From positions 1,282,001 through 1,346,000 of the forward strand of contig NZ_CP073748.1 of NCBI RefSeq assembly GCF_024398035.1: a stretch of DNA of 64,000 nucleotides. The letters run 5' to 3'. Position 1 is the first letter of the stretch. Every line of letters begins with the position of its first letter. The DNA comes from Kordiimonas sp. SCSIO 12603 (GTDB taxonomy: Bacteria > Pseudomonadota > Alphaproteobacteria > Sphingomonadales > Kordiimonadaceae). Shown one piece after another: positions 1 to 64,000 of this stretch. The translations under genes and the position numbers were made by a program. The notes below the pieces were generated by a model. That model saw only the letters and a list, made by a program, of their open reading frames with translations, was not told the origin of the DNA and searched no databases.

Positions 1-109
1 CTTCTGGCGTAGTTTCTGGAGCTTCTTTCGATGCTGCAAGCACATTTAAACCAATGGCGGCAGCCACAACGACCGAAATAGGCGCTGCAATCTTTGCAAT
101 CTTCCTCAC
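1..109 (-). CDS. N-terminus of an exported protein, possibly an RND-type periplasmic adaptor (partial)
   Basis: A GTG start at 109 on the minus strand opens a frame that runs off the left edge. An AGGA Shine-Dalgarno lies about five bases upstream of the GTG. The 36 visible residues begin V/M-R-K-I-A-K-I-A-A-P and continue into a hydrophobic stretch (SVVVAAAIGLNVLAA), then a polar EAPETTPE segment. This is the layout of a signal anchor followed by a periplasmic linker, as in HlyD/AcrA-type membrane fusion proteins. The family assignment rests only on that resemblance; the export signal is well supported, the function is not. Confidence 0.45.
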   Translation of the reverse strand, partial: MRKIAKIAAPISVVVAAAIGLNVLAASKEAPETTPE

Positions 110-395
110 TGCTATCCTCGCATATGTTAGTGTGGCTTTGTGCCACTTCTTATTTATCTTTTTCGTTATATAACAGTCGGCCTCAAGAGTCGACCTTTAA
201 ATTATTTAGGAAACTTAACCTAAAATTACGAGTTATATTTTATAAGCTCTTGAAAAGTATGTGGAATAGTATTTCAATGGTGAACATGTGCATGAACGTC
301 CATGTTTGGTGAGCATGTTATGTGTAGTAAGGATCGATGAGATGTTGGGCGTATGTCTTTATGTTTACACGATTCTTTCATTTGGGGTTTAGCTA

Positions 396-1970
396 GTGTC
401 GCAGGGTTCAGATACGCAAAATCAAGGTGAGGAAGCTGTTAAAAGAAACAGCAGGCCCGAGATGGCGATGCTCCTTGATGCTATTACAGAATGTGTTTTT
501 GTAAGTAACAGAGAGACAATGTTATTTATGAACGGTGCAGCGAAGGCATTGTTCACTGATACAGATGCAGAAAATATCAGCGATTTATCATATTTTATGG
601 GATGGGTTTTCCCTGAAGATCGCGTTCTTCTTCAACAAAAACTCGAAAATTGCCTTGAAGGTAAATCTGACGGCGGCACGTTTGAATTCCGTTTCCTTGT
701 GAACTCAACTGAAATGCGCTGGTTCCGTGGAACCGTGAAGCCTGTCGTTTGGGAAGGCCATGAAGCTGTTGTTGCATCGCTTTATGACGTGACAGACCAG
801 AAGGAAGTGGCGCATGCTCATGACCGTTCTGAGCAGTTATTCCAGAATATTTTCCGTATTACCCCTGAGGTTATGTTGCTCTCAAGCCTCACAGATGGCC
901 GCATTTTTGATGTAAACCCGGCTTTCCTGAATGTGTTTGGTTACCGCAGAGATGATGTTATTGGACGCACATCCGAGGCGCTCGGTATTTGGGCGGACTC
1001 GACCTTCCTTAACAGGTTTGTGGAAGAACTGAAGATGACAGTTTCCATGACAAACGTGCCAGCAACGGTGCGTACGCGCGGCAATATGATCAGGCATTTT
1101 CAGTTGAATGCGCAGAAAATTGATCATGCTGGCGAACAGCTTCTTTTACTTATTGGCCGCGATGTAACGGATGAACTTATTCAGGCGCAGGAACTGCAGC
1201 GAAGTAAGGATTCGGCGGAGCTTGCGAACCGTGCAAAGTCAGAATTCCTCGCAAATATGAGCCACGAGCTTAGAACGCCACTGAATGCAATTCTTGGATT
1301 TGCTGAAATTCTTAGAGACCAGATTATTGGGCCGATAGGGAATGATCGTTACTGTGAATATGCGCAGGATATACATGAAAGTGGTACGCATCTTCTTTCC
1401 ATCATTAACGATATCCTTGATCTGTCGAAGGTGGAAGCAGGGCGGCTTGAAGCGTATCTACACTGGATTGATCCAACCAATAGCCTTGATATGTGTATGA
1501 CACTCGTGCAGCAGCGCGCGTTTGAAAATGATATTACGCTTGAGAAGGATATGGACGAGACAGTTGAGCTTGAGGCTGATCAACGCCTTATCAAGCAGAT
1601 TGGTTTGAACCTTCTTTCAAATGCTGTGAAGTTTACCGAGCCGGGCGGACATGTGAAAATGTGCCTGTCTCGTACAGGGAATGCGGGGCTGTGCCTCAGT
1701 ATCTCTGACACGGGTATTGGTATGACACCAGATGAAATTAAAATCGCGAAGCGTCCGTTCGGGCAAGTGGATACCAGCCTGAGCAAGCGTCATGAAGGCT
1801 CTGGCCTTGGCTTGCCCCTGGTGACTGCATTTACTGAAAAACTGAATGCTACGATGACAATCGATAGCCAGCCAGGTATCGGCACACGGGTAAATATCCT
1901 GTTCCCGCCTGAGAAGGTGCGAGAGAAAGTTAAAGATAGCTATGAAGATGAAAGCCTAGATCAAATCTAG
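396..1970 (+). CDS. Cytoplasmic PAS-PAS sensor histidine kinase (PleC/DivJ-like core)
   Basis: A 524-residue soluble kinase with a GTG start. Two PAS-like sensor regions (about residues 25-135 and 145-265) precede a HisKA dimerisation domain with phospho-acceptor His290 in SHELRTPLNAILGF. The HATPase_c domain shows an N box (LNLLSNAVKF), a G1 box (DTGIGM) and a G2 box (GSGLGLPLV). There is no transmembrane segment and no receiver domain, so it must sense a cytoplasmic signal and phosphorylate a regulator encoded elsewhere. The segment after the His box (IGNDRYCEYAQDIHESGTHL) is typical of PleC/DivJ/PdhS kinases that act on DivK/PleD in alphaproteobacteria; that partner is inference. A very similar kinase core is found in the gene at 6375-8567. 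Confidence 0.85.
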   Translation: MSQGSDTQNQGEEAVKRNSRPEMAMLLDAITECVFVSNRETMLFMNGAAKALFTDTDAENISDLSYFMGWVFPEDRVLLQQKLENCLEGKSDGGTFEFRFLVNSTEMRWFRGTVKPVVWEGHEAVVASLYDVTDQKEVAHAHDRSEQLFQNIFRITPEVMLLSSLTDGRIFDVNPAFLNVFGYRRDDVIGRTSEALGIWADSTFLNRFVEELKMTVSMTNVPATVRTRGNMIRHFQLNAQKIDHAGEQLLLLIGRDVTDELIQAQELQRSKDSAELANRAKSEFLANMSHELRTPLNAILGFAEILRDQIIGPIGNDRYCEYAQDIHESGTHLLSIINDILDLSKVEAGRLEAYLHWIDPTNSLDMCMTLVQQRAFENDITLEKDMDETVELEADQRLIKQIGLNLLSNAVKFTEPGGHVKMCLSRTGNAGLCLSISDTGIGMTPDEIKIAKRPFGQVDTSLSKRHEGSGLGLPLVTAFTEKLNATMTIDSQPGIGTRVNILFPPEKVREKVKDSYEDESLDQI

Positions 1971-1975
1971 GCTTT
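1951..1975. terminator. Hairpin overlapping the kinase stop codon, between convergent genes
   Basis: A perfect 11-bp stem (AAAGCCTAGAT / ATCTAGGCTTT) with a 3-base loop. The TAG stop of the kinase gene is inside the right arm. It lies between the kinase and the convergent purD. The T tract is short on either strand, so its strength as an intrinsic terminator is uncertain. Confidence 0.55.
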
Positions 1976-1986
1976 CGGTTGTTTGA

Positions 1987-3261
1987 TTAAGCTTTTTCAC
2001 GGGCAACAGCACGCCAGCCGATATCTCGGCGGCAGAAGCCATCATCCCATTTAAGTGTATCCACAGCAGTGTAAGCTTTGGCTTGAGCTTCAGTAACAGT
2101 TTCACCAAGGGCGGTTACGTTTAGAACACGTCCGCCAACGGCAAGTACATGGCCGTCTTCCTGCTTTGTGCCCGCGTGGAAGATTTTTGCGCCCGTTGCT
2201 TCTGCGGCTGTAAGGCCTCTGATTTCTGTACCTTTTTTGTAAGAACCCGGATAGCCGTTCGCGGCCATCACAACAGTAAGGGCAACTTTATCGTTCCAGC
2301 TTGCAGTGTGCTCCGCCAGCGTGCCGTTAGCTGTCGCTTCAAGAAGTGGAATGATATCACTATCAAGGCGTGACATCAGTACTTGGCATTCAGGGTCACC
2401 AAAGCGGCAGTTATATTCTATAAGTTTAGGGCCGGTATCAGTGATCATAAGCCCCGCGAAGAACACACCAGTATAAGGGTGGCCCATATCAGCCATGGCT
2501 TCTGTGGTCGGCAGGATAATTTCCTTCATCACCCGTTCGCACATATCATCTGTCATTACTGGCGCCGGGGAGTAAGCGCCCATGCCGCCTGTGTTGGGGC
2601 CCGTATCGCCTTCACCAACGGCTTTATGATCTTGTGCAGTGGCAAGCGCGAGCGTGTTCGCGCCGTCACACAGTGCGAAGAAGCTGGCTTCTTCGCCTGT
2701 CATGAATTCTTCCACTACAACTTCAGCACCCGCATCGCCGAATGCACCGTCGAAAATATAATCAACAGCATCCAGTGCTTCATCGAGCGTCTGCGCGATA
2801 ATCACACCCTTACCAGCGGCCAGGCCGTCAGCCTTAATAACAATCGGTGCACCCTGTTTGCGGATATAATCTTTCGCAAACTCCGGATCTTCAAAGCGGC
2901 CGTAAGCGGCTGTTGGGATACCATATTTGGCGCACATATCTTTGGTGAAGCCTTTTGACCCCTCCAGTTGTGCGGCACCCTTGGTTGGGCCAAAGGCAAG
3001 AATGTCTGCGGCTTTCAGATCATTCACGAGGCCGGCAACCAGTGGTGCTTCCGGGCCAACAACAACCAGATCAACTTCATGATCACGGCAGAATTCAATC
3101 ACTGCACTATGATCTGCTGCATCAAGTGTGACACAGTTTGCAACATCAGCGATGCCGCCGTTACCCGGTGCGCAGTAGAGAGTTTTCAGGAGTGGACTTT
3201 GTGCGATCTTCCATGCCAATGCATGTTCACGGCCCCCAGAGCCGATCAGCAAAATATTCAT
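1987..3261 (-). CDS. purD: Phosphoribosylamine-glycine ligase
   Basis: A 424-residue GAR synthetase, full length for the family. It joins 5-phosphoribosylamine and glycine with ATP in the second step of de novo purine synthesis, in the cytoplasm. The N-terminal nucleotide-binding motif [14 protein letters not shown], the ATP-grasp segment ([11 protein letters not shown], about residue 143) and the [14 protein letters not shown] and FGDPECQ motifs are all present. It is transcribed divergently from xseA across a 111-bp gap, a neighbourhood common in alphaproteobacteria. Confidence 0.97.
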
Positions 3262-3372
3262 AATTTTTTGCCCTATCGTGTGGTGTAAGCTTGTAGGCTG
3301 GCTCCTTGTATCATAGGTTCACTGTGAAACAAGCACATTGATAGATTCTTTTTAATCGAGCGAACTTCTTTT

Positions 3373-4824
3373 ATGGCCTCTAATGAAGCAACCACCAATG
3401 CCCATGAATTTACGGTTAGTGAGCTATCTGGCGCGTTAAAGCGCACAGTAGAAGATCGTTTCGGATATGTAAGGGTTCGAGCCGAACTATCAGGCGTGAA
3501 GCGCGCGGCATCTGGCCATATCTACTTTGCGCTAAAGGATGATAGCGCGGTGATGGACGGTGTTATGTGGCGCGGTAGTGCGACGAAACTTTCCTTCGTG
3601 CCCGAGGATGGGCTTGAGGTGGTAGCATCGGGCAAGCTAACCACTTATCCGGCACGCTCAAAATATCAGATGGTTGTGGACCGGATGGAACCAGCGGGTG
3701 CTGGTGCCTTAATGGCGCTTCTTGAAGAACGCAAAAAGAAACTGGCGGCAGAAGGACTGTTTAATCCTGACCGGAAGAAACCAATCCCGTTTTTACCGAG
3801 AGTGATTGGCGTGGTTACATCGCCAACAGGAGCTGTGATCAGAGATATTCTTCACCGTCTGAATGATAGGTTCCCCCGGCACGTAATGGTTTGGCCTGTG
3901 TTGGTGCAGGGTGAAGGGGCTGCTGATCAAGTGGCAAAAGCCATCGAAGGTTTTAATGCCATTGACGGTTCAGGCAATTTACCAAGGCCTGATCTTCTGA
4001 TTGTAGCCCGTGGCGGCGGATCAATTGAAGATTTGTGGGGGTTCAATGAAGAAGCTGTAGTGCGTGCAGCAGCAGCTAGCGATATTCCGCTTATTTCAGC
4101 TGTTGGTCACGAAACGGATACCACGCTTATTGATTATGCTTCTGACTTGAGAGCTCCAACGCCCACAGGTGCAGCAGAGATGGCGGTGCCGGTTCGTGAG
4201 GAGTTGAACTACACGGTAGCTGATCTGGGGCGCAGGCTATCAGGCCTGAAAGTAAGCATGATTGCTGACCGTGCGGAGCGCGTGAAAGGCCTTGCGCGCG
4301 GTCTTCCAAGCCCTCGCGATTTGTTGGGGCTGGCGTCTCAGCGGTTTGATGAACTTTCTGATCGCCTGCCGCGCGGCCTGCAGAATGTAACTCAGAAAAA
4401 AGATATCCAGCTAAGCAGGCTAGCTGGTGGTTTGGGCGCCGGGCGTTTGGTCCAGATGAAGAACTTTAAAGGTACTCAACTGGAAGCTACTGCGAAGCGG
4501 CTCGAACCTGCTTATGAACGCAAGCTGGCTGATTTGTCACAGCGTTTAAACAGTGCAGGCCGAATGCTTGAAAGCCTTTCTTATGAACGTGTTCTGGATC
4601 GTGGTTTTGCCCTTGTTGAGGATGCTTCTGGTAAGCCGGTTGCTTCCTCAGGTGAACTCCATGCTGAACAACAGGTAAGTGTTCGCTTTAAAGACGGCAC
4701 GCGCGGCATGAAAGTGTTGGATGGTGAACCTGTTGAAACAGTTGAAGCGCCAAAACCGGCTCCAAAGCCAAAAGCGAAGCCGAAAGCCAAACCACAAAAT
4801 ACCAATCAAGGTAGTTTGTTCTAG
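3373..4824 (+). CDS. xseA: Exodeoxyribonuclease VII large subunit
   Basis: A 483-residue protein with the N-terminal OB-fold (about 10-110) followed by the ExoVII large-subunit catalytic domain. Diagnostic motifs are GVVTSPTGAVIRDI, VARGGGSIEDLWGFNEE and GHETDTTLIDYASDLRAPTP. With XseB it forms the enzyme that degrades single-stranded DNA to oligonucleotides in repair. The C-terminus carries a Lys/Pro-rich low-complexity tail (KPKAKPKAKP) before the end GSLF, which is common in alphaproteobacterial homologues. xseB is not in this window. Confidence 0.96.
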   Translation: MASNEATTNAHEFTVSELSGALKRTVEDRFGYVRVRAELSGVKRAASGHIYFALKDDSAVMDGVMWRGSATKLSFVPEDGLEVVASGKLTTYPARSKYQMVVDRMEPAGAGALMALLEERKKKLAAEGLFNPDRKKPIPFLPRVIGVVTSPTGAVIRDILHRLNDRFPRHVMVWPVLVQGEGAADQVAKAIEGFNAIDGSGNLPRPDLLIVARGGGSIEDLWGFNEEAVVRAAAASDIPLISAVGHETDTTLIDYASDLRAPTPTGAAEMAVPVREELNYTVADLGRRLSGLKVSMIADRAERVKGLARGLPSPRDLLGLASQRFDELSDRLPRGLQNVTQKKDIQLSRLAGGLGAGRLVQMKNFKGTQLEATAKRLEPAYERKLADLSQRLNSAGRMLESLSYERVLDRGFALVEDASGKPVASSGELHAEQQVSVRFKDGTRGMKVLDGEPVETVEAPKPAPKPKAKPKAKPQNTNQGSLF

Positions 4825-4866
4825 AGTGTCAAAATTCCGCCCATATTGTCTGGTGAAAATGCGCCC

Positions 4867-5670
4867 ATGAAATATTTAAAACACATTCTTCTACTTCTGG
4901 CATTTTATAGCTCAGTTGCTGAGGCGACCGAGCTTAAGGGAGATATTGCCCAAGGCGGTCTTGTTTGGGGGCAGCTCAAGCACGGTGCAGAACTGCGGCT
5001 AGACGGTAAACCTGTTTATGTGGGTAAAGAAGGATATTTCGTTTTCGGCTTCAGCCGAGATGCGGCGGATACGGCAACGCTGGTTATTCTTCACAGAGAT
5101 GGCAGGCGCGAAGAGCGCACGTTGAATGTAGCGCAGCGTAAGTTCAATATTGAACGGATTGAGGGCTTGCCGCCTAAAACTGTAACACCACCAGAAAGCT
5201 GGACCGAACGGCGTAAGGTGGAAACTGGTCGTGTGCGCAAAGCCCGTGCCGCTCGTGCTGTAACACGCCTTGATTGGCTGAATGGTTTTATTAAACCAGC
5301 TGAAGGCCGTTTTTCCGGTTTCTATGGCAGCCAGCGTATATTGAACGGTAAACCGCGCAGCCCGCATTATGGGCTTGATATCGCTGGCCCTGTGGGTACA
5401 CCGATTGTAGCACCAGCGGGCGGTATCGTTACACTTGCAGCACCTGATTTTCTCCTCGAAGGGGGAATAGTGATTATTGACCACGGCTACGGTGTTTCTT
5501 CCACACTTTTCCATATGAACAGTGTTGATGTGCAGGAAGGGCAGCGTATCGAACAGGGAGAGCTGATTGGAACTATCGGTTCCAAAGGCCGTTCAAGCGG
5601 GCCACATGTAGATTGGCGAATTAATTGGGGTAATGTGCGGCTTGATCCGCTATTAACTCTTGAAGAATAA
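4867..5670 (+). CDS. Exported M23 (LytM-type) peptidase family protein
   Basis: I place the start at the ATG at 4867, which opens directly into a signal peptide (MKYLKHILLLLAFYSSVAEA) and has GGTGAA about nine bases upstream. A TTG 21 bases earlier is also in frame. The C-terminal half (about residues 140-260 of this start) is a LytM/peptidase M23 domain with the first zinc motif in PHYGLDIAGPVGTP. The second motif, usually HxH, reads SGPHVDWRINW, so one histidine is replaced by aspartate. This HxD form occurs in a recognised subgroup of M23 proteins. It should act on, or regulate enzymes acting on, peptidoglycan in the periplasm. It lies 42 bases after xseA and may be co-transcribed with it. 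Confidence 0.85.
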   Translation: MKYLKHILLLLAFYSSVAEATELKGDIAQGGLVWGQLKHGAELRLDGKPVYVGKEGYFVFGFSRDAADTATLVILHRDGRREERTLNVAQRKFNIERIEGLPPKTVTPPESWTERRKVETGRVRKARAARAVTRLDWLNGFIKPAEGRFSGFYGSQRILNGKPRSPHYGLDIAGPVGTPIVAPAGGIVTLAAPDFLLEGGIVIIDHGYGVSSTLFHMNSVDVQEGQRIEQGELIGTIGSKGRSSGPHVDWRINWGNVRLDPLLTLEE

Positions 5671-5688
5671 AAGCGACAGGGATTTTCT

Positions 5689-6372
5689 GTGAAAAATATC
5701 TTTATCGGTTCAGCACTGGTTGTAGCTGCGAGTGCAGGTGCTTTTGCTCAGGATAGTGAAAGCGTTTGGTCCTTGGATGGGTATGTAGCATTAGCGACGG
5801 ATTACCGGGATCGTGGCCTGACACTTTCTGATCGCGATCCATCCTATTATGGTTCCCTTTCACTATCCCATGAGAAGGGATGGTTCTTTGGTGTTGATGC
5901 AGCTCGTATTGATGACCAGCGTGGCGGCGATGTACGCACAGAATTTTTCGCGGGTTACCAGATTGATGCAGGTGATTTCATTTATACTCTTTCAGCGGAA
6001 GTTGATGCGATCCACGGTAATGGCAGCCAATATTACCCGGAGTTCAAGGCCTCTATTGCACGAGATTTCGGGCTTGCTTACATCAGTTCCGGTTTTTCAG
6101 TAGCACCTGACGGACGCTGGAACACACCAGATGTAGATAGTTACTATAGCTATGTGGACCTTGAAGTGCCGGTACCAACCATGCCTGAACTCACGCTGAT
6201 TACCCATGTGGGGTATGATATTCGCGATGGCCGTTCTGATTTGTGGGATTGGTCAGCAGGGCTTTCAATCTTTGTGAATGATTTTGAGCTCACGCTTACG
6301 TTTGAAGATAACAGTCTTGATAACCGCTTAAGCAATGGCCAGTTTATCGTAGGTACCAAGTTCTACTTCTAA
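5689..6372 (+). CDS. TorF-family (Gcw_chp) putative outer-membrane porin
   Basis: A 227-residue exported beta-barrel protein with a GTG start and signal peptide ending in AGAFA. The mature part has alternating aromatic/polar strands, repeated G-Y/F motifs, YRDRGLTLSDRDP near the N-terminus and a C-terminal FIVGTKFYF that ends in phenylalanine, the usual outer-membrane insertion signal. The YRDRG-LS segment after a DGYVAL strand is the signature of the TorF/Gcw_chp family. The solute is unknown. It follows the M23 gene by 18 bases and ends 2 bases from the convergent kinase gene, with no terminator between them. Confidence 0.8.
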   Translation: MKNIFIGSALVVAASAGAFAQDSESVWSLDGYVALATDYRDRGLTLSDRDPSYYGSLSLSHEKGWFFGVDAARIDDQRGGDVRTEFFAGYQIDAGDFIYTLSAEVDAIHGNGSQYYPEFKASIARDFGLAYISSGFSVAPDGRWNTPDVDSYYSYVDLEVPVPTMPELTLITHVGYDIRDGRSDLWDWSAGLSIFVNDFELTLTFEDNSLDNRLSNGQFIVGTKFYF

Positions 6373-6374
6373 GT

Positions 6375-8567
6375 TTATGAAGCCAGCTCGGTGCTGTCAC
6401 AAACGTCAGATGCGCCTTTAAAATCACAGTCATCACAGTGGCTTGTGCGTAGTCCGCCAGAACGTTCTGACGGGAAGGTAATCAGTACACTGGTGCCGAT
6501 ATTTTTATAGGTGTTGATCTTCAGTGTGCCGCCGTGAAGTTCTACCAAATCTTTCACCAGGGGCAAGCCCAAGCCTGTCCCTTCGTGGCTTCTGGTGGAA
6601 GTAGTTCCTGCTTGTCCAAATGGAGTTAAAGCGATTTTCAGTTCTTCAGGTGTCATGCCTGAGCCTGTGTCTGATACTTCAATCTGAATACAGCCATCAT
6701 CCAGTATAAGGCCGAGCATTTTTACGCTGCCATAAGCGGGGGTAAATTTTACACCGTTACTTAAGAGATTAAGCAGAATCTGTTTTAGCAGGCGCCTGTC
6801 AGCCTTCAGGTAAGGTACCTCATGATCAACAACCACAGAGATGGTTATTTGCTGCGTTAGAGCTTTTGGCTCTAGTACTGCTTTCACATCTTGAAACAGG
6901 GAGCATAGATCAATTTTTTCTTCAAGTAGCTGAAGCTTGCCGCTTTCAATTTTTGAAAGGTCCAGAATATCGTTGATGATATCAAGAAGGTGCGTACCAC
7001 TATTATGAATATGGCCCACATATTCTTCATATTGGCGGGCGCCCAGTTTCCCAAAAACCTGATGAGACATCATCTCAGAGAAGCCCAAAATAGCGTTGAG
7101 CGGTGTTCTTAGCTCGTGGCTCATGTTAGCCAAAAATTCAGACTTTGCCTGATTGGCCGTACGGGCTTCTTCAATGCTCTGAGTTAACTGCCGAGTATGT
7201 TTGCGCTGTTGGAAAAAGATGATAATTACACCAATAGATCCAAGGAAGATTGCAACCCATGTTGCCCTCAGGTAAGCGGTTTCAGCAGCTTCCAGTTTAG
7301 ATTCTGTTTCCTGTTTTGCGATAATAACCTGCAAGTTGGACTGCAGTTCAGCAAGGCTGTCACGGAAGGTGGCTGTTTGATTGCTGAGCTGTTCCTCACG
7401 AGCTTCATCAAGTAGTTTAAAGGCCTCGTTTGTTTGGCCACGAGATGCTGCAATAAAAGCGTGCGTCAGTTTCTTGGTCGTTTCAAAATAAGCTAGGCCG
7501 GCTTCCGGATTGTTGGTGTAAAAGCTCTCTTCAAGAGCAAGCCTTTCCTCAGCTTTTGCCGGGTTTCCTAGGCGTGCGTAATTTAGAGCGGTAAGGCCAT
7601 TTATATTGGCAATATGCTGTGGTGTAGCGCCTTTATCGGTAAGTGTGAGACTTTTTTCGCCATATGTGTTGGAAGCTTCATAGTTCCCTTGTGTGTACTC
7701 AAGCAGGGCTAACCCAAAATAGAGATAAAATTCATTCGAATAGTTTTGAGTTTGGTCCATTATAGCCTTTAGCGTTTGATACGCGAGTGCAGCCTCTTCG
7801 AAATTCCGTTCGTTTGTTAGCGAAAGTGCTAGATTGTAAACAATAGTTTCTCGATCAATAGCCAGATTTGACCGCTGTGCTGTTTGAAGGGCTTGACCAT
7901 AATATTTTATAATACCGTTTATATCGTCAGCGGCACCGTAACTGAAAGCTATGGTATTTAAAGCTATCATGCGTAGTTTGTCGCTTGATGGCGTTTGATC
8001 GAGAGTTGGTTCAAACTGTACGAGCCGTGCAATACCTTCGAGATAATTCCCGGTTTCTGGCCCTAAATTCGCTTCAACAGCATCAACGAAAAATACAAGC
8101 TCTTCAGTACCGCGAACTTGAGCAAGTTTACGTGTTTGGGCAAAAATATCCCGTGCATTGGTGTAATCCCCTTCAAGCGAAAGCGCATTTGCGTTTGCGA
8201 CTTCAGAATATACTCTAAGTTCCACATCCGGGAGGCTGAAAGAGAGCGGCAGGGCTAGTTTTGAATATTTATACTGGCGTTCAATATCGCTCATATCTAT
8301 GGCGGTATAGAGGATGTCTTTATAAAGCGCTGCAAGTTCTTGGTCGGTTTGAACTCCAGATAACTGGCCTTCCAGTTCCCGCATGTGAAGGAAGGCGTCA
8401 TTTTGTTCGGCATCTTGAAAAGATGTTAAAAAAGCTTTGGTTTTTTCAAGTGATTCTGAAGTGGGGGTATTATTTTGGGCATGAATAGCGGTGTTCAAAC
8501 AGAAAGTAACTGTCTGAAATGTAAATAAAAAAACAAACAACCTATATATATGGCGCCAGTTCAGCAT
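6375..8567 (-). CDS. Membrane sensor histidine kinase with periplasmic TPR-like sensor
   Basis: A 730-residue kinase. A signal peptide or first membrane segment (about residues 8-28) precedes roughly 370 residues of helical TPR-like repeats predicted to be periplasmic. A second membrane segment follows (ATWVAIFLGSIGVIIIFF, about 430-450), then HisKA with His484 and a HATPase domain with boxes LNLLSNGVKF, DTGSGM and GTGLGLPLV. No receiver domain is fused. The HisKA region is nearly the same as in the kinase at 396-1970 (SEFLANMSHELRTPLNAILG in both), so the two are paralogues with different sensors. The C-terminus has three cysteines (CDDCDFKGASDVC), which is unusual for the family. Confidence 0.85.
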   Translation of the reverse strand: MLNWRHIYRLFVFLFTFQTVTFCLNTAIHAQNNTPTSESLEKTKAFLTSFQDAEQNDAFLHMRELEGQLSGVQTDQELAALYKDILYTAIDMSDIERQYKYSKLALPLSFSLPDVELRVYSEVANANALSLEGDYTNARDIFAQTRKLAQVRGTEELVFFVDAVEANLGPETGNYLEGIARLVQFEPTLDQTPSSDKLRMIALNTIAFSYGAADDINGIIKYYGQALQTAQRSNLAIDRETIVYNLALSLTNERNFEEAALAYQTLKAIMDQTQNYSNEFYLYFGLALLEYTQGNYEASNTYGEKSLTLTDKGATPQHIANINGLTALNYARLGNPAKAEERLALEESFYTNNPEAGLAYFETTKKLTHAFIAASRGQTNEAFKLLDEAREEQLSNQTATFRDSLAELQSNLQVIIAKQETESKLEAAETAYLRATWVAIFLGSIGVIIIFFQQRKHTRQLTQSIEEARTANQAKSEFLANMSHELRTPLNAILGFSEMMSHQVFGKLGARQYEEYVGHIHNSGTHLLDIINDILDLSKIESGKLQLLEEKIDLCSLFQDVKAVLEPKALTQQITISVVVDHEVPYLKADRRLLKQILLNLLSNGVKFTPAYGSVKMLGLILDDGCIQIEVSDTGSGMTPEELKIALTPFGQAGTTSTRSHEGTGLGLPLVKDLVELHGGTLKINTYKNIGTSVLITFPSERSGGLRTSHCDDCDFKGASDVCDSTELAS

Positions 8568-8685
8568 GAATTCACCAACTCTACACTATGCGACCCCATC
8601 TAATTTTTATCTGTAAAAAGGAAATTGAAAGTTAACAAGAGCCAGTTTTAGTAAAAACAGTTCTACTTGATTTATAAATAGAAAA

Positions 8686-9543
8686 TCACTTGTTTCTATT
8701 TCGCCATTTCTCAAGCGCTGGCGTAACACGGTCCATAATGGAAGGAATCAGGTTAGGGCAGGATGCTACGATATGAGCGTGAAGTGGTTTCTTGCGGTTG
8801 AAGAGCAATCTGTCTTGATCACCAGTTGTAAGGAGCCCGCCAGCTTCTTCCAAAATCAAGTCTGCAGCAGCTACATCCCAATCATTCTTGGGTCTAAGGG
8901 TTACACAGCAATCAAACTGCCCATCTGCGATCTGGCATATTCTTAGGGCGATGCTGTTGGCTTGTTCTGTATGCATGCCTTCAGGCCAAGGCACTGGCCA
9001 GAAAGGACTTGTATGCTTGAACGCTTCCGGATCGCCCATCATGCGGGCTTCATCAAGGGTGGCGTTACAGCTTACGGCAATTGGCTTGCCGTTCAGGGTT
9101 GCCCCTTTGCCGCGCTGAGCAAAATAAAAGGCGTTTTTAACAGGTGCGTAAAAGGCGGCGATAACTGGTTTCTGGTCTTGCACAAGGGCAACTGAAATAC
9201 CCCAGTTTTCTCCGCCAGCCAGGAAATCGCGCGTGCCATCAATTGGGTCCACGATCCAGAGCCTGCCACACCGAAGCCGTTCAGGCTGATCTTCAGTTTC
9301 TTCAGAAAGCCATCCGTACCCCGGACGGTTCTGCATAAGTGTGGTGCGGAGAAATTCATCAACCGCCATATCAGCTTCTGAAACTGGGTTGTCGGGGGAT
9401 TTATCCCACTGGTGGATATCACCACGTACAAAATAGGAAAGCGCAATACGGCCAGCTTCTTCTGTCACATGCTGCACCAGATTTGCTTCCTCGGTTAGAT
9501 CCCAAGGGCAACTATCTTCATCAAATGGTGCAGCGTTTGACAC
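8686..9543 (-). CDS. cysQ: 3'(2'),5'-bisphosphate nucleotidase / inositol-monophosphatase family, CysQ-like
   Basis: A 285-residue member of the lithium-sensitive phosphatase superfamily. The metal site is seen in SEADMAVDEFL, WLSEETED and WIVDPIDGTRDF, and the second half contains NDWDVAAADLILEEAGG. Alphaproteobacterial proteins of this type beside pmbA are usually annotated CysQ, which removes the 3'-phosphate from PAP formed during sulfate assimilation. Motif reading cannot exclude inositol monophosphate as substrate. It follows pmbA by 21 bases on the same strand, so the two probably form an operon. Confidence 0.8.
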   Translation of the reverse strand: MSNAAPFDEDSCPWDLTEEANLVQHVTEEAGRIALSYFVRGDIHQWDKSPDNPVSEADMAVDEFLRTTLMQNRPGYGWLSEETEDQPERLRCGRLWIVDPIDGTRDFLAGGENWGISVALVQDQKPVIAAFYAPVKNAFYFAQRGKGATLNGKPIAVSCNATLDEARMMGDPEAFKHTSPFWPVPWPEGMHTEQANSIALRICQIADGQFDCCVTLRPKNDWDVAAADLILEEAGGLLTTGDQDRLLFNRKKPLHAHIVASCPNLIPSIMDRVTPALEKWRNRNK

Positions 9544-9564
9544 TCTGAAAACTTTCTTGCTGGC

Positions 9565-10914
9565 TTATGTTCCCGCTACCATCATGCCGTCAATACGAAC
9601 GGTTGGGGCGTTGGCACCGTATTTAAACTCAAGGTCTGATGCTGGCACAAGAGCCATGAACATATCCTTAAGATTGCCAGCAATTGTAAATTCGCTCACG
9701 CTTTCGGTGATCTCGCCGTTTTTGATCATGAAACCTGACGCGCCGCGGCTATAGTCACCTGTTACGCCGTTTACACCCATGCCGATAAGCTCGGTGATAT
9801 AAATACCGTCAGCGATATCAGCCATCAGTTCATCAGGGGAAAGGGTGCCAGCTTCCATATAAAGGTTAGTGGTGCCAATGCCGGGGGCGGAAGATGTACC
9901 GCGTGATGCGTGGCCCGTTACTTCCATTTCAAGTTGGCGTGCGGTGGCGCTGTTCAGTGTCCATGTTTTCAGCATGCCACCCTCTACAAGGTTGGCTTTC
10001 TGAACTCTTACACCTTCACCATCAAACAGTTTGCTTGAAAGCCCTCGTTTCATCAGCGGGTTATCCACAATGGTAACGCCGTCTGCGAACACGGCTTCAC
10101 CAAGCCGGTCTTTCAGAAAGCTGGTGCCGCGCGCAACAGCGCCGCCTGAAATAGCACCTGCAAAATGCCCGAGCAGCGAGTTCGCCACCCGTGGGCTGAA
10201 AATCAGTGGTTTCTGCCCACTTTCTGCTTTGGATGGGTTCAGGCGTTTAACGGCAAGTTCACCCGCTTTTGTACCAATAGCAGCAGCACTTTCCAGATCA
10301 GAAAAATGGCGGGTGGATGTGAAATCATAATCCCGTTCCATGCCGGTGCCTTCGCCAGCAACCGCTGAAACGCTGGATGAAAAACTGGAACCTTTATAGT
10401 GGCCTGCAAAACCGTGGCTGGTCACGAGATCAATCGCCCAACTGCTGGCTGATGCCCCAGCGCCTGGTGATGTGGTTACCCCTTCAACAGCGCGGGTTGC
10501 TTCCTCGGCTTCACGGGCAATTTCCGCCAGTTGTTCGGCGGATACTTCTGTATCATCATAGAGATCAAGTTCAGCAAACGGGCCTGTGTGAAGTTTATCT
10601 TCGGGTGCAAGGCCGCAATATTGGTCTTCCGGCACAGCGCGTGCCATAGCAAGCGTGCGCTCTACCACTTCTTTCAGGTTATCAGCGCTGCGGTTGCTGG
10701 TGGAAACCATCGCCTGCTGTTTGCCGATCATCACACGGAGACCAATATCTTCGCCTTCAGAGCCTTCAACATCTTCCATCTGGCCTTCACGCCAGGAAAC
10801 ACCTTTTGAGCGTGCATCAACGGCAACCGCATCGGCTGCATCCGCACCGCCTTTAAGCGCTGCTTTTACCAGATCATCAAGCAAGTTGAGGGTGCTGTCA
10901 GAAGACTTAGACAT
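9565..10914 (-). CDS. pmbA: TldD/PmbA (TldE) family metalloprotease subunit
   Basis: About 449 residues from the ATG at 10914, which has GGGGA seven bases upstream; an in-frame extension to 10956 lacks a Shine-Dalgarno. The N-terminal half has the PmbA pattern (GQMEDVEGSEGEDIGLRVMI) and the C-terminal half ends in the family signature GVNGVTGDYSRGASGFMI. No HExxxH is seen, which fits the PmbA/TldE subunit rather than TldD. TldD and TldE together form a protease that processes modified peptides such as microcin B17 and degrades CcdA. tldD is not in this window. Confidence 0.9.
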   Translation of the reverse strand: MSKSSDSTLNLLDDLVKAALKGGADAADAVAVDARSKGVSWREGQMEDVEGSEGEDIGLRVMIGKQQAMVSTSNRSADNLKEVVERTLAMARAVPEDQYCGLAPEDKLHTGPFAELDLYDDTEVSAEQLAEIAREAEEATRAVEGVTTSPGAGASASSWAIDLVTSHGFAGHYKGSSFSSSVSAVAGEGTGMERDYDFTSTRHFSDLESAAAIGTKAGELAVKRLNPSKAESGQKPLIFSPRVANSLLGHFAGAISGGAVARGTSFLKDRLGEAVFADGVTIVDNPLMKRGLSSKLFDGEGVRVQKANLVEGGMLKTWTLNSATARQLEMEVTGHASRGTSSAPGIGTTNLYMEAGTLSPDELMADIADGIYITELIGMGVNGVTGDYSRGASGFMIKNGEITESVSEFTIAGNLKDMFMALVPASDLEFKYGANAPTVRIDGMMVAGT

Positions 10915-11107
10915 CCAAAAATCCCCATGTGAGAAATTACCAAATACAGAAGCCACAATAAGCCACAGAAGAGGGTAGTTTACAAGATACCCTTTGGTGA
11001 ATTGTTTTAATTCGCTGGGATTGGGAATAGCGAAATGGATTAATACTTTGCAATCGATGATATAAACTGCATGCTACTTCTTATTCATACCCAACTATAA
11101 GAACTTT

Positions 11108-12103
11108 ATGCCCATACGCCTGAAATCCATAATGTTGAATGATTTGGAAGCGTTCCACGCGCAGCTGAATGATCCGCTTGTAGCGCGGAACAGCAGTACA
11201 ATCCCGCATCCGGTAACACTGGATTTTGCCAAGGAAAGGCTTATCAGCCGCGGCAGGGATGAGCGGCTTTTGTTTAATATGTTTCAGCGCGGCATTTATG
11301 ATGGTGACGTGCTTGTGGGCAGCGGTGTTTTGTTCATCAATCCAAAAGATGAATGGGAAATTGGGTATTTCATAGGGGCTGATCACCGAGGAAAAGGCTA
11401 TGCAACAGAGGCCGCGAAGGCTCTTCTGAAATTAGCACAGCAACTGGAACCCAGACGAGCAATTACAGCAAGGTTTGGGAAAGATAACCCGGCATCCGGG
11501 CGTGTTCTTCAAAAAATCGGTTTTGTATTCGATAGCGAAGAGATGGTGAATTCTATCTCACGGGGTGCATCCTATCTAAGTGTGAAGGTGCGGTATCCAA
11601 AGGAGGTAGAGCCTGATGGTATTATGCTTACCAGTTTTGAAACACTTGCAGATATCGAATGGGTATACAGCCTTAATGAAGATCCAGAAGCTTTACTTAT
11701 GGCGGGTATTGCTGGCGAGGTGATTGATAAAGCCAGCTTTGTGAAAGCAATGCAGGATGATTTGGCTGATCCTCAAAGCAATACTTATATGTTTCTCATC
11801 AGAAAGAATGGTGAGCGCGCGGGATATATTGATCTCTCTCCCGCACAGGGCGGAAAGGTGGCGCTAGGCTACTGGATTGACCGGAAATTCTGGGGGCAGG
11901 GTATTGCAGGGCGCGCGGTGGCAATGCTGTTGCAGGCGCAGCCTGATGTGATGCGGCGTCAGCCACTTTTCGCGAGGGTGCTGGACGGTAATGAGGCGTC
12001 TATTCGTATTCTTGAAAAACTGGGGTTTGAGACGATTGGCCGGAACAGTTATTATTCCGGCCCCCACAAAGGTAATGTTCAGCAAACAATTTTCAGGCGC
12101 TGA
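11108..12103 (+). CDS. Tandem GNAT acetyltransferase (RimJ/RimL type, two domains)
   Basis: A 331-residue protein made of two GNAT domains in one chain (about 1-165 and 170-331). The first contains the acetyl-CoA loop GADHRGKGYATEAAKALL and the second DRKFWGQGIAGRAV, each followed by the family's late motif (NPASGRVLQKIGF and NEASIRILEKLGF). Both look intact, so this is a fusion or duplication rather than a decayed copy. Substrates cannot be read from sequence. The stop is 3 bases from that of the convergent LemA-type gene. Confidence 0.87.
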   Translation: MPIRLKSIMLNDLEAFHAQLNDPLVARNSSTIPHPVTLDFAKERLISRGRDERLLFNMFQRGIYDGDVLVGSGVLFINPKDEWEIGYFIGADHRGKGYATEAAKALLKLAQQLEPRRAITARFGKDNPASGRVLQKIGFVFDSEEMVNSISRGASYLSVKVRYPKEVEPDGIMLTSFETLADIEWVYSLNEDPEALLMAGIAGEVIDKASFVKAMQDDLADPQSNTYMFLIRKNGERAGYIDLSPAQGGKVALGYWIDRKFWGQGIAGRAVAMLLQAQPDVMRRQPLFARVLDGNEASIRILEKLGFETIGRNSYYSGPHKGNVQQTIFRR

Positions 12104-12106
12104 GTA

Positions 12107-12682
12107 TTATTCCTGTTCAAGCGTGAAACCGATACTCTCCGCCGCTTCCGTGTTGGTGAACGGTTTGTATGGTGTTTGTTTGGCACCCATGCCGTTTACC
12201 AAATTGTTTGGGAATATCTGAATGCCGCTGTTGAAGGCTTCCACGTTCCCGTTAAAAATGCTGATAGCCGCTGAGATATTATCCTGCAGCTCGGAAATTT
12301 CTTTCATCAACCCTTTGGTAACACCAGCCATTTCCAGATTCGGGTAGGCTTCCATAGCAATATTAAAACTGCCAAGCATGCTTTGGGTGCGGGCTTCAAT
12401 TTGTGCCAGTTGGCTTGTGTCTACATCGCTGGTGTTCGCAAGAGAAAGCGTGCTTCTAAGCGCAGTGATTTCTTCAAGTAACTTTGCTTCATGTTCCTGA
12501 TATTGGCCCGCAACACGTTCAAGTTCAGGCAGCGTTTTGTTTTTCTGCCGTTCGTATGTGATGACATCTGACCATGCGCGTACTACCATGTTTTTCCGGC
12601 GGATAATGCCGTTGTTGATGATGATAAAGCTGATTATCAAAACGGCTGGAATTAGTAGCCAGATAAAGAGTGTTGGATCCAT
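12107..12682 (-). CDS. LemA family protein
   Basis: A 191-residue protein with one N-terminal membrane segment (LFIWLLIPAVLIISFIIINN) and a long helical body. It shows the LemA pattern: a VVRAWSDV helix, a VAGQYQEHEAKLLEEI helix, then AMEAYPNLEMAG. LemA proteins are membrane anchored with a helical bundle; their role is poorly defined. It lies 24 bases downstream of a DUF3137-like gene, a pairing seen in other bacteria. Confidence 0.85.
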   Translation of the reverse strand: MDPTLFIWLLIPAVLIISFIIINNGIIRRKNMVVRAWSDVITYERQKNKTLPELERVAGQYQEHEAKLLEEITALRSTLSLANTSDVDTSQLAQIEARTQSMLGSFNIAMEAYPNLEMAGVTKGLMKEISELQDNISAAISIFNGNVEAFNSGIQIFPNNLVNGMGAKQTPYKPFTNTEAAESIGFTLEQE

Positions 12683-12706
12683 GTTTATGCCTTCCTTGTG
12701 GGTAAG

Positions 12707-13735
12707 TTAGCTAAAATTATCATCTGAATATTTCATCAGTTTTTCTATGAATGCGAGAGCGGCAGTTAGCCTTGGCTGGCTGGCTTTGCCTTCAATCTCG
12801 GCTGCAAATTCTTTGGGTTGTTTCAGGCTGAATTCCCTGTTTATCCGGATGGTGTCGCTATTACCGAAGGAAAAGCACAGATCACCACTGTCGTTGAATT
12901 CTAGCACTATTTCACTAAGCGCATCGCCGGCTGCTTCAATTGCCTGAAGCACTGCGGGTTTCAGGAACTTCACGACTTCCATTTCGCTGTCAAAATTCAC
13001 GGAAAACTTTTTGTTGAAGCTGATCGAGCTGGTTTTATAGCCAGTCTGGAACAATTTCAGATATTTTTCGGCGATATCTATATTGCGGGCGTATCTGAAC
13101 GGTACGATGAAACCATAACGGTGATGATGATCATATACGGTTTTGGTTCTTACATTCCCTTTGCTGTCCGTGGTTGTTACACGGCGGCGGTCTACATAAT
13201 GGAAATGATAATAATTATAGTTGAAGCTATTTTCTTCGCCTTCATGCTTACCTTCCAGCCACTGTTCAATCAGGCGCTGGTGGTTCCCTTTTCTGAAAGA
13301 AGTGAAACGACCCGCCAGCTCCTTGGCTTTGTCCGGTGCATGAACTCTTATTTCTTGCAGGTTATAATCAAAAAGCGTGCTGCGAAAATGGATACGGTCA
13401 GATAGTTTATCAAAGCTTGCTCTGCGTTGGTGCCAGAAGCTGCCGTATATGACCAAAACCAAAACTAAACCGCCCAGCGGGACGAAGAGATATTCTTCCG
13501 GTACCTGTATGAAATACAGAGCTGCCCCGATGAGTATAAATAAAGCAGCAAAAATGCTGGCGAACATATTCAGGCGCTGGTTATCGTATGCAACTGGCTC
13601 TGGGAATTGTTCTAAGCGCTTGATGGCGGTGATTAGCTCATCATCGGAAGATGCTCCTTCCGCCCTTAGTTTTACTTCTATTAATATTGATTCAAGCCGT
13701 TTGTTATGTGGCTTTGAAGCGGATGATGCTTCCAT
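12707..13735 (-). CDS. DUF3137-like membrane protein
   Basis: The ATG at 13735 is preferred because GGGGG sits just upstream of it; a TTG at 13753 lacks a ribosome-binding site. The protein has about 342 residues. A soluble N-terminal helix is followed by two membrane segments (about 58-105), then a cytoplasmic domain with an aromatic/His-rich patch (FNYNYYHFHYVDRRR) and a DHHHRYGF segment that could bind metal. DUF3137-type proteins are of unknown function and frequently neighbour LemA, as here. The family name is a resemblance call. Confidence 0.6.
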   Translation of the reverse strand: MEASSASKPHNKRLESILIEVKLRAEGASSDDELITAIKRLEQFPEPVAYDNQRLNMFASIFAALFILIGAALYFIQVPEEYLFVPLGGLVLVLVIYGSFWHQRRASFDKLSDRIHFRSTLFDYNLQEIRVHAPDKAKELAGRFTSFRKGNHQRLIEQWLEGKHEGEENSFNYNYYHFHYVDRRRVTTTDSKGNVRTKTVYDHHHRYGFIVPFRYARNIDIAEKYLKLFQTGYKTSSISFNKKFSVNFDSEMEVVKFLKPAVLQAIEAAGDALSEIVLEFNDSGDLCFSFGNSDTIRINREFSLKQPKEFAAEIEGKASQPRLTAALAFIEKLMKYSDDNFS

Positions 13736-13825
13736 ATTTCCCCCGATTAGCAATGAATGCCGTAAGGTTTATATAAGAAGCTTCTCTGGCGGTTACAAAG
13801 GGCTTTTCTAAGTTTGGTGATAATT

Positions 13826-13842
13826 AATCGTATTTATCGATT
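13826..13842. promoter_or_regulatory. Candidate OxyR operator upstream of catalase
   Basis: An inverted repeat AATCG-N7-CGATT about 85 bases before the catalase start. Its core ATCG-N7-CGAT has the same geometry as the E. coli OxyR half-site pair ATAG-N7-CTAT. The same core occurs between oxyR and ahpC at 16519-16533. Assignment to OxyR is inference. Confidence 0.4.
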
Positions 13843-13925
13843 GAAATTTAAAATTTAATAAATTTGCCAAATTAATTGGTTGAGCATATCTTGGTTTTAC
13901 AGACACAAACCAAGAGGATGAGACC

Positions 13926-15407
13926 ATGTCAGGAAACACTCCAAATATTCTTACCACAGCGAACGGTGCTCCCGTTGCTGATGATAATAACAGTATTTCA
14001 GCTGGCTCTCGTGGCCCGCTAACTTTTGATAATTTCCGCCTGATGGAAAAGCTGGCGCACTTTAACCGCGAACGCATTCCTGAGCGTGTAGTGCACGCCC
14101 GCGGCAGTGGTGCATACGGCACATTCACACTTACAAAAGATTTAAGCGATTATACCATCGCCAACTTCCTTCAGGGTGAAGGCAAAGAAACGGAGGTGTT
14201 CGTTCGTTTCTCCACAGTAGGCGGCGGCCAAGACAGCAGCGATTATGCTCGTGATCCGCGCGGTTTCGCTGTGAAGTTTTATACAGAAGAAGGTAACTTT
14301 GATCTTGTTGGTAACAACACGCCTGTATTCTTTTTGCGTGATCCATCAAAGTTCCCTGATTTTGTGCACAGCCAGAAGAAAAACCCGCGTACAAACACGC
14401 CAGATGCATCTGCGGTGTTTGAATATTGGGCAAACCACCCGCAGTCTTTGCACCAGTCAACTATTCTGATGTCAGACCGCGGTATTCCAGCAAGCTATCG
14501 CCACATGAACGGCTATGGTTCTCATACTCTTAGCTTCTGGAATGATCAGGGCGAGCGTGTATGGGTGAAATTCCACCTGAAAACGGACCAAGGTATTAAA
14601 ACACTACGTGGTAGTGAAACAGCTGGCCTGCCTGCATACGGCGCGCAGGAAGATTTGGTGAACTCGATTGATGCAGGTGATTTCCCGAGCTGGACTGTGA
14701 AAATCCAGATCATGACAGAGACTGAAGCGAGAACATACCGCTACAACCCGTTTGATCTGACGAAAGTATGGCCGCATTCAGATTTCCCGCTTATTGAGAT
14801 CGGGAAAATGGAATTGAACCGCAACGTGGATAACTATTTCGCGGAAACAGAGCAATCAGCCTTCACACCGTCAAACCTTGTGCCGGGTGTGGGCGCATCG
14901 CCTGATAAGATGTTGCAGGCACGTTTGCTGGCATATCCTGATGCCCAGCGTTACCGGGTTGGTGTGAATCACCAGCAGTTGCCTGTGAATGCACCGAAGT
15001 GCCCAGTGCACCACTATCAGCGTGATGGTGCGATGGCAGGTATGGTGAAATGTCCTGTGACAGGCCATGCGGCAAACCAAGGTAGCGGTGCCAACTTCTT
15101 CCCGAATGATCGGGCTGCAGAAGGTGCACCAGTGCCGAAGCCATCAGTGATGGAGCCGCCAATGCCACTTGAAGAAGATGCATGGGTTGGTTACCACGAA
15201 AGCCGCGATGAAGATAACTTTACGCAGGCTGGAGAACTGTTCCGTATCATGACGGAAGATCAGAAGAACCAGCTCGCTGAAAATATCGCAGGTGGCCTAA
15301 GCCAGGCATCTGAAAGTGCACAAGTGCGGATGCTGGAACAGTATGCAGCAGCGGATGTAGATTATGCTGCACGCGTTAAAAAAGCGATTGAGGCCCTCAA
15401 GGCCTAA
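13926..15407 (+). CDS. katA: Monofunctional haem catalase
   Basis: A 493-residue catalase of the small-subunit clade, converting hydrogen peroxide to water and oxygen. The active-site His57 is in ERVVHARGSGAYG, the distal Asn in LVGNNTPVFF (about 130), and the proximal haem-ligand Tyr337 in RLLAYPDAQRYRVG. The start is fixed by GAGGA seven bases upstream. A candidate OxyR dyad lies in the promoter region, and the oxyR-ahpC-ahpD block follows directly, so peroxide control is likely. The gene symbol reflects clade resemblance. Confidence 0.95.
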   Translation: MSGNTPNILTTANGAPVADDNNSISAGSRGPLTFDNFRLMEKLAHFNRERIPERVVHARGSGAYGTFTLTKDLSDYTIANFLQGEGKETEVFVRFSTVGGGQDSSDYARDPRGFAVKFYTEEGNFDLVGNNTPVFFLRDPSKFPDFVHSQKKNPRTNTPDASAVFEYWANHPQSLHQSTILMSDRGIPASYRHMNGYGSHTLSFWNDQGERVWVKFHLKTDQGIKTLRGSETAGLPAYGAQEDLVNSIDAGDFPSWTVKIQIMTETEARTYRYNPFDLTKVWPHSDFPLIEIGKMELNRNVDNYFAETEQSAFTPSNLVPGVGASPDKMLQARLLAYPDAQRYRVGVNHQQLPVNAPKCPVHHYQRDGAMAGMVKCPVTGHAANQGSGANFFPNDRAAEGAPVPKPSVMEPPMPLEEDAWVGYHESRDEDNFTQAGELFRIMTEDQKNQLAENIAGGLSQASESAQVRMLEQYAAADVDYAARVKKAIEALKA

Positions 15408-15468
15408 ATCAACGAGAAATCCTCGGGAGGGGTGCGGAGCTGTCTGGAATTTGCCGCACCCTTAAAGA

Positions 15469-15504
15469 ACCGCCAACCCTGTTGTTTCCTCAAGGGTTGG
15501 CGGT
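15469..15504. terminator. Bidirectional terminator between catalase and oxyR
   Basis: A perfect 12-bp stem (ACCGCCAACCCT / AGGGTTGGCGGT) with a 12-base loop, followed by GTTCTT. It sits between two convergent genes. A weaker hairpin (GGTGCGG / CCGCACC) precedes it at 15431-15459. Confidence 0.75.
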
Positions 15505-15525
15505 GTTCTTATGCCTTGAGTTTGT

Positions 15526-16422
15526 TTAGTGAACCCAGGCGTTTTTAATCACTTCACCAAGTGCTTTGAAGGTTTCAGCCCGAGGGTTGGTTTTCCGCCA
15601 AATGAGGCCAATGGTGCGCGTAGGGTTAATATCTTTAAATTCCACAATATCCACACCTACATTATCCGTAAGGCCGGCATCCACTGCCATCTGGGGCAGT
15701 AAGGTTGTGCCGTGGCCAGCCGCTACCATTTGCAGAATTGTCGGCAAGCTGGTGCCTGAAAGTTCCCGGCGGGCCTGATTACCAACAAGCTGGCAGGCAT
15801 CAAGCGCGTGGTCGCGCAGGCAGTGGCCTTCCTCAAGCAGTAGTAAGTTGCTGTTATCGAGCTGGGCAGTGGTGATTTCCTTGCCCGGAGCTGTGTCTTC
15901 GGGGAAAGCGGCGACAAAACCATCATAAAAGAGCGGCATTTCGGCAGCGTCACCACATGCGAACGGCAGCGCGTAAAGAACAAGATCCAACTCGCCAGAG
16001 CGCATCAGGTCACAGAGATCAGCAGATTTATCTTCCCTGAGGTGCAATTCAAGGTCCGGTAGTTCTTTTTGCAGGGCAGGCATTACCTTCGGCAGCAGAT
16101 ACGGTGCGATCGTGGGGATAATACCGAGGCGGACAATACCCTTCAGTGGATCTTTGGCGGATGCTGCCATGTCAGTGAGGTCATCCACATCGTTCAGGAT
16201 TTTGAGGGCACGATCCACTACCTCCTCACCAAGAGCTGTAAACATCACGCTTCTTTTGGTGCGTTCCACCAGTTGTGCGCCCAGCAGGTTTTCAAGTTCC
16301 TGCAGGCCAGCGGACAAGGTTGACTGGGTCACATGGCTGCTTTCCGCGGCACGACCAAAATGGTTGGTTTTATGAAGGGCTACCAGATAGCGCAGCTGCT
16401 TTAAGGTGGGAGGAAAGCTCAT
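15526..16422 (-). CDS. oxyR: LysR-type peroxide sensor OxyR
   Basis: A 298-residue LysR-type regulator with an N-terminal winged helix (about 1-65) and a periplasmic-binding-like sensor domain. The redox pair that defines OxyR is present: Cys201 and Cys210 in GHCLRDHALDAC, with the same nine-residue spacing as Cys199/Cys208 of E. coli. Peroxide oxidation of this pair would switch it to activate catalase and ahpC. It is divergent from ahpC, the usual arrangement for a LysR protein and its target, and convergent with catalase. Confidence 0.94.
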   Translation of the reverse strand: MSFPPTLKQLRYLVALHKTNHFGRAAESSHVTQSTLSAGLQELENLLGAQLVERTKRSVMFTALGEEVVDRALKILNDVDDLTDMAASAKDPLKGIVRLGIIPTIAPYLLPKVMPALQKELPDLELHLREDKSADLCDLMRSGELDLVLYALPFACGDAAEMPLFYDGFVAAFPEDTAPGKEITTAQLDNSNLLLLEEGHCLRDHALDACQLVGNQARRELSGTSLPTILQMVAAGHGTTLLPQMAVDAGLTDNVGVDIVEFKDINPTRTIGLIWRKTNPRAETFKALGEVIKNAWVH

Positions 16423-16518
16423 TTACCTGTCCGATCAAAAAATATCTATATAATTTATTCAGTCGATTATGTTTCGAAAGCTTCTGAAACGCAAGCTATT
16501 CAACGGGTTCGTTATTAT

Positions 16519-16533
16519 ATCGTTAAAAACGAT
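16519..16533. promoter_or_regulatory. Candidate OxyR operator in the oxyR-ahpC intergenic region
   Basis: A perfect palindrome ATCGTT-AAA-AACGAT, containing the ATCG-N7-CGAT core also found upstream of catalase at 13827-13841. It lies between the divergent oxyR and ahpC starts, about 97 bases from oxyR and 126 from ahpC. OxyR binding is inferred. Confidence 0.45.
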
Positions 16534-16659
16534 TACAGAATATATTTTAATCGGTTGGATTGTTTTATCTTCTGCATGCATATTCATTTCAACAGGCAAC
16601 GACAGCGAGACAGCGACAGGCCTGAAACAGATTTGATTATATTAGAGGATACCAAGACC

Positions 16660-17193
16660 ATGCTTACTATCGGTGATAAAATTCCAGCGTTCGACCTTAA
16701 AGCAGTTGTTGATGCAAACATGCCTGCGGATGATTTTCCGCGTATTACAAATGAAAGCAATCCTGGTAAGTGGACAGTGCTTTTCTTCTGGCCAAAAGAT
16801 TTCACATTCGTATGCCCAACTGAAATCATCGCTTTCAACGAGCTGAACGAAGAATTTGCTGATCGTGATGCGGTTCTACTCGGTGCAAGCACAGACACAG
16901 ATTTTGTACACCTTGCATGGCGCCAGAGCCGTGATGACCTTGGTGAGGTTTCTTTCCCGTGGCTTGCAGACGTGAAGAAAGAGCTTTCTGACGGCCTTGG
17001 TATTCTGGACAAAGAAGAAGGTGTTGCACTGCGCGCTACATTCATCGCTGATCCAGACGGCATCATCCGTTATGCCGCTGTGAACGACCTTTCCGTAGGC
17101 CGTAACCCAGCTGAGGTTCTCCGCGTTCTTGATGCGCTGCAAACAGATGAACTTTGCCCATGTAACTGGAACCCAGGTGAAGAAACGCTCTAA
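16660..17193 (+). CDS. ahpC: Peroxiredoxin, alkyl hydroperoxide reductase subunit C
   Basis: I use the ATG at 16660, which has AGAGGAT ten bases upstream and gives a 177-residue protein of normal AhpC length; the open frame extends further without a ribosome-binding site. The peroxidatic Cys52 is in DFTFVCPTEI, and the C-terminal resolving region is CPCNW (Cys166, Cys168). A C-terminal cysteine cluster of this kind resembles mycobacterial AhpC, which is reduced by AhpD rather than AhpF. ahpD is the next gene and no ahpF is seen, which fits. It reduces peroxides in the cytoplasm and is probably OxyR-activated. Confidence 0.94.
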   Translation: MLTIGDKIPAFDLKAVVDANMPADDFPRITNESNPGKWTVLFFWPKDFTFVCPTEIIAFNELNEEFADRDAVLLGASTDTDFVHLAWRQSRDDLGEVSFPWLADVKKELSDGLGILDKEEGVALRATFIADPDGIIRYAAVNDLSVGRNPAEVLRVLDALQTDELCPCNWNPGEETL

Positions 17194-17222
17194 GGCTTAA
17201 TAACCCCCTAAGTTTCCCTGAC

Positions 17223-17299
17223 GCAGGCTGCTCTACCCCCTCTGCAGCCTGCCTATGGCCCCGGCTTTTCCTCGCGTAATTTTCTTTTTAGCCGGGGCC
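17223..17299 (+). other. Two tandem hairpins between ahpC and ahpD
   Basis: The first has an 8-bp stem (GCAGGCTG 17223-17230 / CAGCCTGC 17245-17252). The second has a 10-bp GC-rich stem (GGCCCCGGCT 17257-17266 / AGCCGGGGCC 17290-17299) with a 23-base loop. A pyrimidine tract CCTCCCCTTTTTC follows. They could attenuate read-through into ahpD or stabilise the ahpC end; neither is a textbook terminator. Confidence 0.45.
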
Positions 17300-17344
17300 A
17301 TTCCTCCCCTTTTTCAATGCACCAGTTTTTGAGGCCGAGCCTCA

Positions 17345-17354
17345 GAGGATAGAG
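17345..17354 (+). promoter_or_regulatory. ahpD Shine-Dalgarno with perfect complementarity to the nearby candidate small RNA
   Basis: The sequence GAGGATAGAG contains the GAGGA ribosome-binding site of ahpD, starting 12 bases before its ATG. The same ten bases appear on the + strand at 18129-18138. The RNA transcribed from the minus strand there would pair with this site over ten contiguous bases. Confidence 0.5.
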
Positions 17355-17356
17355 AC

Positions 17357-17887
17357 ATGTTAGATACAATTAAAAGCCAACTCCCAGCTTATGCAAAAGA
17401 CTTGAAACTGAACCTTTCTTCGCTGATGCGTGAAGAAACACTATCAGTAGAACGCCGTTATGGTTCGCTGTTCGCAGCTGCTCTTGCTTCAGGCAATGAA
17501 ACACTTATTAAAGCGTTTGCAGATGAAGCAGCCCAGCACTTGGACGCAGAAGAATTAGAAAATGTAAAAGCGGCCAATGCCATTATGGGCATGACCAACA
17601 TTTACTATCGTTTCCTTCATATGGCGAAGGATGGTGAATATCAGCGTATGGCTGCAAACCTTCGTATGCAGATTATCGGTAAGCCACCTGCGGATAAAGT
17701 GAACTTCGAACTGTTCTCGCTTGTTGTTTCTGCTGTGAACGGCTGCGAATTCTGTGTGGCTGCACATGATGCAGAACTGAAGAAAGCTGGCCTGAACCGC
17801 GAAGAAATTCAGGCAAGTATCCGTATTGCAGCAACTGTGCATGCGGTGGCAGGTGTGCTGACAGGCGAGGAAACCCTCGCTGCTTAA
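17357..17887 (+). CDS. ahpD: Alkylhydroperoxidase AhpD
   Basis: A 176-residue AhpD. The catalytic CxxC motif with proton-relay histidine is NGCEFCVAAHD, giving Cys130, Cys133 and His137, the same positions as in Mycobacterium tuberculosis AhpD. In that system AhpD passes electrons from a lipoyl protein to AhpC. It sits 163 bases after ahpC on the same strand. Its ribosome-binding site overlaps a 10-base match to the candidate antisense-acting RNA at about 18,100. Confidence 0.94.
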   Translation: MLDTIKSQLPAYAKDLKLNLSSLMREETLSVERRYGSLFAAALASGNETLIKAFADEAAQHLDAEELENVKAANAIMGMTNIYYRFLHMAKDGEYQRMAANLRMQIIGKPPADKVNFELFSLVVSAVNGCEFCVAAHDAELKKAGLNREEIQASIRIAATVHAVAGVLTGEETLAA

Positions 17888-17974
17888 CCAGCAATAGATT
17901 GTGAGGCGTATGGATGACCCAGCAGAAAAATGCAGGTGTCGCCTGATTATTGTCATAATTCAGATGTTATAAGA

Positions 17975-18008
17975 AAGTGGGCTAGGTTTCTGGCCCGCTT
18001 TTTCTGTT
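17975..18008 (+). terminator. Rho-independent terminator of ahpD
   Basis: The stem AAGTGGGC / GCCCGCTT contains one G-U pair and a 10-base loop. It is followed by TTTCTGTTT, about 90 bases after the ahpD stop. Confidence 0.7.
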
Positions 18009-18085
18009 TGGGGTTTCGTAAAATTTTGTCTGATTGATTTCTTTTATAGTTGTGAAATACAGCTAATAAGGGAAGTTTGCTTTAG

Positions 18086-18194
18086 ACAAAAAAGTGGCCG
18101 GGAAATACCCGGCCCGAGTCACGACAGCGAGGATAGAGTAACCACGAGGCGTGGTTACAATATGGAGAGACGCAGCAAGGCCGCGCCCTCTCGC
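18086..18194 (-). ncRNA. Candidate trans-acting small RNA, about 105-110 nt
   Basis: Read on the minus strand, this stretch folds into three consecutive hairpins. The first is GAGAG...CTCTC with an inner GCG/CGC (18192-18165). The second is a perfect 8-bp stem GTAACCAC/GTGGTTAC with a 5-base loop (18158-18138). The third is GGCCGGG/CCCGGCC (18114-18096), followed by ACTTTTTTG, a good intrinsic terminator. An unpaired linker between hairpins two and three (TCTATCCTCGCTGTCGTG) carries an anti-Shine-Dalgarno segment complementary to the ahpD ribosome-binding site. A promoter-like TTGACC lies upstream. No protein frame explains it. I do not recognise an Rfam family. It occupies the gap between ahpD and tadC. 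Confidence 0.6.
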
Positions 18195-18200
18195 AAGAAC

Positions 18201-18230
18201 TAAAAGACCAAATCTTGAGCGCGAGGTCAA
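18201..18230 (-). promoter_or_regulatory. Promoter-like sequence for the candidate small RNA
   Basis: On the minus strand a -35-like TTGACC (18230-18225) is followed after 17-18 bases by TCTTTT/CTTTTA. The expected start is near 18194, just before the first hairpin. The -10 match is weak. Confidence 0.4.
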
Positions 18231-18392
18231 TGCCTTAGTCATAAGAATCGTGCAAATCCTTGAATTTCTGCGAAATTTTTGTGTTTTTGTGATCAGAAGG
18301 CACCGCTTTTTCCATCGAAAGATTAGTAAATACTGCTCAAATCATCTCTGCGACAAACTGTGCAGAAACTGCGAGGAGTTGTTTTGAGGGAT

Positions 18393-18416
18393 GATTCGCC
18401 ATTTAAAAGGCGAATC
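18393..18416 (-). terminator. Inverted repeat after the tad operon
   Basis: A perfect 8-bp stem (GATTCGCC / GGCGAATC) with an AT-only loop, 15 bases past the tadC stop on the minus strand. There is no T tract after the stem, so it may end transcription only weakly or protect the 3' end. The rest of the gap up to 18231 shows no convincing gene. Confidence 0.5.
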
Positions 18417-18430
18417 GGGTGATGGTGCGT

Positions 18431-19417
18431 TTAACCGCCTTTGTTGATGAAATCATCAGCCACTTTACAGGCCGCAGGGCCCATAAGTACTACAAAGAGT
18501 GTGGGCATGATGAAAACGATAAGTGGTACCGTAAGTGTGGCTGGCAAACGTGCCGCTTTTTCTTCTGCTTTCATCAGGCGTTCGTTCCTGAATTCCGCTG
18601 ATAAGACGCGCAGTGAGGTAGCGAGCGGTGTTCCGTACCGTTCTGACTGGATAAGTGTTGTCACCACACCTCTAAGTGCAGGCACATCTACCCGTTCAGA
18701 CAAGTTTACCAGCGCCTGTTTCCGTTCCGGCAGGAAACCCAGTTCAATAGCTGTTAGGGAAAATTCATCCGCAAGCTCAGGGTAAGCTCGCCCCAGTTCC
18801 TTTGCTACACGGTTTAAGGCGCTATCCAATGTTAAGCCAGCCTCCGCACATACAACGAGCAGATCAAGCGCATCAGGAAGCGCGAGACGAATGGCTTCTG
18901 TGCGTTTCTGTTTGGAATTGGTGATGTATATATCTGGCAACTTCAGCCCAAAGAACACCATCGCGATGGAGAAAACAGGGTAGAGGTTTTTATGCTCAGG
19001 CAGGCTACCCATGCCGTAAAATAGGATAATACCTATCAAGCCCATCAGAAGCGGTAAGGTAAGGCGCGCTACCTGATAAACCACCACAGCGTCGTTTGAG
19101 CGGTATCCAGCCTGCATAAGGGCTGCGGAAATTTTGCGAGTTTGTTCCGCTTGCAGAAGTTTGAATTTATCTGCAATCAAGCGCATTAAATTCATGCTTT
19201 CCACTTTTTTTACAGGTGAGCGTCGTTTGCTGCTTGTTACCAGGCCTGCTTTCAAAGCTTCCCGTTTATCTTGCAGGTTTTTTACCCGCCCTTTCATAGG
19301 GTCACGTACAATAGTGGTTTGGTAGAAGGCATACATTACAAGGAAGGCAACAAGTGCTGCGGCCATTGCGAGCAAGTCAATAATCGGAATTCCGAGTGTG
19401 TTCTCTATATCCTGCAT
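18431..19417 (-). CDS. tadC: Tad pilus inner-membrane platform protein TadC
   Basis: A 328-residue type II secretion F-domain protein. It has an N-terminal membrane segment (about 15-32), a pair of central segments around residues 115-160, and a C-terminal one (LTVPLIVFIMPTLFVVLMGPA). The T2SSF core shows ALPDALDLLVVCAEAGLTLDSAL. TadB and TadC form the platform on which the CpaF ATPase drives Flp pilus assembly. It is the last gene of the run, one base after tadB. Confidence 0.92.
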   Translation of the reverse strand: MQDIENTLGIPIIDLLAMAAALVAFLVMYAFYQTTIVRDPMKGRVKNLQDKREALKAGLVTSSKRRSPVKKVESMNLMRLIADKFKLLQAEQTRKISAALMQAGYRSNDAVVVYQVARLTLPLLMGLIGIILFYGMGSLPEHKNLYPVFSIAMVFFGLKLPDIYITNSKQKRTEAIRLALPDALDLLVVCAEAGLTLDSALNRVAKELGRAYPELADEFSLTAIELGFLPERKQALVNLSERVDVPALRGVVTTLIQSERYGTPLATSLRVLSAEFRNERLMKAEEKAARLPATLTVPLIVFIMPTLFVVLMGPAACKVADDFINKGG

Positions 19418-19418
19418 G

Positions 19419-20408
19419 TTACACCTTGAAACTAATCATTCGAGACATGATGAACATGCCTATGCTCATCCATATCAGGGCAGCGATACCAGCGATTTTC
19501 GCTTTTGCGTGGGTGAAAAGCACGATGCCGTAATCATAGTTCAGCAGCATGATCACTCCGAGCATAATGAAAGGCAGCAGGCCAACAATCCATGCACTGG
19601 CTTTTGCTTCTGAAGACAAGGCTTTGATTTTTAATTTCATTGCCTGACGCTGCCTCAGGATATTAGCCAAATTTTCCAGCGTTTCACCAAGGTTACCACC
19701 TGTCTCCCGCTGTACGACGAGAGAGATAACAAAGAACTTAAAATCTGGCGTATCCAGCCTGTCTGCGGTTTCCCACAGTGCTTCTTCAAGCTGTTTACCA
19801 AGCCGCATGCTATCGGTGATTTTCTGGAATTCGGGACCTGTTGGTGCTGGAAGTTCCGTTGCCACGTTTGCAATACATTCGTTCACTGGCAGGCCGGATT
19901 TAAGACCACGCACCATAAGGTCCATCGCTTCGGGAAACTGCTTGGTGAATTTCCCGATACGGCCGTTGATCCGCATACTGAGAAACCAGTGAGGCAAGCC
20001 AATGCCAGCGATAATGCTCATGAGCAGCGAGAAAACCGGCGTGCTACCTGCCAGCAGTAGAGTGACTAGGGTAGCAACAGCCAAACCGCCAGATGTCATT
20101 GCATATCGGGAAAGGTTGGGTTCGAGGCCCGCCTTACTGAGCCGAATTTTAATCTGGTCTCTGCGCGGTAAAAGCTCGGCCAGCGTTGCTGCAAAACCAG
20201 TTTCCTTTTGGTTCAGGCGAATAGAGCGTGCCTGCTCGCCTTTCAGGGTTTTGCGGTCGTTAAAGCGCTCTTGAAAGCGGTCCAGCTTTTTCTGAGTTTC
20301 TTTTTTGCCTTTGTTCATAGACCCAAAGAGCGTGATAACAGCAATCAGTATGATCAGGCCGATCATGCCGCCAGCAAGAAGAAGGATATCGAGATTTCCG
20401 TTTTGCAT
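19419..20408 (-). CDS. tadB: Tad pilus inner-membrane platform protein TadB
   Basis: A 329-residue T2SSF-domain protein with an N-terminal anchor, two central membrane segments (about 107-145) and two near the C-terminus. The core motif FPEAMDLMVRGLKSGLPVNE and the Q-R-E-TGGNLGETLENL segment mark the family. It is encoded between cpaF (10-base gap) and tadC and partners with TadC. Confidence 0.92.
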   Translation of the reverse strand: MQNGNLDILLLAGGMIGLIILIAVITLFGSMNKGKKETQKKLDRFQERFNDRKTLKGEQARSIRLNQKETGFAATLAELLPRRDQIKIRLSKAGLEPNLSRYAMTSGGLAVATLVTLLLAGSTPVFSLLMSIIAGIGLPHWFLSMRINGRIGKFTKQFPEAMDLMVRGLKSGLPVNECIANVATELPAPTGPEFQKITDSMRLGKQLEEALWETADRLDTPDFKFFVISLVVQRETGGNLGETLENLANILRQRQAMKLKIKALSSEAKASAWIVGLLPFIMLGVIMLLNYDYGIVLFTHAKAKIAGIAALIWMSIGMFIMSRMISFKV

Positions 20409-20418
20409 GGCTCTGTCC

Positions 20419-22116
20419 TTATCCGTTCATTGCGTCCATCAAAGCACGGTCCAGACCGAAATATTCTGCTTTGGTAAGGAAGTGAGGACGAACGCCTGTG
20501 GAATTCCAGTTGCCAACTAGACGGCCGCTTTCATCTTCGCCGGTGAATTCATATTTGAACAAATCCTGAGTGGTGATGACATCACCTTCCATGCCAACAA
20601 CTTCGGTTACATGAGTGGTGCGGCGGCCACCATCCCGCATCCGCTGAACTTGTACGATCATATCCAAACTTGAACTGATCTGCTCGCGAATGGCTTTTGC
20701 AGGCAGGTGGAGGCCCGCCATGTTTACCATGTTTTCGAGGCGGGTCAGCGCTTCCCGTGGGCGGTTTGCGTGAATGGTGCCCATGGAGCCATCGTGACCA
20801 GTGTTCATGGCCTGAAGCATATCAATCGCTTCACCGCCTCGAATCTCACCAAGGATGATACGGTCTGGCCGCATCCGTAGTGCGTTTTTAACCAGATCTC
20901 GCATTGTAATTTCGCCTTGCCCTTCAAGGTTTGGAGGGCGGGTCTCTAGGCGTACCACATGTGGCTGCTGTAGCTGTAGCTCAGCCGCATCCTCAATGGT
21001 AACAACCCGTTCACCTTTATCCACCATACGGGAAAGTGCATTGAGCATCGTTGTTTTACCGGAACCAGTACCGCCTGAGATCAAGATATTGAGACGACAA
21101 GCGCCAGCGATTTTAAGCAGTTTGGCAAGGGGGGCAGAAATACTGGCGAAATCCAGCATTTTATCCAGTGTGATCTTGTCCTTTGTGAATTTCCGGATGG
21201 AAATGGAAGCACCGTCAATGGCAAGCGGTGGAGCGATCACATTCACCCGGCTGCCATCTTCAAGACGTGCATCACAGATTGGGGATGTTTCATCAACGCG
21301 CCTGCCAACAGCTGTTACAATACGCTGCGCCACGTTCATCAAGTGCTGATTATCACGGAATGTTACGTCAGTAAGCGTAAGGCGGCCTTTTTGCTCCACA
21401 TACACTTGCCGCGGGCCGTTCACCATAATATCGGAAATGGTTTCATCAGCGAGCAGTGGCTCCAGTGGGCCAAGGCCAAGCATATCATCAAGAAGAAGGG
21501 TAACCAGATCTCGCTGTTCTTTAAGGTTCAGGTTAATCTTTTCCTGAACGAGCAGTTCGCCCACTACTTCACCAACCTGTTCAGCAAGTTCCGGGCGCGG
21601 CAATTCAGCTGCCGCAGCTGGATCAATATGTTCCATCAGAAGCGGTTGGATATGCTCTTTTGCTTTAATCAGCGCTGCGGTGCCATCATCCTGCTTGTCG
21701 TTTGCGGCGTCCAAATCCATTGGAATATCGCCGATACGGCCAATCGCTGTTTCTGCTTCTGAAAGCAGATATAAAGCTAGTTCAGTATGTTGGCGTTCAC
21801 TGAGAACAGCATTTTCCATCTGCGCACAGCGACCAATAAGCTGATCGATTTTCTTTTCCACATCTCCTTTAGTGGACATCCGGAGTTCATCTGCCGTGAA
21901 ACTTTCGATAAGCATGGAACGGGCACATGTGGTAACGGCATCAATGTTTTCAGCACCGGTGCCTTCTGGTTCTGGGGTAGGCGGCATTGCTTCTGGTTGA
22001 AGTGGTTCAAGTGGAAATTCATCCGTAACACCCGGCGTACCAGGCATAGCTGCACGGCCAAAGCCGCCGCTTTTTTTAAGCCCCTGTCGTTTTTTGCCGA
22101 ATGCCTGAGATTTCAT
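20419..22116 (-). CDS. cpaF: Tad pilus assembly ATPase CpaF/TadA
   Basis: A 565-residue secretion ATPase of the PilT/VirB11 type. Its N-terminal 160 residues are variable and Pro/Glu-rich. The ATPase core follows with Walker A ISGGTGSGKTTMLNAL, an Asp box (VVTIEDAAELQL), Walker B (MRPDRIILGEIRGGEA) and the His box TGHDGSMGTIHANRPREAL. It powers Flp pilin polymerisation from the cytoplasmic side of TadB/TadC. Confidence 0.95.
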   Translation of the reverse strand: MKSQAFGKKRQGLKKSGGFGRAAMPGTPGVTDEFPLEPLQPEAMPPTPEPEGTGAENIDAVTTCARSMLIESFTADELRMSTKGDVEKKIDQLIGRCAQMENAVLSERQHTELALYLLSEAETAIGRIGDIPMDLDAANDKQDDGTAALIKAKEHIQPLLMEHIDPAAAAELPRPELAEQVGEVVGELLVQEKINLNLKEQRDLVTLLLDDMLGLGPLEPLLADETISDIMVNGPRQVYVEQKGRLTLTDVTFRDNQHLMNVAQRIVTAVGRRVDETSPICDARLEDGSRVNVIAPPLAIDGASISIRKFTKDKITLDKMLDFASISAPLAKLLKIAGACRLNILISGGTGSGKTTMLNALSRMVDKGERVVTIEDAAELQLQQPHVVRLETRPPNLEGQGEITMRDLVKNALRMRPDRIILGEIRGGEAIDMLQAMNTGHDGSMGTIHANRPREALTRLENMVNMAGLHLPAKAIREQISSSLDMIVQVQRMRDGGRRTTHVTEVVGMEGDVITTQDLFKYEFTGEDESGRLVGNWNSTGVRPHFLTKAEYFGLDRALMDAMNG

Positions 22117-22145
22117 ACCTGAATGCCTGTACTTAGAACATGTGT

Positions 22146-23372
22146 TTAGCTAGCTTTGCGCTGCAAAAGCTTGTTAACCCATGATGGTTTTTGCCCATCT
22201 GCATTTTCGCTGTCTGAGGTAAACAGGCTGTTAACAGCCTTCATACCTGCGGTAACTTTTCCTGATTTTGTGTGATCAGCGATAACTGTGCCTTGTTGCA
22301 CAGCAAGAAGCATTGCTTTCGCATCAAACGGTACGCGTGCGTTGATTTCTGTTTCGATGCTATTGGCGAAATCTTTCTCTTCCACTTCAGCAGGAACTGC
22401 ACCCAGCTTATTCAGAACCACGTGAACTGATGCCGCTGGCGCACAGGTTTTTAAATAAGCCTTCAGGCGGATGCAGTCCCGCGCTGAAGAAAGGGAAAGA
22501 TCGGTAACAAGAACAATGTCCGTGGCTGTGTTCAGCACTTCCGGTTGCTCAGGTACCATGTGACGCGGCATATCCACCACAACATTTCGGTATGTATTTG
22601 CCATTGTATCAACAAGGTGTTCAAGCGCCCCTTCTGCAGGGCGTGGTACTACGCCAATCGCCGCTTCCGTGCAGAGAATGGAAAGCTTTTCGCTTGGCTT
22701 CACCACTGCGCGGTCAAGGAACAGGCCATCAACTCGGTTTGGGTTATCAAGTGCATCTAATAGGCCCCGGCCGGGTTCCAGATCAAACTGGATTGCAGAT
22801 GAACTGAAATGAAAATCAAGATCCAGAAGGGCTGTGCTTTCACCGCCGTTCGCACTCAGCCAAGCGGTGTTTGCAGCAAGTGTGCTTGTGCCCATGCCGC
22901 CACGGACCCCAATGAAGAAAATAGTTTTCCCTTCACTGGCTGGGCCTTCTTCTTCTACTTCCTCAACAGCATTCATGGCTTCTTCAGCTGAATGCATGGC
23001 TGCTTTGATAACATCAACTGCAAGAGGTTTTACCAGATAATCATGAACACCAGCGTGTAGCAGGTCTCGGTAGAGACCTACATCGTTGAGAGCACCAATA
23101 GTGAGAACAACGGTACCTTCTTCACATACTTCTGCGAGCGCTTGAACGTCTGCCCGAGGATCTTCACTGTCAGATAAATCAACAATTAGAAATTCAGGGC
23201 ACGGCATGGCTCCAAGCGCTCGCACAGCTCCCGCGATACCACCTGAAAAGACCATATTTTCTGACCAGCCACGGCTTGGTGCAGCAGCCTTTAAAAGGTC
23301 AATGGTTGCTTCATCGCAGCAGTAGGCTGCGAAAGTTTCTCGTTCGGTTTTCTTTGAAGGACCTGTCATCAT
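22146..23372 (-). CDS. cpaE: Tad pilus localisation protein CpaE/TadZ
   Basis: A 408-residue protein with an N-terminal receiver-like domain (about 15-135) that ends in YLVKPLAVDVI, and a ParA/MinD-type ATPase domain with the P-loop GVRGGMGTSTLAAN at about 154-168. The P-loop lacks the canonical GKT lysine, having a threonine-serine pair instead, as noted for several CpaE/TadZ proteins. In Caulobacter CpaE places the pilus machinery at the cell pole. It sits between cpaD and cpaF. Confidence 0.92.
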   Translation of the reverse strand: MMTGPSKKTERETFAAYCCDEATIDLLKAAAPSRGWSENMVFSGGIAGAVRALGAMPCPEFLIVDLSDSEDPRADVQALAEVCEEGTVVLTIGALNDVGLYRDLLHAGVHDYLVKPLAVDVIKAAMHSAEEAMNAVEEVEEEGPASEGKTIFFIGVRGGMGTSTLAANTAWLSANGGESTALLDLDFHFSSSAIQFDLEPGRGLLDALDNPNRVDGLFLDRAVVKPSEKLSILCTEAAIGVVPRPAEGALEHLVDTMANTYRNVVVDMPRHMVPEQPEVLNTATDIVLVTDLSLSSARDCIRLKAYLKTCAPAASVHVVLNKLGAVPAEVEEKDFANSIETEINARVPFDAKAMLLAVQQGTVIADHTKSGKVTAGMKAVNSLFTSDSENADGQKPSWVNKLLQRKAS

Positions 23373-23378
23373 ATCCTC

Positions 23379-24065
23379 CTAGTTGCTGCCACTTGAATTG
23401 GTATTTGTCGGCGCAATCTCGTTTAATCCTTCCACTGAGAAGGTTACCCTGGGGCCTGTGCTTGCTGGTTGTGATAAGCCGTTAACCGCCGAAACTGCAG
23501 CTTGCGCATTTGCTCTGCCGTTTTGTCCTGCCACCAGATCGCGTGGGTTCGCTACCATCAAATTTAGAGTAGCGGTTGTTGCACAGCCGTGGAATGGCGC
23601 CGCGTTGTTTGGGTCAATAGAGGCATTGTCTGCTGGCCAAACCCCGCAGTTAGGCACAGTAACCTGATAGCGTTCTACATACAGCATAACGCCTTGTTCA
23701 GACGGTGCCTTTCCGAGAGGTGCAACCCCGCCAAACGTGAGTCCACGTTCTTTCAGAAATTCCTGAATAGCTTCCAAGCGTTTCGGGGTGGCGGATGGTG
23801 CGTCCAGCATAATGATGTCGCCGTAGCCTGCATTTACGCTGGTTAGGAATGCATGCATGGATACAGCGGATTGAGCAGATAGTGTGTCAGTACCATCAGC
23901 CTCAGGGCGAATTTCAAATGGCAGGCGAACCAGTTCCACGCTGGAACGATTAACTGCATCTGTATGACGGGTTGTACTGCTTGTTTGACATGCGCTCAAC
24001 GCTATGATGCCGAGCGCTAAAAGAGCGGTTTTAGGGGCGGATTGTATCATGTGCCTAATCATCAT
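23379..24065 (-). CDS. cpaD: Tad pilus biogenesis lipoprotein CpaD
   Basis: A 228-residue lipoprotein with a signal peptide ending in lipobox LSAC (Cys about 26). The body has the CpaD pattern: VELVRLPFEIRPEADG, a SVNAGYGDIIMLDAPS segment and FHGCATTATLNLMVANPRDL near the C-terminus. CpaD is thought to help the CpaC secretin in the outer membrane. Two adjacent ATGs are possible starts (24065 or 24062). Confidence 0.9.
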   Translation of the reverse strand: MMIRHMIQSAPKTALLALGIIALSACQTSSTTRHTDAVNRSSVELVRLPFEIRPEADGTDTLSAQSAVSMHAFLTSVNAGYGDIIMLDAPSATPKRLEAIQEFLKERGLTFGGVAPLGKAPSEQGVMLYVERYQVTVPNCGVWPADNASIDPNNAAPFHGCATTATLNLMVANPRDLVAGQNGRANAQAAVSAVNGLSQPASTGPRVTFSVEGLNEIAPTNTNSSGSN

Positions 24066-24077
24066 ACTGTCCTTCCA

Positions 24078-25517
24078 TTAATCTAACTGGAAACCAGCAC
24101 GTTGCTTCAGGGAAGCACCTGTGCGGTTATCTTGGTTTGCGATAGTATTTTGAGTACTGCCTTCCCAGCTTTTACCGTTCAGGATGCGGTTCACATCATT
24201 TGGTGCGATAAAGTTATCTGTAGGCAGGTTGATGTGTCTGTTTGACACTGGTTTCACCAGATACGGTGTCACCACAATAAGCAGTTCTGTTTCTTCACGG
24301 CGGAAACGATCAGAACGGAAGAGAGCACCAATGATCGGGATATCACCAAGGCCGGGGTATTTATCCTTATCCTGAGAAACACTGTTTTCAATAAGCCCCG
24401 CGATTGCGAAGGATTGGCCACTTCCCAGTTCAATAGTGGTTTCTGCACGCCGTGTGCTGATAGACGGCACGCTGATACCGTTGATACGGATCGCACCAGC
24501 ATCGGAAAGATCACTTACTTCCGGGCGAACCTGCATGGAAATACGGCCCGAGTTTAGAACAGTTGGTGTGAAATCCAGCTTTACTCCAAATTCACGATAT
24601 TCAATGCCAATACCGTCACGGCTAGGGATTGGAATTGGGAATTCACCGCCCGCAAGGAAATTCGCTGCCTGACCTGTTAGCGCTGTTAGGTTTGGCTCTG
24701 CCAGAACGGTAAGGAAACCTTCGCGGTCAAGTGCATCAATAGCATAGTTCAGGTCAAGATTGCCCGGAGTGATGGCACCCACAAGTGATCCTGTATCTGC
24801 GCCAGGTACAAATACCTTTGAAGGAATGCCTGTAACAGGATCAGGCACCAGATCAAAAACATTACGGCCGGTTGCGATACCAATACCTGCGCTGCTACCG
24901 GATAGGAAGCCTTCCCAACTTACACCCAGCTGTTTAAGGACGGTGCGGGAAACTTCAGCAATGCGAACACGAAGGTTCACCTGAGTTGGCTGAAGTACAT
25001 TGATGTTATTCATTACCTGATCAGTACCTAAAACAGACTTTGCAAGCTGTTCAGCAAGCGCTGCCTGATCAGGTGCGCCAACGTTACCCTGAAGCACAAT
25101 AAGTTCACCAAGTGTAGTGGCGCTAATTGGTGAGCCGGGCATCATGCGTTCGAACGCTTTATTAAGTGCTGAAAGATTGCGTGTTACGGCAATGCCAGAA
25201 CTGAAGATGGTGTTATCCTGTTCGTCAAGCGCATAGAAGGTGGTTTCGCCCTGCGCTTTCCCGAAGATATAAACAACCCGTGCTGATTTAACCTGCACAT
25301 CTGCAATTTCAGGGTTCGCGATAAATACTTCAGATGCAGGGCGATCAAGACGTACAAGGGTGCCTTTGTTGATTTCAATGCTCATGCCGCCTGCGTGCGG
25401 TGTTACAAGTTCTGCGCCTGATACTTTGTTAAGGGTTGCAGGGTTTGAAGCTTCTGCAGCTAGCGGAGTGCACAAAATGCTGCTCGCAAGTGCTATATAC
25501 TTAATGGATTTTATCAT
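24078..25517 (-). CDS. cpaC: Tad pilus outer-membrane secretin CpaC/RcpA
   Basis: A 479-residue secretin with a signal peptide (about 1-22), an N-terminal pilus/secretin domain (about 45-115), a BON-like region and the secretin domain (about 235-420). LAEPNLTALTGQAANFLAGG and the late SGQSFAIAGLIENS and PIIGALFRSDRFRREETELL motifs are classic for type II/Flp secretins. It forms the outer-membrane channel of the pilus. Its ATG overlaps the cpaB stop by four bases, indicating translational coupling. Confidence 0.95.
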   Translation of the reverse strand: MIKSIKYIALASSILCTPLAAEASNPATLNKVSGAELVTPHAGGMSIEINKGTLVRLDRPASEVFIANPEIADVQVKSARVVYIFGKAQGETTFYALDEQDNTIFSSGIAVTRNLSALNKAFERMMPGSPISATTLGELIVLQGNVGAPDQAALAEQLAKSVLGTDQVMNNINVLQPTQVNLRVRIAEVSRTVLKQLGVSWEGFLSGSSAGIGIATGRNVFDLVPDPVTGIPSKVFVPGADTGSLVGAITPGNLDLNYAIDALDREGFLTVLAEPNLTALTGQAANFLAGGEFPIPIPSRDGIGIEYREFGVKLDFTPTVLNSGRISMQVRPEVSDLSDAGAIRINGISVPSISTRRAETTIELGSGQSFAIAGLIENSVSQDKDKYPGLGDIPIIGALFRSDRFRREETELLIVVTPYLVKPVSNRHINLPTDNFIAPNDVNRILNGKSWEGSTQNTIANQDNRTGASLKQRAGFQLD

Positions 25518-26419
25518 TTGTCATCTCCATCAGATGGAAGATTGTCTGGCTGCGTGTCACCAGTACCATTTGAAGGGACAACAACTGTTGCAACGCTGCC
25601 TCTTGCTACACGGATTGAATTCTTTTTACCGTTGATACGAGGTAGGTATTTACTAACATCGTTGCCGTGGCTTTGGCTTGTTGTCACCATGATTGGTGGT
25701 GTGTTTGGATCTGCCAGAAGGCCATCATTACCGCGCTCCAGCGATCTGAGAGCAAGTGAAAGCTTTCCAACATTTGCGACAATCGCAAGCTTTTCAGCCA
25801 TGCTTTGGGTAACTTCAAGAGTAGCTGTTTTGGCTACTTTTACCTTGTCGTTCTGTTGGTTTTTCTGATCTGTCGCGAGCACACGTACATTTTGGAAAAT
25901 GGTCTCTGCAACCTGATATTTCTCACGGCGGGTTACTTCAACGGCGTGAGTAAGGATCACATCAACACGGTCGCCCGGAACGATGAAGCCAGCCACGCCT
26001 GATGTTGCTGTAACAGGTACTGTGAAAGCACGCATTCCTGGGGTTAATGTCGCAGCAAGAACACCACTTGCACCTTTTTTTACCAATGCTGATTTGGTGA
26101 TTGGATCACCTTCATTCATAGGTGTGCGTACGATGGTGCCAACCAGATCTTTTATCTTTGCATTTGGTTTGCTGTAGTAGGCTTTGTTCACACCGCTCTT
26201 GGGCCAAGCCTGCCAAACGAGGTTTTCCGCAGTAATCGTTGAACCTACATGGAGATCTGTTTTCGCCACAAGGATTTGGGCGGCGGGTGTTTTTGCTGTC
26301 AAAACCTGCGCTTGTTGTGCTTGTTGCTGTGCATTTGAAAGGTATGAGCGGGTCATAAACCAGACCAGTACCATGCCTGCAAATGCAACAAGAATGAGGA
26401 GTAGTTTTTTGATGCTCAT
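25514..26419 (-). CDS. cpaB: Tad pilus periplasmic protein CpaB/RcpC
   Basis: A 301-residue protein with one N-terminal membrane segment (LLLILVAFAGMVLVWFM) followed by a SAF domain (about 48-115: ILVAKTDLHVGSTITAENLVWQAWP) and the Flp-assembly domain with VAGFIVPGDRVDVILTH. CpaB links the inner-membrane apparatus to the secretin. A Shine-Dalgarno (GGGAGG) precedes the ATG. It overlaps cpaC by four bases. Confidence 0.93.
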   Translation of the reverse strand: MSIKKLLLILVAFAGMVLVWFMTRSYLSNAQQQAQQAQVLTAKTPAAQILVAKTDLHVGSTITAENLVWQAWPKSGVNKAYYSKPNAKIKDLVGTIVRTPMNEGDPITKSALVKKGASGVLAATLTPGMRAFTVPVTATSGVAGFIVPGDRVDVILTHAVEVTRREKYQVAETIFQNVRVLATDQKNQQNDKVKVAKTATLEVTQSMAEKLAIVANVGKLSLALRSLERGNDGLLADPNTPPIMVTTSQSHGNDVSKYLPRINGKKNSIRVARGSVATVVVPSNGTGDTQPDNLPSDGDDK

Positions 26420-26515
26420 GTTTGCCTCCCGGTGGTACAGAAACCTGTACTTCTACCGAATTTCCCCAACTCTTCCGGGCCTTATGCCATCAGAAAAGCA
26501 TGCAATCCTTTGGCT

Positions 26516-27007
26516 TTATGTCACCAAAGAGGAAAAGCGTTGAAAACAAACCCAGAGACCACCAGCGGCGATTGCAACGCCGTAAGGTACTTTAGCTTGA
26601 TCAAGTGTTGTTTCTTTACTGAGTTGGGCATGAACCAAAGTTCCTGTGGCTACAAAGCCGCCCAATAAAGTTACATAGAGTACGAAATGAAGGCTTAGGG
26701 CAGGGCCCGCGAAGAGTGCGGTAGCTGCCATCAGTTTCACATCGCCTCCCCCCATAAGCCTGAGCGCAAAAAGGCCAGCACCAATGAGGAACACAACGAG
26801 AGCACTTAAGAGAGGCCAAACAACAGCCCCTAAAAATGCGGCACCTGATATCACTTCAGCAAAGGCAAAAACAGTAAACAAACCACAAATGGCAACCGAT
26901 AAAGCATTCGGTATTCGCCTAGACTGCAAATCAGATACCGCCGCCGCGATAAGCAAGCCTGAAAAAGCTACCGCGATAAAAATATCTATGCCTGAGATGA
27001 TCTGCAT
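26516..27007 (-). CDS. cpaA: Type IV prepilin peptidase CpaA/TadV
   Basis: A 163-residue A24 aspartic prepilin peptidase of the short form that lacks the methylase domain. The two catalytic aspartates are in AAAVSDLQSRRIPN (about 27) and LMGGGDVKLM (about 90), each beside membrane segments. It cleaves the Flp pilin leader and the TadE/TadF pseudopilins. It lies between the pilin gene, from which it is separated by a terminator, and cpaB. Confidence 0.93.
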   Translation of the reverse strand: MQIISGIDIFIAVAFSGLLIAAAVSDLQSRRIPNALSVAICGLFTVFAFAEVISGAAFLGAVVWPLLSALVVFLIGAGLFALRLMGGGDVKLMAATALFAGPALSLHFVLYVTLLGGFVATGTLVHAQLSKETTLDQAKVPYGVAIAAGGLWVCFQRFSSLVT

Positions 27008-27060
27008 GGTTCTGTTTTTGCCTGTTATCTGGGTACTATTTTACAAATTTCCCAAAAATA

Positions 27061-27094
27061 AAGCCGCCGGAAAACTGCCATCCCCCGGCGGCTT
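27061..27094 (-). terminator. Terminator between flp pilin and cpaA
   Basis: The stem AAGCCGCCGG / CCGGCGGCTT is followed on the minus strand by TTATTTTTG. It is placed after the pilin stop and before cpaA, where partial termination would let pilin be made in excess of the machinery. Confidence 0.8.
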
Positions 27095-27125
27095 TTGATA
27101 GGTTAATTGATGTGTGTTCTACTGC

Positions 27126-27350
27126 TTAAGGTGTAGTAGAGCCGCCAGAGCCACCAGAGCTGCCTGTGTCTGTTGCGTCAACATTTCCATCAAGTGTTGT
27201 GGAAGCTTCACCAAAGATTGTCTGTAGTGAACCGCCTAGCGCGCCAAGTGCTGTGATGAGGCCAATAGCAACAAGTGCTGCGATAAGACCATATTCAATT
27301 GCAGTAGCGCCTTCTTCATTACGGCGTAGTTTAGAAAGAAACTTAGTCAT
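27126..27350 (-). CDS. flp: Flp/PilA-type pilin
   Basis: A 74-residue pilin precursor. The leader MTKFLSKLRRNEEG is followed by the processing site before ATAIEYGLIAALVAIGLI, with Glu at +5 and Tyr at +6 as in all Flp pilins. The hydrophobic segment forms the filament core. The C-terminal tail is Gly/Ser/Thr-rich (TGSSGGSGGSTTP). AGGAG-like sequence (CTGGAG) precedes the ATG. It heads the cpa cluster, and a CtrA-like box lies about 100 bases upstream. Confidence 0.95.
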   Translation of the reverse strand: MTKFLSKLRRNEEGATAIEYGLIAALVAIGLITALGALGGSLQTIFGEASTTLDGNVDATDTGSSGGSGGSTTP

Positions 27351-27451
27351 TTTTATTCTCCAGCTGCCAAGTTCGGATGAGTTTTTTATACGGCTTGAGT
27401 CTTAAATAAAAAGTTAACGTCAATCCTAAAAAGATATTTAAAAACAATAAC

Positions 27452-27466
27452 TTAAATGAAATTTAA
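27452..27466. promoter_or_regulatory. CtrA-like box upstream of flp pilin
   Basis: TTAA-N7-TTAA, the consensus spacing of the cell-cycle regulator CtrA, about 102 bases upstream of the pilin start. Caulobacter pilA is activated by CtrA. The region is AT-rich, so a chance match is possible. Confidence 0.35.
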
Positions 27467-27529
27467 TATCTAATTATCTTCAAATTTTATCTAAATTTTA
27501 AAGCTGTTGAAAATGCGTGATAATTCGCC

Positions 27530-27549
27530 GTGATTAAAATTTTAATCAC
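27530..27549. promoter_or_regulatory. Perfect 20-bp palindrome upstream of flp pilin
   Basis: GTGATTAAAA directly followed by its exact complement TTTTAATCAC, about 180 bases upstream of the pilin start. It has the shape of a dimeric-regulator operator. I do not know the protein that would bind it. The rest of 27351-27685 is AT-rich and shows no gene. Confidence 0.45.
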
Positions 27550-27685
27550 TGAATTGGGAGCTGTTGAGAGGAGGAGAAAAAAGTAAAAAACTGTTTTTTT
27601 TGTTGCTGTGACTGTTGAAAATTAACAGCTAGCGGGATGATTTGACGTAAATATTAAAGAATCTTACCCACAAAACTTCAGGTTT

Positions 27686-27714
27686 AGCGGCAAAAGGAAT
27701 CGGTTTTTGCCGCT
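27686..27714. terminator. Hairpin downstream of the Rieske oxygenase gene
   Basis: A 10-bp perfect stem (AGCGGCAAAA / TTTTGCCGCT) with a 9-base loop, 78 bases past the oxygenase stop on the minus strand. The T run is within the stem, giving limited termination on either strand. Confidence 0.5.
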
Positions 27715-27791
27715 TTTGGGGCGGAATAAAGGAGAAGATTCGGTTCGAAAAGAATCACTTTCCTAAGGAATATATAGGGACTTTATGTGAG

Positions 27792-28949
27792 CTATCGTTC
27801 TGGATTTAGAAATAGGTCGGCTTCGGCTGTTGAAGCGAAGGCTATTGGCTTAGCACCAAAGAGCCGCGAACCCAGATATTGCCGAAAATCGATCAGGCTT
27901 TGTTCCATATCAACCAGTTTTCCGCCTGTGGTTTTCTTTGAATGCATGCCTCGCTGCACGCGTTCGCAAATCCATTTGTCTTCTTCCAGAAAAGCAGCTG
28001 TGAAATCGGCTGATATTTTATCATCGTTTCCAGGTTCGTTACTAATTCCTCCGGACATGATCTGGCACTTTTCCGCTGCCTTGGGCAAAACAGCAATCCA
28101 CTGCAAGCTGCCGTAAGTTAGAATGCCAATAAAATTGGGCGGCAAAAATATCAGGAGATAATGGCTATATGCCTCAGGTACTTTACCGGTGAGCCACTTT
28201 TCAAGGGTGCTTCTTGTGTCTGCCATTTTACCACCGGTTAAGGTCCACTCGGAACTACCCGCCACATAGTATGAAGTTTTGCTGGGTGTTATGGTTTCCA
28301 GTGTTTCTTCATGAACCTTGAAAAGGTGATAGCTTTCTATGGCGTTTTCCACGGCCAGCTTCCAGTTCACCTGCCATTCTTCACCACCAGATTTAACGCC
28401 GTGGATAAAACTATGGGGTTCAAATAAGTGAAGATAATCATTGATACCTTCTACGCGAGCAGCAAAAGGAGATGGTTTTTCAGCTAAATTGACGAACAAA
28501 AGCCCATGCCAGCTTTCAAGATGAAAGGCGGGCAAACAGTGTTCTGATTTTTCGGGTTTATGGTTCCGCGTAAAAGGTGCCCCTTTGAATTTGCCTGTCT
28601 GGTCATAAACCCAGGCGTGGTATGGGCAGGTAATGTGCTTTTCAACCGTGCCGTATCCTTCATCAAGAAGTGGTGTGCCGCGGTGACGACAGATATTGGA
28701 AAGCGCACGGATTTCACCGTCGGCACCGTGGATTAGTGCAATTGCTTCACCTGCAACAGTGAGTGCGAAATAATCACCAGGATTGGGGAGAAGCTGTTCA
28801 GCACATACAAAAACCCAGTCATTCCCGAAGATATGATCCATCTCCAGATCGTAGATTTTCTTGTCGTGATAAACCTCAAAGGGCAGAGATGCAGCCTCGG
28901 AAAGGGAATGGGAAGCCGAGGCTGCATAGGCTTGAGGGAGGTTGAGCAT
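27792..28949 (-). CDS. Rieske [2Fe-2S] aromatic-ring-hydroxylase-type oxygenase, alpha subunit
   Basis: A 385-residue non-haem iron oxygenase. The Rieske cluster ligands are in CRHRGTPLLDEG and CPYHAWVYD (about residues 87-110), and the mononuclear iron site is ENAIESYHLFKVHEETL (about 212-228). Relatives include choline/carnitine monooxygenase-type and glycine-betaine demethylase-type enzymes; the substrate cannot be read here. No reductase or ferredoxin gene is adjacent. It interrupts the tad locus between flp and tadF, on the same strand, and has its own operator-like dyad upstream. AGGA lies eight bases before the ATG. Confidence 0.88.
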   Translation of the reverse strand: MLNLPQAYAASASHSLSEAASLPFEVYHDKKIYDLEMDHIFGNDWVFVCAEQLLPNPGDYFALTVAGEAIALIHGADGEIRALSNICRHRGTPLLDEGYGTVEKHITCPYHAWVYDQTGKFKGAPFTRNHKPEKSEHCLPAFHLESWHGLLFVNLAEKPSPFAARVEGINDYLHLFEPHSFIHGVKSGGEEWQVNWKLAVENAIESYHLFKVHEETLETITPSKTSYYVAGSSEWTLTGGKMADTRSTLEKWLTGKVPEAYSHYLLIFLPPNFIGILTYGSLQWIAVLPKAAEKCQIMSGGISNEPGNDDKISADFTAAFLEEDKWICERVQRGMHSKKTTGGKLVDMEQSLIDFRQYLGSRLFGAKPIAFASTAEADLFLNPER

Positions 28950-28989
28950 GGTATCATTCCTGATATTTTGTCTGAATTGGGCTATAGAC

Positions 28990-29029
28990 AGAATATGGGA
29001 ATGAATTGTTTATTGTCAACATTGACAAT
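28990..29029 (-). promoter_or_regulatory. Promoter with overlapping operator for the Rieske oxygenase gene
   Basis: An inverted repeat ATTGTCAA-CA-TTGACAAT (29012-29029) has 8-bp perfect arms. On the minus strand its downstream arm supplies a -35 TTGACA, with a -10-like ATATTC/TATTCT 17-18 bases later (28996-28990). A repressor bound here would block the promoter. The regulator is unknown. Confidence 0.5.
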
Positions 29030-29046
29030 TTATAGAAGCAGCTCCT

Positions 29047-29607
29047 TCAACTGGTGATTTCCTGCAAAGCGCCAAGGCGCGGCCGGAAATAAGACACTTT
29101 CCGGATTGTACGAGATGGCAAAAAATCAAACATGATGGGTTCGTAGGAATAGAAAATTTCCGTCGCGATGATGGTTTCATTATCTCGCATAGTAAATGCA
29201 TCTGGTAAATTTGCCGGATCACCTTCTGCACCAAACATGCTGCTTTCTGCTAAGCCGCCACCCCCAATGCGTTGCCAGAAAATGCTTGCAGGAACGGTGC
29301 TTGTTTGGCTGACGGAGCTAACAATTGCCACAACATCAGTGGGGTCGTTGTAGGGAGCGATAATTTGAGGTACGGCGGAAAAAATATCCTGCATTGTTGC
29401 TTCCGAAATTTCTTCATCCCGCGTTACCAGGTCTGCTATTGCAACGACCGTATGTTGGGCTTTCAGATTCAACAGCAGGTAATGGCCAGCTTCAACGATG
29501 CCAATGAAAAGCGTTAAATAAAGCGGTACGGAAAGCGCCAGTTCTGTTAATACACTTCCTTCCTCATCGCTTTTTAAGCGCTTTAGAAAGTTTCTAATAT
29601 GGCTCAT
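29047..29607 (-). CDS. tadF: TadF-like pseudopilin/minor pilin
   Basis: I place the start at 29607 (MSHIRNFLKRLKSDEEGS), since the part upstream overlaps tadE and lacks pilin-like sequence; this gives about 186 residues. The leader ends in EEGS before a hydrophobic TadE-type helix VLTELALSVPLYLTLFIGIVEAG with Glu at about +5. The rest is a periplasmic domain. It overlaps tadE by 14 bases, suggesting coupling. It could equally be called a second TadE. Confidence 0.8.
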   Translation of the reverse strand: MSHIRNFLKRLKSDEEGSVLTELALSVPLYLTLFIGIVEAGHYLLLNLKAQHTVVAIADLVTRDEEISEATMQDIFSAVPQIIAPYNDPTDVVAIVSSVSQTSTVPASIFWQRIGGGGLAESSMFGAEGDPANLPDAFTMRDNETIIATEIFYSYEPIMFDFLPSRTIRKVSYFRPRLGALQEITS

Positions 29608-30166
29608 TGCGCACCGCCACTGTTGCTGAAACGGAAACGTTCCGATAGGCCCAATCAGCAAAGCCCGTAAGGCTGCTGATATCATAGTTTACGCGGTAAA
29701 GAACAATGTCCCCACCGCCGCCAAGGCCGGATATAGCCATATCGGCGTCCCACTGGCCATTGCCGTTTACATCAGTGTAATCTTCACCTTCATCATAACT
29801 GCCGCTGGCATTGTCATCGATAAAAGGTTCTGGTTCGCCGATATCTGCAAAATTTTCATAGACCAGTGTTTCGATATTCACTGTATCCATATTTACCTGG
29901 CCAAATGTTTGCTCGCGGATGATATCGCGCACCTGTTGTTCGCGGGTGGTGCCTTCTTCATTAGAACCGGTAATACCGAACCGAGATGCTTGCAGAACGG
30001 CATTTTCAATCGCTGCCGCTACGAAGAAATAATGGGCAATTTCCAGCACGCCAATCATGGTGGTAAGCAGCACCGGAAGGCCAATCGCGGTTTCCACAAC
30101 AATGGCACCTTCTTCATCTTGCTGAAGGCGTTTTTTAAAGGACCATATGTGAGACAAGAACGACAT
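29594..30166 (-). CDS. tadE: TadE-like pseudopilin
   Basis: A 190-residue protein with leader QQDEEG before the hydrophobic AIVVETAIGLPVLLTTMIGV helix, the TadE signature with Glu at +5 for CpaA cleavage. The periplasmic part contains an acidic loop DYTDVNGNGQWDAD that resembles a dockerin/EF-hand calcium-binding loop. It lies 8 bases after tadG and overlaps tadF. Confidence 0.87.
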   Translation of the reverse strand: MSFLSHIWSFKKRLQQDEEGAIVVETAIGLPVLLTTMIGVLEIAHYFFVAAAIENAVLQASRFGITGSNEEGTTREQQVRDIIREQTFGQVNMDTVNIETLVYENFADIGEPEPFIDDNASGSYDEGEDYTDVNGNGQWDADMAISGLGGGGDIVLYRVNYDISSLTGFADWAYRNVSVSATVAVRNEPY

Positions 30167-30174
30167 AGTTACCT

Positions 30175-31644
30175 TTATTTTGAAAGCCTGAGATTTGAAA
30201 GCTGGCGACCAATTTTATCAAACACATCCTGAAGTTCGTCATTATTGGGTGCGTGAAAATAAAAGCCGGGGTTAGTTGCGCACGCTTCAAACGCGGAGCG
30301 TGTGGAAGAATCTGGGGTGCTTCCAAAAGTGATCCCGTAAATTAAAATGTCATCGTCTTTGATGTTTGTGCAGATTTCATCAAACCGATCATCCACATCA
30401 TCGCGGGCATCATAGATGGAGCTGTGGCCCATATCCTGAATAGTGCCGTATGCAGTGTAATCAGACCCACCAAGTTGGCTGATACGAGAGATAAACTCAT
30501 TTTTACCATCGGTTAGGATGACGATCACTTTGTCCATGAAAGCGGCATCATGGGCAAGCGGCAGGTTACTTGGCGTGTCACCGCCCCACAGGCCTTGCCA
30601 GCGAGGGCTGATAACACGCCAACCCCAAGCGAGACCTGTGGGTGTAGCGGTCCCGCCAAAGCTCCAGGGTTCCATTTCCTCAATTGCATCCAACACTTTG
30701 GTTTTGCTGGCAACGAGGGGTAATATTTCTTGGCCGCAGCCGCGGTTAGGACCCTTGGCCAATGAACGGCTATTTGCTTCGTAAATTGATACGACACCGT
30801 TATGAATCCAGTTATTGGGCCTGTAGTATGAGTTGTAAGCGGGTTCATCTGGCCAGAACCAGGGCTCAAATGGTTCTATGCTGGGTGGAGTATCTGTAAG
30901 ATCTTCACCGTCGTCCCGCGCAAACAGGCAGCCCGACCATTCAGTTGTTCTGTATTCGCCATTATCAATTTTCTGAAGGCCAGCTTCTGAAAGCCAGCTT
31001 TCATGCCCGTCACCAACATTCACATGAGCTACATAAGGTACGACCCCAACCCAAAGATTGTTGTTGGTATCATTTTCGCCGTACACGGCTTCCACCAGAA
31101 GTTCGGCTGCTTCTTTCGCTGCATCAATCTTGCCGTTATTGCGCATTGAGCCTGTATTATCCATTACAATAACAAGTTCCATGCCGCGGGTTTCGCGGGT
31201 GATTTCGGTATCGGCCGAAACGGTCACTTCATTCACACCGAAGATACGGCTGAAATATGTATCCACCGATGCTGTAGCTGTTAGTGTAATAAGCTTGTTA
31301 TCATTGCTGAAGTTGATAACCATTTCGCTGGATTTGACCACGTCACCGATGGCAGCAATATTTGCATCGAAAAATTCCTGCGCATCAGATTCCATATCAT
31401 TGATATCAAGAGCATGACCTGCGGCCAGACCAGCGCTATCAAGTGATTTCTGTAAAACATCCTTCACATAGAACATGCGTGCACCGTCTACGGTTAGCCC
31501 GGCTGCGCTTGTTAGCACCAATATACTGGTGGCAACAGCAGGCATAAGACTGCCTCGGTCATCCTGCCATAGGTTCTTTGCGAAATTCATCAACTTGCGG
31601 CCTAAGCAAGTGGAGAGTTTATACGTATGGTTCTTTTTCATCAT
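30175..31644 (-). CDS. tadG: TadG-like protein with von Willebrand A domain
   Basis: A 489-residue protein. The N-terminal Tad domain has a cytoplasmic leader (NLWQDDRGS) and one membrane segment (LMPAVATSILVLTSAAGLTV). A von Willebrand A domain begins at about residue 150 with the metal-site motif VIVMDNTGSM and continues to ILTDGKNEF. TadG-type proteins are anchored by the pilus apparatus and can mediate adhesion. It is first in the tadG-tadE-tadF run. Adjacent ATGs at 31644 and 31641 are both possible starts. Confidence 0.85.
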   Translation of the reverse strand: MMKKNHTYKLSTCLGRKLMNFAKNLWQDDRGSLMPAVATSILVLTSAAGLTVDGARMFYVKDVLQKSLDSAGLAAGHALDINDMESDAQEFFDANIAAIGDVVKSSEMVINFSNDNKLITLTATASVDTYFSRIFGVNEVTVSADTEITRETRGMELVIVMDNTGSMRNNGKIDAAKEAAELLVEAVYGENDTNNNLWVGVVPYVAHVNVGDGHESWLSEAGLQKIDNGEYRTTEWSGCLFARDDGEDLTDTPPSIEPFEPWFWPDEPAYNSYYRPNNWIHNGVVSIYEANSRSLAKGPNRGCGQEILPLVASKTKVLDAIEEMEPWSFGGTATPTGLAWGWRVISPRWQGLWGGDTPSNLPLAHDAAFMDKVIVILTDGKNEFISRISQLGGSDYTAYGTIQDMGHSSIYDARDDVDDRFDEICTNIKDDDILIYGITFGSTPDSSTRSAFEACATNPGFYFHAPNNDELQDVFDKIGRQLSNLRLSK

Positions 31645-32103
31645 GATATTTGCCTGATCACTTACCCCTAAAGTGAACTATGCAAATGGAAATTCTGTAA
31701 ATCTTTGCGGACAATTTTAACTAAACTGGGCTCAGTTTGAGCAGTTCGGTCATTTAGAAAAATAACTATAGTATATTGATATAAAAGAACTTTAAGGCAG
31801 GCTGTCGATGTGGGTGTGACAGTTTGTTGATAAACGAAGTGAAATTTTGTGATCAACGATACCATAGAAAAAATATGTGAAACTACACAGCGAGAGGTTG
31901 GGTGCTTTACTTGAAAGTGATGATTCGTCACTCGCGTGAAAGCGTTTATGGTGGGCCTTATTGAGCGCGGAACCTCGTGAAACAGCCTTTGTTCTACGGA
32001 AATTTTACTGGAAATTAACCATAAGACTGTGCATGCTGATAGATATATCAGTCTAAGTGGCTGAAATATTTAGGCATACTGCATATTTAGTAAGGGGAAT
32101 AAT
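31645..32103. other. Intergenic region between divergent tadG and a hydrolase gene
   Basis: About 460 bases, fairly AT-rich. It must hold the tadG promoter and that of the hydrolase at 32104. GTTGAT (31828) and ATCAAC (31853) form a widely spaced inverted repeat. I see no gene or clear terminator. Confidence 0.4.
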
Positions 32104-33120
32104 ATGCAAACTATGGCGGAGGCGTGTGTGAGTAACGACAAGCTACCAACACAAGAGATGTTGGATTTTGCGAAGGCTAACCGGAGAGAGCCACCTAAAG
32201 ATACGGTGTTTGACTATTTCAAGTCCACCGATGGAGAACAAATCCGGTTCGCCAGATTTCCTGCCAGTAATGTGCTTGATATTAAAGGTACAGTTATCTT
32301 TATTCCGGGCCGTACGGAATTTATCGAAAAATTCGTAGAGGATGTTCATATCTTCAATGCGCTGGGTTTTGCCTGTGCGGCAATGGATTTGCGGGGGCAA
32401 GGTATGTCTTACCGTCCGCACCCAGACCGTGAAAAGCATTTTGTTCGCAGCTTTGATCCTCATCTTGAAGATTTGAAGACCTTTTTTGATAAGGTGCTGA
32501 CCAACAAGATGGAAAAGCCATATATTCTGATGGGCCACTCGGCGGGATCGCATGTCATTCTCCGGTTCTTGAAAGAACATCCGGGATATGCGGATGCGGC
32601 TATCACGGTTGCGCCGATGGTGAAGGTTAATGGCGGTGGTGTACCAGATTTTATATTAAGTGGCTTACCGTGGGTTATGCGCCATCTAGGGCTTGGCGGA
32701 AGTTATATCCCGGGTCATACAGCCTTTAAAACAGGCCGTTGGGGCTGGCGTAAAAAGCTTACCCATGATGATGACCGGTTCGAAGATGAAGATTACTTTA
32801 TCCATAATAAAGATCGTCGTTTAGCAGTAGGCGGTGCCACTCATAAATGGCTGTGGGAAGCTGTGAAATCTACCAAAAAGCTAAATGCGCTTGGTTATGC
32901 TGAAGCTATTGATACACCAGTGTTGATGCTTCAGGCCGGGGAAGATCAAATTGTGGATAATGATGCCCAAGATAAATTGGTTGCGCGTATGCCAAATGCC
33001 CGTTTGGTGAAGGTAGAAGGCGCCATGCATGAAATCCTGAAAGAAACCGATGATCATCGAGCTGATGTCTGGAATGCTATCAGAGAATTTATGAGCCTAA
33101 GAGAGCGACCTGAGTTTTAA
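32104..33120 (+). CDS. Alpha/beta hydrolase, lysophospholipase (PldB-like)
   Basis: A 338-residue hydrolase. The nucleophile elbow is MGHSAGSH (about residue 142), the acid is in MLQAGEDQIVDN and the histidine in EGAMHEIL, a complete Ser-Asp-His triad. GTVIFIPGRTEFIEKFVE, followed by AMDLRGQGMSYRP, matches the monoglyceride lipase/lysophospholipase L2 group. It would act on lysolipids or similar esters; no signal peptide is seen. AAGGGG precedes the ATG by six bases. It ends in a strong terminator shared with tetR. Confidence 0.85.
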   Translation: MQTMAEACVSNDKLPTQEMLDFAKANRREPPKDTVFDYFKSTDGEQIRFARFPASNVLDIKGTVIFIPGRTEFIEKFVEDVHIFNALGFACAAMDLRGQGMSYRPHPDREKHFVRSFDPHLEDLKTFFDKVLTNKMEKPYILMGHSAGSHVILRFLKEHPGYADAAITVAPMVKVNGGGVPDFILSGLPWVMRHLGLGGSYIPGHTAFKTGRWGWRKKLTHDDDRFEDEDYFIHNKDRRLAVGGATHKWLWEAVKSTKKLNALGYAEAIDTPVLMLQAGEDQIVDNDAQDKLVARMPNARLVKVEGAMHEILKETDDHRADVWNAIREFMSLRERPEF

Positions 33121-33150
33121 AGTATGCTTCAGATTTTGGGCACTAGAGTT

Positions 33151-33185
33151 AAAAAGGCCGCCGATCATAGTTCGGCGGCCTTTTT
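33151..33185. terminator. Strong bidirectional terminator
   Basis: A 14-bp stem AAAAAGGCCGCCGA / TCGGCGGCCTTTTT between the hydrolase and the convergent tetR gene, with T/A tracts on both sides. Confidence 0.92.
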
Positions 33186-33206
33186 ATTTAGAATCTAGAT
33201 TGAGTA

Positions 33207-33827
33207 TCAGGCGACGTTTTGCGCATCAATGCTCGCCGGTGTTTCGGCAAGGCCAAGGCCTTTTAAAATTGTCTCCGCCATAGCATACAGCTGTTGCCGA
33301 TCACGGATTACTTTACTCATCATATTGATGCCGACCATCTGGGATACAAAAGTTGCTGCGGTGGTGCGGGGATTATCTACCCCTGTTAGTTCACCGCTAT
33401 CTATGGCGTGCTCAAGAAGTTCTGTATAGCGGTCAACACGGGTTCCCATAATATCCCGGAAAACATGCGCTACTTCACAGCTGTTTTCATTGTTGGCCAT
33501 GCCATTTGTAACAAGACAGCCTTTGGCGTCTTCATCATCCATTCTTGCATCAATCAAGTTTTCAAAAACTTTTCTGAACGCAGGCAGAATAGGATCGCCT
33601 TCTTTCAAGTCACTCATGAAACGATCGCAAGACTGTTTGCCATACAAAGCAAGAACTTCACTGAACAGTGCTTCGCGTGAAACGAAACTGTTATAGAAAC
33701 TGGACCGAGTGATAGACATACGCGAAGAGAGCTCGCTTACGGACGTAGGTTCATACCCCTGTTCCCAGAAAGCGTCGAGCGCAATTGCTATTGCATCATC
33801 TCGATTAAATTTTGCAGGTCTTCCCAT
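33207..33827 (-). CDS. TetR-family transcriptional regulator
   Basis: A 206-residue regulator with the N-terminal TetR helix-turn-helix (about 10-55: DAIAIALDAFWEQGYEPTSV and MSITRSSFYNSFVSREALF). The C-terminal ligand domain contains KGCLVTNGMANN, common in the AcrR/NemR-like group. The target is unknown. A GTGAAA/TTTCAC dyad lies 83 bases upstream and may be its own operator. Confidence 0.9.
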   Translation of the reverse strand: MGRPAKFNRDDAIAIALDAFWEQGYEPTSVSELSSRMSITRSSFYNSFVSREALFSEVLALYGKQSCDRFMSDLKEGDPILPAFRKVFENLIDARMDDEDAKGCLVTNGMANNENSCEVAHVFRDIMGTRVDRYTELLEHAIDSGELTGVDNPRTTAATFVSQMVGINMMSKVIRDRQQLYAMAETILKGLGLAETPASIDAQNVA

Positions 33828-33909
33828 GGCTACCCCTCCTTAGGTTTACTGCGGTTTCAATATCCGTTGAATATATAGTCCTTGAGGTTTGTTTTGCCAA
33901 AACAATCTT

Positions 33910-33923
33910 GTGAAATGTTTCAC
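33910..33923. promoter_or_regulatory. Inverted repeat upstream of tetR
   Basis: GTGAAA-TG-TTTCAC, perfect 6-bp arms, between the tetR start and the end of the hisN-like gene. It could be an autoregulatory TetR operator; this is inferred from position only. Confidence 0.35.
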
Positions 33924-33947
33924 TTTGTCGCTTTAAGCTAGGAAATT

Positions 33948-34763
33948 TTACTCATTTATGGTGTGTAGTGCGGCTTTAAGGAGACCTTTGTCACCCACCA
34001 CAAGTAATTTCCCGCAATCCCCAGGAGCTTGACCTTGCCAATTTGTTGCACTGCCTCCGGCTCCGCGTACAATCGGAATCAGTGCCATCATGTCATAAGG
34101 TTTCAAGCCACTTTCTATAACGAGATCCATAAACCCCGCAGCGACAATACCATAAGCGTAGCAATCCATGCCATACCTTATAAGTTTGCTCTGGTTCAAA
34201 ATCGCGTTAAAGATCGTACGTTCGTCATCTTTGAATAGATCAGGATCGGTTGTAGAAATAGTTGCATCTGATAACGAGGCGCATGACCGTGTTGAAATAG
34301 CCTCTCCATTTAGAGTTGCTCCTTCTGTCCACCCGAGATAGCGTTCTTTGATGTAAGGCTGATCCAGAATACCAATCACAGGTACACCTTCATGCTTCAG
34401 GGCAATAAGAGTTCCCCATGTTGGTAAGCCCGAGATAAAAGCGCGAGTGCCATCAACTGGGTCCAGAACCCATTCAAATGGGCTGTCTGTTTTCTTTATG
34501 CCGTATTCTTCCCCGTGAATGCTGTGATCAGGAAAGCGTTCATCAATCAGGGCTCTGATGGCTCGCTCGGCACCTTGGTCCGCCTCTGTTACGGGGTCAA
34601 AACCGTTATCACCCAGTTTATTATCAATATCCACTTTCTGCCTGAAGTACTTAAGTGTCACTTCGGCTGCTGCATCTGCCAGTTCACAGGCAAACTGTTT
34701 CAGAGTTTCTACTGAAACGCCGCTCAGGGTCTCTGGAAGAGTAGTTGGTTGGATATAGCTCAT
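33948..34763 (-). CDS. hisN: Inositol-monophosphatase-family histidinol phosphatase (HisN-like)
   Basis: About 271 residues from the ATG at 34763, chosen because AGGGG lies six bases upstream; an in-frame ATG 18 bases earlier has no ribosome-binding site. Metal-binding motifs are DPVTEADQGAE, HGEEYG and WVLDPVDGTRAFISG. GMDCYAYGIVAAGFMDLVIE and LKPYDMMALIPIVRGAGG are typical of HisN-type histidinol-phosphate phosphatases, which act in histidine synthesis. General inositol phosphatase activity cannot be ruled out. It is a distant paralogue of the CysQ-like gene at 8686. Confidence 0.8.
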   Translation of the reverse strand: MSYIQPTTLPETLSGVSVETLKQFACELADAAAEVTLKYFRQKVDIDNKLGDNGFDPVTEADQGAERAIRALIDERFPDHSIHGEEYGIKKTDSPFEWVLDPVDGTRAFISGLPTWGTLIALKHEGVPVIGILDQPYIKERYLGWTEGATLNGEAISTRSCASLSDATISTTDPDLFKDDERTIFNAILNQSKLIRYGMDCYAYGIVAAGFMDLVIESGLKPYDMMALIPIVRGAGGSATNWQGQAPGDCGKLLVVGDKGLLKAALHTINE

Positions 34764-34857
34764 GATCAGCCCCTTTTTCATGAAACAAAGTGATGGACGC
34801 TTGCCAAACTGGCGACTTTAGACCACATATGACCCAGTAAAAGCAACGGGTACTGTT

Positions 34858-35985
34858 ATGTTGGATACTGAATTTTTAGTTATTGGTGGTGGAATTGCGG
34901 GAGCGGGAGTTGCCTATTTCCTGGCGCCACATGCAAAGGTTATGCTTCTGGATATGGAAGCACAAGCCGGCTACCACACAACAGGTAGGTCCGCAGCTTT
35001 TTACGCAGAAACATATGGTGGCCCACTGCTTCAACCATTAACAACGGCCTCAAAAGCATTTCTGTTGTCTCCGCCTGTGGAGGTATCTGAAATCCCGGTC
35101 CTTACCCAGATGGGGGCTATCCATGTGATGAAAGAGGAACAGCGTAGCGCAGCAGAAAACCTTCTGGAAGAAATGAAGGAACTACCGGGAGTAAGAGAAC
35201 TATCAGTAAATGAGGTTCTTGAGCGCGCACCGCATCTCGATAAAACTCAGTTTACCGCCGGGGTGAATGATCCTGAGTGCGGGAACCTTGATGTAGCAAC
35301 ATTGCATCAGGGCTATTTACGTGCCGCAAAAAAAATGGGTTTAGAAGTTCGTCTGGAAGACGGCTTTGAGAGTGCTGAATTTAAAGAGGATCACTGGTTG
35401 GTAAAAACCCGAAAAGGGCAAATAACAGCCAGGACACTTATTAATGCGTCAGGTGCCTGGGCAGATGATGTTGCTATAAAAGCGCACGTTCAGCCACTTA
35501 AGCTTAAACCGCTGCGCCGTACCATTGTAACAATACCAAGCCCTGAAGGGTTGCCATTTGAGAAAAATAGCCCGGTTGTGATTGATGTGGAGGAAAGCTT
35601 CTATTTCAAACCTGAAGGTGCAGGTTATCTTGTGTCTCCGGCGGATGAAACATTAAGCCCCGCATGCGATGCACAGCCAGAACTTGAAGATATTGCGATG
35701 GCTGTGGAGCATTTTCAGAATGCAACAGGCAGTACGGTTGAGAAGATTGAAGCGAAATGGGCAGGGCTTAGAACTTTTGCAAAAGATAAAGCGCCCGTTA
35801 TCGGATATGATGAAAATCAGCCAAATTTCTTCTGGAATGTTGGGCAGGGTGGATACGGTATTCAAACGTCCCCTGCATGGTCAGAGCTTGCCGCTAATCT
35901 GGCAATGGGTAATGCTGTGCCAGAGCATCTTAGAAAGCATGGTGTGAAGGCCGAACCATATCGTCCGGCCCGTTTGCTTGATTAA
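34858..35985 (+). CDS. FAD-dependent oxidoreductase (DAO/DadA-like)
   Basis: A 375-residue flavoprotein. The N-terminal Rossmann motif EFLVIGGGIAGAGVAYFLA binds FAD, followed by GYHTTGRSAAFYAETYGG. Near the end, AGLRTFAKDKAPVIGYD and FFWNVGQGGYGIQTSP complete the DAO fold. Members oxidise D-amino acids, glycine or N-methyl amines; the actual substrate is not evident. It is divergent from the hisN-like gene. Confidence 0.85.
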   Translation: MLDTEFLVIGGGIAGAGVAYFLAPHAKVMLLDMEAQAGYHTTGRSAAFYAETYGGPLLQPLTTASKAFLLSPPVEVSEIPVLTQMGAIHVMKEEQRSAAENLLEEMKELPGVRELSVNEVLERAPHLDKTQFTAGVNDPECGNLDVATLHQGYLRAAKKMGLEVRLEDGFESAEFKEDHWLVKTRKGQITARTLINASGAWADDVAIKAHVQPLKLKPLRRTIVTIPSPEGLPFEKNSPVVIDVEESFYFKPEGAGYLVSPADETLSPACDAQPELEDIAMAVEHFQNATGSTVEKIEAKWAGLRTFAKDKAPVIGYDENQPNFFWNVGQGGYGIQTSPAWSELAANLAMGNAVPEHLRKHGVKAEPYRPARLLD

Positions 35986-35996
35986 GGTTGGTAGTT

Positions 35997-36248
35997 CTAG
36001 TCTCTGCTACGGCGTTTCTTTACGCCAATATCAAACATAAGCATGAGAAGAACGGCACCCGCTGTGCCTGCAATAATATCAGCTATCAGACCATTTACAT
36101 GGAAGCCGATAATACCAAACAGGAACTTACCTATAACGCCGCCTGCGATACCGATTAGAATGTTCCAGAAGGCCCCCATGCCTTCGCCGCGCAGGATTTT
36201 ACCTGCGATGAAACCAACAAGTGCACCAATAAGAATTGAATAGATCAT
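35997..36248 (-). CDS. GlsB/YeaQ/YmgE family membrane protein
   Basis: An 83-residue protein with three Gly-rich membrane helices (YSILIGALVGFIAGKILRG, then FWNILIGIAGGVIGKFLFG, then a third around LIADIIAGTAGAVLLMLMF). This is the complete transglycosylase-associated family, small stress-related membrane proteins of unknown mechanism. It lies 12 bases after the Pmp3-like gene, so they may be co-expressed. Confidence 0.9.
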   Translation of the reverse strand: MIYSILIGALVGFIAGKILRGEGMGAFWNILIGIAGGVIGKFLFGIIGFHVNGLIADIIAGTAGAVLLMLMFDIGVKKRRSRD

Positions 36249-36260
36249 TATTTGCTCCCC

Positions 36261-36488
36261 TTAGTAACGACTATATCTATCATAGCGTCCATAACGAGCT
36301 CTGTCATAATCCATTTCACGACGCAACTCATCATTTCTGTATTGGCTAAGGGAATATACCGCCCAAATGGCTGCTACGGGCCACCCGATAACGGTTAGCC
36401 ATAAAAGTGCACAGAAAATTCCTTGAATGGGCCGCCAGATTGTAAAGAAAACCAACGGCGGGAAAATGATCGCCAACAAAAGGCGCAT
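36261..36488 (-). CDS. Small membrane protein, YqaE/Pmp3-like
   Basis: A 75-residue protein with two hydrophobic segments (LLLAIIFPPLVFFTIW and FCALLWLTVIGWPVAAIWAVY), the layout of YqaE/Pmp3 proteins, which respond to osmotic or membrane stress in other organisms. The C-terminal tail is rich in Arg/Tyr/Asp (YDRARYGRYDRYSRY), giving a charged cytoplasmic tail. AGGAG precedes the ATG. Confidence 0.75.
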   Translation of the reverse strand: MRLLLAIIFPPLVFFTIWRPIQGIFCALLWLTVIGWPVAAIWAVYSLSQYRNDELRREMDYDRARYGRYDRYSRY

Positions 36489-36692
36489 TCGTTCCTCCTA
36501 TATCCTCGCAATGTGTGTCGTTCATGCCCTCTTACGGGGCCTATAAAAAAATATGTAAGAATTAATCATGATTTTACAAGGGGTAGGGATTCCTTAAGGA
36601 TATCGGGGCATTTTTTGTGATGCAATTGAGGCACCTTATGGTAACAATTGCGCGGGGGCAGAATGATTGTTTTGGGTCAAGGGGATTATTGA

Positions 36693-38057
36693 GTGACCAA
36701 CTTCTTGCGTAACTTTAAAGTTAATGTACGTATCTGGACATTAACTGGCCTAGCCTTTCTAGGCATGCTGTTTATTGTTTTTGAGTTTAATACGCTTATC
36801 GAAGAATTGCGCAGCGGTACTGTGAGCGATGCCCAGTTCGAAGACGATGAGTTTATGGTCTATGTTTGGACCGCTGTTTTCATGGCACTTATTCTGTTTT
36901 TGTCATGGTCTATCACTAACAGTGTGATGAAACCTCTTCGGCGTTTGCAGCAAGAGCTCGAAATTCTTTCCAATGGTAATTATGAAACAGCTGTTTCTGA
37001 CCTGAACCATAGAGATGGTATCGCCGCCATGGCGCGTGCGGCAGAGCATCTCCGTGAAGGTGCTCTGGAAACCGAAAAGTTACGTGAAGAGGCTGAAGAA
37101 GCCCGCCTTGCTCGAGAAAACGAAGAGCGTGAACAGGAGCGTCGCCGTATTGAGGAAGAAAGCCGTCAGCGTGAAGAAGAAATCCAGCGCCAACAGCAGA
37201 TGCAGGATGAACGCACCCGTATGCAATCGGAAATGGCTGATAGCTTTGAAAGTGAAGTGTCTAGCGTTATTCAGTCTCTTTCAAGTTCAGTTGCTGAACT
37301 GCAGATGGCTGCGGATACTATGACAGATGCGATTGAGCAAACTAGCGTAGAAGTGAACTCGGCTGCAGGCGCAACGAATGCGACTGGACAGGATATGGTT
37401 TCCGTTGCCGAGGCTACAGAAGGCCTTACAGGCGCCATTGGTGAAATTCGTACGCAGGTAGAGCAGGCGAATACTATTACCACTAATGCAATGAATGTGG
37501 CGAAGGACGCCGAGGGCCGAGTTACGTCTCTGACCGCTGCTTCTGACCGCATTTCAGAGGTGGTGCACCTTATTAACGATATTGCCGAGCAAACTAACCT
37601 GCTGGCACTGAACGCGACGATTGAAGCAGCGCGTGCCGGTGAGGCAGGTAAAGGTTTCGCGGTTGTGGCTTCTGAGGTGAAAAACCTTGCGAACCAAACG
37701 GCAAGTGCAACGCAGGAAATTGAAGAGCAGGTAAGTGCGATGCAGTCAGCCACGCACCAGACAGTGGACGCGGTGAAAACTATCCATAAAACCATTGACC
37801 AGGTGAGTGAGATTTCGGGCATGATTGCTGCCGCGGTTGTAGAGCAGGAAGCCTCTACGGGTGAAATTAGCCGCAGCGTTCAAAACGCAAGTCAGGGCAC
37901 CGCTAACCTGAGCCATAACGTAGGCCGCGTGCAGGAAATGGCCGAACGTAGTTCTGGCGCTGCAAAAGTGGTGAATGAAAGTTCCGGTGGCCTTACCGAG
38001 CAAACAAGCGTGCTTGAACAATCAGTAAACCGTTTCTTACAGCGGCTTCATGGTTAA
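36693..38057 (+). CDS. Methyl-accepting chemotaxis protein with minimal periplasmic region
   Basis: A 454-residue receptor with a GTG start and AAGGGGA upstream. Two membrane segments (about 15-33 and 49-70) leave a loop of fewer than 20 residues, so it has essentially no periplasmic sensor. A HAMP domain (about 71-125) is followed by a highly charged Glu/Arg coiled coil (about 128-180) and a signalling domain with the tip [32 protein letters not shown] region. No C-terminal pentapeptide is seen. It may sense membrane state or a cytoplasmic cue. Confidence 0.9.
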
Positions 38058-38081
38058 AGGGTTACATTTCCAAACGATTAG

Positions 38082-38108
38082 AAAAGCACGCTAAATCAGC
38101 GTGCTTTT
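38082..38108. terminator. Bidirectional terminator between MCP and solute-binding protein
   Basis: An 11-bp stem AAAAGCACGCT / AGCGTGCTTTT with a 5-base loop, followed by more T residues. The TGA of the convergent gene overlaps the loop and right arm. Confidence 0.9.
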
Positions 38109-38872
38109 TTTTGTGCATGAACACCTTGGCTTTTGAAGAATTTTTCAAACTCTGCATCTAGCCAACCGCTTTCGGTGATTTCTTTAAGGCGTGACTGTAG
38201 ATGAGCTAGAAAAGGTGCTGTTTTTTCATTCTTGAAACAAATGATGCCGTCTACGAGTTTATCCAGCTTTATATCAGTTTTGGTGATTTTATCGCTCACA
38301 CCAAGGCGCGGGGCAAGCGTATCCAGATCAAAATCAAATCCAACCAGTGCCTCAATACGGCCGATAGATAACAGGTTCAGCATCTGTACCTGACTTTGCA
38401 GAGAAAAATCTTCTTTCAGGCCATATTTCCGGATAATGCGCAGCAGATTAACATCGGAAGCCAGGCGCAAATTACGTAGCTCTTCAATGCTCATTGGAAC
38501 AGGGCTGCCAGCTGGCACATAAACTGTTACAAACAGTTCCCTGATAGGGCCAACGAACACTAATTCATCAGCGGTAATGCCGTTATTTTCCCATGCATCA
38601 AGTGCTCCGGTGGAAATATAGTTGCAGTCCAGATCCCGGTTAATCATTAACCGTGTAAGCCGTGCTGAAGGGTAAAAGGTGATATTATAGTCACCGTCAT
38701 ACCCTTTAGTAAGTTCTTCCAGCACCTTATGATAAACGCCAACGCCGTTTTCCTCATAGGCGTATGGAATTTCAAGACTGGCTATGTTGATAGAAGTTGA
38801 TGTGTCGTCTGCGCCCGTTTCCCCTGATAAACTTAAGAATAGAAGTGCTAATAAGCTATTCCTAAAATTCAT
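38096..38872 (-). CDS. Periplasmic solute-binding protein, family 3-like (copy 1)
   Basis: A 258-residue exported protein with a signal peptide ending near GADD. It has the bilobed family 3 pattern: IASLEIPYAYEENGVGVYHK, INRDLDCNYISTGAL, and LASDVNLLRIIRKYGLKEDF. It is highly similar along its length to the next gene, so the pair arose by tandem duplication. No ABC permease or ATPase is nearby. It may present a ligand to a receptor or serve a transporter encoded elsewhere. Confidence 0.82.
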   Translation of the reverse strand: MNFRNSLLALLFLSLSGETGADDTSTSINIASLEIPYAYEENGVGVYHKVLEELTKGYDGDYNITFYPSARLTRLMINRDLDCNYISTGALDAWENNGITADELVFVGPIRELFVTVYVPAGSPVPMSIEELRNLRLASDVNLLRIIRKYGLKEDFSLQSQVQMLNLLSIGRIEALVGFDFDLDTLAPRLGVSDKITKTDIKLDKLVDGIICFKNEKTAPFLAHLQSRLKEITESGWLDAEFEKFFKSQGVHAQKKAR

Positions 38873-39026
38873 TCATATCCCCTGTTTCCCTCGCCCCCCT
38901 TAGGCTTGGATGGATACTATCTGTGCCTTTTCATTTTTCAGACAGGTTTTTGATAGCATTACTGTGATGAAGGTGTATTTCGCCCGCATCAATTGGATAC
39001 TCTAAAACTCTTGTAATAAACGGTCG

Positions 39027-39794
39027 TTATTGTTGGCTTTGGCTTGCGAAAAATTTCTCAAACTCAGCGTCCAGCCAACCGCTTTCGGTAATTTCTTTCA
39101 GTTTGTTACGCAGGTGTGCCCGAAACGGCGCTGTTTTTTCGTTTTTAAAGCACACAACGCCGTCTACAAGCTTATCCAGTTTGATATCTGTCTTTACGAT
39201 TTTATCAGTTACACCAAGGCGCGGGGCTAGAGTGTCGAGGTCAAAATCATATCCAACAAGGGCTTCAATACGGGCAATGGAAAGAAGGTTCAGCATTTGT
39301 ACCTGGCTTTGAAGGGCAAATGATTCCTTTAATCCGTATCGGCGCACGGTATGGACAAGGTTCACATCCGATGCCAGGCGCATGGTTTTCAGATCTTCAA
39401 TGGTATGGGGTACTTTACCGCCAGCGGGTACATATACTGTTACAAACAGCTCCCTGATAGGGCCAATAAACTCTAATTCATCAGCACTGATGCCGTCTTT
39501 TTCCCAGCGTTCAATTTTTTCTGTACCGATAAAATCACAGTCCACTTCCCGGTTCGTTACCAAGCGGTTGAAACGGGCGGACGGCATGAAGGAGACGGTT
39601 ACGTCACCTTTATAGCCTTCAGTCAGCTTTTTAAACACGGTGTTATAAACGCCGTCGCCTGTTTCTGTGTAGGCATAGGGAATTTCCATGCTGGCGACTG
39701 TAATGTCATCGTCAGCGGCATTTACTTCAAAAATTGAAGCAAAGAAAAATGTGGAAAGCAGGGTGCTCACAAGATTTGTTTTCGCACGCATCAC
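39027..39794 (-). CDS. Periplasmic solute-binding protein, family 3-like (copy 2)
   Basis: A 255-residue paralogue of the preceding protein, with a signal peptide ending at VNA. Long identical blocks include GPIRELFVTVYVPAG, LQSQVQMLNLLSI and TKTDIKLDKLVDG in near-identical form. The two differ most in the signal peptide and extreme C-terminus, as expected for diverging duplicates. It is divergent from a large HBM-type chemoreceptor across 201 bases. Confidence 0.82.
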   Translation of the reverse strand: MMRAKTNLVSTLLSTFFFASIFEVNAADDDITVASMEIPYAYTETGDGVYNTVFKKLTEGYKGDVTVSFMPSARFNRLVTNREVDCDFIGTEKIERWEKDGISADELEFIGPIRELFVTVYVPAGGKVPHTIEDLKTMRLASDVNLVHTVRRYGLKESFALQSQVQMLNLLSIARIEALVGYDFDLDTLAPRLGVTDKIVKTDIKLDKLVDGVVCFKNEKTAPFRAHLRNKLKEITESGWLDAEFEKFFASQSQQ

Positions 39795-39995
39795 TTTATG
39801 GCCTCTAGTATTCTCGGTTTAGGGGAATAAATCCCCGTGTGGTGTTATTAGTTATAAGCATAAACCAATATCCGTTAATTTTTCTATACCATTACAATTG
39901 TTAATGAATTCACCCACGGAAAGGTGAATAAATTTGTAACATATTGTCCATATAGCTAACCCAAAGATATTAAGTGTACGATTGGGGTCGGCAAA

Positions 39996-42104
39996 ATGGC
40001 ATTCAAGTTTTCTAATATCTCCCTGCGGTGGAGAATTGGGGCAATTGTTCTCACGGCGTCTGTGGGTTTCCTTATCATTGCGGCAACGGTTTTTGTTACC
40101 AGTCGCGAACGAAACGCGGTCGATCAGGTAGCTCTGAAGCTAGAGCGGATGACCGGAGAAGCAAATACGCTTAACCTCGCGGTTCTGAAAATGCGTCAGC
40201 ACGAGAAAGATTTTCTCCTAAATCGGGATATGGGGTTTGTAACGGCTTATAAGTCGGAACTTCGGATGGCTCTGGCGCTGGAAAGTAGCCTGCAGAGTGA
40301 AATTGGTGATGCTGAAACCAAACAGGAACTCCAATTTATTCGGCAAGCTATAACCTCCCACGGCAGGCGCTTCGAAGCGCTTGTCAAAACCATGCAGCAG
40401 TTAGGCCTAACGGAAAACGAAGGGCTTGAAGGGGCACTTCGTTCTTCTGTGCATAATGCTGAAGCGCAGCTCAAAGCCTACAGTGCTGATGCTCTTACGG
40501 TAAAAATGCTGATGATGCGCCGCCATGAGAAAGATTTCATCATGCGGAAGGCAGATAAATATATTGGCCGTCATGCAACGAGGCTTGCGGAGTTCGAAGC
40601 ATTATTACCAGCCTCCACGGTCCCCGAGGGCGAGCGCAGTGCTTTGATGGAACTGATGAAGACTTATCACAGTACCTTTAAAGATTTCGCAGATATCACC
40701 CTTAATCGGGAGGCTACTGTTACCGATCTTGCGGCATTATTTGAACCAGTGCCGGAACTGCTGGACGGTGTGGTGCAATACCTTGAGTTTTCCGCAAGTG
40801 AGGCAGAGGCTGAACGTACCCGGGTGCAAGATGGTGCTGAACAGCTTATTGTTATTGCCATCACCCTCACCACAATCATTGCGGCGCTGTTCAGTATTTT
40901 CGTGGGCTTTTCCATTAGTCGCCCCATGGAGCGTGTGCGCCTGAGTGTACAAAATATCGCAGGCGGCGCGCTTGATACTGATGTGCCGTGCGTAAGCCAA
41001 ACCAATTCCATCGGTGCTCTTGCACGCGCTGTGGATGAAATGCGTGAAGCGATTAAAGCAGGGGAAATTATTAAAGCCAAAGCTGCCGAGCGAGAACGAG
41101 AAGAAGGTCGCAGGCGCGAGGAAGAAATCCGCCGCCAGGCAGAGATGGAACGCAGGCAACAGGAACGTGAAGCAACAGAGGCCGTGCGCCGCATGGAAGC
41201 TGCACAGAAAATTGATGGTCTGATTGAAAACTTCAGACGCGATAGCAATGCTATGAGCACTGTGCTTGTGCGGTCTGTAGAGGCGCTTCAGGCTACAGCA
41301 AGCCGCATGGCCGAAATTGCTGAAGATGCTACAAAAAGCTCATACCACGTACAAAATACAACAGAAGAAACGGCTGATAGCGTGCGGGTGGTTTCCAGCG
41401 TTACCGATGAAGTTTCCCAAGCTATCAGCGATATGAATGCGCAGGTAAAATCAGCGAGTGATACATCCGCAAATACAGTAAATCGCACCGAAGAGGGCAG
41501 CGAGGCTATTCGGAGACTTGAAGAAAATTCAGGCAAGATTGGTGAAATCCTTAACCTTATTGATGATATTGCCGATCAAACCAACCTTCTGGCGCTGAAT
41601 GCTACCATTGAAGCCGCGCGTGCGGGTGATGCGGGTAAAGGTTTTGCTGTTGTTGCCTCAGAAGTGAAAAACCTTGCAGGTCAAACAGCAAGCGCAACCG
41701 GGGAAATCGCAACCCAAATTGAAAATATGCGTGCTGCAACCGAGCAGGCGGTAAAGGCCAATAAGGAAACGGTGGACGGGATTACGGCTCTGAACCAGAC
41801 ACTGGTTTCTATCTCTGGCGCGGTGGCCCAGCAGGATGCATCCACCCACACGGTGCAGGCAAATGTAGAAACTGCAGCTCGAAGTACAGAAGATGTAAGT
41901 CGGGAGATTTTGAATGTGGTTTCCCGTTCTTCTGAAACCAGTGCAGAGGCCAACAGCGTAATGCAGGCTGCTGAGGATATGAGCGGTGCTGCAGAAAAGC
42001 TCACGGTTTTGATCAGTTCCTTCCTTGATAATGTACAGCAGGTAAAAGGCATGCTCGGGAATGACGTTACGCATCCGCCAGAAATCATGCTTAAAAGTGC
42101 ATAG
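39996..42104 (+). CDS. Methyl-accepting chemotaxis protein with HBM sensor domain (copy 1)
   Basis: A 702-residue receptor. After one membrane segment (about 17-35) a periplasmic helical bimodular domain spans about 40-285. Each module contains the repeated motif [14 protein letters not shown] or [16 protein letters not shown] second membrane segment (about 286-308), HAMP, a charged coiled coil and an MCP signalling domain with [23 protein letters not shown] follow. HBM receptors such as Pseudomonas McpS bind small organic acids; the ligand here is unknown. It is paralogous to the gene at 47182. Confidence 0.92.
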
Positions 42105-42191
42105 ACCAAAGGTTTAAAGACGCCTGTTCCCTTTGCGCTTGAAATTCGCTATTGTAACCAAGGGTTTCAGGTGCACCGTGATTGAGGAAAA

Positions 42192-43022
42192 ATGATGGAT
42201 TTTTTTAAGACAGACTCTGCGCTCTATGATGAGTGGATTTCAAAGGGCATTGATATGGGCCTCGCCATTCTTGGCGCCCTCCTTATTTTATTTATTGGTC
42301 TCCGTGTTGCGGGCTTCGCTGAAAAGCAGTTAAGAAAGCTCCTTGGTAAAAGTAAAAAGATGGATGAAACGGTTTCCCAGTTCCTTGCGAGCTTGGCGAA
42401 ATATACCATTATCATTATCACCTTCATTGCTATTCTCGGCCAGTTCGGCATTGAAACAACCAGCCTTGTTGCTGTTGTTGGTGCTGCCGGCCTTGCTATT
42501 GGTCTTGCGATGCAAGGCACGCTTTCAAACGTTGCGGCTGGTGTGATGCTTCTTATCTTCCGTCCGTTCAAGGTGGGGCAGTTTGTTGAAGTGGCAGGCC
42601 ACTCTGGTGTTGTGAAAGCGATCACTCTCTTTGTAACTGAGATGGATACTGGCGATAATGTACGTATTGTTATCCCGAACGGCAGTGTGTGGGGCAGCAG
42701 CATCCGCAACTTTAACCATCATGATATCCGCCGCCTTGATCAGGTTTACGGTATTGGTTACGGCGATGATATCGATAAAGCGATGGATGTAATCAAAGGC
42801 GTATTGGCGTCTGATGACCGCTGTAAGACAGACCCAGAAGCACTTGTTGCAGTGGTTGGTCTTGGTGAAAGCAGTGTGGATATTGTTGTGCGCGTTTGGT
42901 GTAATGCCAGCGATTATTGGCCGCTTAACTTTGCTCTGCTCAAAGCAGTGAAAGAAGCGTTCGATAAAGAAGGCATCAGCATCCCATACCCATGCCGCTC
43001 GCTTTACATGGAAAAAAGCTGA
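42192..43022 (+). CDS. mscS: MscS-family small-conductance mechanosensitive channel
   Basis: A 276-residue channel protein with three membrane segments. The pore helix TM3 reads AAGLAIGLAMQGTLSNVAAG, followed by RPFKVGQFVE and the beta domain (VIPNGSVWGSSIRNF), all in the order of MscS. It releases solutes on hypo-osmotic shock. It ends 36 bases before a terminator. Confidence 0.94.
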   Translation: MMDFFKTDSALYDEWISKGIDMGLAILGALLILFIGLRVAGFAEKQLRKLLGKSKKMDETVSQFLASLAKYTIIIITFIAILGQFGIETTSLVAVVGAAGLAIGLAMQGTLSNVAAGVMLLIFRPFKVGQFVEVAGHSGVVKAITLFVTEMDTGDNVRIVIPNGSVWGSSIRNFNHHDIRRLDQVYGIGYGDDIDKAMDVIKGVLASDDRCKTDPEALVAVVGLGESSVDIVVRVWCNASDYWPLNFALLKAVKEAFDKEGISIPYPCRSLYMEKS

Positions 43023-43057
43023 TTCATGACCTGTAGATAAACTTATGGGTGTTAATT

Positions 43058-43086
43058 AAGGGCGTTTTCTTAACGCTCTTTTTTTT
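43058..43086 (+). terminator. Terminator after mscS
   Basis: The stem AGGGCGTT / AACGCTCT contains one G-U pair and is followed by eight T residues. Confidence 0.88.
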
Positions 43087-43245
43087 AAACTTATGTTCTT
43101 TTTCGAAAACCTCCAAGATCATATTATAGTTGTATTTTCAATGTTTTAAGATTTTTTTTAAAATCTATACAATAATAAAGCACGCAATAGGAGAAACTAT
43201 TTTCTTGACTCTAAACTATTAAACTAATCTTATTTTCCATGCAGA

Positions 43246-43283
43246 GGGGGTTATGTTTGGATGAACTATAAGTTCGTTCCCCC
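43246..43283 (+). promoter_or_regulatory. Nested hairpin in the leader of the lpoB-like gene
   Basis: GGGGG (43246-43250) and CCCCC (43279-43283) enclose an inner GAACT-ATA-AGTTC hairpin, ending 45 bases before the lpoB-like start and followed by TTTATCT. It could be a leader structure or a weak terminator. The rest of 43087-43245 is very AT-rich and without a gene. Confidence 0.35.
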
Positions 43284-43327
43284 TTTATCTATGTCTATAC
43301 AATCAATGATTAGGTCGGGGAATTCTC

Positions 43328-43984
43328 ATGCGCCAAATTAGTTCATTTTCTAAGTTCATTAAAAAATCAGTAATGTTAACAGCACTATGTGGTGTTTTGG
43401 CAGCATGTGGCGGGCAGGCAGTTCATAATTCTGCGGGGGTAGCAACTGTTTCGCAAGATCCATCACGTACAGGCGCTGTTGCTGGGGTTGGCATTGAAGG
43501 CCAAGACATTCAGGCGATGACTGATCAGATGATGAGAGACATGCTGACAAACCCAATGCTGGCTAATGCAGCAAACCCCCCGGCAATTATTGTTGATAGT
43601 GGTTTCTTCGTGAATGATAGCACCCAGCGTATGAACAAAGACCTGATTACCAATCGCCTTCGCGTGAACCTAAACCGTGCTTCTATGGGGCGGATGGTTT
43701 TTGTTGGCCGTAATTATGCAGGCATGGTGCAGCAAGAACGTTCATTAAAGCGTGAAGGTGTGGTTGATACCGCAACACGCGGCACTACACAGGCACAGGC
43801 TGGTGCTGATTACCGCCTTGGTGGCACAATTGCTTCATCAGATAGCCGCGATGCACGCACAGGCATGATGCAGCGTTACACCCAAATTACCTTTGAAATG
43901 GTTGATCTGGAACGTGGTGTTATTGTCTGGAGTGGCATTTATGAGCTTTCAAAAGCTGCCGCAGATGATGTTGTTTACCGCTAA
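43328..43984 (+). CDS. lpoB: LpoB-like penicillin-binding-protein activator lipoprotein
   Basis: A 218-residue lipoprotein with lipobox LAAC (Cys about 27). The body has the LpoB fold pattern: AIIVDSGFFVNDSTQRMNKD, LNRASMGRMVFVGRN, YRLGGTIASSDSRDARTG, and VDLERGVIVWSGIYELSK near the end. LpoB activates the bifunctional peptidoglycan synthase PBP1b from the outer membrane. It heads a cluster of envelope genes but is separated from them by a terminator. Confidence 0.85.
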   Translation: MRQISSFSKFIKKSVMLTALCGVLAACGGQAVHNSAGVATVSQDPSRTGAVAGVGIEGQDIQAMTDQMMRDMLTNPMLANAANPPAIIVDSGFFVNDSTQRMNKDLITNRLRVNLNRASMGRMVFVGRNYAGMVQQERSLKREGVVDTATRGTTQAQAGADYRLGGTIASSDSRDARTGMMQRYTQITFEMVDLERGVIVWSGIYELSKAAADDVVYR

Positions 43985-43994
43985 CACTATTTTC

Positions 43995-44026
43995 AAGCCA
44001 ACCTTTCAATAAGGTTGGCTTTTTCT
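43995..44026 (+). terminator. Terminator between the lpoB-like gene and the COG3014-like gene
   Basis: An 11-bp stem AAGCCAACCTT / AAGGTTGGCTT with a 5-base loop, then TTTCTTTT. It would limit expression of the downstream genes relative to lpoB unless there is read-through. Confidence 0.88.
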
Positions 44027-44041
44027 TTTGGGGGTTAAAAG

Positions 44042-45667
44042 ATGCAGAAATCAACTTTATTAGCGACTGTCGCCATTTGCGGCTTGGTTGCATTTACACC
44101 TGTGGTCGCTGACGATAGTGCCGCTCTTCTGGCGCTGAGAAGCCAACCTGCTGTTAGCCAGGATGCACTTGCGCATGAACAGCAATTACAGGCACGCCAT
44201 GACTATTTGAAAACAACCCTTAAAGCTGGTGGGCTTTCCAAAGCTGAAAAAAAGCAAATGAAGGCTGATTTGAAGGTTGTAAAAAAAGAACTGAAAGCAG
44301 TTAAAAAGGCTAATAAAAAAGCGCAGAAAGCTTATGATAAACGATTGGCTTCCTTAACGAAAAATCTTCGCAAACAATATGGTATGGGGCCATATCCAGC
44401 AGAAATTTCGAACTTTGTCGCAGATAAACCTGAAGTGTTAAAGCCGTTTTATTCAAGCTTGTTCATTGAAGGTGAACGGAACGCCACGTTGAATTTGAAC
44501 CGTCTTGGTTTGGCCGCAATGGAAGCAGGTTATTATGGGCATGCTGAATGGGCGTTTGATCGTGCGATTGATAAAATCGAAGCAATTTATGCTGATAACC
44601 CACAGGCGAAAGCCGCGAAATCCAAGTTTAAAGAGGAATCTGTAAAAGATTTTAAAGGCGAGCCATATGAACGCGCTATGGCATATTATTATCGTGGGCT
44701 GCTTTATCTTCGGATTGGAGATTATGAAAACGCCCGGGCCGTTTTTCGTGCTGGCGAATATCAGGATTCGGTCTCTGATCTGGAAGAATTTCAGGCTGAT
44801 TTTGCGGTTTTGAATTATCTGGATGGTTGGGCACTTCAGTGCCAAGGTAGAAATGGGGAAGAACCCTTCCGTCGGGCCAACGAAGTGCGCCCTAACTTAG
44901 CGGCGCCAGCGCCAGAAAATAATACATTAATGATTTCAGAATTGGGTGCAGGGCCACAAAAAATTGGCGAAGGTAAATATAACGAAATTCTGAAATTTGA
45001 GAAAGATGAACGCTTTGGTGAAACCAATGCCAGGTTCATCGTGGAGAACCGCACAGGCGCGACAACAGAATTTACGAATGAAATTGCTTCAAGCGTTTAT
45101 TGGCAATCTTCCACGCGCGGTGGCCGCCCTATTGATGGCTTACTTGAAGGGAAAGCTTCCTTTAAGGAAACAACAGATGCCATTGGCGATGGACTGGCAA
45201 CTGTAGGAACAGGCGTGGCGCTCGCAGGCCTCGCATCGGGAGATTCTGATGCCGCTCTTATCGGGGCTGGGGTTGCTATTATTGGCGGTATTTTCTCTGC
45301 TGTATCTGCCAGTTCAAAGCCGCAAGCTGATACACGTATGTGGGATAACTTGCCTGATTTGGTAACAGTAAGCACGGGCGCGTTCCGCAGTGTTGGGGAG
45401 TATCGCTATTCAACCGTTTATTCTGGCCCACACGGTGATATTGCATCGCCATCAGAAGTTTACATGATGGGTGGGGATGATACCTGCGGCATTATATGGA
45501 CCAGATCGCGTAGCGCATTAAATGTTCCGGAATCAAGCCCCGGCGCTCGTATGACATGGAAGAAAATGCGCAAACAGAAAAAGCGTGTCCAGCAGAAGGA
45601 TATGAACTTCCGAAATTGGCTGCTTGTTGAAGCACCAATAGATACTTTACAGGCTGAATTAAGATGA
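44042..45667 (+). CDS. Exported COG3014-like protein with tetratricopeptide-type repeats
   Basis: A 541-residue exported protein (signal peptide about 1-23, ending VVA). A Lys-rich coiled coil (about 60-105) is followed by a helical repeat region containing YYYRGLLYLRIGDYENARAV, which fits a TPR. A small hydrophobic Gly/Ala-rich segment (about 385-425) could contact a membrane. Proteins of the COG3014 type are found next to LpoB- and YcfL-like genes in other proteobacteria, and this one is too. The function is unknown, probably envelope related. Its stop overlaps the next start (ATGA). Confidence 0.7.
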   Translation: MQKSTLLATVAICGLVAFTPVVADDSAALLALRSQPAVSQDALAHEQQLQARHDYLKTTLKAGGLSKAEKKQMKADLKVVKKELKAVKKANKKAQKAYDKRLASLTKNLRKQYGMGPYPAEISNFVADKPEVLKPFYSSLFIEGERNATLNLNRLGLAAMEAGYYGHAEWAFDRAIDKIEAIYADNPQAKAAKSKFKEESVKDFKGEPYERAMAYYYRGLLYLRIGDYENARAVFRAGEYQDSVSDLEEFQADFAVLNYLDGWALQCQGRNGEEPFRRANEVRPNLAAPAPENNTLMISELGAGPQKIGEGKYNEILKFEKDERFGETNARFIVENRTGATTEFTNEIASSVYWQSSTRGGRPIDGLLEGKASFKETTDAIGDGLATVGTGVALAGLASGDSDAALIGAGVAIIGGIFSAVSASSKPQADTRMWDNLPDLVTVSTGAFRSVGEYRYSTVYSGPHGDIASPSEVYMMGGDDTCGIIWTRSRSALNVPESSPGARMTWKKMRKQKKRVQQKDMNFRNWLLVEAPIDTLQAELR

Positions 45668-46134
45668 AAAAAATATTAACGCTTGCTGCGGTTCTTGCAG
45701 CAGGGGCTTCTGTTGCAGAAGCCTCAACCGCTGTTGGTCCAACAGTGAAATGTGATTTTCGCCCCTATAAAAATGTAGTACGCGCGGGCCCGGCTCTTAT
45801 TTCGGATGTGCCAACAACCATGACAGCAATTCCCCTGAATGCTGTGCAAATTGTTGATAAAAACATTCGTAAGAAAATTCTTCCACAGGCTGTGTTTTCG
45901 AAACGCACAGCGACAGGTACGGTTGAAGTTATGACACGGCTTGTTAACTGTACGGATTATAATCAAGAAGTGCTGGTAAGAACCTCGTTTATGGATATGA
46001 ACCAGATGCCGCTTGAACCAACAACCGTTTGGAAGCGAGTGTTTTTATCACCAAAAGCCACGCAGGTTTATTCCGAAAAATCTATTTCTACTGGCGTGGG
46101 GTATTTTCTTATTGAAGTAGACGAAGGGGATTAA
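45664..46134 (+). CDS. Exported YcfL-like protein
   Basis: A 156-residue exported protein with a signal peptide ending at AEA. The body is a small beta-rich domain (VEVMTRLVNCTDYNQEVLVR, then TVWKRVFLSPKATQVY) of the DUF1425/YcfL kind, also found beside LpoB in E. coli. There is no lipobox, unlike E. coli YcfL. It overlaps the previous gene by four bases and is 2 bases before the next, so they are coupled. Confidence 0.6.
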   Translation: MKKILTLAAVLAAGASVAEASTAVGPTVKCDFRPYKNVVRAGPALISDVPTTMTAIPLNAVQIVDKNIRKKILPQAVFSKRTATGTVEVMTRLVNCTDYNQEVLVRTSFMDMNQMPLEPTTVWKRVFLSPKATQVYSEKSISTGVGYFLIEVDEGD

Positions 46135-46136
46135 GC

Positions 46137-46985
46137 ATGAAGCTATTTATGAAAGCCTGTGTTTTTGCGCTGGCCTGTTCCGCGTTTTATGTGCCTTCGG
46201 TTTCCGCACAGCAACGCCCGAATGTACCGCCGGTGATGAAAAAAGCACCTGAGCCCAAACTGCCTGATCAGAAAGAATTTATCAAAGCCTTCTATCGAGA
46301 AAATAAAAAGAAGAGCAGGCCCCGTTTTATACTATTCTGGAACCGGGAATTTTCTGATGAAGTTGTCACATATTATATTGATTATGTAGCTGCCAGTTCA
46401 AACGCTTATGCTAGCGCCAGCCACAACCCCTATACAGGGCGGACAACGGCCAATGTTTCACCAGGAACGACTGAAGTTACATCTGGTACCCGTCGTTTGA
46501 ACAAAGATCAGGCCCGAGAAAATCTAAGGGAATTGTTGAATATGAAGCTGGAAAGCAGCTTCAAAAAAACCATGATCCGGGGTGGTACGCGAGTGATTAA
46601 CCGGGAAATGGCAATTCGGACGACTGGGGCTGATGCAGCCAGCAATGAAGAGGTGAACACACACTCGTTGGAAACCAAAGCCATGGTTGGTAAGGCGGAT
46701 TTGATGATTGAAATCCTCCTAACCCCAAGTATGGAAACAGAATCCGGTTTTGCCTTTCAGATGAATGTGATTGAGATTGAAACAGGTGAGAATATCGCCA
46801 GCTTGTTTACGGATGGTATGCCTCCTGTGATTAACCGACAGGAATTTATTGCCACTAACCGTGGTTTTGAACGCCACACTTTCCTTGAAGGTTTTAGTGA
46901 TGAAGCTGTCGGCCGCCAATTAGCCATTGAAACCATGAAGGAATTAACCAGTTATTGGCAGATGATTGCGGAAATGGAAGGTTAA
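46137..46985 (+). CDS. Exported protein of unknown function in the lpoB cluster
   Basis: A 282-residue exported protein (signal peptide ending VSA). I do not recognise a family. The order RFILFWNREFSDEV, then GTRVINREMAIRTT, then KADLMIEILLTP and FQMNVIEIETGENIASL resembles the alternating strands of the LpoB/CsgG/TolB N-terminal fold, suggesting a distant relation to the lpoB product at 43328. A Ser/Ala/Tyr/Asn-rich insert (about 85-115) is unusual. It is the last gene of the coupled run. Confidence 0.65.
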   Translation: MKLFMKACVFALACSAFYVPSVSAQQRPNVPPVMKKAPEPKLPDQKEFIKAFYRENKKKSRPRFILFWNREFSDEVVTYYIDYVAASSNAYASASHNPYTGRTTANVSPGTTEVTSGTRRLNKDQARENLRELLNMKLESSFKKTMIRGGTRVINREMAIRTTGADAASNEEVNTHSLETKAMVGKADLMIEILLTPSMETESGFAFQMNVIEIETGENIASLFTDGMPPVINRQEFIATNRGFERHTFLEGFSDEAVGRQLAIETMKELTSYWQMIAEMEG

Positions 46986-47031
46986 TAGAGAAACGCAAGG
47001 TTACTTCACCTTTATAGCAGATGCATAGAAT

Positions 47032-47056
47032 AGGCGTTTATGGCGCCTTTTCTTTT
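47032..47056 (+). terminator. Weak terminator after the envelope cluster
   Basis: A short stem AGGCG / CGCCT with a 7-base loop, followed by TTTTCTTTTG, 47 bases after the stop. Confidence 0.55.
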
Positions 47057-47181
47057 GTAGTTATATGGACTGTCTTAAAAATTCTATAAAAGCGTAACAA
47101 ACCCCTGCCAAAACTACCCTAAGTAGGGACGATTGGGGGCTTGGGTGATGAACCGTATTACCCGGAGCTGTGGGGTTTGGT

Positions 47182-49293
47182 ATGATTAAGTTTACGGATG
47201 TATCGCTCAGGGCGCGTATTGCGGCCACGGTGGCGACTGCGCTTATTGGTTTTCTGGTTATTGGCTATACTATTTTTTCAGCAGGTCAGAAGCTGGATGC
47301 AGCAAGCGAAACCTTTTCAGAAAATGAGCATTATACCACGGAAGCTAAATCCCTGAATTTATCAGCGCTGCAGATGCGCCGGCATGAGAAGGATTTCCTT
47401 CTCCGGAAAGATCCAAAATATATCAGTTCTTACCGGAGTGAGGCTGCGAATGCGCTCGCGCGTGCTGATGCCCTTATCGCCCAACTCCCCACTGGCGCGT
47501 TAAGGGACAGCGTTCAGACAGCGAAAGAAGCACTGGTTGAGCACGGCAAAGTTTTTGAAGAAGTATCTTCGCTTATCACGGTCATCGGGCTGGATGAAAC
47601 ATCAGGTATGGAAGGGGAACTGCGTGCCGCCGTGCATGCAGTGGAAGAAAAGCTTAAAGGGTACGGCGCTAAGGACCTGACCATCCTTATGTTGATGATG
47701 CGCCGCCACGAGAAAGATTTTATTCTCCGCCAGCAGGAAAAATATATCACGCGCCATGACACACGTGTGGAAGAATTTAAAGCCGCACTTGAACGGTCAA
47801 CTGTACCTGTGAGTGAACGCGGGGAACTTTTGGCACTTATCCAAACGTATAGCACTACATTTAATCAGTTTGCGGATATGAATTTGCAGAAAACTGCGCT
47901 TACTGGGCAGCTATCAGCGCTTTATAAAAATATTCCCGAGGAACTGCAGACAATCTCATCAAAGACAGAAGCCGCGAGAGATGAAGCGCAGGCGGTGTGG
48001 ATAGAAACCCAGCGTTCTACCGAAAACCAAGCGCTCATTACCATTGCCTTCACCAGTGTGGTGGCTGTTGTGTTCAGTATCCTTGTAGGGCGTTCAATCA
48101 CTGGCCCGCTTACTGAAGTGAGGAATGCGGTGATGGCAATTGCGGGCGGTAACAGGACAACGCCCGTTGCTTGCCGGGAGCTGGGTGATGCAATTGGTGA
48201 ACTTGCGCGCTCGGTGGAAGATATGCGGCTATCGATTATTGAAGGTGAGGAGGCACAATCTGCCCTCTCCGATAGCCGTCGACGCGAGGAAGAACAGCGC
48301 TTGGCGCAAGAGCAGGCTGAAGAAGAAGCGCGCAGAATTGAAGCGCAGAAACAGCGGGAATCTGAAGAAGCGCAGCGCAGGGCAGTTGCCGCAGGGCAGA
48401 TCAGCCACTTGATCACCAGTTTCCGTTCTACAAGCACTGAAACAACATCAAAACTACAAACCTGTGTAGGGGAACTGAAACAAGCAGCGGAAAAAATGGT
48501 GCATATCGCCAGTAGTGTTTCTGAAAGCTCCAATAGCGTGATGGCAGCAACCCACCAGACATCTTCAAATGTGCAGTCGCTCGCCGTAGCATCAGATGAG
48601 ATGGCGGCCTCTATCAGGCAGGTAAGTGATCAGGTGCAAACTGCGGGCACTATGTCTGGCCATGCGGTTGAAGCAACAGAAGAAGGTAATGCAGCCATTA
48701 GCAGGTTGGTGGGTAACAGCAGCAAGATTTCCCAAGTCCTGAACCTGATTAAGGATATTGCCGACCAAACCAATTTGCTTGCGCTGAATGCTACGATTGA
48801 AGCTGCGCGTGCAGGTGAGGCAGGGAAAGGTTTCGCTGTGGTGGCGAGTGAAGTGAAAAACCTGGCAACCCAAACTTCAGATGCCACAGGTGAAATCTCC
48901 CAGCAGATTGAAGAAATTCAGGCCGCGACCAAAAGCGCTGTTGAAGCCAATGAAAAAACCGCTGGCGGCATTGGTGAATTGAACGCGACCCTAGGTGAGA
49001 TTTCTTCCGCTGTTGCAAGGCAGGATGAAACTACTATCAGTGTGGGCAGGAATGTGCAGGAAGCGGCAAGAGGCACCCAGTCTGTCGCCGATGAGATTAC
49101 AGGTGTTGCTGGTAAGGCTGATGAAGCAAGCCTTGAAGCTGGTGATGTGATGGAGGTCTCCCAGCGCCTTGCTGCTGCGGCAGATGAAATGGCGTCTACT
49201 ATTTCTTCCTTCCTTGAAACTGTACAGAATGTGCAGGCGATGCTTGATGATGGGCATGAAGGTGAAGACGAAGATGCGCTTCTATTCGCTTAA
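47182..49293 (+). CDS. Methyl-accepting chemotaxis protein with HBM sensor domain (copy 2)
   Basis: I start at the ATG at 47182 ([17 protein letters not shown]), matching the N-terminus of copy 1; a GTG 12 bases earlier is in frame. About 703 residues: membrane segment, HBM sensor with two modules each carrying a MRRHEKDF motif, second membrane segment (about 280-300), HAMP, coiled coil and MCP domain with [23 protein letters not shown]. It parallels the receptor at 39996 and shares the 10-mer ACGATTGGGG in its upstream region. Confidence 0.92.
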
Positions 49294-49390
49294 AGAGCAG
49301 CAATACAGCGGTTTTCTTAATATCTTTCCATTGCTTGTGTTTGCCGTCATACTGCCTACATAAAATAAAAGACGACAGGCGAGGAATATC

Positions 49391-49966
49391 ATGGAATTCA
49401 GAGGCAATAATGCTCTGCGCTGGCTTTCTTTCTGGGGCCAGTTTTTAACCTTAATAGTGTTAGTGGTTGTGGTGCTTGAAGTGCCAGAGTGGTCAGGTGT
49501 TCTTAAATATTTTGTGCCGTATATAATGTTGCCACTCACGGCTTACAGTGCGTTTCGCGGTTTTCTTTGGGTGCGGGAAGATAACCCGACACTTCATATC
49601 TCTGATGCGGGTATAATCTATAGCGGCCTCGGGAATATTCTTATTCCGTGGGATGATGTTATTGAAGTGAACGAAAAGCTTAACATCCACCTGAAAGACG
49701 AGAAAAAATACCGTCAGCATATGAACTTGGCCCACAGGCTTTCGCTGGTAGAGCGGGGTTTTCTTCATGGTTTGCTGCAATTACCGCGTGCCTCGTTCCT
49801 TTTGGAAACAGGGGCGATTTATGAAGCTATCGAAAAACATATCCCCGACCGTATGGTGGATGCGGAAGATGTTGAATTTGAAGAGCTTACAAATAATTGG
49901 GGCCTGAAAGAAGACACAGAACATCCCCGCCCAACATCCGGTTACGGCGCGAAAAAGAAGAACTGA
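49391..49966 (+). CDS. Membrane protein with a PH-like domain, function unknown
   Basis: A 191-residue protein with two membrane segments (about 15-31 and 40-58), then a soluble region whose opening (LHISDAGIIYSGLGNILIPWDDVIEV) resembles the beta-strand pattern of bacterial PH domains. The C-terminal part is charged. I do not recognise a named family with confidence. A ribosome-binding site (GGCGAGG) precedes the ATG. It lies 5 bases before the marR operator. Confidence 0.65.
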   Translation: MEFRGNNALRWLSFWGQFLTLIVLVVVVLEVPEWSGVLKYFVPYIMLPLTAYSAFRGFLWVREDNPTLHISDAGIIYSGLGNILIPWDDVIEVNEKLNIHLKDEKKYRQHMNLAHRLSLVERGFLHGLLQLPRASFLLETGAIYEAIEKHIPDRMVDAEDVEFEELTNNWGLKEDTEHPRPTSGYGAKKKN

Positions 49967-49971
49967 ATATA

Positions 49972-49987
49972 GTTGATGTGGATCAAC
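49972..49987. promoter_or_regulatory. Candidate MarR operator upstream of marR
   Basis: GTTGAT-GTGG-ATCAAC, an inverted repeat with perfect 6-bp arms, 51 bases before the MarR start. The 13 bases GAATATAGTTGAT at its left (49965-49977) recur exactly upstream of the SRPBCC gene at 51477-51489. Confidence 0.55.
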
Positions 49988-50037
49988 AATATATGTAGCA
50001 ATCAATCATCATCGTTGCTTATGCCGAGGACAGAGCT

Positions 50038-50478
50038 TTGAAGAAAACACGGACAGTGCATGAAGTGGCTTTTCGCCTGAGCCATGATATGGGTCAGCAA
50101 ATTGCGCCGCGCCTTGATGCCTTGGGGGCTGATCTTGCGCCGCAACAGTTGAGGACTATGCGGCTGATCTGGTCTGGTGAAAATGTAACGCTGGTGGATG
50201 TGGCAGATACCCTAAAGCGGGATAAGGCACAGGTTGTGCGGCTCATTGATAAACTTGTGGAAGCCGGTATGGTAACGCGTGAACCAAACCCTGATGATGG
50301 CCGGAGTAAAATCCTGCAACTCACACCAAAAGGCCTTGCGTTTTTTGAAGGAATTGAAGCCTTGGAAGCTGAATTTTCGGAAAAACTTACTGAAGGCATT
50401 GCCCGGAAGGATTTAGAAACATTCTTCAGGGTTTCAGACATACTGTCCAAGAACCTGCGCGACATAGATATTCCTTAA
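50038..50478 (+). CDS. MarR-family transcriptional regulator
   Basis: A 146-residue regulator with a TTG start and GAGGA upstream. The winged helix contains LAPQQLRTMRLIW, VTLVDVADTLKRDKAQVVRL and the wing MVTREPNPDDGRSKILQLT, all typical of MarR. It should bind an inverted repeat as a dimer and release it on ligand binding or oxidation. The matching dyads upstream of this gene and of the SRPBCC gene suggest autoregulation plus control of that operon. It converges on the DUF4345-like gene. Confidence 0.9.
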   Translation: MKKTRTVHEVAFRLSHDMGQQIAPRLDALGADLAPQQLRTMRLIWSGENVTLVDVADTLKRDKAQVVRLIDKLVEAGMVTREPNPDDGRSKILQLTPKGLAFFEGIEALEAEFSEKLTEGIARKDLETFFRVSDILSKNLRDIDIP

Positions 50479-50533
50479 AACCCTCCCGGGACTTGCTGGC
50501 AGCTGGCGCGGGGGGAGCAGCCGCTAGGTCGTT

Positions 50534-50965
50534 CTAGGCCTGTGCCATTGCGGCATCTTCTGTTTGTAGCTTTTTCTCTGCACGGCGGAAGATTTGCAGT
50601 GCCAATTGGGAAAGCGCAAATAAGCCGAAGGTCAGCAACAGGCCTCGCAGCATTACAGGGTCATATTGCTCATTAAAGAGCGATACCACTCTCGCACTAC
50701 CGTTAAAGAGAAAATAAAGTGATGCTGGTAGAAGCAGCATCCAGTCTTTCTTCAAAGCGCCAATAGCAGTGATCAGTGCAATACTGAGAAGCGGTGCACC
50801 CAGTGTGCGCATGTTGGTGAAGCCGTAATCTGTATTGGCATTAAAACCAGCAGCCAGATTTACAGCATCAGGTGCGAAGATAAGGGTTAGGGCCGATGTG
50901 CCTAAAACAAGCACAAACAAGCCGGACAAAAGTTGGGCAAAGCGTAGCATGGTCGGATCTTTCAT
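50534..50965 (-). CDS. Four-helix membrane protein, DUF4345-like
   Basis: I use the ATG at 50965 (MKDPTMLRFAQLL); the frame extends upstream but overlaps the SRPBCC gene. The ~143-residue product has four membrane segments: LLSGLFVLVLGTSALTLIF, LGAPLLSIALITAIGAL, a third near WMLLLPASLYFLF, and LRGLLLTFGLFALSQLAL. Size and layout fit DUF4345-type proteins, of unknown function. It is 10 bases downstream of the SRPBCC gene and probably co-transcribed under the MarR operators. Confidence 0.65.
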   Translation of the reverse strand: MKDPTMLRFAQLLSGLFVLVLGTSALTLIFAPDAVNLAAGFNANTDYGFTNMRTLGAPLLSIALITAIGALKKDWMLLLPASLYFLFNGSARVVSLFNEQYDPVMLRGLLLTFGLFALSQLALQIFRRAEKKLQTEDAAMAQA

Positions 50966-50975
50966 GTATGGGGAA

Positions 50976-51464
50976 TTAGGCCGCAGCTGCAGCAGGTGTT
51001 TTGTTGGTATAGGCCTGAAGGTCAGCCAGAACCTGCCCGAATTGTTTGGAAAGGCCAAACTTCAGGAAGGGATAGAGGACATAACCAAAGGCGGTTAGCT
51101 CTATATTAGATGTCCAACTAACTTCAGCTTTATCGTTACCGAGCGCTGTTACAGACATTGTGACAATGTTTTTGTGTACGGGGAAAATACGCGGAGCATT
51201 CACAGGCACCACATCAAACACAAACTGCTTCTTCTCTGGCGAATAACTCAGGATTTTTTCAATGGCTTTAAGCCCATCTGGATTATCTGTGAATTCACAA
51301 ACTCTGCCAGCTACAGGGGCGCCATCAACGGTATCGCTGCTATCAACCTTGTGGGAATGATGCACAAAGCTCATCCATTTATAGGCTTGGTCGAATTCTT
51401 CGGCGATGATGTACCAGGCTTCATCCGCTGTGCGGTCTATGACCACTGTTTTAATTATCTCCAT
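50976..51464 (-). CDS. SRPBCC (polyketide cyclase/dehydrase-like) protein
   Basis: About 162 residues. Two adjacent ATGs (51467 and 51464) could start it; the second has better spacing from GGAG. The pattern IDRTADEAWYIIAEEFDQAY, WMSFVHHSHK and the C-terminal helix FGLSKQFGQVLADLQAY is that of the START-like SRPBCC fold, which binds small hydrophobic ligands. The actual ligand is unknown. Tandem MarR-type operators cover its promoter. Confidence 0.8.
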   Translation of the reverse strand: MEIIKTVVIDRTADEAWYIIAEEFDQAYKWMSFVHHSHKVDSSDTVDGAPVAGRVCEFTDNPDGLKAIEKILSYSPEKKQFVFDVVPVNAPRIFPVHKNIVTMSVTALGNDKAEVSWTSNIELTAFGYVLYPFLKFGLSKQFGQVLADLQAYTNKTPAAAAA

Positions 51465-51484
51465 CATTTCTCTCCAGAATATAG

Positions 51485-51525
51485 TTGATTTTTATCAAAT
51501 ATGTTATTTAATTGATAATTGTCAA
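51485..51525 (-). promoter_or_regulatory. Promoter with two MarR-like operators for the SRPBCC operon
   Basis: Site 1 is TTGAT-TTTT-ATCAA (51485-51498). Site 2 is TTGAT-AATT-GTCAA (51512-51525), with one base off. On the minus strand site 2 contains the -35 TTGACA (51525-51520), a -10-like CATATT follows after 16 bases (51503-51498), and site 1 lies just past it. This is a standard repressor arrangement. Confidence 0.6.
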
Positions 51526-51614
51526 GTATGTGGATGTGTCAGAGGAATAGATTAGTGAGCCGGGCATTGGTTAAGCCTATAGAATTCATAGCCTTTCATT
51601 TTTTTTTAAAAATA

Positions 51615-51643
51615 TGTCAATATTGCCTTTCGCCGTTCGACAT
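51615..51643 (+). promoter_or_regulatory. Candidate ECF42-type promoter upstream of the YCII gene
   Basis: TGTCAA, 17 bases, then CGACAT, about 50 bases before the YCII start. Published ECF42 promoters have a TGTCGA -35 and a CGA/TC-type -10, so this is a near match. Recognition by the downstream sigma factor is inferred. Confidence 0.45.
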
Positions 51644-51695
51644 AGGGGTAAGCAAGCGCGCTGGGCGCTCGCTTTGTCAACGAGGAAACAGAGAC

Positions 51696-52046
51696 ATGAA
51701 ATCATTTGCACTGCTGCTTAACCACGCGCCTGATCGTTATCAGGGCCTTTCCGAAGCAGATTATATGGATATCATCAAAGACTATGTGGGCTGGGTTGAG
51801 GAAATGACCGAGCGCGGCATCTATAAAGGCGGGCATAAGTTGATGGATGAAGCTGGTAAAACTGTTACCCGCGTAAACGGTAACACAGAAGTACATGATA
51901 GCCCGTTCGCGGAGCTCGCAGAGGTACTTGGTGGCCTGATGATCATTGAAGCGGAAAATTATGATGCAGCGCTCGAGATCGCAAAAAGCCATCCGCACAT
52001 GAAACATAATATCTCCATGGATATCCGCGAAATCCATGATGTTTAA
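51696..52046 (+). CDS. YCII-related (DGPF) protein
   Basis: A 116-residue protein. The ATG at 51696 has GAGGA nine bases upstream; the frame runs further 5' without support. MKSFALLLNHAPDRY at the start, then SPFAELAEVLGGLMIIEAEN and IAKSHPHMK, fit the YCII fold. YCII/DGPF genes typically sit beside ECF42-type sigma factors, as here, 12 bases upstream. The biochemical role is unknown. Confidence 0.87.
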   Translation: MKSFALLLNHAPDRYQGLSEADYMDIIKDYVGWVEEMTERGIYKGGHKLMDEAGKTVTRVNGNTEVHDSPFAELAEVLGGLMIIEAENYDAALEIAKSHPHMKHNISMDIREIHDV

Positions 52047-52058
52047 GCCCGAGCAAAC

Positions 52059-53300
52059 ATGACAGCGTTTGATCCAAACAGGCTTGATCAGTTAGCGAGG
52101 CGGGAACGGGGGCGGTTGATAGCCAACCTCGTTCACCGGCTTGGTCCTCACAGGTTGGAACTGGCAGAAGATATGGTGCAGGAAGCAGTGCTGGCTGCAA
52201 TCAGTAGCTGGCCTTATCGCGGTATGCCGGATAAACCAGCGGCATGGCTCGCCCGTGTCGCGCAAAATAAAGCCATTGACCGCCTGAGGAGAGAAGGGCG
52301 AGAAGATCTTTTCGAAGAAGACAATGACCCTCGTAAACAAACGGGCGTAGCCGATAATATTTCCGATCCCCGGCTTTCTGACCCGGAACTGAAATTGATG
52401 TTTCTATGCTGCCATCCTGTGCTTTCCGAACAAGACAGGCTTATGCTGACGCTCAAGATCGTGAGTGGTTTCACAGCAAGTGAAGTAGCAAGTATTTTCC
52501 TGATAAGCGAGAGTACTGCAGCACAGCGGCTGGCGCGGGCAAAAAGAAAATTAAGATTGGATGAGCAACAGCTGCTTTCCGGTATTTCCCGTTTTGAAGT
52601 GAAAGCCCGTCTGGATACAGTATTGAAAGTAATTTACCTGATGTTCAGCGCAGGATATGCCCCGCGGTTCGGGGACAGATTGATCTTGAAGGATGTTGCT
52701 TTTGAAGCGCTCAGGCTTGCTGAAGTTATTGCGGCGGATGAAGAGGCAACGACACCAGAAGCCCATGCACTGGTGGCGCTTCTAGCCTTTCAAAGCAGTA
52801 GGTTTAATGCCCGGATGGATGAAGACGGTAAATTACTTTTGCTTAAAGAACAGAACCGAAAGCTGTGGGACCATAAATTAACGGAAAAGGCGCTTTGTCA
52901 TATGCCGCTTTCCCAAAATGGGCACGCCCTTAGTCGTTATCATATCGAAGCCTCAATAGCCGCTGTACACGCTCTGGCACCAACGTGGGAGCAAACAGAC
53001 TGGGCCGCCATATGCGTGCTCTATAATGCGCTTGAGCAGGTGGCTGATAGCCCCGTTGTGCAAATTAGTTACAGCGTGGCTGAAGCCTTTGAGAAAGGGC
53101 CTGTTTCAGCTCTTGAAAGACTGGATGCTATTTCAGATGTGGCAGCGGTTGAATACTATGCCCCATATTATCTGGCGCGAGCGGAAATTTATAAGCAAGT
53201 GAAGGATATGAAGAAGGCGGAGGAAATGTTGGCAAAGGCACAAAATTGTGCAACTTCTTCTGTTACAAATGAATTTATAGAAACAGCCTTCTTTACTTGA
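52059..53300 (+). CDS. ECF42-like RNA polymerase sigma factor with TPR-type C-terminal extension
   Basis: A 413-residue sigma factor. Sigma region 2 (about 15-85) contains RLELAEDMVQEAVLAAISSW and KPAAWLARVAQNKAIDRLRR. Region 4 (about 125-175) contains DRLMLTLKIVSGFTASEVAS and ESTAAQRLARAKRKLR. The 230-residue C-terminal extension (DUF6596) begins EVKARLDTVLKVIYLMFSAGY and has TPR-like helices near the end. Such sigma factors have no partner anti-sigma gene, and the extension is thought to replace it. It follows the YCII gene by 12 bases. Confidence 0.92.
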   Translation: MTAFDPNRLDQLARRERGRLIANLVHRLGPHRLELAEDMVQEAVLAAISSWPYRGMPDKPAAWLARVAQNKAIDRLRREGREDLFEEDNDPRKQTGVADNISDPRLSDPELKLMFLCCHPVLSEQDRLMLTLKIVSGFTASEVASIFLISESTAAQRLARAKRKLRLDEQQLLSGISRFEVKARLDTVLKVIYLMFSAGYAPRFGDRLILKDVAFEALRLAEVIAADEEATTPEAHALVALLAFQSSRFNARMDEDGKLLLLKEQNRKLWDHKLTEKALCHMPLSQNGHALSRYHIEASIAAVHALAPTWEQTDWAAICVLYNALEQVADSPVVQISYSVAEAFEKGPVSALERLDAISDVAAVEYYAPYYLARAEIYKQVKDMKKAEEMLAKAQNCATSSVTNEFIETAFFT

Positions 53301-53784
53301 TTATATTTAAGTTTGAATGGCTAACTTTAAATGTATTTACTTATTCAGCTGAGAACAAAATATAACTTTCCTTAAATGCAGTTTTTCATCATGAATTTCC
53401 CGAAAGATAACTTGACAATTTAAGGTTTTGTTTAATGATGTGTTTGCAATTAGTGAGAATATTTCACTTTTTGTTTATGGGTCATGCGCTTGAATTAAAA
53501 AGCGTTTGATGCGCATAAGTCTGTGAGGGGTCGAAAATGTGTGCTTGGGGAAGCAGCGCATTGGATGGGAACAGTAATATTGGTGAAGGCCTCTACGTTA
53601 TGCAGCATATTATTATACTGCAAAGCTATCTTTAAAATTTAGAATGATCCGAGATCACCAGCCATTAATTGTTATGGGGGTAACTATCTGGTGGAAAACC
53701 GTTTTATGGTTGATCGCGGTCAAAGATATTTAAGCGAGAGGCTCTACATATAAGCACCGATATGATAAGAATTGGAGCATTCTT
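53301..53784. other. Long AT-rich leader region before the split receptor operon
   Basis: About 480 bases with no long frame. It holds one small ORF with a good ribosome-binding site (53537-53635, listed separately). It presumably also holds the promoter for the PAS/MCP pair. I see no convincing terminator after the sigma factor gene. Confidence 0.4.
53537..53635 (+). CDS. Possible 32-residue small protein
   Basis: An ATG with GAGGGG eight bases upstream opens a 32-codon frame ending at TAA. The peptide begins MCAWGSSALDGNSNIGEG and ends in a hydrophobic YVMQHIIILQSYL. Its only support is the strong ribosome-binding site and its isolated position; it may be a leader or random. Confidence 0.3.
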   Translation: MCAWGSSALDGNSNIGEGLYVMQHIIILQSYL

Positions 53785-54303
53785 ATGGACTATACGGGCA
53801 GGGAATTGTTTTTTGATAAAAACGATTTGATCGTTAGTAAAACAGATACACAGGGTAAATTAACCTACACAAACGATATTTTTCTTGAAATTGCAGGGTA
53901 TACGGAAGCGGAAGTAATGGGAAAACCGCATAATGTTATCCGTAATCCAAATATGCCACGTGCGATCTTTGATCTTCTTTGGAAAACAATTTCTGCGGGT
54001 GAAGAAATATTCGCCTACGTGGTGAATTCTGCAAAAAACGGGGATCACTACTGGGTTATTGCGCATGTAACCCCAAGCCGGGAAAACGGCGAAATTATCG
54101 GTTATCATTCAACACGCCGTGTACCTAATCATCAGGTTATTCGGGATGTGATTGAACCTCTTTATGACCAGCTTCGTGCCCTTGAGCAATCTGCCACGAA
54201 CCGTAAGGCGGGGCTTGAAAAATCTATGGGGGCACTCAGGGATATGCTTTCGAATAAGGGGCAATCCTATAACGAATTTATTTCCGATTTGATGAGAGGG
54301 TAA
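53785..54303 (+). CDS. PAS-domain protein, Aer-like sensory half
   Basis: A 172-residue soluble protein. Residues about 15-120 are an Aer-type PAS domain: [20 protein letters not shown], then [19 protein letters not shown], then [16 protein letters not shown]. This PAS subclass binds FAD in E. coli Aer and reports redox state. A C-terminal helical tail follows. It has no membrane segment and no signalling domain; the latter is encoded by the next gene, 5 bases away, which points to a two-protein redox/energy taxis receptor. Confidence 0.85.
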
Positions 54304-54308
54304 GGGGC

Positions 54309-55445
54309 ATGTTTGAAAAGGTTGACACGATAGAGGATAATGCAAGTGCTCCTGCAGGAGCAGTGAAAGAAGAAACCATTGATCAAATCCTGGAAGTTTG
54401 TGAAGCAGTTTGCAGAGGCAATTTTGAAGCACGTATCCTGAATATTACCACAGATGACGGTACAGAACGGCGGTTGTGCCACCGGATCAATGAGATGATT
54501 GACCGTGTGGATGCCTATGTTCGGGAAAGCACTGCTTGCCTTGGATTTATTGCTAAAAATCAGTATTTCCGGCGTATTGCAGAGCAGGGCATGGTGGGCA
54601 GTTTTGCGGAAGCAACACGTGAAATTAACGCTGCCGCTGATGGTGTTGAGTTGAAAATGAATAATTTTCAAAGTCTGGTGGATGATATCGCCAGTATGTC
54701 TTCCCAGCTGAACAGCAGCGCCAATCAGATGAATCAAACCGCATCATCTGCGGCAGAGCAGACAACAACGGTGGCTTCAAGTGCGGAGGAAGCAGGGCTG
54801 AATACACAAACGGTGGCAACAGCGGCTGATCAGCTCAGCAGTAGTATTCAGGAAATTAATGTGCAGATGGCGCATTCATCCACGATGGCAACGGGCGCTG
54901 TGGAAGAAGCAAATCATGCAAATAGCCTGGTGGTTGATCTTTCCCAGACATCGAAGGAAATCGAACAGGTGGTTAGCCTGATTAATGCCATCGCGAAGCA
55001 GACTAACCTTTTGGCGCTGAATGCCACGATCGAAGCAGCCCGCGCTGGTGAAGCGGGCAGGGGCTTTGCCGTTGTAGCATCAGAAGTGAAAAACCTCGCG
55101 AGCCAGACTGCGAAGGCAACCGAGGATATCAAGCATCAGATTGAGGCCATACAAACAGCATCAACATCTGCGGTAGATGCTATCAGCCAGATCACGGATT
55201 CTATCGGCAATATTAATGAAGTATCCACAGGTATTGCGTCTGCGGTGGAAGAACAGGGAGCAGCTACACAGGAAATTGCCCGCAATGTTCAGGAAGCAGC
55301 ATCAGGTGTTGCTGAGATTACAATGAACATCAACGGCGTAACCACAGATGTGGATAATGTGCATTCCGTGGCGGGTGAGGTGATGAAAATTTCAGATCAT
55401 TTGGCGGAGCAGGCCACCAACCTACGGCAGATACTGAATAGTTAA
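54309..55445 (+). CDS. Soluble methyl-accepting chemotaxis protein, partner of the PAS protein
   Basis: A 378-residue cytoplasmic receptor with no membrane segment. Residues about 20-110 form a HAMP-like or helical input region ([30 protein letters not shown]). The MCP signalling domain has the tip [20 protein letters not shown] and the long antiparallel coiled coil. A cysteine pair in the input region (EVCEAVC) is noteworthy. It starts 5 bases after the PAS gene and should be co-translated, forming the output half of a split Aer-like sensor. Confidence 0.9.
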
Positions 55446-55453
55446 AAAGATGA

Positions 55454-55480
55454 GGGCTGTGGCCGCGCAGAACACAGCCC
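55454..55480. terminator. Terminator between the soluble MCP and the hydroxyproline dehydratase
   Basis: The 8-bp stem GGGCTGTG / CACAGCCC between two convergent genes, followed by TTGCTTTATCCTTTT on the + strand. Confidence 0.75.
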
Positions 55481-55493
55481 TTGCTTTATCCTT

Positions 55494-56534
55494 TTATGTG
55501 CGCCAAATGGCCCCGGCAGCTTCCGGGATTGGTAATCCGTTTGGTAGAGGGTCGTGTTCTTCCACGGTAAAAACGGCTGTGCCGCTATAATGCGCGCTGC
55601 CACCAATTTCTGTAATAACAGCTGTATGGTCGCCCAAAGTGGTTTCTCGCACGATGCGGCCTTTGAACGGGATGCCGCTGATACCGCAGAACTTATAAGA
55701 AGCGCCTGGGTCCATCTGCCCTTTTGCGTGCGCGAGTGCTAGCCGCGCTGTTACACCACTTCCTGTTGGGCTGCGGTCAAGCTGGCCTTCCGCAAAATAA
55801 CAGAGATGCGGGTTAACTTCGCCTTCTTTCAGGGGGGCGTCACCTGTGATAATCGTGCCGTAAAGAAAGCCCAGATCAGGTTCTTTCGGGTGCGTAATGG
55901 TGTGGTTTTCACGAATGGTGTTGGTAAGGTTAACCGCCGCGCGGCGCAGATCCTCAAGTGGGCTTTTCGAAAGATCAAGCCCAAGGCGCGATGCTGGCAC
56001 GAAAGCATAATATGCACCGCCATAGGCGATATCAACGGTGATGGTTTCACCGTTTTTAAGTGTTACTTCCAAATCGCGTTCCGCCAGATAGCCTTCAACA
56101 CTTTCAAAACTTACATGGCTTACTTTACCGTCAGATGTTGCGGATTTTACATGCACTGGTCCGCACGGGCATTCCAATACAAATTCTGTCAGACCTTCTT
56201 TGGCTTCTACAATGCCGCTTTCGATAGCATAACGGCCCATGGCAATGGTGGCGTGCCCACACATGGTGCTGTAGCCAGAATTATGTGTGAAGAGGACCGC
56301 TAAAGCAGCACCTGGGTGGGTAGGGGCTGTTGGGATAACACCGTACATATCCGCGTGTCCGCGCGGCTCAAGCATAGCGATTTCCCGTAGGCGATCATGG
56401 TTCTTATGAGCATCCCGGCGTTTTTCCAAAATGGTATTCCCTTTTAGTTCAGGATAACCGCCTGTAATGATACGAACAGGTTCGCCTGCTGTGTGCATAT
56501 CCTGCACATGAAGTTCGGAAATTTCTTTCGCCAT
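55494..56534 (-). CDS. Trans-3-hydroxy-L-proline dehydratase (proline racemase family)
   Basis: A 346-residue proline-racemase-fold enzyme. The first catalytic residue is Cys92 in TMCGHATIAMGRY. The second catalytic position, Cys in racemases and epimerases, is Thr257 in DRSPTGSG, the combination known for trans-3-hydroxy-L-proline dehydratases. These convert the substrate to pyrroline-2-carboxylate. The divergent neighbour encodes an ornithine-cyclodeaminase-family reductase that could take that product to L-proline, which strengthens the call. Confidence 0.85.
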   Translation of the reverse strand: MAKEISELHVQDMHTAGEPVRIITGGYPELKGNTILEKRRDAHKNHDRLREIAMLEPRGHADMYGVIPTAPTHPGAALAVLFTHNSGYSTMCGHATIAMGRYAIESGIVEAKEGLTEFVLECPCGPVHVKSATSDGKVSHVSFESVEGYLAERDLEVTLKNGETITVDIAYGGAYYAFVPASRLGLDLSKSPLEDLRRAAVNLTNTIRENHTITHPKEPDLGFLYGTIITGDAPLKEGEVNPHLCYFAEGQLDRSPTGSGVTARLALAHAKGQMDPGASYKFCGISGIPFKGRIVRETTLGDHTAVITEIGGSAHYSGTAVFTVEEHDPLPNGLPIPEAAGAIWRT

Positions 56535-56648
56535 TTGATGTATCCCTCCCCATATTTTTCAAGGAAGCCTACATTAGATAAAGGGATAGGCAAGCCTTAT
56601 TTCATGCGGTATGCAGGATAAAAGAGGGTTATTTCTCAGGGGGATAAG

Positions 56649-57590
56649 ATGAAGTTTATCGAAGCAAAAGAAATTGCTGATTACACGCCATATGCTGCGC
56701 TTGTTGATGCGCTCGAATGTGCTTTTTCTTCCTCGTTTGAAAGCCCGAAACGTGCTCACTATGAAGTTGGTGAAGGTGGTTCCACCATGCTTGTTATGCC
56801 GTGCTGGGTGGATGATGATTGCTTTGGCCTTAAGGCAGTGAGTGTGGTGCCCTTGAATGCTGAACGAGGGTTACCGACTGTAAGCGGTATTTACCAACTA
56901 TTTGATGCGAAGGATGGCAGGTTGCTGGCGTTGATGGATGCAGCTGAACTGACCGCACGCCGTACGGCTGCGGCCTCGGCTCTCGCGAGCAGGTATCTCT
57001 CACGTGCTGACAGCAAGCGCTTGTTGATGGTAGGCACTGGTAAGCTGGCACCGTATTTTATCGAAGCCCATGCAGCGGTGCGCGGGCTTGAAGAAGTTTA
57101 TATATACGGTAGAGATCAGGCAAAAATGCAGGCCACCTGCGAAGCTGTACAGCATCTCGGGCTTGATGCACGTCCTGTGGGTAATCTTCCAGATGCCGCG
57201 GCGAATGCAGATATCATCAGCAGTGCCACAACCAGTAAAACACCTATCGTACTGGGTGAATGGCTTAGGAAGGGTGTTCATCTTGATCTTGTGGGCGCAT
57301 ACAAGCCTGATATGCGGGAGGTGGATGGTACCGCAGTTTCGAAAGCCAGCGTTTTTGTGGATACCCATGATGGTGTAATGGGGGAAGGCGGAGATATTCT
57401 TCAAGCAATTGGTGAAGGTGTGTTCACCGAGGCAGATATAAAAGCTGATTTAGCTTCGCTATGTATGGGTAAGCATGAAGGGCGATCATCTGCCGGTGAG
57501 ATTACGCTCTTTAAATCCGTAGGGGCTGCTATTGAAGATTTCGCTGCGGCAAAGCTTGTATATGCTGGCGCTAGTTTGGCTGCTCTTTGA
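56649..57590 (+). CDS. Pyrroline-2-carboxylate reductase-like, ornithine cyclodeaminase family
   Basis: A 313-residue OCD/mu-crystallin family enzyme. Motifs include GGSTMLVMPCWVDDDCFGLKAVSV (split by position), ALMDAAELTARRTAAASALA and the NAD(P)-binding LLMVGTGKLAPYFIEAHAAV. Beside a trans-3-hydroxyproline dehydratase the likely reaction is NAD(P)H-dependent reduction of pyrroline-2-carboxylate to L-proline. Ornithine or alanine metabolism is possible from sequence alone. Its 3' end overlaps the convergent gene by 20 bases. Confidence 0.82.
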   Translation: MKFIEAKEIADYTPYAALVDALECAFSSSFESPKRAHYEVGEGGSTMLVMPCWVDDDCFGLKAVSVVPLNAERGLPTVSGIYQLFDAKDGRLLALMDAAELTARRTAAASALASRYLSRADSKRLLMVGTGKLAPYFIEAHAAVRGLEEVYIYGRDQAKMQATCEAVQHLGLDARPVGNLPDAAANADIISSATTSKTPIVLGEWLRKGVHLDLVGAYKPDMREVDGTAVSKASVFVDTHDGVMGEGGDILQAIGEGVFTEADIKADLASLCMGKHEGRSSAGEITLFKSVGAAIEDFAAAKLVYAGASLAAL

Positions 57591-59181
57591 TTTCCTTCAG
57601 TTTTTCTATCATTGCTTTTTGTTTCGCATCATGTCTGGAATGGAAAGATTGATGCGCGCTTTGTGAAAAGCCGCCAATTAGAAAATCAAAGCTAATTGCC
57701 TTTTGTTGTTCAAGATACTTTAGCGATAGAAACATGGCTGTTTGATCTGCAAAGAAGATATTTTTTTCATTATATGCGTTGGCTTTAAACAGGCGCTTTA
57801 TATAACTCGAAACGAGGGTGGCATATAGCCGACCAGGTCCATCAGATTTTATTGAAAAGTTTCCAGCCGCAATATTACCCCACAATAATCGCCAATATCC
57901 CTGATTTTTCCGCCAGATCCAGCTGTTAATTTTTAAGCTGCCGTCTCCAAAGTTGTGGAATTCCTCAAGCGGCATGTTTATCCAGCCATCTATGTCAGAA
58001 ATGAAGATGCTTTTGTAAGCTTTCAGATACTCAGGCAGCAACATATATCGAGCACAGCTGGCTATGGCAGCTTTTTTTTGAGGGCGATCATGGAGTATAT
58101 GGTTCACCTCGAAAGTCCAGTTCAAGCGAACATCATATTCTTTCTCCCATCTCAACATTAATTCTTCGAAATGTGGGTCTATCGGTTTGCTGTCTACAAT
58201 ATGAAAATGGACAAGAGGTGATGGATTGCTTGCTCCAATAACTTGTAGGAACAGTTCGGCGTAAGAATGGAAGTATTTTGTATCACAGGATATGAGTACG
58301 GCCTGTTCGTCGGTAGTTTTATGCCTGTATGTGAAGCTGGTTTGATGTTTATTCTCATACCAGTGATATGTATCATTATGGTCTCGGATAACATCCTTGA
58401 TGTCGGCCACTACATGCATCTGCTCAAATATACTGCTGTTGAAGCCCTCCATGTTTGAGGCCTTCTTATAATGATCAACCGCTTCATCAAATTTTCCGTG
58501 CATGGTGCACTGTGTTGCCTGAAAGTTAACGGCAGCTACACGGTTTTTGTTGAGTATATCTTGAGTAAAAGGATAAGAAGCAATTGCCGCCAGGCGCCGC
58601 ATCATCGCTTTCGGGTTTTGTACAAATTGCGGCATATGGCGCCGAATGGCCGTGAAAGTAAGAATATCAAATAACAGATCGCGTATTTTTTCTTCGTCTA
58701 TATCGCGAAGAAACAACTGCTTATCAGCAAGCATATCCTGGGAAAGTAGTCCGCTGAGTTGGTGTTTACGTGCAAGAAATGCAAGCAAAAGATATTCAAG
58801 TCGAACGTGGGGCGACAGTGTACGAGCAACTTCCCGGCTTGCTTCGATATCGGTGAACATCTCTTCAGGCGGGCTACCTGGGCTGCCGGGAGAACGGCTT
58901 GCTTTTGCCGTATTCAGTATTTGCAATTCCAGGTCAGATATGCCGGATAGCTGAAAAATAGTTTCTTCAACTGCGTTATATGATTGTTTTGCAATATCCG
59001 ATAAACGGCCCCAATAAATCCAGGGCAACCTGTATGTGGACGGGAAGTTAAATTCGAGTGTGTGAAGTGCCTGAAGCCGGCTTTCCAAGGTGTTGGTTTT
59101 TAAAAGGAGTGCTAGCTCCTTTTTGAGAGCTCTTGCCTCTGAATGCTGAACCGCTGCGGCAAGTAAACGTTTGAAAACCAT
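57571..59181 (-). CDS. Large protein of unknown function, glycosyltransferase-like C-terminal half
   Basis: A 536-residue protein that I do not recognise as a named family. The N-terminal 240 residues are helical with a TPR-like unit (GKFDEAVDHYKKASNMEGF). The C-terminal half looks like a GT-A/GT8-type fold: AVLISCDTKYFHSYAELFLQ, HFHIVDSKPIDPH, CARYMLLPEYLKAYKSIFIS then DIDGWIN, which offers a DxD-type metal motif. It could transfer a sugar to an envelope polymer or protein. No signal peptide or membrane segment is evident. No other polysaccharide genes are adjacent. Confidence 0.7.
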   Translation of the reverse strand: MVFKRLLAAAVQHSEARALKKELALLLKTNTLESRLQALHTLEFNFPSTYRLPWIYWGRLSDIAKQSYNAVEETIFQLSGISDLELQILNTAKASRSPGSPGSPPEEMFTDIEASREVARTLSPHVRLEYLLLAFLARKHQLSGLLSQDMLADKQLFLRDIDEEKIRDLLFDILTFTAIRRHMPQFVQNPKAMMRRLAAIASYPFTQDILNKNRVAAVNFQATQCTMHGKFDEAVDHYKKASNMEGFNSSIFEQMHVVADIKDVIRDHNDTYHWYENKHQTSFTYRHKTTDEQAVLISCDTKYFHSYAELFLQVIGASNPSPLVHFHIVDSKPIDPHFEELMLRWEKEYDVRLNWTFEVNHILHDRPQKKAAIASCARYMLLPEYLKAYKSIFISDIDGWINMPLEEFHNFGDGSLKINSWIWRKNQGYWRLLWGNIAAGNFSIKSDGPGRLYATLVSSYIKRLFKANAYNEKNIFFADQTAMFLSLKYLEQQKAISFDFLIGGFSQSAHQSFHSRHDAKQKAMIEKLKEIKEQPN

Positions 59182-59372
59182 AAAATGAATCCCTGAATTT
59201 ATGCAGCTTGGGGCAATAAAACTATCATTCAGGGAACCTACTGGTATTTGATGTAATATGGAATGGGAATTTCAGCGCTGACGCCGAGAAAAGATTTTAG
59301 CAGCCCTTCCTGTTATTTGAACGGAAATACGGAAAAGGGGTTCCTAGTGCGTCCAACAGCACAATAGGAAAC

Positions 59373-59391
59373 GCGAGCAGCAGTTGCTCGC
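59373..59391 (-). terminator. Hairpin after the 48-residue small ORF
   Basis: A 7-bp stem GCGAGCA / TGCTCGC, 34 bases beyond the small ORF's stop on the minus strand, followed by GTTTCC. It has only a short T run. Confidence 0.4.
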
Positions 59392-59424
59392 ATTCCGTGA
59401 CATATTCTTTATTGAGAGTAATTT

Positions 59425-59571
59425 CTAGCGGAACAGTTTTGTTAGCCGCTTGATAATACCTTGGCGTGGGCCTCTGTTTGCTGCTGCGATAGCTGCGTTA
59501 TGCTCTGCAACCTGGCGTGCATATTCAGATTTCGTTACGCCGTAGTGGCACGGAATAGGTGATGTTTGCAT
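59425..59571 (-). CDS. Small basic protein, 48 residues, function unknown
   Basis: Read on the minus strand, ATG at 59571 to TAG at 59425. The product begins MQTSPIPCHYGVTKSEYARQ and ends in a basic helix (IIKRLTKLFR). The composition and amphipathic helices look like a real protein, not random sequence. The ribosome-binding site is weak (GAG followed by A7). It lies alone in the 560-base gap between typA and the glycosyltransferase-like gene; the rest of that gap (59182-59372 and 59572-59690) shows no gene. Confidence 0.55.
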   Translation of the reverse strand: MQTSPIPCHYGVTKSEYARQVAEHNAAIAAANRGPRQGIIKRLTKLFR

Positions 59572-59697
59572 TTTTTTTCTCGCGTTTGTCGTCGTGTCGG
59601 CTATGCCGTTTTTTTCTTTATACTTGCTATGTAGGTAGGCTGGATTTGTATTTCAACCGTCTAACTGCAATTTTCTTATTTCATAAGAATAAGGCAA

Positions 59698-59729
59698 AAA
59701 AAAGCCGACCGCAAGGGGCCGGCTTTTTT
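59698..59729 (-). terminator. Terminator of typA
   Basis: The stem AAAAAAGCCG / CGGCTTTTTT closes over a 12-base loop and is followed on the minus strand by further T residues, 16 bases after the typA stop. Confidence 0.9.
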
Positions 59730-59744
59730 CAGAACTTCAAAGGC

Positions 59745-61583
59745 TTAACCTTCAATTGATTTCGCGTGTTTCTTACGCTCGTGCGGTAGAAGGTAACGTT
59801 TGCGAAGGCGGATGCTTTCTGGTGTTACTTCCACAAGCTCGTCATCATTAATGTAAGCGAGAGCTTCTTCAAGTGGCAGAATTTTTGGTGGTGTCAGCTT
59901 CACTGCATCATCTTTACCAGCGGCACGGATGTTTGTTAGCTGCTTGGCTTTCTGTACGTTCACATCAAGATCGTTATCTCGGCTGTTTTCACCGATGATC
60001 ATACCTTCGTATGTATCAGAACCCGCGTCCACCATAATGATACCGCGTTCCTGAAGGTTAAAGAGTGCGTAAGCAACTGCTTTACCAGCACCGTTCGCTA
60101 CAAGTACACCACGCTGGCGACCAGCGATTGCGCCTTTATAAACATCATAACGGTCAAACGAGCGGCTCATGATACCTGTACCGCGTGTATCAGTTAGGAA
60201 TTCACCGTGATAGCCGATAAGGCCGCGAGCAGGCGCATCAAACGTGAGTCGAACCTTGCCGCCGCCAGATGGAACCATGCCGGATAGCTCAGCTTTACGG
60301 AGAGACATTTTCTCAACCACGATACCCTGATACGCTTCGTCCACATCAACCTGAACTGTTTCATATGGCTCAAGGCGTTGGCCGTTATCGTCTTTCTGGA
60401 ACAGAACGCGTGGGCGGCTGATAGCAAGCTCAAAACCTTCACGGCGCATTGTTTCAATAAGAACACCAAGCTGTAGCTCGCCGCGGCCAGCTACTTCGAA
60501 CGCATCCTTGCTTTCAGTTTCCGTAATTTTAATCGCAACGTTACCTTCAGCTTCTTTAAGAAGGCGATCACGGATAACGCGGCTTGTTACAAGCTTACCT
60601 TCTCGGCCAGCAAGCGGGCTATCGTTCACTGAGAATGTCATCGCCAGGGTTGGCGGATCAACCGGAATAGAAGAAAGAGGCTCTGATACTTCTGTTGTTG
60701 AAAGTGTATCAGCTACTGTTGCTGTTTGTAGGCCAGCGATGGCTACGATATCACCAGCTTCTGCTTCTTCAACCGGCACACGCTCAAGCCCACGGAACGA
60801 TAGAAGCTTGGACACGCGGCCAACTTCAATCACCTCGCCTGCAGCGTTCAGGGCGTGGATTGGGTCTGTTACCTTCACACGGCCAGTTTCAATACGGCCT
60901 GTAAGGATACGGCCAAGGAAGTTGTCGCGGTCAAGCATGGAAACAAGCATGGAGAATGGTTTCTCTACATTGCCGTCCTGTACCACTTTTGGCAGCTCAA
61001 CATGCTCGATGATTTTATCAAGAAGCGGGTGAAGGTTTTCGCGTGGACCGTCCAGGCTTTCATCACACCAGCCATCACGGCCAGATGCGTATAGCACAGG
61101 GAAATCAAGCTGGTCATCGTTTGCGTCAAGGTTCACAAACAGATCGAAACATAGGTCTGTTGCAGCGTCCGGGTTGCCGTCTGGTTTATCAACTTTGTTC
61201 ACAACAACAATAGGCTTCAGGCCAAGGGCAAGAGCTTTACTTGTTACAAACTTTGTTTGCGGCATTGGGCCTTCTGCGGCATCAACCAGCAGCACCACAC
61301 CATCAACCATCGAAAGGATGCGTTCAACCTCGCCACCGAAATCGGCGTGGCCCGGTGTATCAACGATGTTAATGCGTGTATCGCCCCACATTACAGAAGT
61401 ACATTTTGCCAGAATAGTGATGCCGCGCTCACGCTCAAGATCACCGCTATCCATTGCACGTTCTTCAACGCGCTGGTTTTCCCGCACAGTACCAGACTGT
61501 TTAAAAAGGTTATCCACAAGCGTTGTTTTGCCGTGGTCAACGTGCGCAATAATAGCAATATTGCGGATTTTCTTTGTGCTCAT
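59745..61583 (-). CDS. typA: Ribosome-associated GTPase TypA/BipA
   Basis: About 612 residues from the ATG at 61583 (MSTKKIRNIAIIAHVDHGKT), the start that aligns with the family; a GTG 15 bases earlier is in frame. G1 is AHVDHGKTT, then switch II DTPGHADFGGEVER, and G4 NKVDKPDG. EF-G-like domains follow, with the TypA-specific C-terminal region (GTGIMSRSFDRYDVYKG and RKRYLLPHERKK). It binds the 70S ribosome and is needed for growth under stress or low temperature. Confidence 0.97.
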   Translation of the reverse strand: MSTKKIRNIAIIAHVDHGKTTLVDNLFKQSGTVRENQRVEERAMDSGDLERERGITILAKCTSVMWGDTRINIVDTPGHADFGGEVERILSMVDGVVLLVDAAEGPMPQTKFVTSKALALGLKPIVVVNKVDKPDGNPDAATDLCFDLFVNLDANDDQLDFPVLYASGRDGWCDESLDGPRENLHPLLDKIIEHVELPKVVQDGNVEKPFSMLVSMLDRDNFLGRILTGRIETGRVKVTDPIHALNAAGEVIEVGRVSKLLSFRGLERVPVEEAEAGDIVAIAGLQTATVADTLSTTEVSEPLSSIPVDPPTLAMTFSVNDSPLAGREGKLVTSRVIRDRLLKEAEGNVAIKITETESKDAFEVAGRGELQLGVLIETMRREGFELAISRPRVLFQKDDNGQRLEPYETVQVDVDEAYQGIVVEKMSLRKAELSGMVPSGGGKVRLTFDAPARGLIGYHGEFLTDTRGTGIMSRSFDRYDVYKGAIAGRQRGVLVANGAGKAVAYALFNLQERGIIMVDAGSDTYEGMIIGENSRDNDLDVNVQKAKQLTNIRAAGKDDAVKLTPPKILPLEEALAYINDDELVEVTPESIRLRKRYLLPHERKKHAKSIEG

Positions 61584-61863
61584 GACACAGACTTTCACGA
61601 ATAAGGGGCGGCTTTTACTTCAAGGGAGGGCCAGCCCGGAAACTAAAAAAGCCTTCCCGGATATGACAATTACATGACAAGGGGGAAAGCCTGAAACCTA
61701 ACATTTGCGCGCCTTATACGCGGAAAGCCGCGCTGCGGCAAGTGAGAAAGTGATAGGGGGAATTATGTGAGGATTGATTGCATTGTTTAACTTGCAATTG
61801 TACATGTTATGGTGTTAATAATCGGGTGGAACAAATGGGGTACATAATTGATTGGGGGATATT

Positions 61864-62745
61864 ATGACATTCGAAGTAAGTGAGAAATCCGTTTCAGCTG
61901 GTAAGTTAATTGAGCATGTCTTTAAAGGGCTTTTAAGCGGACAGTTCGGAATCACTCAAGTTATAATAATGCCCTTACTATTGATGTTCGGGTTATATTA
62001 TCTCTTCTTTTATTTGCTGGCTGAAGTAGCACAAGGACAAATCTCTGTTGCTGTTGCCAGTTTGGGTTTCATTGCGAGTATGGTGGGCATGTTTATTGTG
62101 CTTTCTCGCCTGTATTTTAACCTGATACGTATTTTTCTGCTGGGGCGAGATTATGCCACATTCTGGGATGGTGTACCCATTTTCTATAATCAGCAAACCC
62201 TGAAGCAAAAACAGCTCAATACTAAAGGATTTGGCTGGCGCTTCTTTGTGTTTTTGCTCGTCACTAATTTGCTTGTTACCCAAATCTCCAATGCTATTTA
62301 CGTCTTCGGGCAAGGAAGTGGTGGAAGTCCGAACTTATTAGTAATAATGCTGGGGTATTGGTTTTCAGGAATGCTATTTCTCACTTTGGCGGGTGTTTTT
62401 GCATTGCCCTTAGCTGCAAAGGTGACAAATTTAAAAGACAGCCCGTTTTGGGGTGGCTCATATACGAAATCAGGCGCGCAGCGTATTGGTGTGCTGCAAG
62501 GTGCTTTTTTCCTTGGTTTGGTTTTGATGCTTCCGACCTTGGTATATGAATTGATGTATGAGCGAGTGCTTTCCTCTGTTTCCGCGTTTTCTCCATTGCT
62601 GCTTGAGGCTTTTTTTGTGTCGCTTGGTGGTATTTGGCGTGCAGTGTTTGCGGCATTAATTGGTGCCAGCGTATACACACAGCTGTTCCCTGATTTGAAA
62701 GATGAGGCGCTCGAGGTTGAAGAAACGGACAAGATGGCAGCGTAA
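61864..62745 (+). CDS. Polytopic membrane protein of unknown function
   Basis: About 293 residues from the ATG at 61864, which has GGGGGAT upstream. Roughly six membrane segments are visible, including VIIMPLLLMFGLYYLFFYLL, VAVASLGFIASMVGMFIVLS, WRFFVFLLVTNLLVTQISN and GVLQGAFFLGLVLMLPTLVY. The C-terminus is acidic and cytoplasmic. I do not recognise the family. The next gene encodes a protein of the same size and layout. Confidence 0.75.
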   Translation: MTFEVSEKSVSAGKLIEHVFKGLLSGQFGITQVIIMPLLLMFGLYYLFFYLLAEVAQGQISVAVASLGFIASMVGMFIVLSRLYFNLIRIFLLGRDYATFWDGVPIFYNQQTLKQKQLNTKGFGWRFFVFLLVTNLLVTQISNAIYVFGQGSGGSPNLLVIMLGYWFSGMLFLTLAGVFALPLAAKVTNLKDSPFWGGSYTKSGAQRIGVLQGAFFLGLVLMLPTLVYELMYERVLSSVSAFSPLLLEAFFVSLGGIWRAVFAALIGASVYTQLFPDLKDEALEVEETDKMAA

Positions 62746-62990
62746 GGAAACTATCCAAGATTTATAAGCTGATCTGAAGTTTTTGCTGGGGGAGGTAAAG
62801 TCGGCATCCTGCAGAAGTTACTCGCAATTTAAAATAGATGTAGGATTGAATTGGTTTGATAAAGAAACCGTTAGATTGCTTGTTGGTGCTTTATCTTTAG
62901 AGCGGTAACTGTATAGTGGCTTAGCAATCTTGGGATGTATTTTAAGGCCCATAGTGCTTGTTTTTAGTAGAATTTCTGTGGGGTGAAACT

Positions 62991-63866
62991 ATGGCTGACT
63001 ATTCCGAAACATTTGCACGGCCGGCAAACGAAAACGTAAGCATGTGGGCTGCAGCAAAAAGTGGCTTCTCATATCTGTGGCAGCTAAAGCGGTCATTATT
63101 TCCGGTTTATGTAGGATACAGTATTTTCTATTTCATTGTTATGTATGCGCTCGAAGCTATGGGCCTGGGGTATATGACCCTCGCTGAAAATGGCTTTGAG
63201 ATAGGGGATCATTCGGCTTTTACTTTAACGATTTTTTTGCTGTTAAATTTGCTGTTGATTTGGGGAACGTCCCTTATAAGTTTCTATATATACTCGAGTT
63301 TCGTTGGTCGAAGAGATGAAGTAGCCCCCAGAAAGAAGGGGTCTTTCATAGAGTTTTTCAAATATGACCTCATAGTTACGCAGATCAATGGCTTTCTTGG
63401 TACGTTTACGCTGCTTTACTCTTCCACGACTGCGGTAATTATTTGGGGAGTGATTGGGTTCGCTCTGCAGCCAGTGTTTATGCGGCTGCGTTTGGGTTTG
63501 GTTTCCGCAGCAGTGGGCGGCCAGGAAAATAGCTTTTCTGATGCATGGGTGTTGGGTGATGGCCTGGGGTGGCGCATGTTCTGGGCGTTCTTCCTTTTAA
63601 TGTTGGGCGTTGGCTTGGGGATGATTGTTCTTGAAACCATTTTAGGTTGGTTTGTCGGATTTTTAGGTGCAGGGACTGAACAAGGGGTTGTCTCTTTCCA
63701 GCAAGTTTGGCAAGGCTTGCAATCTGGCTTGTTTGCGCTTGCGAATATGTTTGTAACAGCTGCGTTCTATTGTGCTCTTTGCCCTGAATATGGATTTCGC
63801 GTGAATGGAGTAGTGCAGAGTGTCAATGCTGCTGACCCTTTGAATGAAGCGCCAGTCAGCCCATAG
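62991..63866 (+). CDS. Polytopic membrane protein of unknown function
   Basis: About 291 residues from the ATG at 62991, preceded by GGGGTGAAAC. About six membrane segments: VYVGYSIFYFIVMYALEAMG, LTIFLLLNLLLIWGTSLISF, FTLLYSSTTAVIIWGVIGFA, MFWAFFLLMLGVGLGMIVLE and others. Size, topology and a GWRxFxxFLL segment recall the previous gene's product, so they may be distant paralogues. It has a 245-base upstream gap and possibly its own promoter. Confidence 0.75.
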   Translation: MADYSETFARPANENVSMWAAAKSGFSYLWQLKRSLFPVYVGYSIFYFIVMYALEAMGLGYMTLAENGFEIGDHSAFTLTIFLLLNLLLIWGTSLISFYIYSSFVGRRDEVAPRKKGSFIEFFKYDLIVTQINGFLGTFTLLYSSTTAVIIWGVIGFALQPVFMRLRLGLVSAAVGGQENSFSDAWVLGDGLGWRMFWAFFLLMLGVGLGMIVLETILGWFVGFLGAGTEQGVVSFQQVWQGLQSGLFALANMFVTAAFYCALCPEYGFRVNGVVQSVNAADPLNEAPVSP

Positions 63867-64000
63867 GTTTCTGATCCCAATGCTATAGAATATGGCCGTC
63901 GAAAAAAAACTCCTGGTTTTAAAGGCGTTAGAGGCGCGATTTTTGGGCTGTGGTAAAGCAATATATCTATGAAAATACTAAAGAGAAATTTATGTCGTTC
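63867..64000. other. Right-edge sequence
   Basis: No gene can be supported. ATGs at 63969 and 63991 might open a + strand gene that continues beyond the window, but neither has a convincing ribosome-binding site. Confidence 0.3.

Follow-up and report, generated by a model that had tools for sequence, protein, structure and literature searches.

The window, i.e., the whole 64,000-nucleotide stretch of Kordiimonas sp. SCSIO 12603 DNA that was analyzed, harbors an intergenic region between an ahpD-like gene and a tadC-like gene, from the minus strand of which a small RNA of approximately 108 nt is predicted to be transcribed. The features of this locus, as positions of the window, are as follows.

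15526 to 16422, minus strand: oxyR-like LysR gene (best NCBIfam match OxyR, 235 bits, under the cutoff of 329)
16599 to 16609, plus strand: ACGACAGCGAG, an 11-nt complement of the linker within the ahpC leader; candidate target, weak and nonconserved
16660 to 17193, plus strand: ahpC-like peroxiredoxin gene (ATG at 16660)
17357 to 17887, plus strand: ahpD-like gene, the convergent neighbor (TIGR00777, 187 bits, just under the cutoff of 192)
18088 to 18195, minus strand: predicted small RNA, approximately 108 nt, its 5′ end placed from the promoter position
18088 to 18114, minus strand: intrinsic terminator, GGCCGGG-loop-CCCGGCC plus the tail ACTTTTTT; stem invariant
18116 to 18136, minus strand: linker CTATCCTCGCTGTCGTGACTC, containing the anti-Shine-Dalgarno motif CUAUCCUC; predicted antisense seed
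18138 to 18158, minus strand: hairpin 2 (both-side changes in 8/8 consensus pairs)
18163 to 18195, minus strand: hairpin 1 (both-side changes in 6/8 consensus pairs)
18202 to 18207, minus strand: weak, putative −10-like position TCTTTT, with a 17-nt spacer; variable in relatives
18225 to 18230, minus strand: TTGACC, candidate −35 element (in 28/28 family rows of the upstream alignment)
18431 to 19417, minus strand: tadC-like gene (T2SSF), the upstream same-strand neighbor

The predicted small RNA gene and its neighborhood

Every element of the minus-strand architecture described in the earlier note (consecutive hairpins, a GC-rich terminator stem followed by T6, and an upstream TTGACC) could be located by coordinates. 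The terminator consists of a 7-bp all-GC stem at positions 18114 to 18096, followed by T6, and the linker indeed carries an anti-Shine-Dalgarno motif, CUAUCCUC, within positions 18136 to 18116. The description of this linker as unpaired is correct in part, four bases, TCGC, having an unpaired probability of 0.05 to 0.16 and being predicted to pair inside the linker itself. The intergenic region is convergent, as had been stated, in that ahpD faces the tad genes; the RNA, however, is co-oriented with tad and starts approximately 235 nt beyond the tadC stop codon. A hairpin followed by a T run on the plus strand at positions 17977 to 18005, after ahpD (GTGGGCTAGGTTTCTGGCCCGCTTTTTCT), is probably the ahpD terminator and underlies a subthreshold Rfam match to L20_leader.

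The minus strand of positions 18086 to 18230 folds at −55.3 kcal/mol, 14.7 kcal/mol below the mean of dinucleotide shuffles (−40.6 ± 3.8; z of −3.8), with none of 200 shuffles reaching so low a value. A sigma-70 scan reported no promoter at the RNA locus, the −10 sequence (TCTTTT) being poor, and the region scanned showed no excess of terminator-like sites (6, versus 4.0 ± 2.0 in shuffles). On the basis of the fold and these local scans alone the RNA would stay a candidate, and it is conservation that decides.

The neighborhood was compared across 27 named loci and the window (28 in total), several of the loci without an oxyR-like gene ending near the RNA. A tadB/tadC-like cluster was present in 22/28 loci, and a LysR gene of approximately 299 aa (oxyR-like) was located downstream on the same strand in 20/28, at a distance of 205 to 665 nt in 15 loci and of 1385 to 1713 nt in five. 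Such oxyR-like homologs were found near the RNA in loci of the families designated f1 (that of the window), f2, and f6, the window having ahpD and ahpC in between. The OxyS-like neighborhood to which the earlier note had drawn attention is, thus, a stronger feature than was claimed. OxyS of Escherichia coli is an RNA of approximately 109 nt, composed of stem-loops and a terminator, which is encoded beside and divergently from oxyR and pairs near the Shine-Dalgarno sequences of several mRNAs. The Kordiimonas RNA shares its size, its build of stem-loops and a terminator, its adjacency to oxyR, and, by prediction, the pairing near Shine-Dalgarno sequences, yet it differs in having no sequence match to OxyS, in being co-oriented with the oxyR-like gene (i.e., not divergent from it) in the window and its relatives, and in its predicted targets, the psp and GntR/ABC-transporter operons. 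A search of the whole window against Rfam at the gathering threshold returned no family at the RNA, and OxyS was absent from the matches over positions 17888 to 18430 even at E values of up to 10, in line with the earlier remark that similarity to OxyS was not evident.

It is, nonetheless, conceivable that the RNA represents an OxyS-like peroxide-response RNA, under OxyR induction and with peroxide genes as its targets, a reading which overlaps with our preferred one regarding the signal and which we consider unlikely. The oxyR neighborhood, the presence of ahpC and ahpD in some loci, and the size of approximately 108 nt are consistent with such a role, as is the 11-nt linker match in the ahpC leader of the window, which ends approximately 50 nt before the start codon. 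This match, however, is weak (duplex energy of −23.7) and was at most 8 nt in the other ahpC leaders examined, three of which end early at the locus end; ahpC was rejected as the main target, as the match is not conserved. Furthermore, no OxyR-like box was recognized upstream of the RNA upon inspection by eye, the orientation is unlike that of oxyS, and no recurrent peroxide target was found. The peroxide-defense role implied in the earlier note is, thus far, not supported, the recurrent predicted targets being the psp and GntR/ABC operons.

Conservation and distribution

A BLAST search of positions 18086 to 18230 against 98 genomes, including that of the window, identified one locus which matches strongly throughout f1, with many of the matches beginning at TTGACC. 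An exact 18-nt core was present in 29 of the 30 loci L002 to L031, L009 being cut by a contig end, and the alignment rows were anchored on this core, meaning that those 18 nt are invariant by selection of rows. In the resulting alignment, A2, which comprises 26 rows (L009, L030, and L031 being omitted and the identical L002 and L003 being represented by the window), the 27-nt sequence ATCCTCGCTGTCGTGACTCGGGCCGGG, spanning linker and terminator 5′ arm, is invariant, 18 of its nucleotides through the anchoring. Unselected parts were also invariant in the 26 rows, namely, the adjoining ATCCTC, the remaining terminator 5′ arm, and the 3′ arm.

In hairpins 1 and 2, 14 of 16 pairs were changed on both sides among 25 distinct rows, and the compensatory stem changes in relatives that the earlier note had named as a check are, therefore, present. 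The covariation score of 0.368 (versus 0.206 ± 0.012) was reached by none of 500 shuffles, and a measure based on further pair types was reached by 3 of 500, while sliding the partners of the hairpin pairs destroyed the pairing, with the true score lying above those of all slides. RNA lengths differ by single bases among relatives (114 to 118), which argues against a reading frame. The locus specifies a structured RNA, in which a variable scaffold is combined with a fixed linker and terminator.

Conservation also bears on the suggestion that the RNA is a 3′ untranslated region (3′-UTR) product of the tad operon, either processed from the tad transcript or merely terminating it. The RNA lies on the same strand, and the nearest listed tad-like member ends approximately 150 to 410 nt before the linker in all loci except L080 and L082; the latter two, however, keep the RNA though the tad-like gene is further off, and TTGACC is retained 35 nt before the presumed start in 28/28 rows while the sequence preceding it has diverged, rendering an origin in the tad transcript improbable. 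Some rows contain an inverted repeat, GATTCT-N6-AGAATC, ahead of TTGACC; the idea that it might be a regulator site was dropped, because its spacing is unlike that of oxyR-ahpC intergenic repeats and because the repeat is broken in the window.

A covariance model of the RNA, R1, matched 52 of 396 genomes of the order at an E value of ≤0.001. These included 29/29 genomes of f1, which presumably corresponds to Kordiimonadaceae; among genomes met in BLAST, 8/8 of f2, 6/7 of f6, and 2/2 of f7; and seven further genomes of the order with weak matches. In a class-wide sample, the matches outside the order were all weak: R1 scored 24.8 to 32.6 bits in 11 of 384 genomes besides that of the window, and these were not counted as members. 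An exact 23-mer scan of named genomes yielded 27 loci, 27/27 of which were confirmed by R1 (52.5 to 132.7 bits), from Kordiimonas, Pseudokordiimonas, Eilatimonas, Iodidimonas, alpha proteobacterium Q-1, Rhodothalassium, and MAG records. Rhodothalassium and Iodidimonas scored 57.2 and 56.8 bits, respectively, and the NCBI taxonomy places Kordiimonas, Iodidimonas, and Rhodothalassium in three separate orders. The RNA sequence of genome G016 is identical to that of the window, and one f2 genome carries two full RNA copies on separate contigs (L109 and L110; G052:C20 and C66). Within the Kordiimonas genome itself, a 20-mer of the linker with up to 3 mismatches has a single match, the RNA gene. Of the weaker secondary R1 matches within the order, 20 stretches were inspected, and two in the window's own genome (2.02 and 3.84 Mb) resemble terminators only. 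A sibling small RNA-like element, in which the core CCTCGCTGTCGTGA is followed by a terminator-like repeat, was observed in L106 (G012:C11:522710-522850, minus strand) and L231 (G007:C118, at approximately 7690), where it sits, as judged by eye, downstream of an hsp20-like gene.

Complementarity of the linker to distant mRNA leaders

Among the secondary BLAST matches listed for the RNA, 35 of 62 covered at least 12 nt of the linker in the RNA-carrying families f1, f2, f6, and f7, compared with 0 of 39 in the RNA-less families f3, f4, f5, and f8 (Fisher P of 2e-10 among the matches listed); this count omits pieces of the RNA locus in three genomes and the second gene copy in G052. In context, the secondary matches mostly represent the reverse complement of the linker in the mRNA sense. 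Of 38 sites which scored at least 14 outside RNA genes, a possible start codon was present within 20 nt in 17 and within 40 nt in 22, the remaining sites being located further up leaders, in coding sequence, or in the sibling element. Target sites in single genomes, which were picked by matching and include chance matches, comprise a 27/28 match ahead of a start codon (G008, L101); 19 nt ahead of an alpha/beta-hydrolase gene (G001, L111); 17 nt ahead of a MacB/FtsX permease (G027, L118); a site at a DUF4287/DUF5655 gene (G003, L135), for which G014 (L189) and G005 (L233) have look-alikes as judged by eye; one at a globin gene (G012, L182); and one, with one mismatch, at a beta-lactamase-fold gene in the window's own genome (L193).

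The 10-nt seed combined with a start codon was matched 90 times over 29 genomes (one match being the RNA gene), compared with 14 times for the reversed pattern; with N at the fifth base the count was 182, i.e., approximately 31 per other base. A position-specific composition model expects 62 such matches against the 90 seen, and seed-like words in the window were not in excess (4 versus 2.5). In view of this 1.4-fold enrichment and the lack of an excess in the window, many of the single-genome sites are attributable to chance and the seed count is regarded as supporting only. CACGACAGCGAGGATA with up to 2 mismatches was also commoner than its reversed control, in a count which includes the RNA gene of each genome. 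Two side observations concern this group of sites: L105 (G001:C54:134-149) contains a copy of a target-like site followed by a GC-rich hairpin and a T run, possibly a sponge RNA or attenuator, and a patatin-like protein and a response regulator (by eye) emerged from the background sample as further candidate targets (L213:651-1487 and L212:14308-14997).

Two recurrent partners were assessed through genes located by protein search in every family genome, without regard to the linker site. pspA (PF04012) was found in 29/29 family genomes, with pspB alongside in L246 and pspC in L242, and the GntR regulator in 28/29, followed in the inspected loci by an ABC ATPase and preceded by a small Arg-rich peptide frame. 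Ungapped linker complementarity had a mean of 9.5 on the PspA leaders and of 12.4 on 450 nt of GntR leader, versus 7.2 ± 0.4 for 60 shuffled linkers in either case (largest shuffle mean for PspA, 8.5); the PspA score is below that of GntR because the pspA pairing has bulges. Linker duplex energies averaged −36.4 on the PspA leaders (n = 29) and −36.0 on the GntR leaders (n = 28), compared with −25.4 over a background of 300 upstream regions and −24.3 with ten linker shuffles, and the linker in the opposite sense gave means of −20.9 and −22.3 on these leaders, no better than background. Control leaders, namely, those of oxyR (n = 17; mean, −16.2) and tadB (n = 10; mean, −20.5), displayed no excess over background (−22.5). 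Ranked against 457 background regions, PspA leaders fell in the best 1% in 21/29 genomes and in the best 5% in 27/29, and GntR leaders in 20/28 and 25/28, the weakest being L261 and L274.

The pspA site is mostly located at about −42 to −20, with a Shine-Dalgarno sequence, GAAAGGA, at about −14, and within the 60 nt before the pspA start the 1% tail of the background was reached in 22/29 genomes. pspA leaders with the site were also present in four BLAST-indicated f6 genomes (L241 to L244). In the GntR operon, approximately 180 to 420 nt separate the site from the GntR start, and the site frequently precedes the leader peptide by a wide margin, a placement which simple Shine-Dalgarno masking fails to explain; in the window's own genome, the ribosome-binding site of the leader peptide, ACAGCGAGGA, also fits the linker. 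The GntR/ABC leaders are long and T-poor, with repeated GACAGCGA-type motifs, and Arg-rich frames of approximately 32 to 45 aa head the operon in f1 and f7 loci (L253:1355-1486; L229, L230, L232, L236, and L245).

A further element of complementarity involves the terminator. The motif AA[AG]TGG (or AAG[AG]TGG), which is the complement of the terminator 3′ arm and U-tail, occurs a few nucleotides upstream of the linker site in 20/29 pspA leaders, compared with 16 of 463 background regions, and is absent from the other 9/29; in G002, a tenth genome, the contig lacks the RNA tail. Two forms of the tail exist, CCAC-T6 and, in other genomes, CCA with at least six T after it; where tail and leader can both be read (19 genomes), the tail base and pspA base are C/G in 7, T/A in 11, and T/G in 1, i.e., Watson-Crick in 18/19 with one G-U. 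The associated Fisher P of 1.6e-4 was computed as if genomes were independent, which they are not: in a PspA and GntR tree, the genomes with C/G fall into two groups (G000, G004, G008, G009, and G016; G020 and G027) that meet in an unresolved fork, and the independent joint changes may, therefore, number one or two. Joint folding of G000, G018, and G027 produced the same three-way junction in 3/3, and the inner hairpin of the terminator stayed intact. When a single consensus RNA half (linker and terminator) was used, the joint-folding gain averaged −19.7 over 29 pspA leaders, compared with −6.0 ± 3.1 over 463 background leaders, and lay beyond the 1% line in 25/29, with G010, G014, G015, and G027 falling short; two of the best background leaders, both from G021, carry linker complements and may be targets. 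Among GntR leaders, the tail-complement motif AA[AG]TGG[CT] was present in 7/28 and stood directly before the linker site, as in pspA, in three (G004, G023, and G026) but not elsewhere, and because of this inconsistency the junction is claimed for pspA only.

These results are also relevant to an alternative in which the common sequence functions, in DNA or RNA, as a leader element or as a binding site for a protein, for instance a regulator site upstream of the psp and GntR operons, and its reverse is carried by the sRNA for some other reason. While the abundance of GACAGCGA-type repeats in the psp and GntR leaders would suit such an element, the background-level scores of the opposite-sense linker and the covariation of the tail base in trans count against it, and it is considered a distant alternative. 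Least probable of all is a cis-acting leader or attenuator of oxyR, in which the terminator would decide read-through into oxyR in a riboswitch-like manner: the stem is invariant, and in 15/28 loci the oxyR-like gene follows the linker on the same strand at 205 to 665 nt without an intervening ahpD-type gene, but the RNA is kept in the window, L079, L081, L082, and L091 despite a gap of 1385 to 1713 nt occupied by opposite-strand ahpD/ahpC, which makes such a role unlikely, and both the complementary sites in trans and their absence, among the matches listed, from RNA-less families would be left unexplained.

Proposed mode of action and relation to known RNAs

The locus most likely encodes a real, so far uncatalogued bacterial sRNA beside a peroxide-sensor-like gene. 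As in trans-encoded base-pairing sRNAs, a discrete intergenic gene with a conserved structure and terminator is combined with conserved complementarity to distant mRNAs, and on these sequence comparisons we judge it likely, with good confidence, that the RNA is a trans-acting base-pairing sRNA which has a putative promoter and a terminator of its own and pairs through the seed CUAUCCUCGCUGUCGUGACUCGGGCC with the pspA and GntR/ABC leaders, probably blocking translation. Hairpins 1 and 2 would act as scaffolds, conserved in shape and free in their letters, and the fixed linker, CUAUCCUCGCUGUCGUGACUCGGGCC, would serve as the seed on several mRNA leaders, above all those of pspA and the GntR/ABC operon, with additional pairing predicted to the Shine-Dalgarno regions of other, lineage-specific genes. 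Translation of pspA would be blocked by covering of the ribosome landing zone, holding the envelope-stress output low until the RNA falls away, and control of the GntR/ABC operon would operate via the leader of that operon. Repression is predicted rather than activation or stability control, an outcome that we favor without great certainty. As for the signal, the place beside oxyR suggests a redox cue and the targets suggest membrane stress.

In the complex predicted for most pspA leaders of the family, the target strand would open the terminator stem at its base by invading on either side, the linker and 5′ arm pairing with GCCCGRG..ACAC..GCGAGGA and the 3′ arm and U-tail with AAAAARUGGCC of the pspA leader, leaving a shortened hairpin in a three-way junction. 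That the terminator of the RNA doubles as part of its seed, and that the RNA is dedicated to regulating envelope stress (psp and GntR/ABC) and encoded beside oxyR in several orders, is put forward tentatively, as a model with somewhat less than an even chance of being correct. Pairing through the terminator base and U-tail is, to our knowledge, not a standard mode, and one wording of a literature search on sRNAs pairing in this manner found nothing.

The nearest Rfam families on the RNA strand were SorY (RF02651; 22.6 bits versus a gathering threshold of 111), SorX (RF02784; 16.3 versus 46.6 bits), and suhB/MmgR (12.3 versus 41 bits). SorY and SorX are singlet oxygen resistance RNAs of Rhodobacter and belong to the alphaproteobacterial stress sRNAs; the likeness lies in a similar GACUYGGGCCGRG at the terminator start, the SorY match clearly being made via the terminator. 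In the alphaproteobacterial RNAs alpha-r14/Ff1, AbcR, and CcsR, an exposed pyrimidine-rich motif, typically a short one such as CCUCCUCCC, can cover the sites at which ribosomes bind numerous mRNAs. In contrast, the predicted seed of the Kordiimonas RNA consists of a long linker, a terminator arm, and the tail. The RNA is, therefore, provisionally filed as a separate trans-acting sRNA family outside the named families, a variant set apart by its predicted pairing mode. Among the literature matches on sRNAs in Kordiimonas and Iodidimonas (a coral microbiome study and a paper on GcrA/CcrM, respectively, as listed), the titles and abstract openings contain nothing on this RNA, and among those listed for sRNAs, phage shock, and pspA, no title or abstract opening mentions pspA as the target of an sRNA; a search on pspA mRNA in alphaproteobacteria found nothing, and no title listed by a broader search concerned these bacteria.

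If the terminator does take part in the seed, such pairing would explain the invariance of its stem and would remove the U-tail from any chaperone. The partners and the unusual pairing mode allow direct and exact compensatory tests. Descriptions of the phage-shock response and similar envelope-stress systems usually place their control at transcription, to which conserved antisense pairing of an RNA with pspA leaders would add a posttranscriptional layer.
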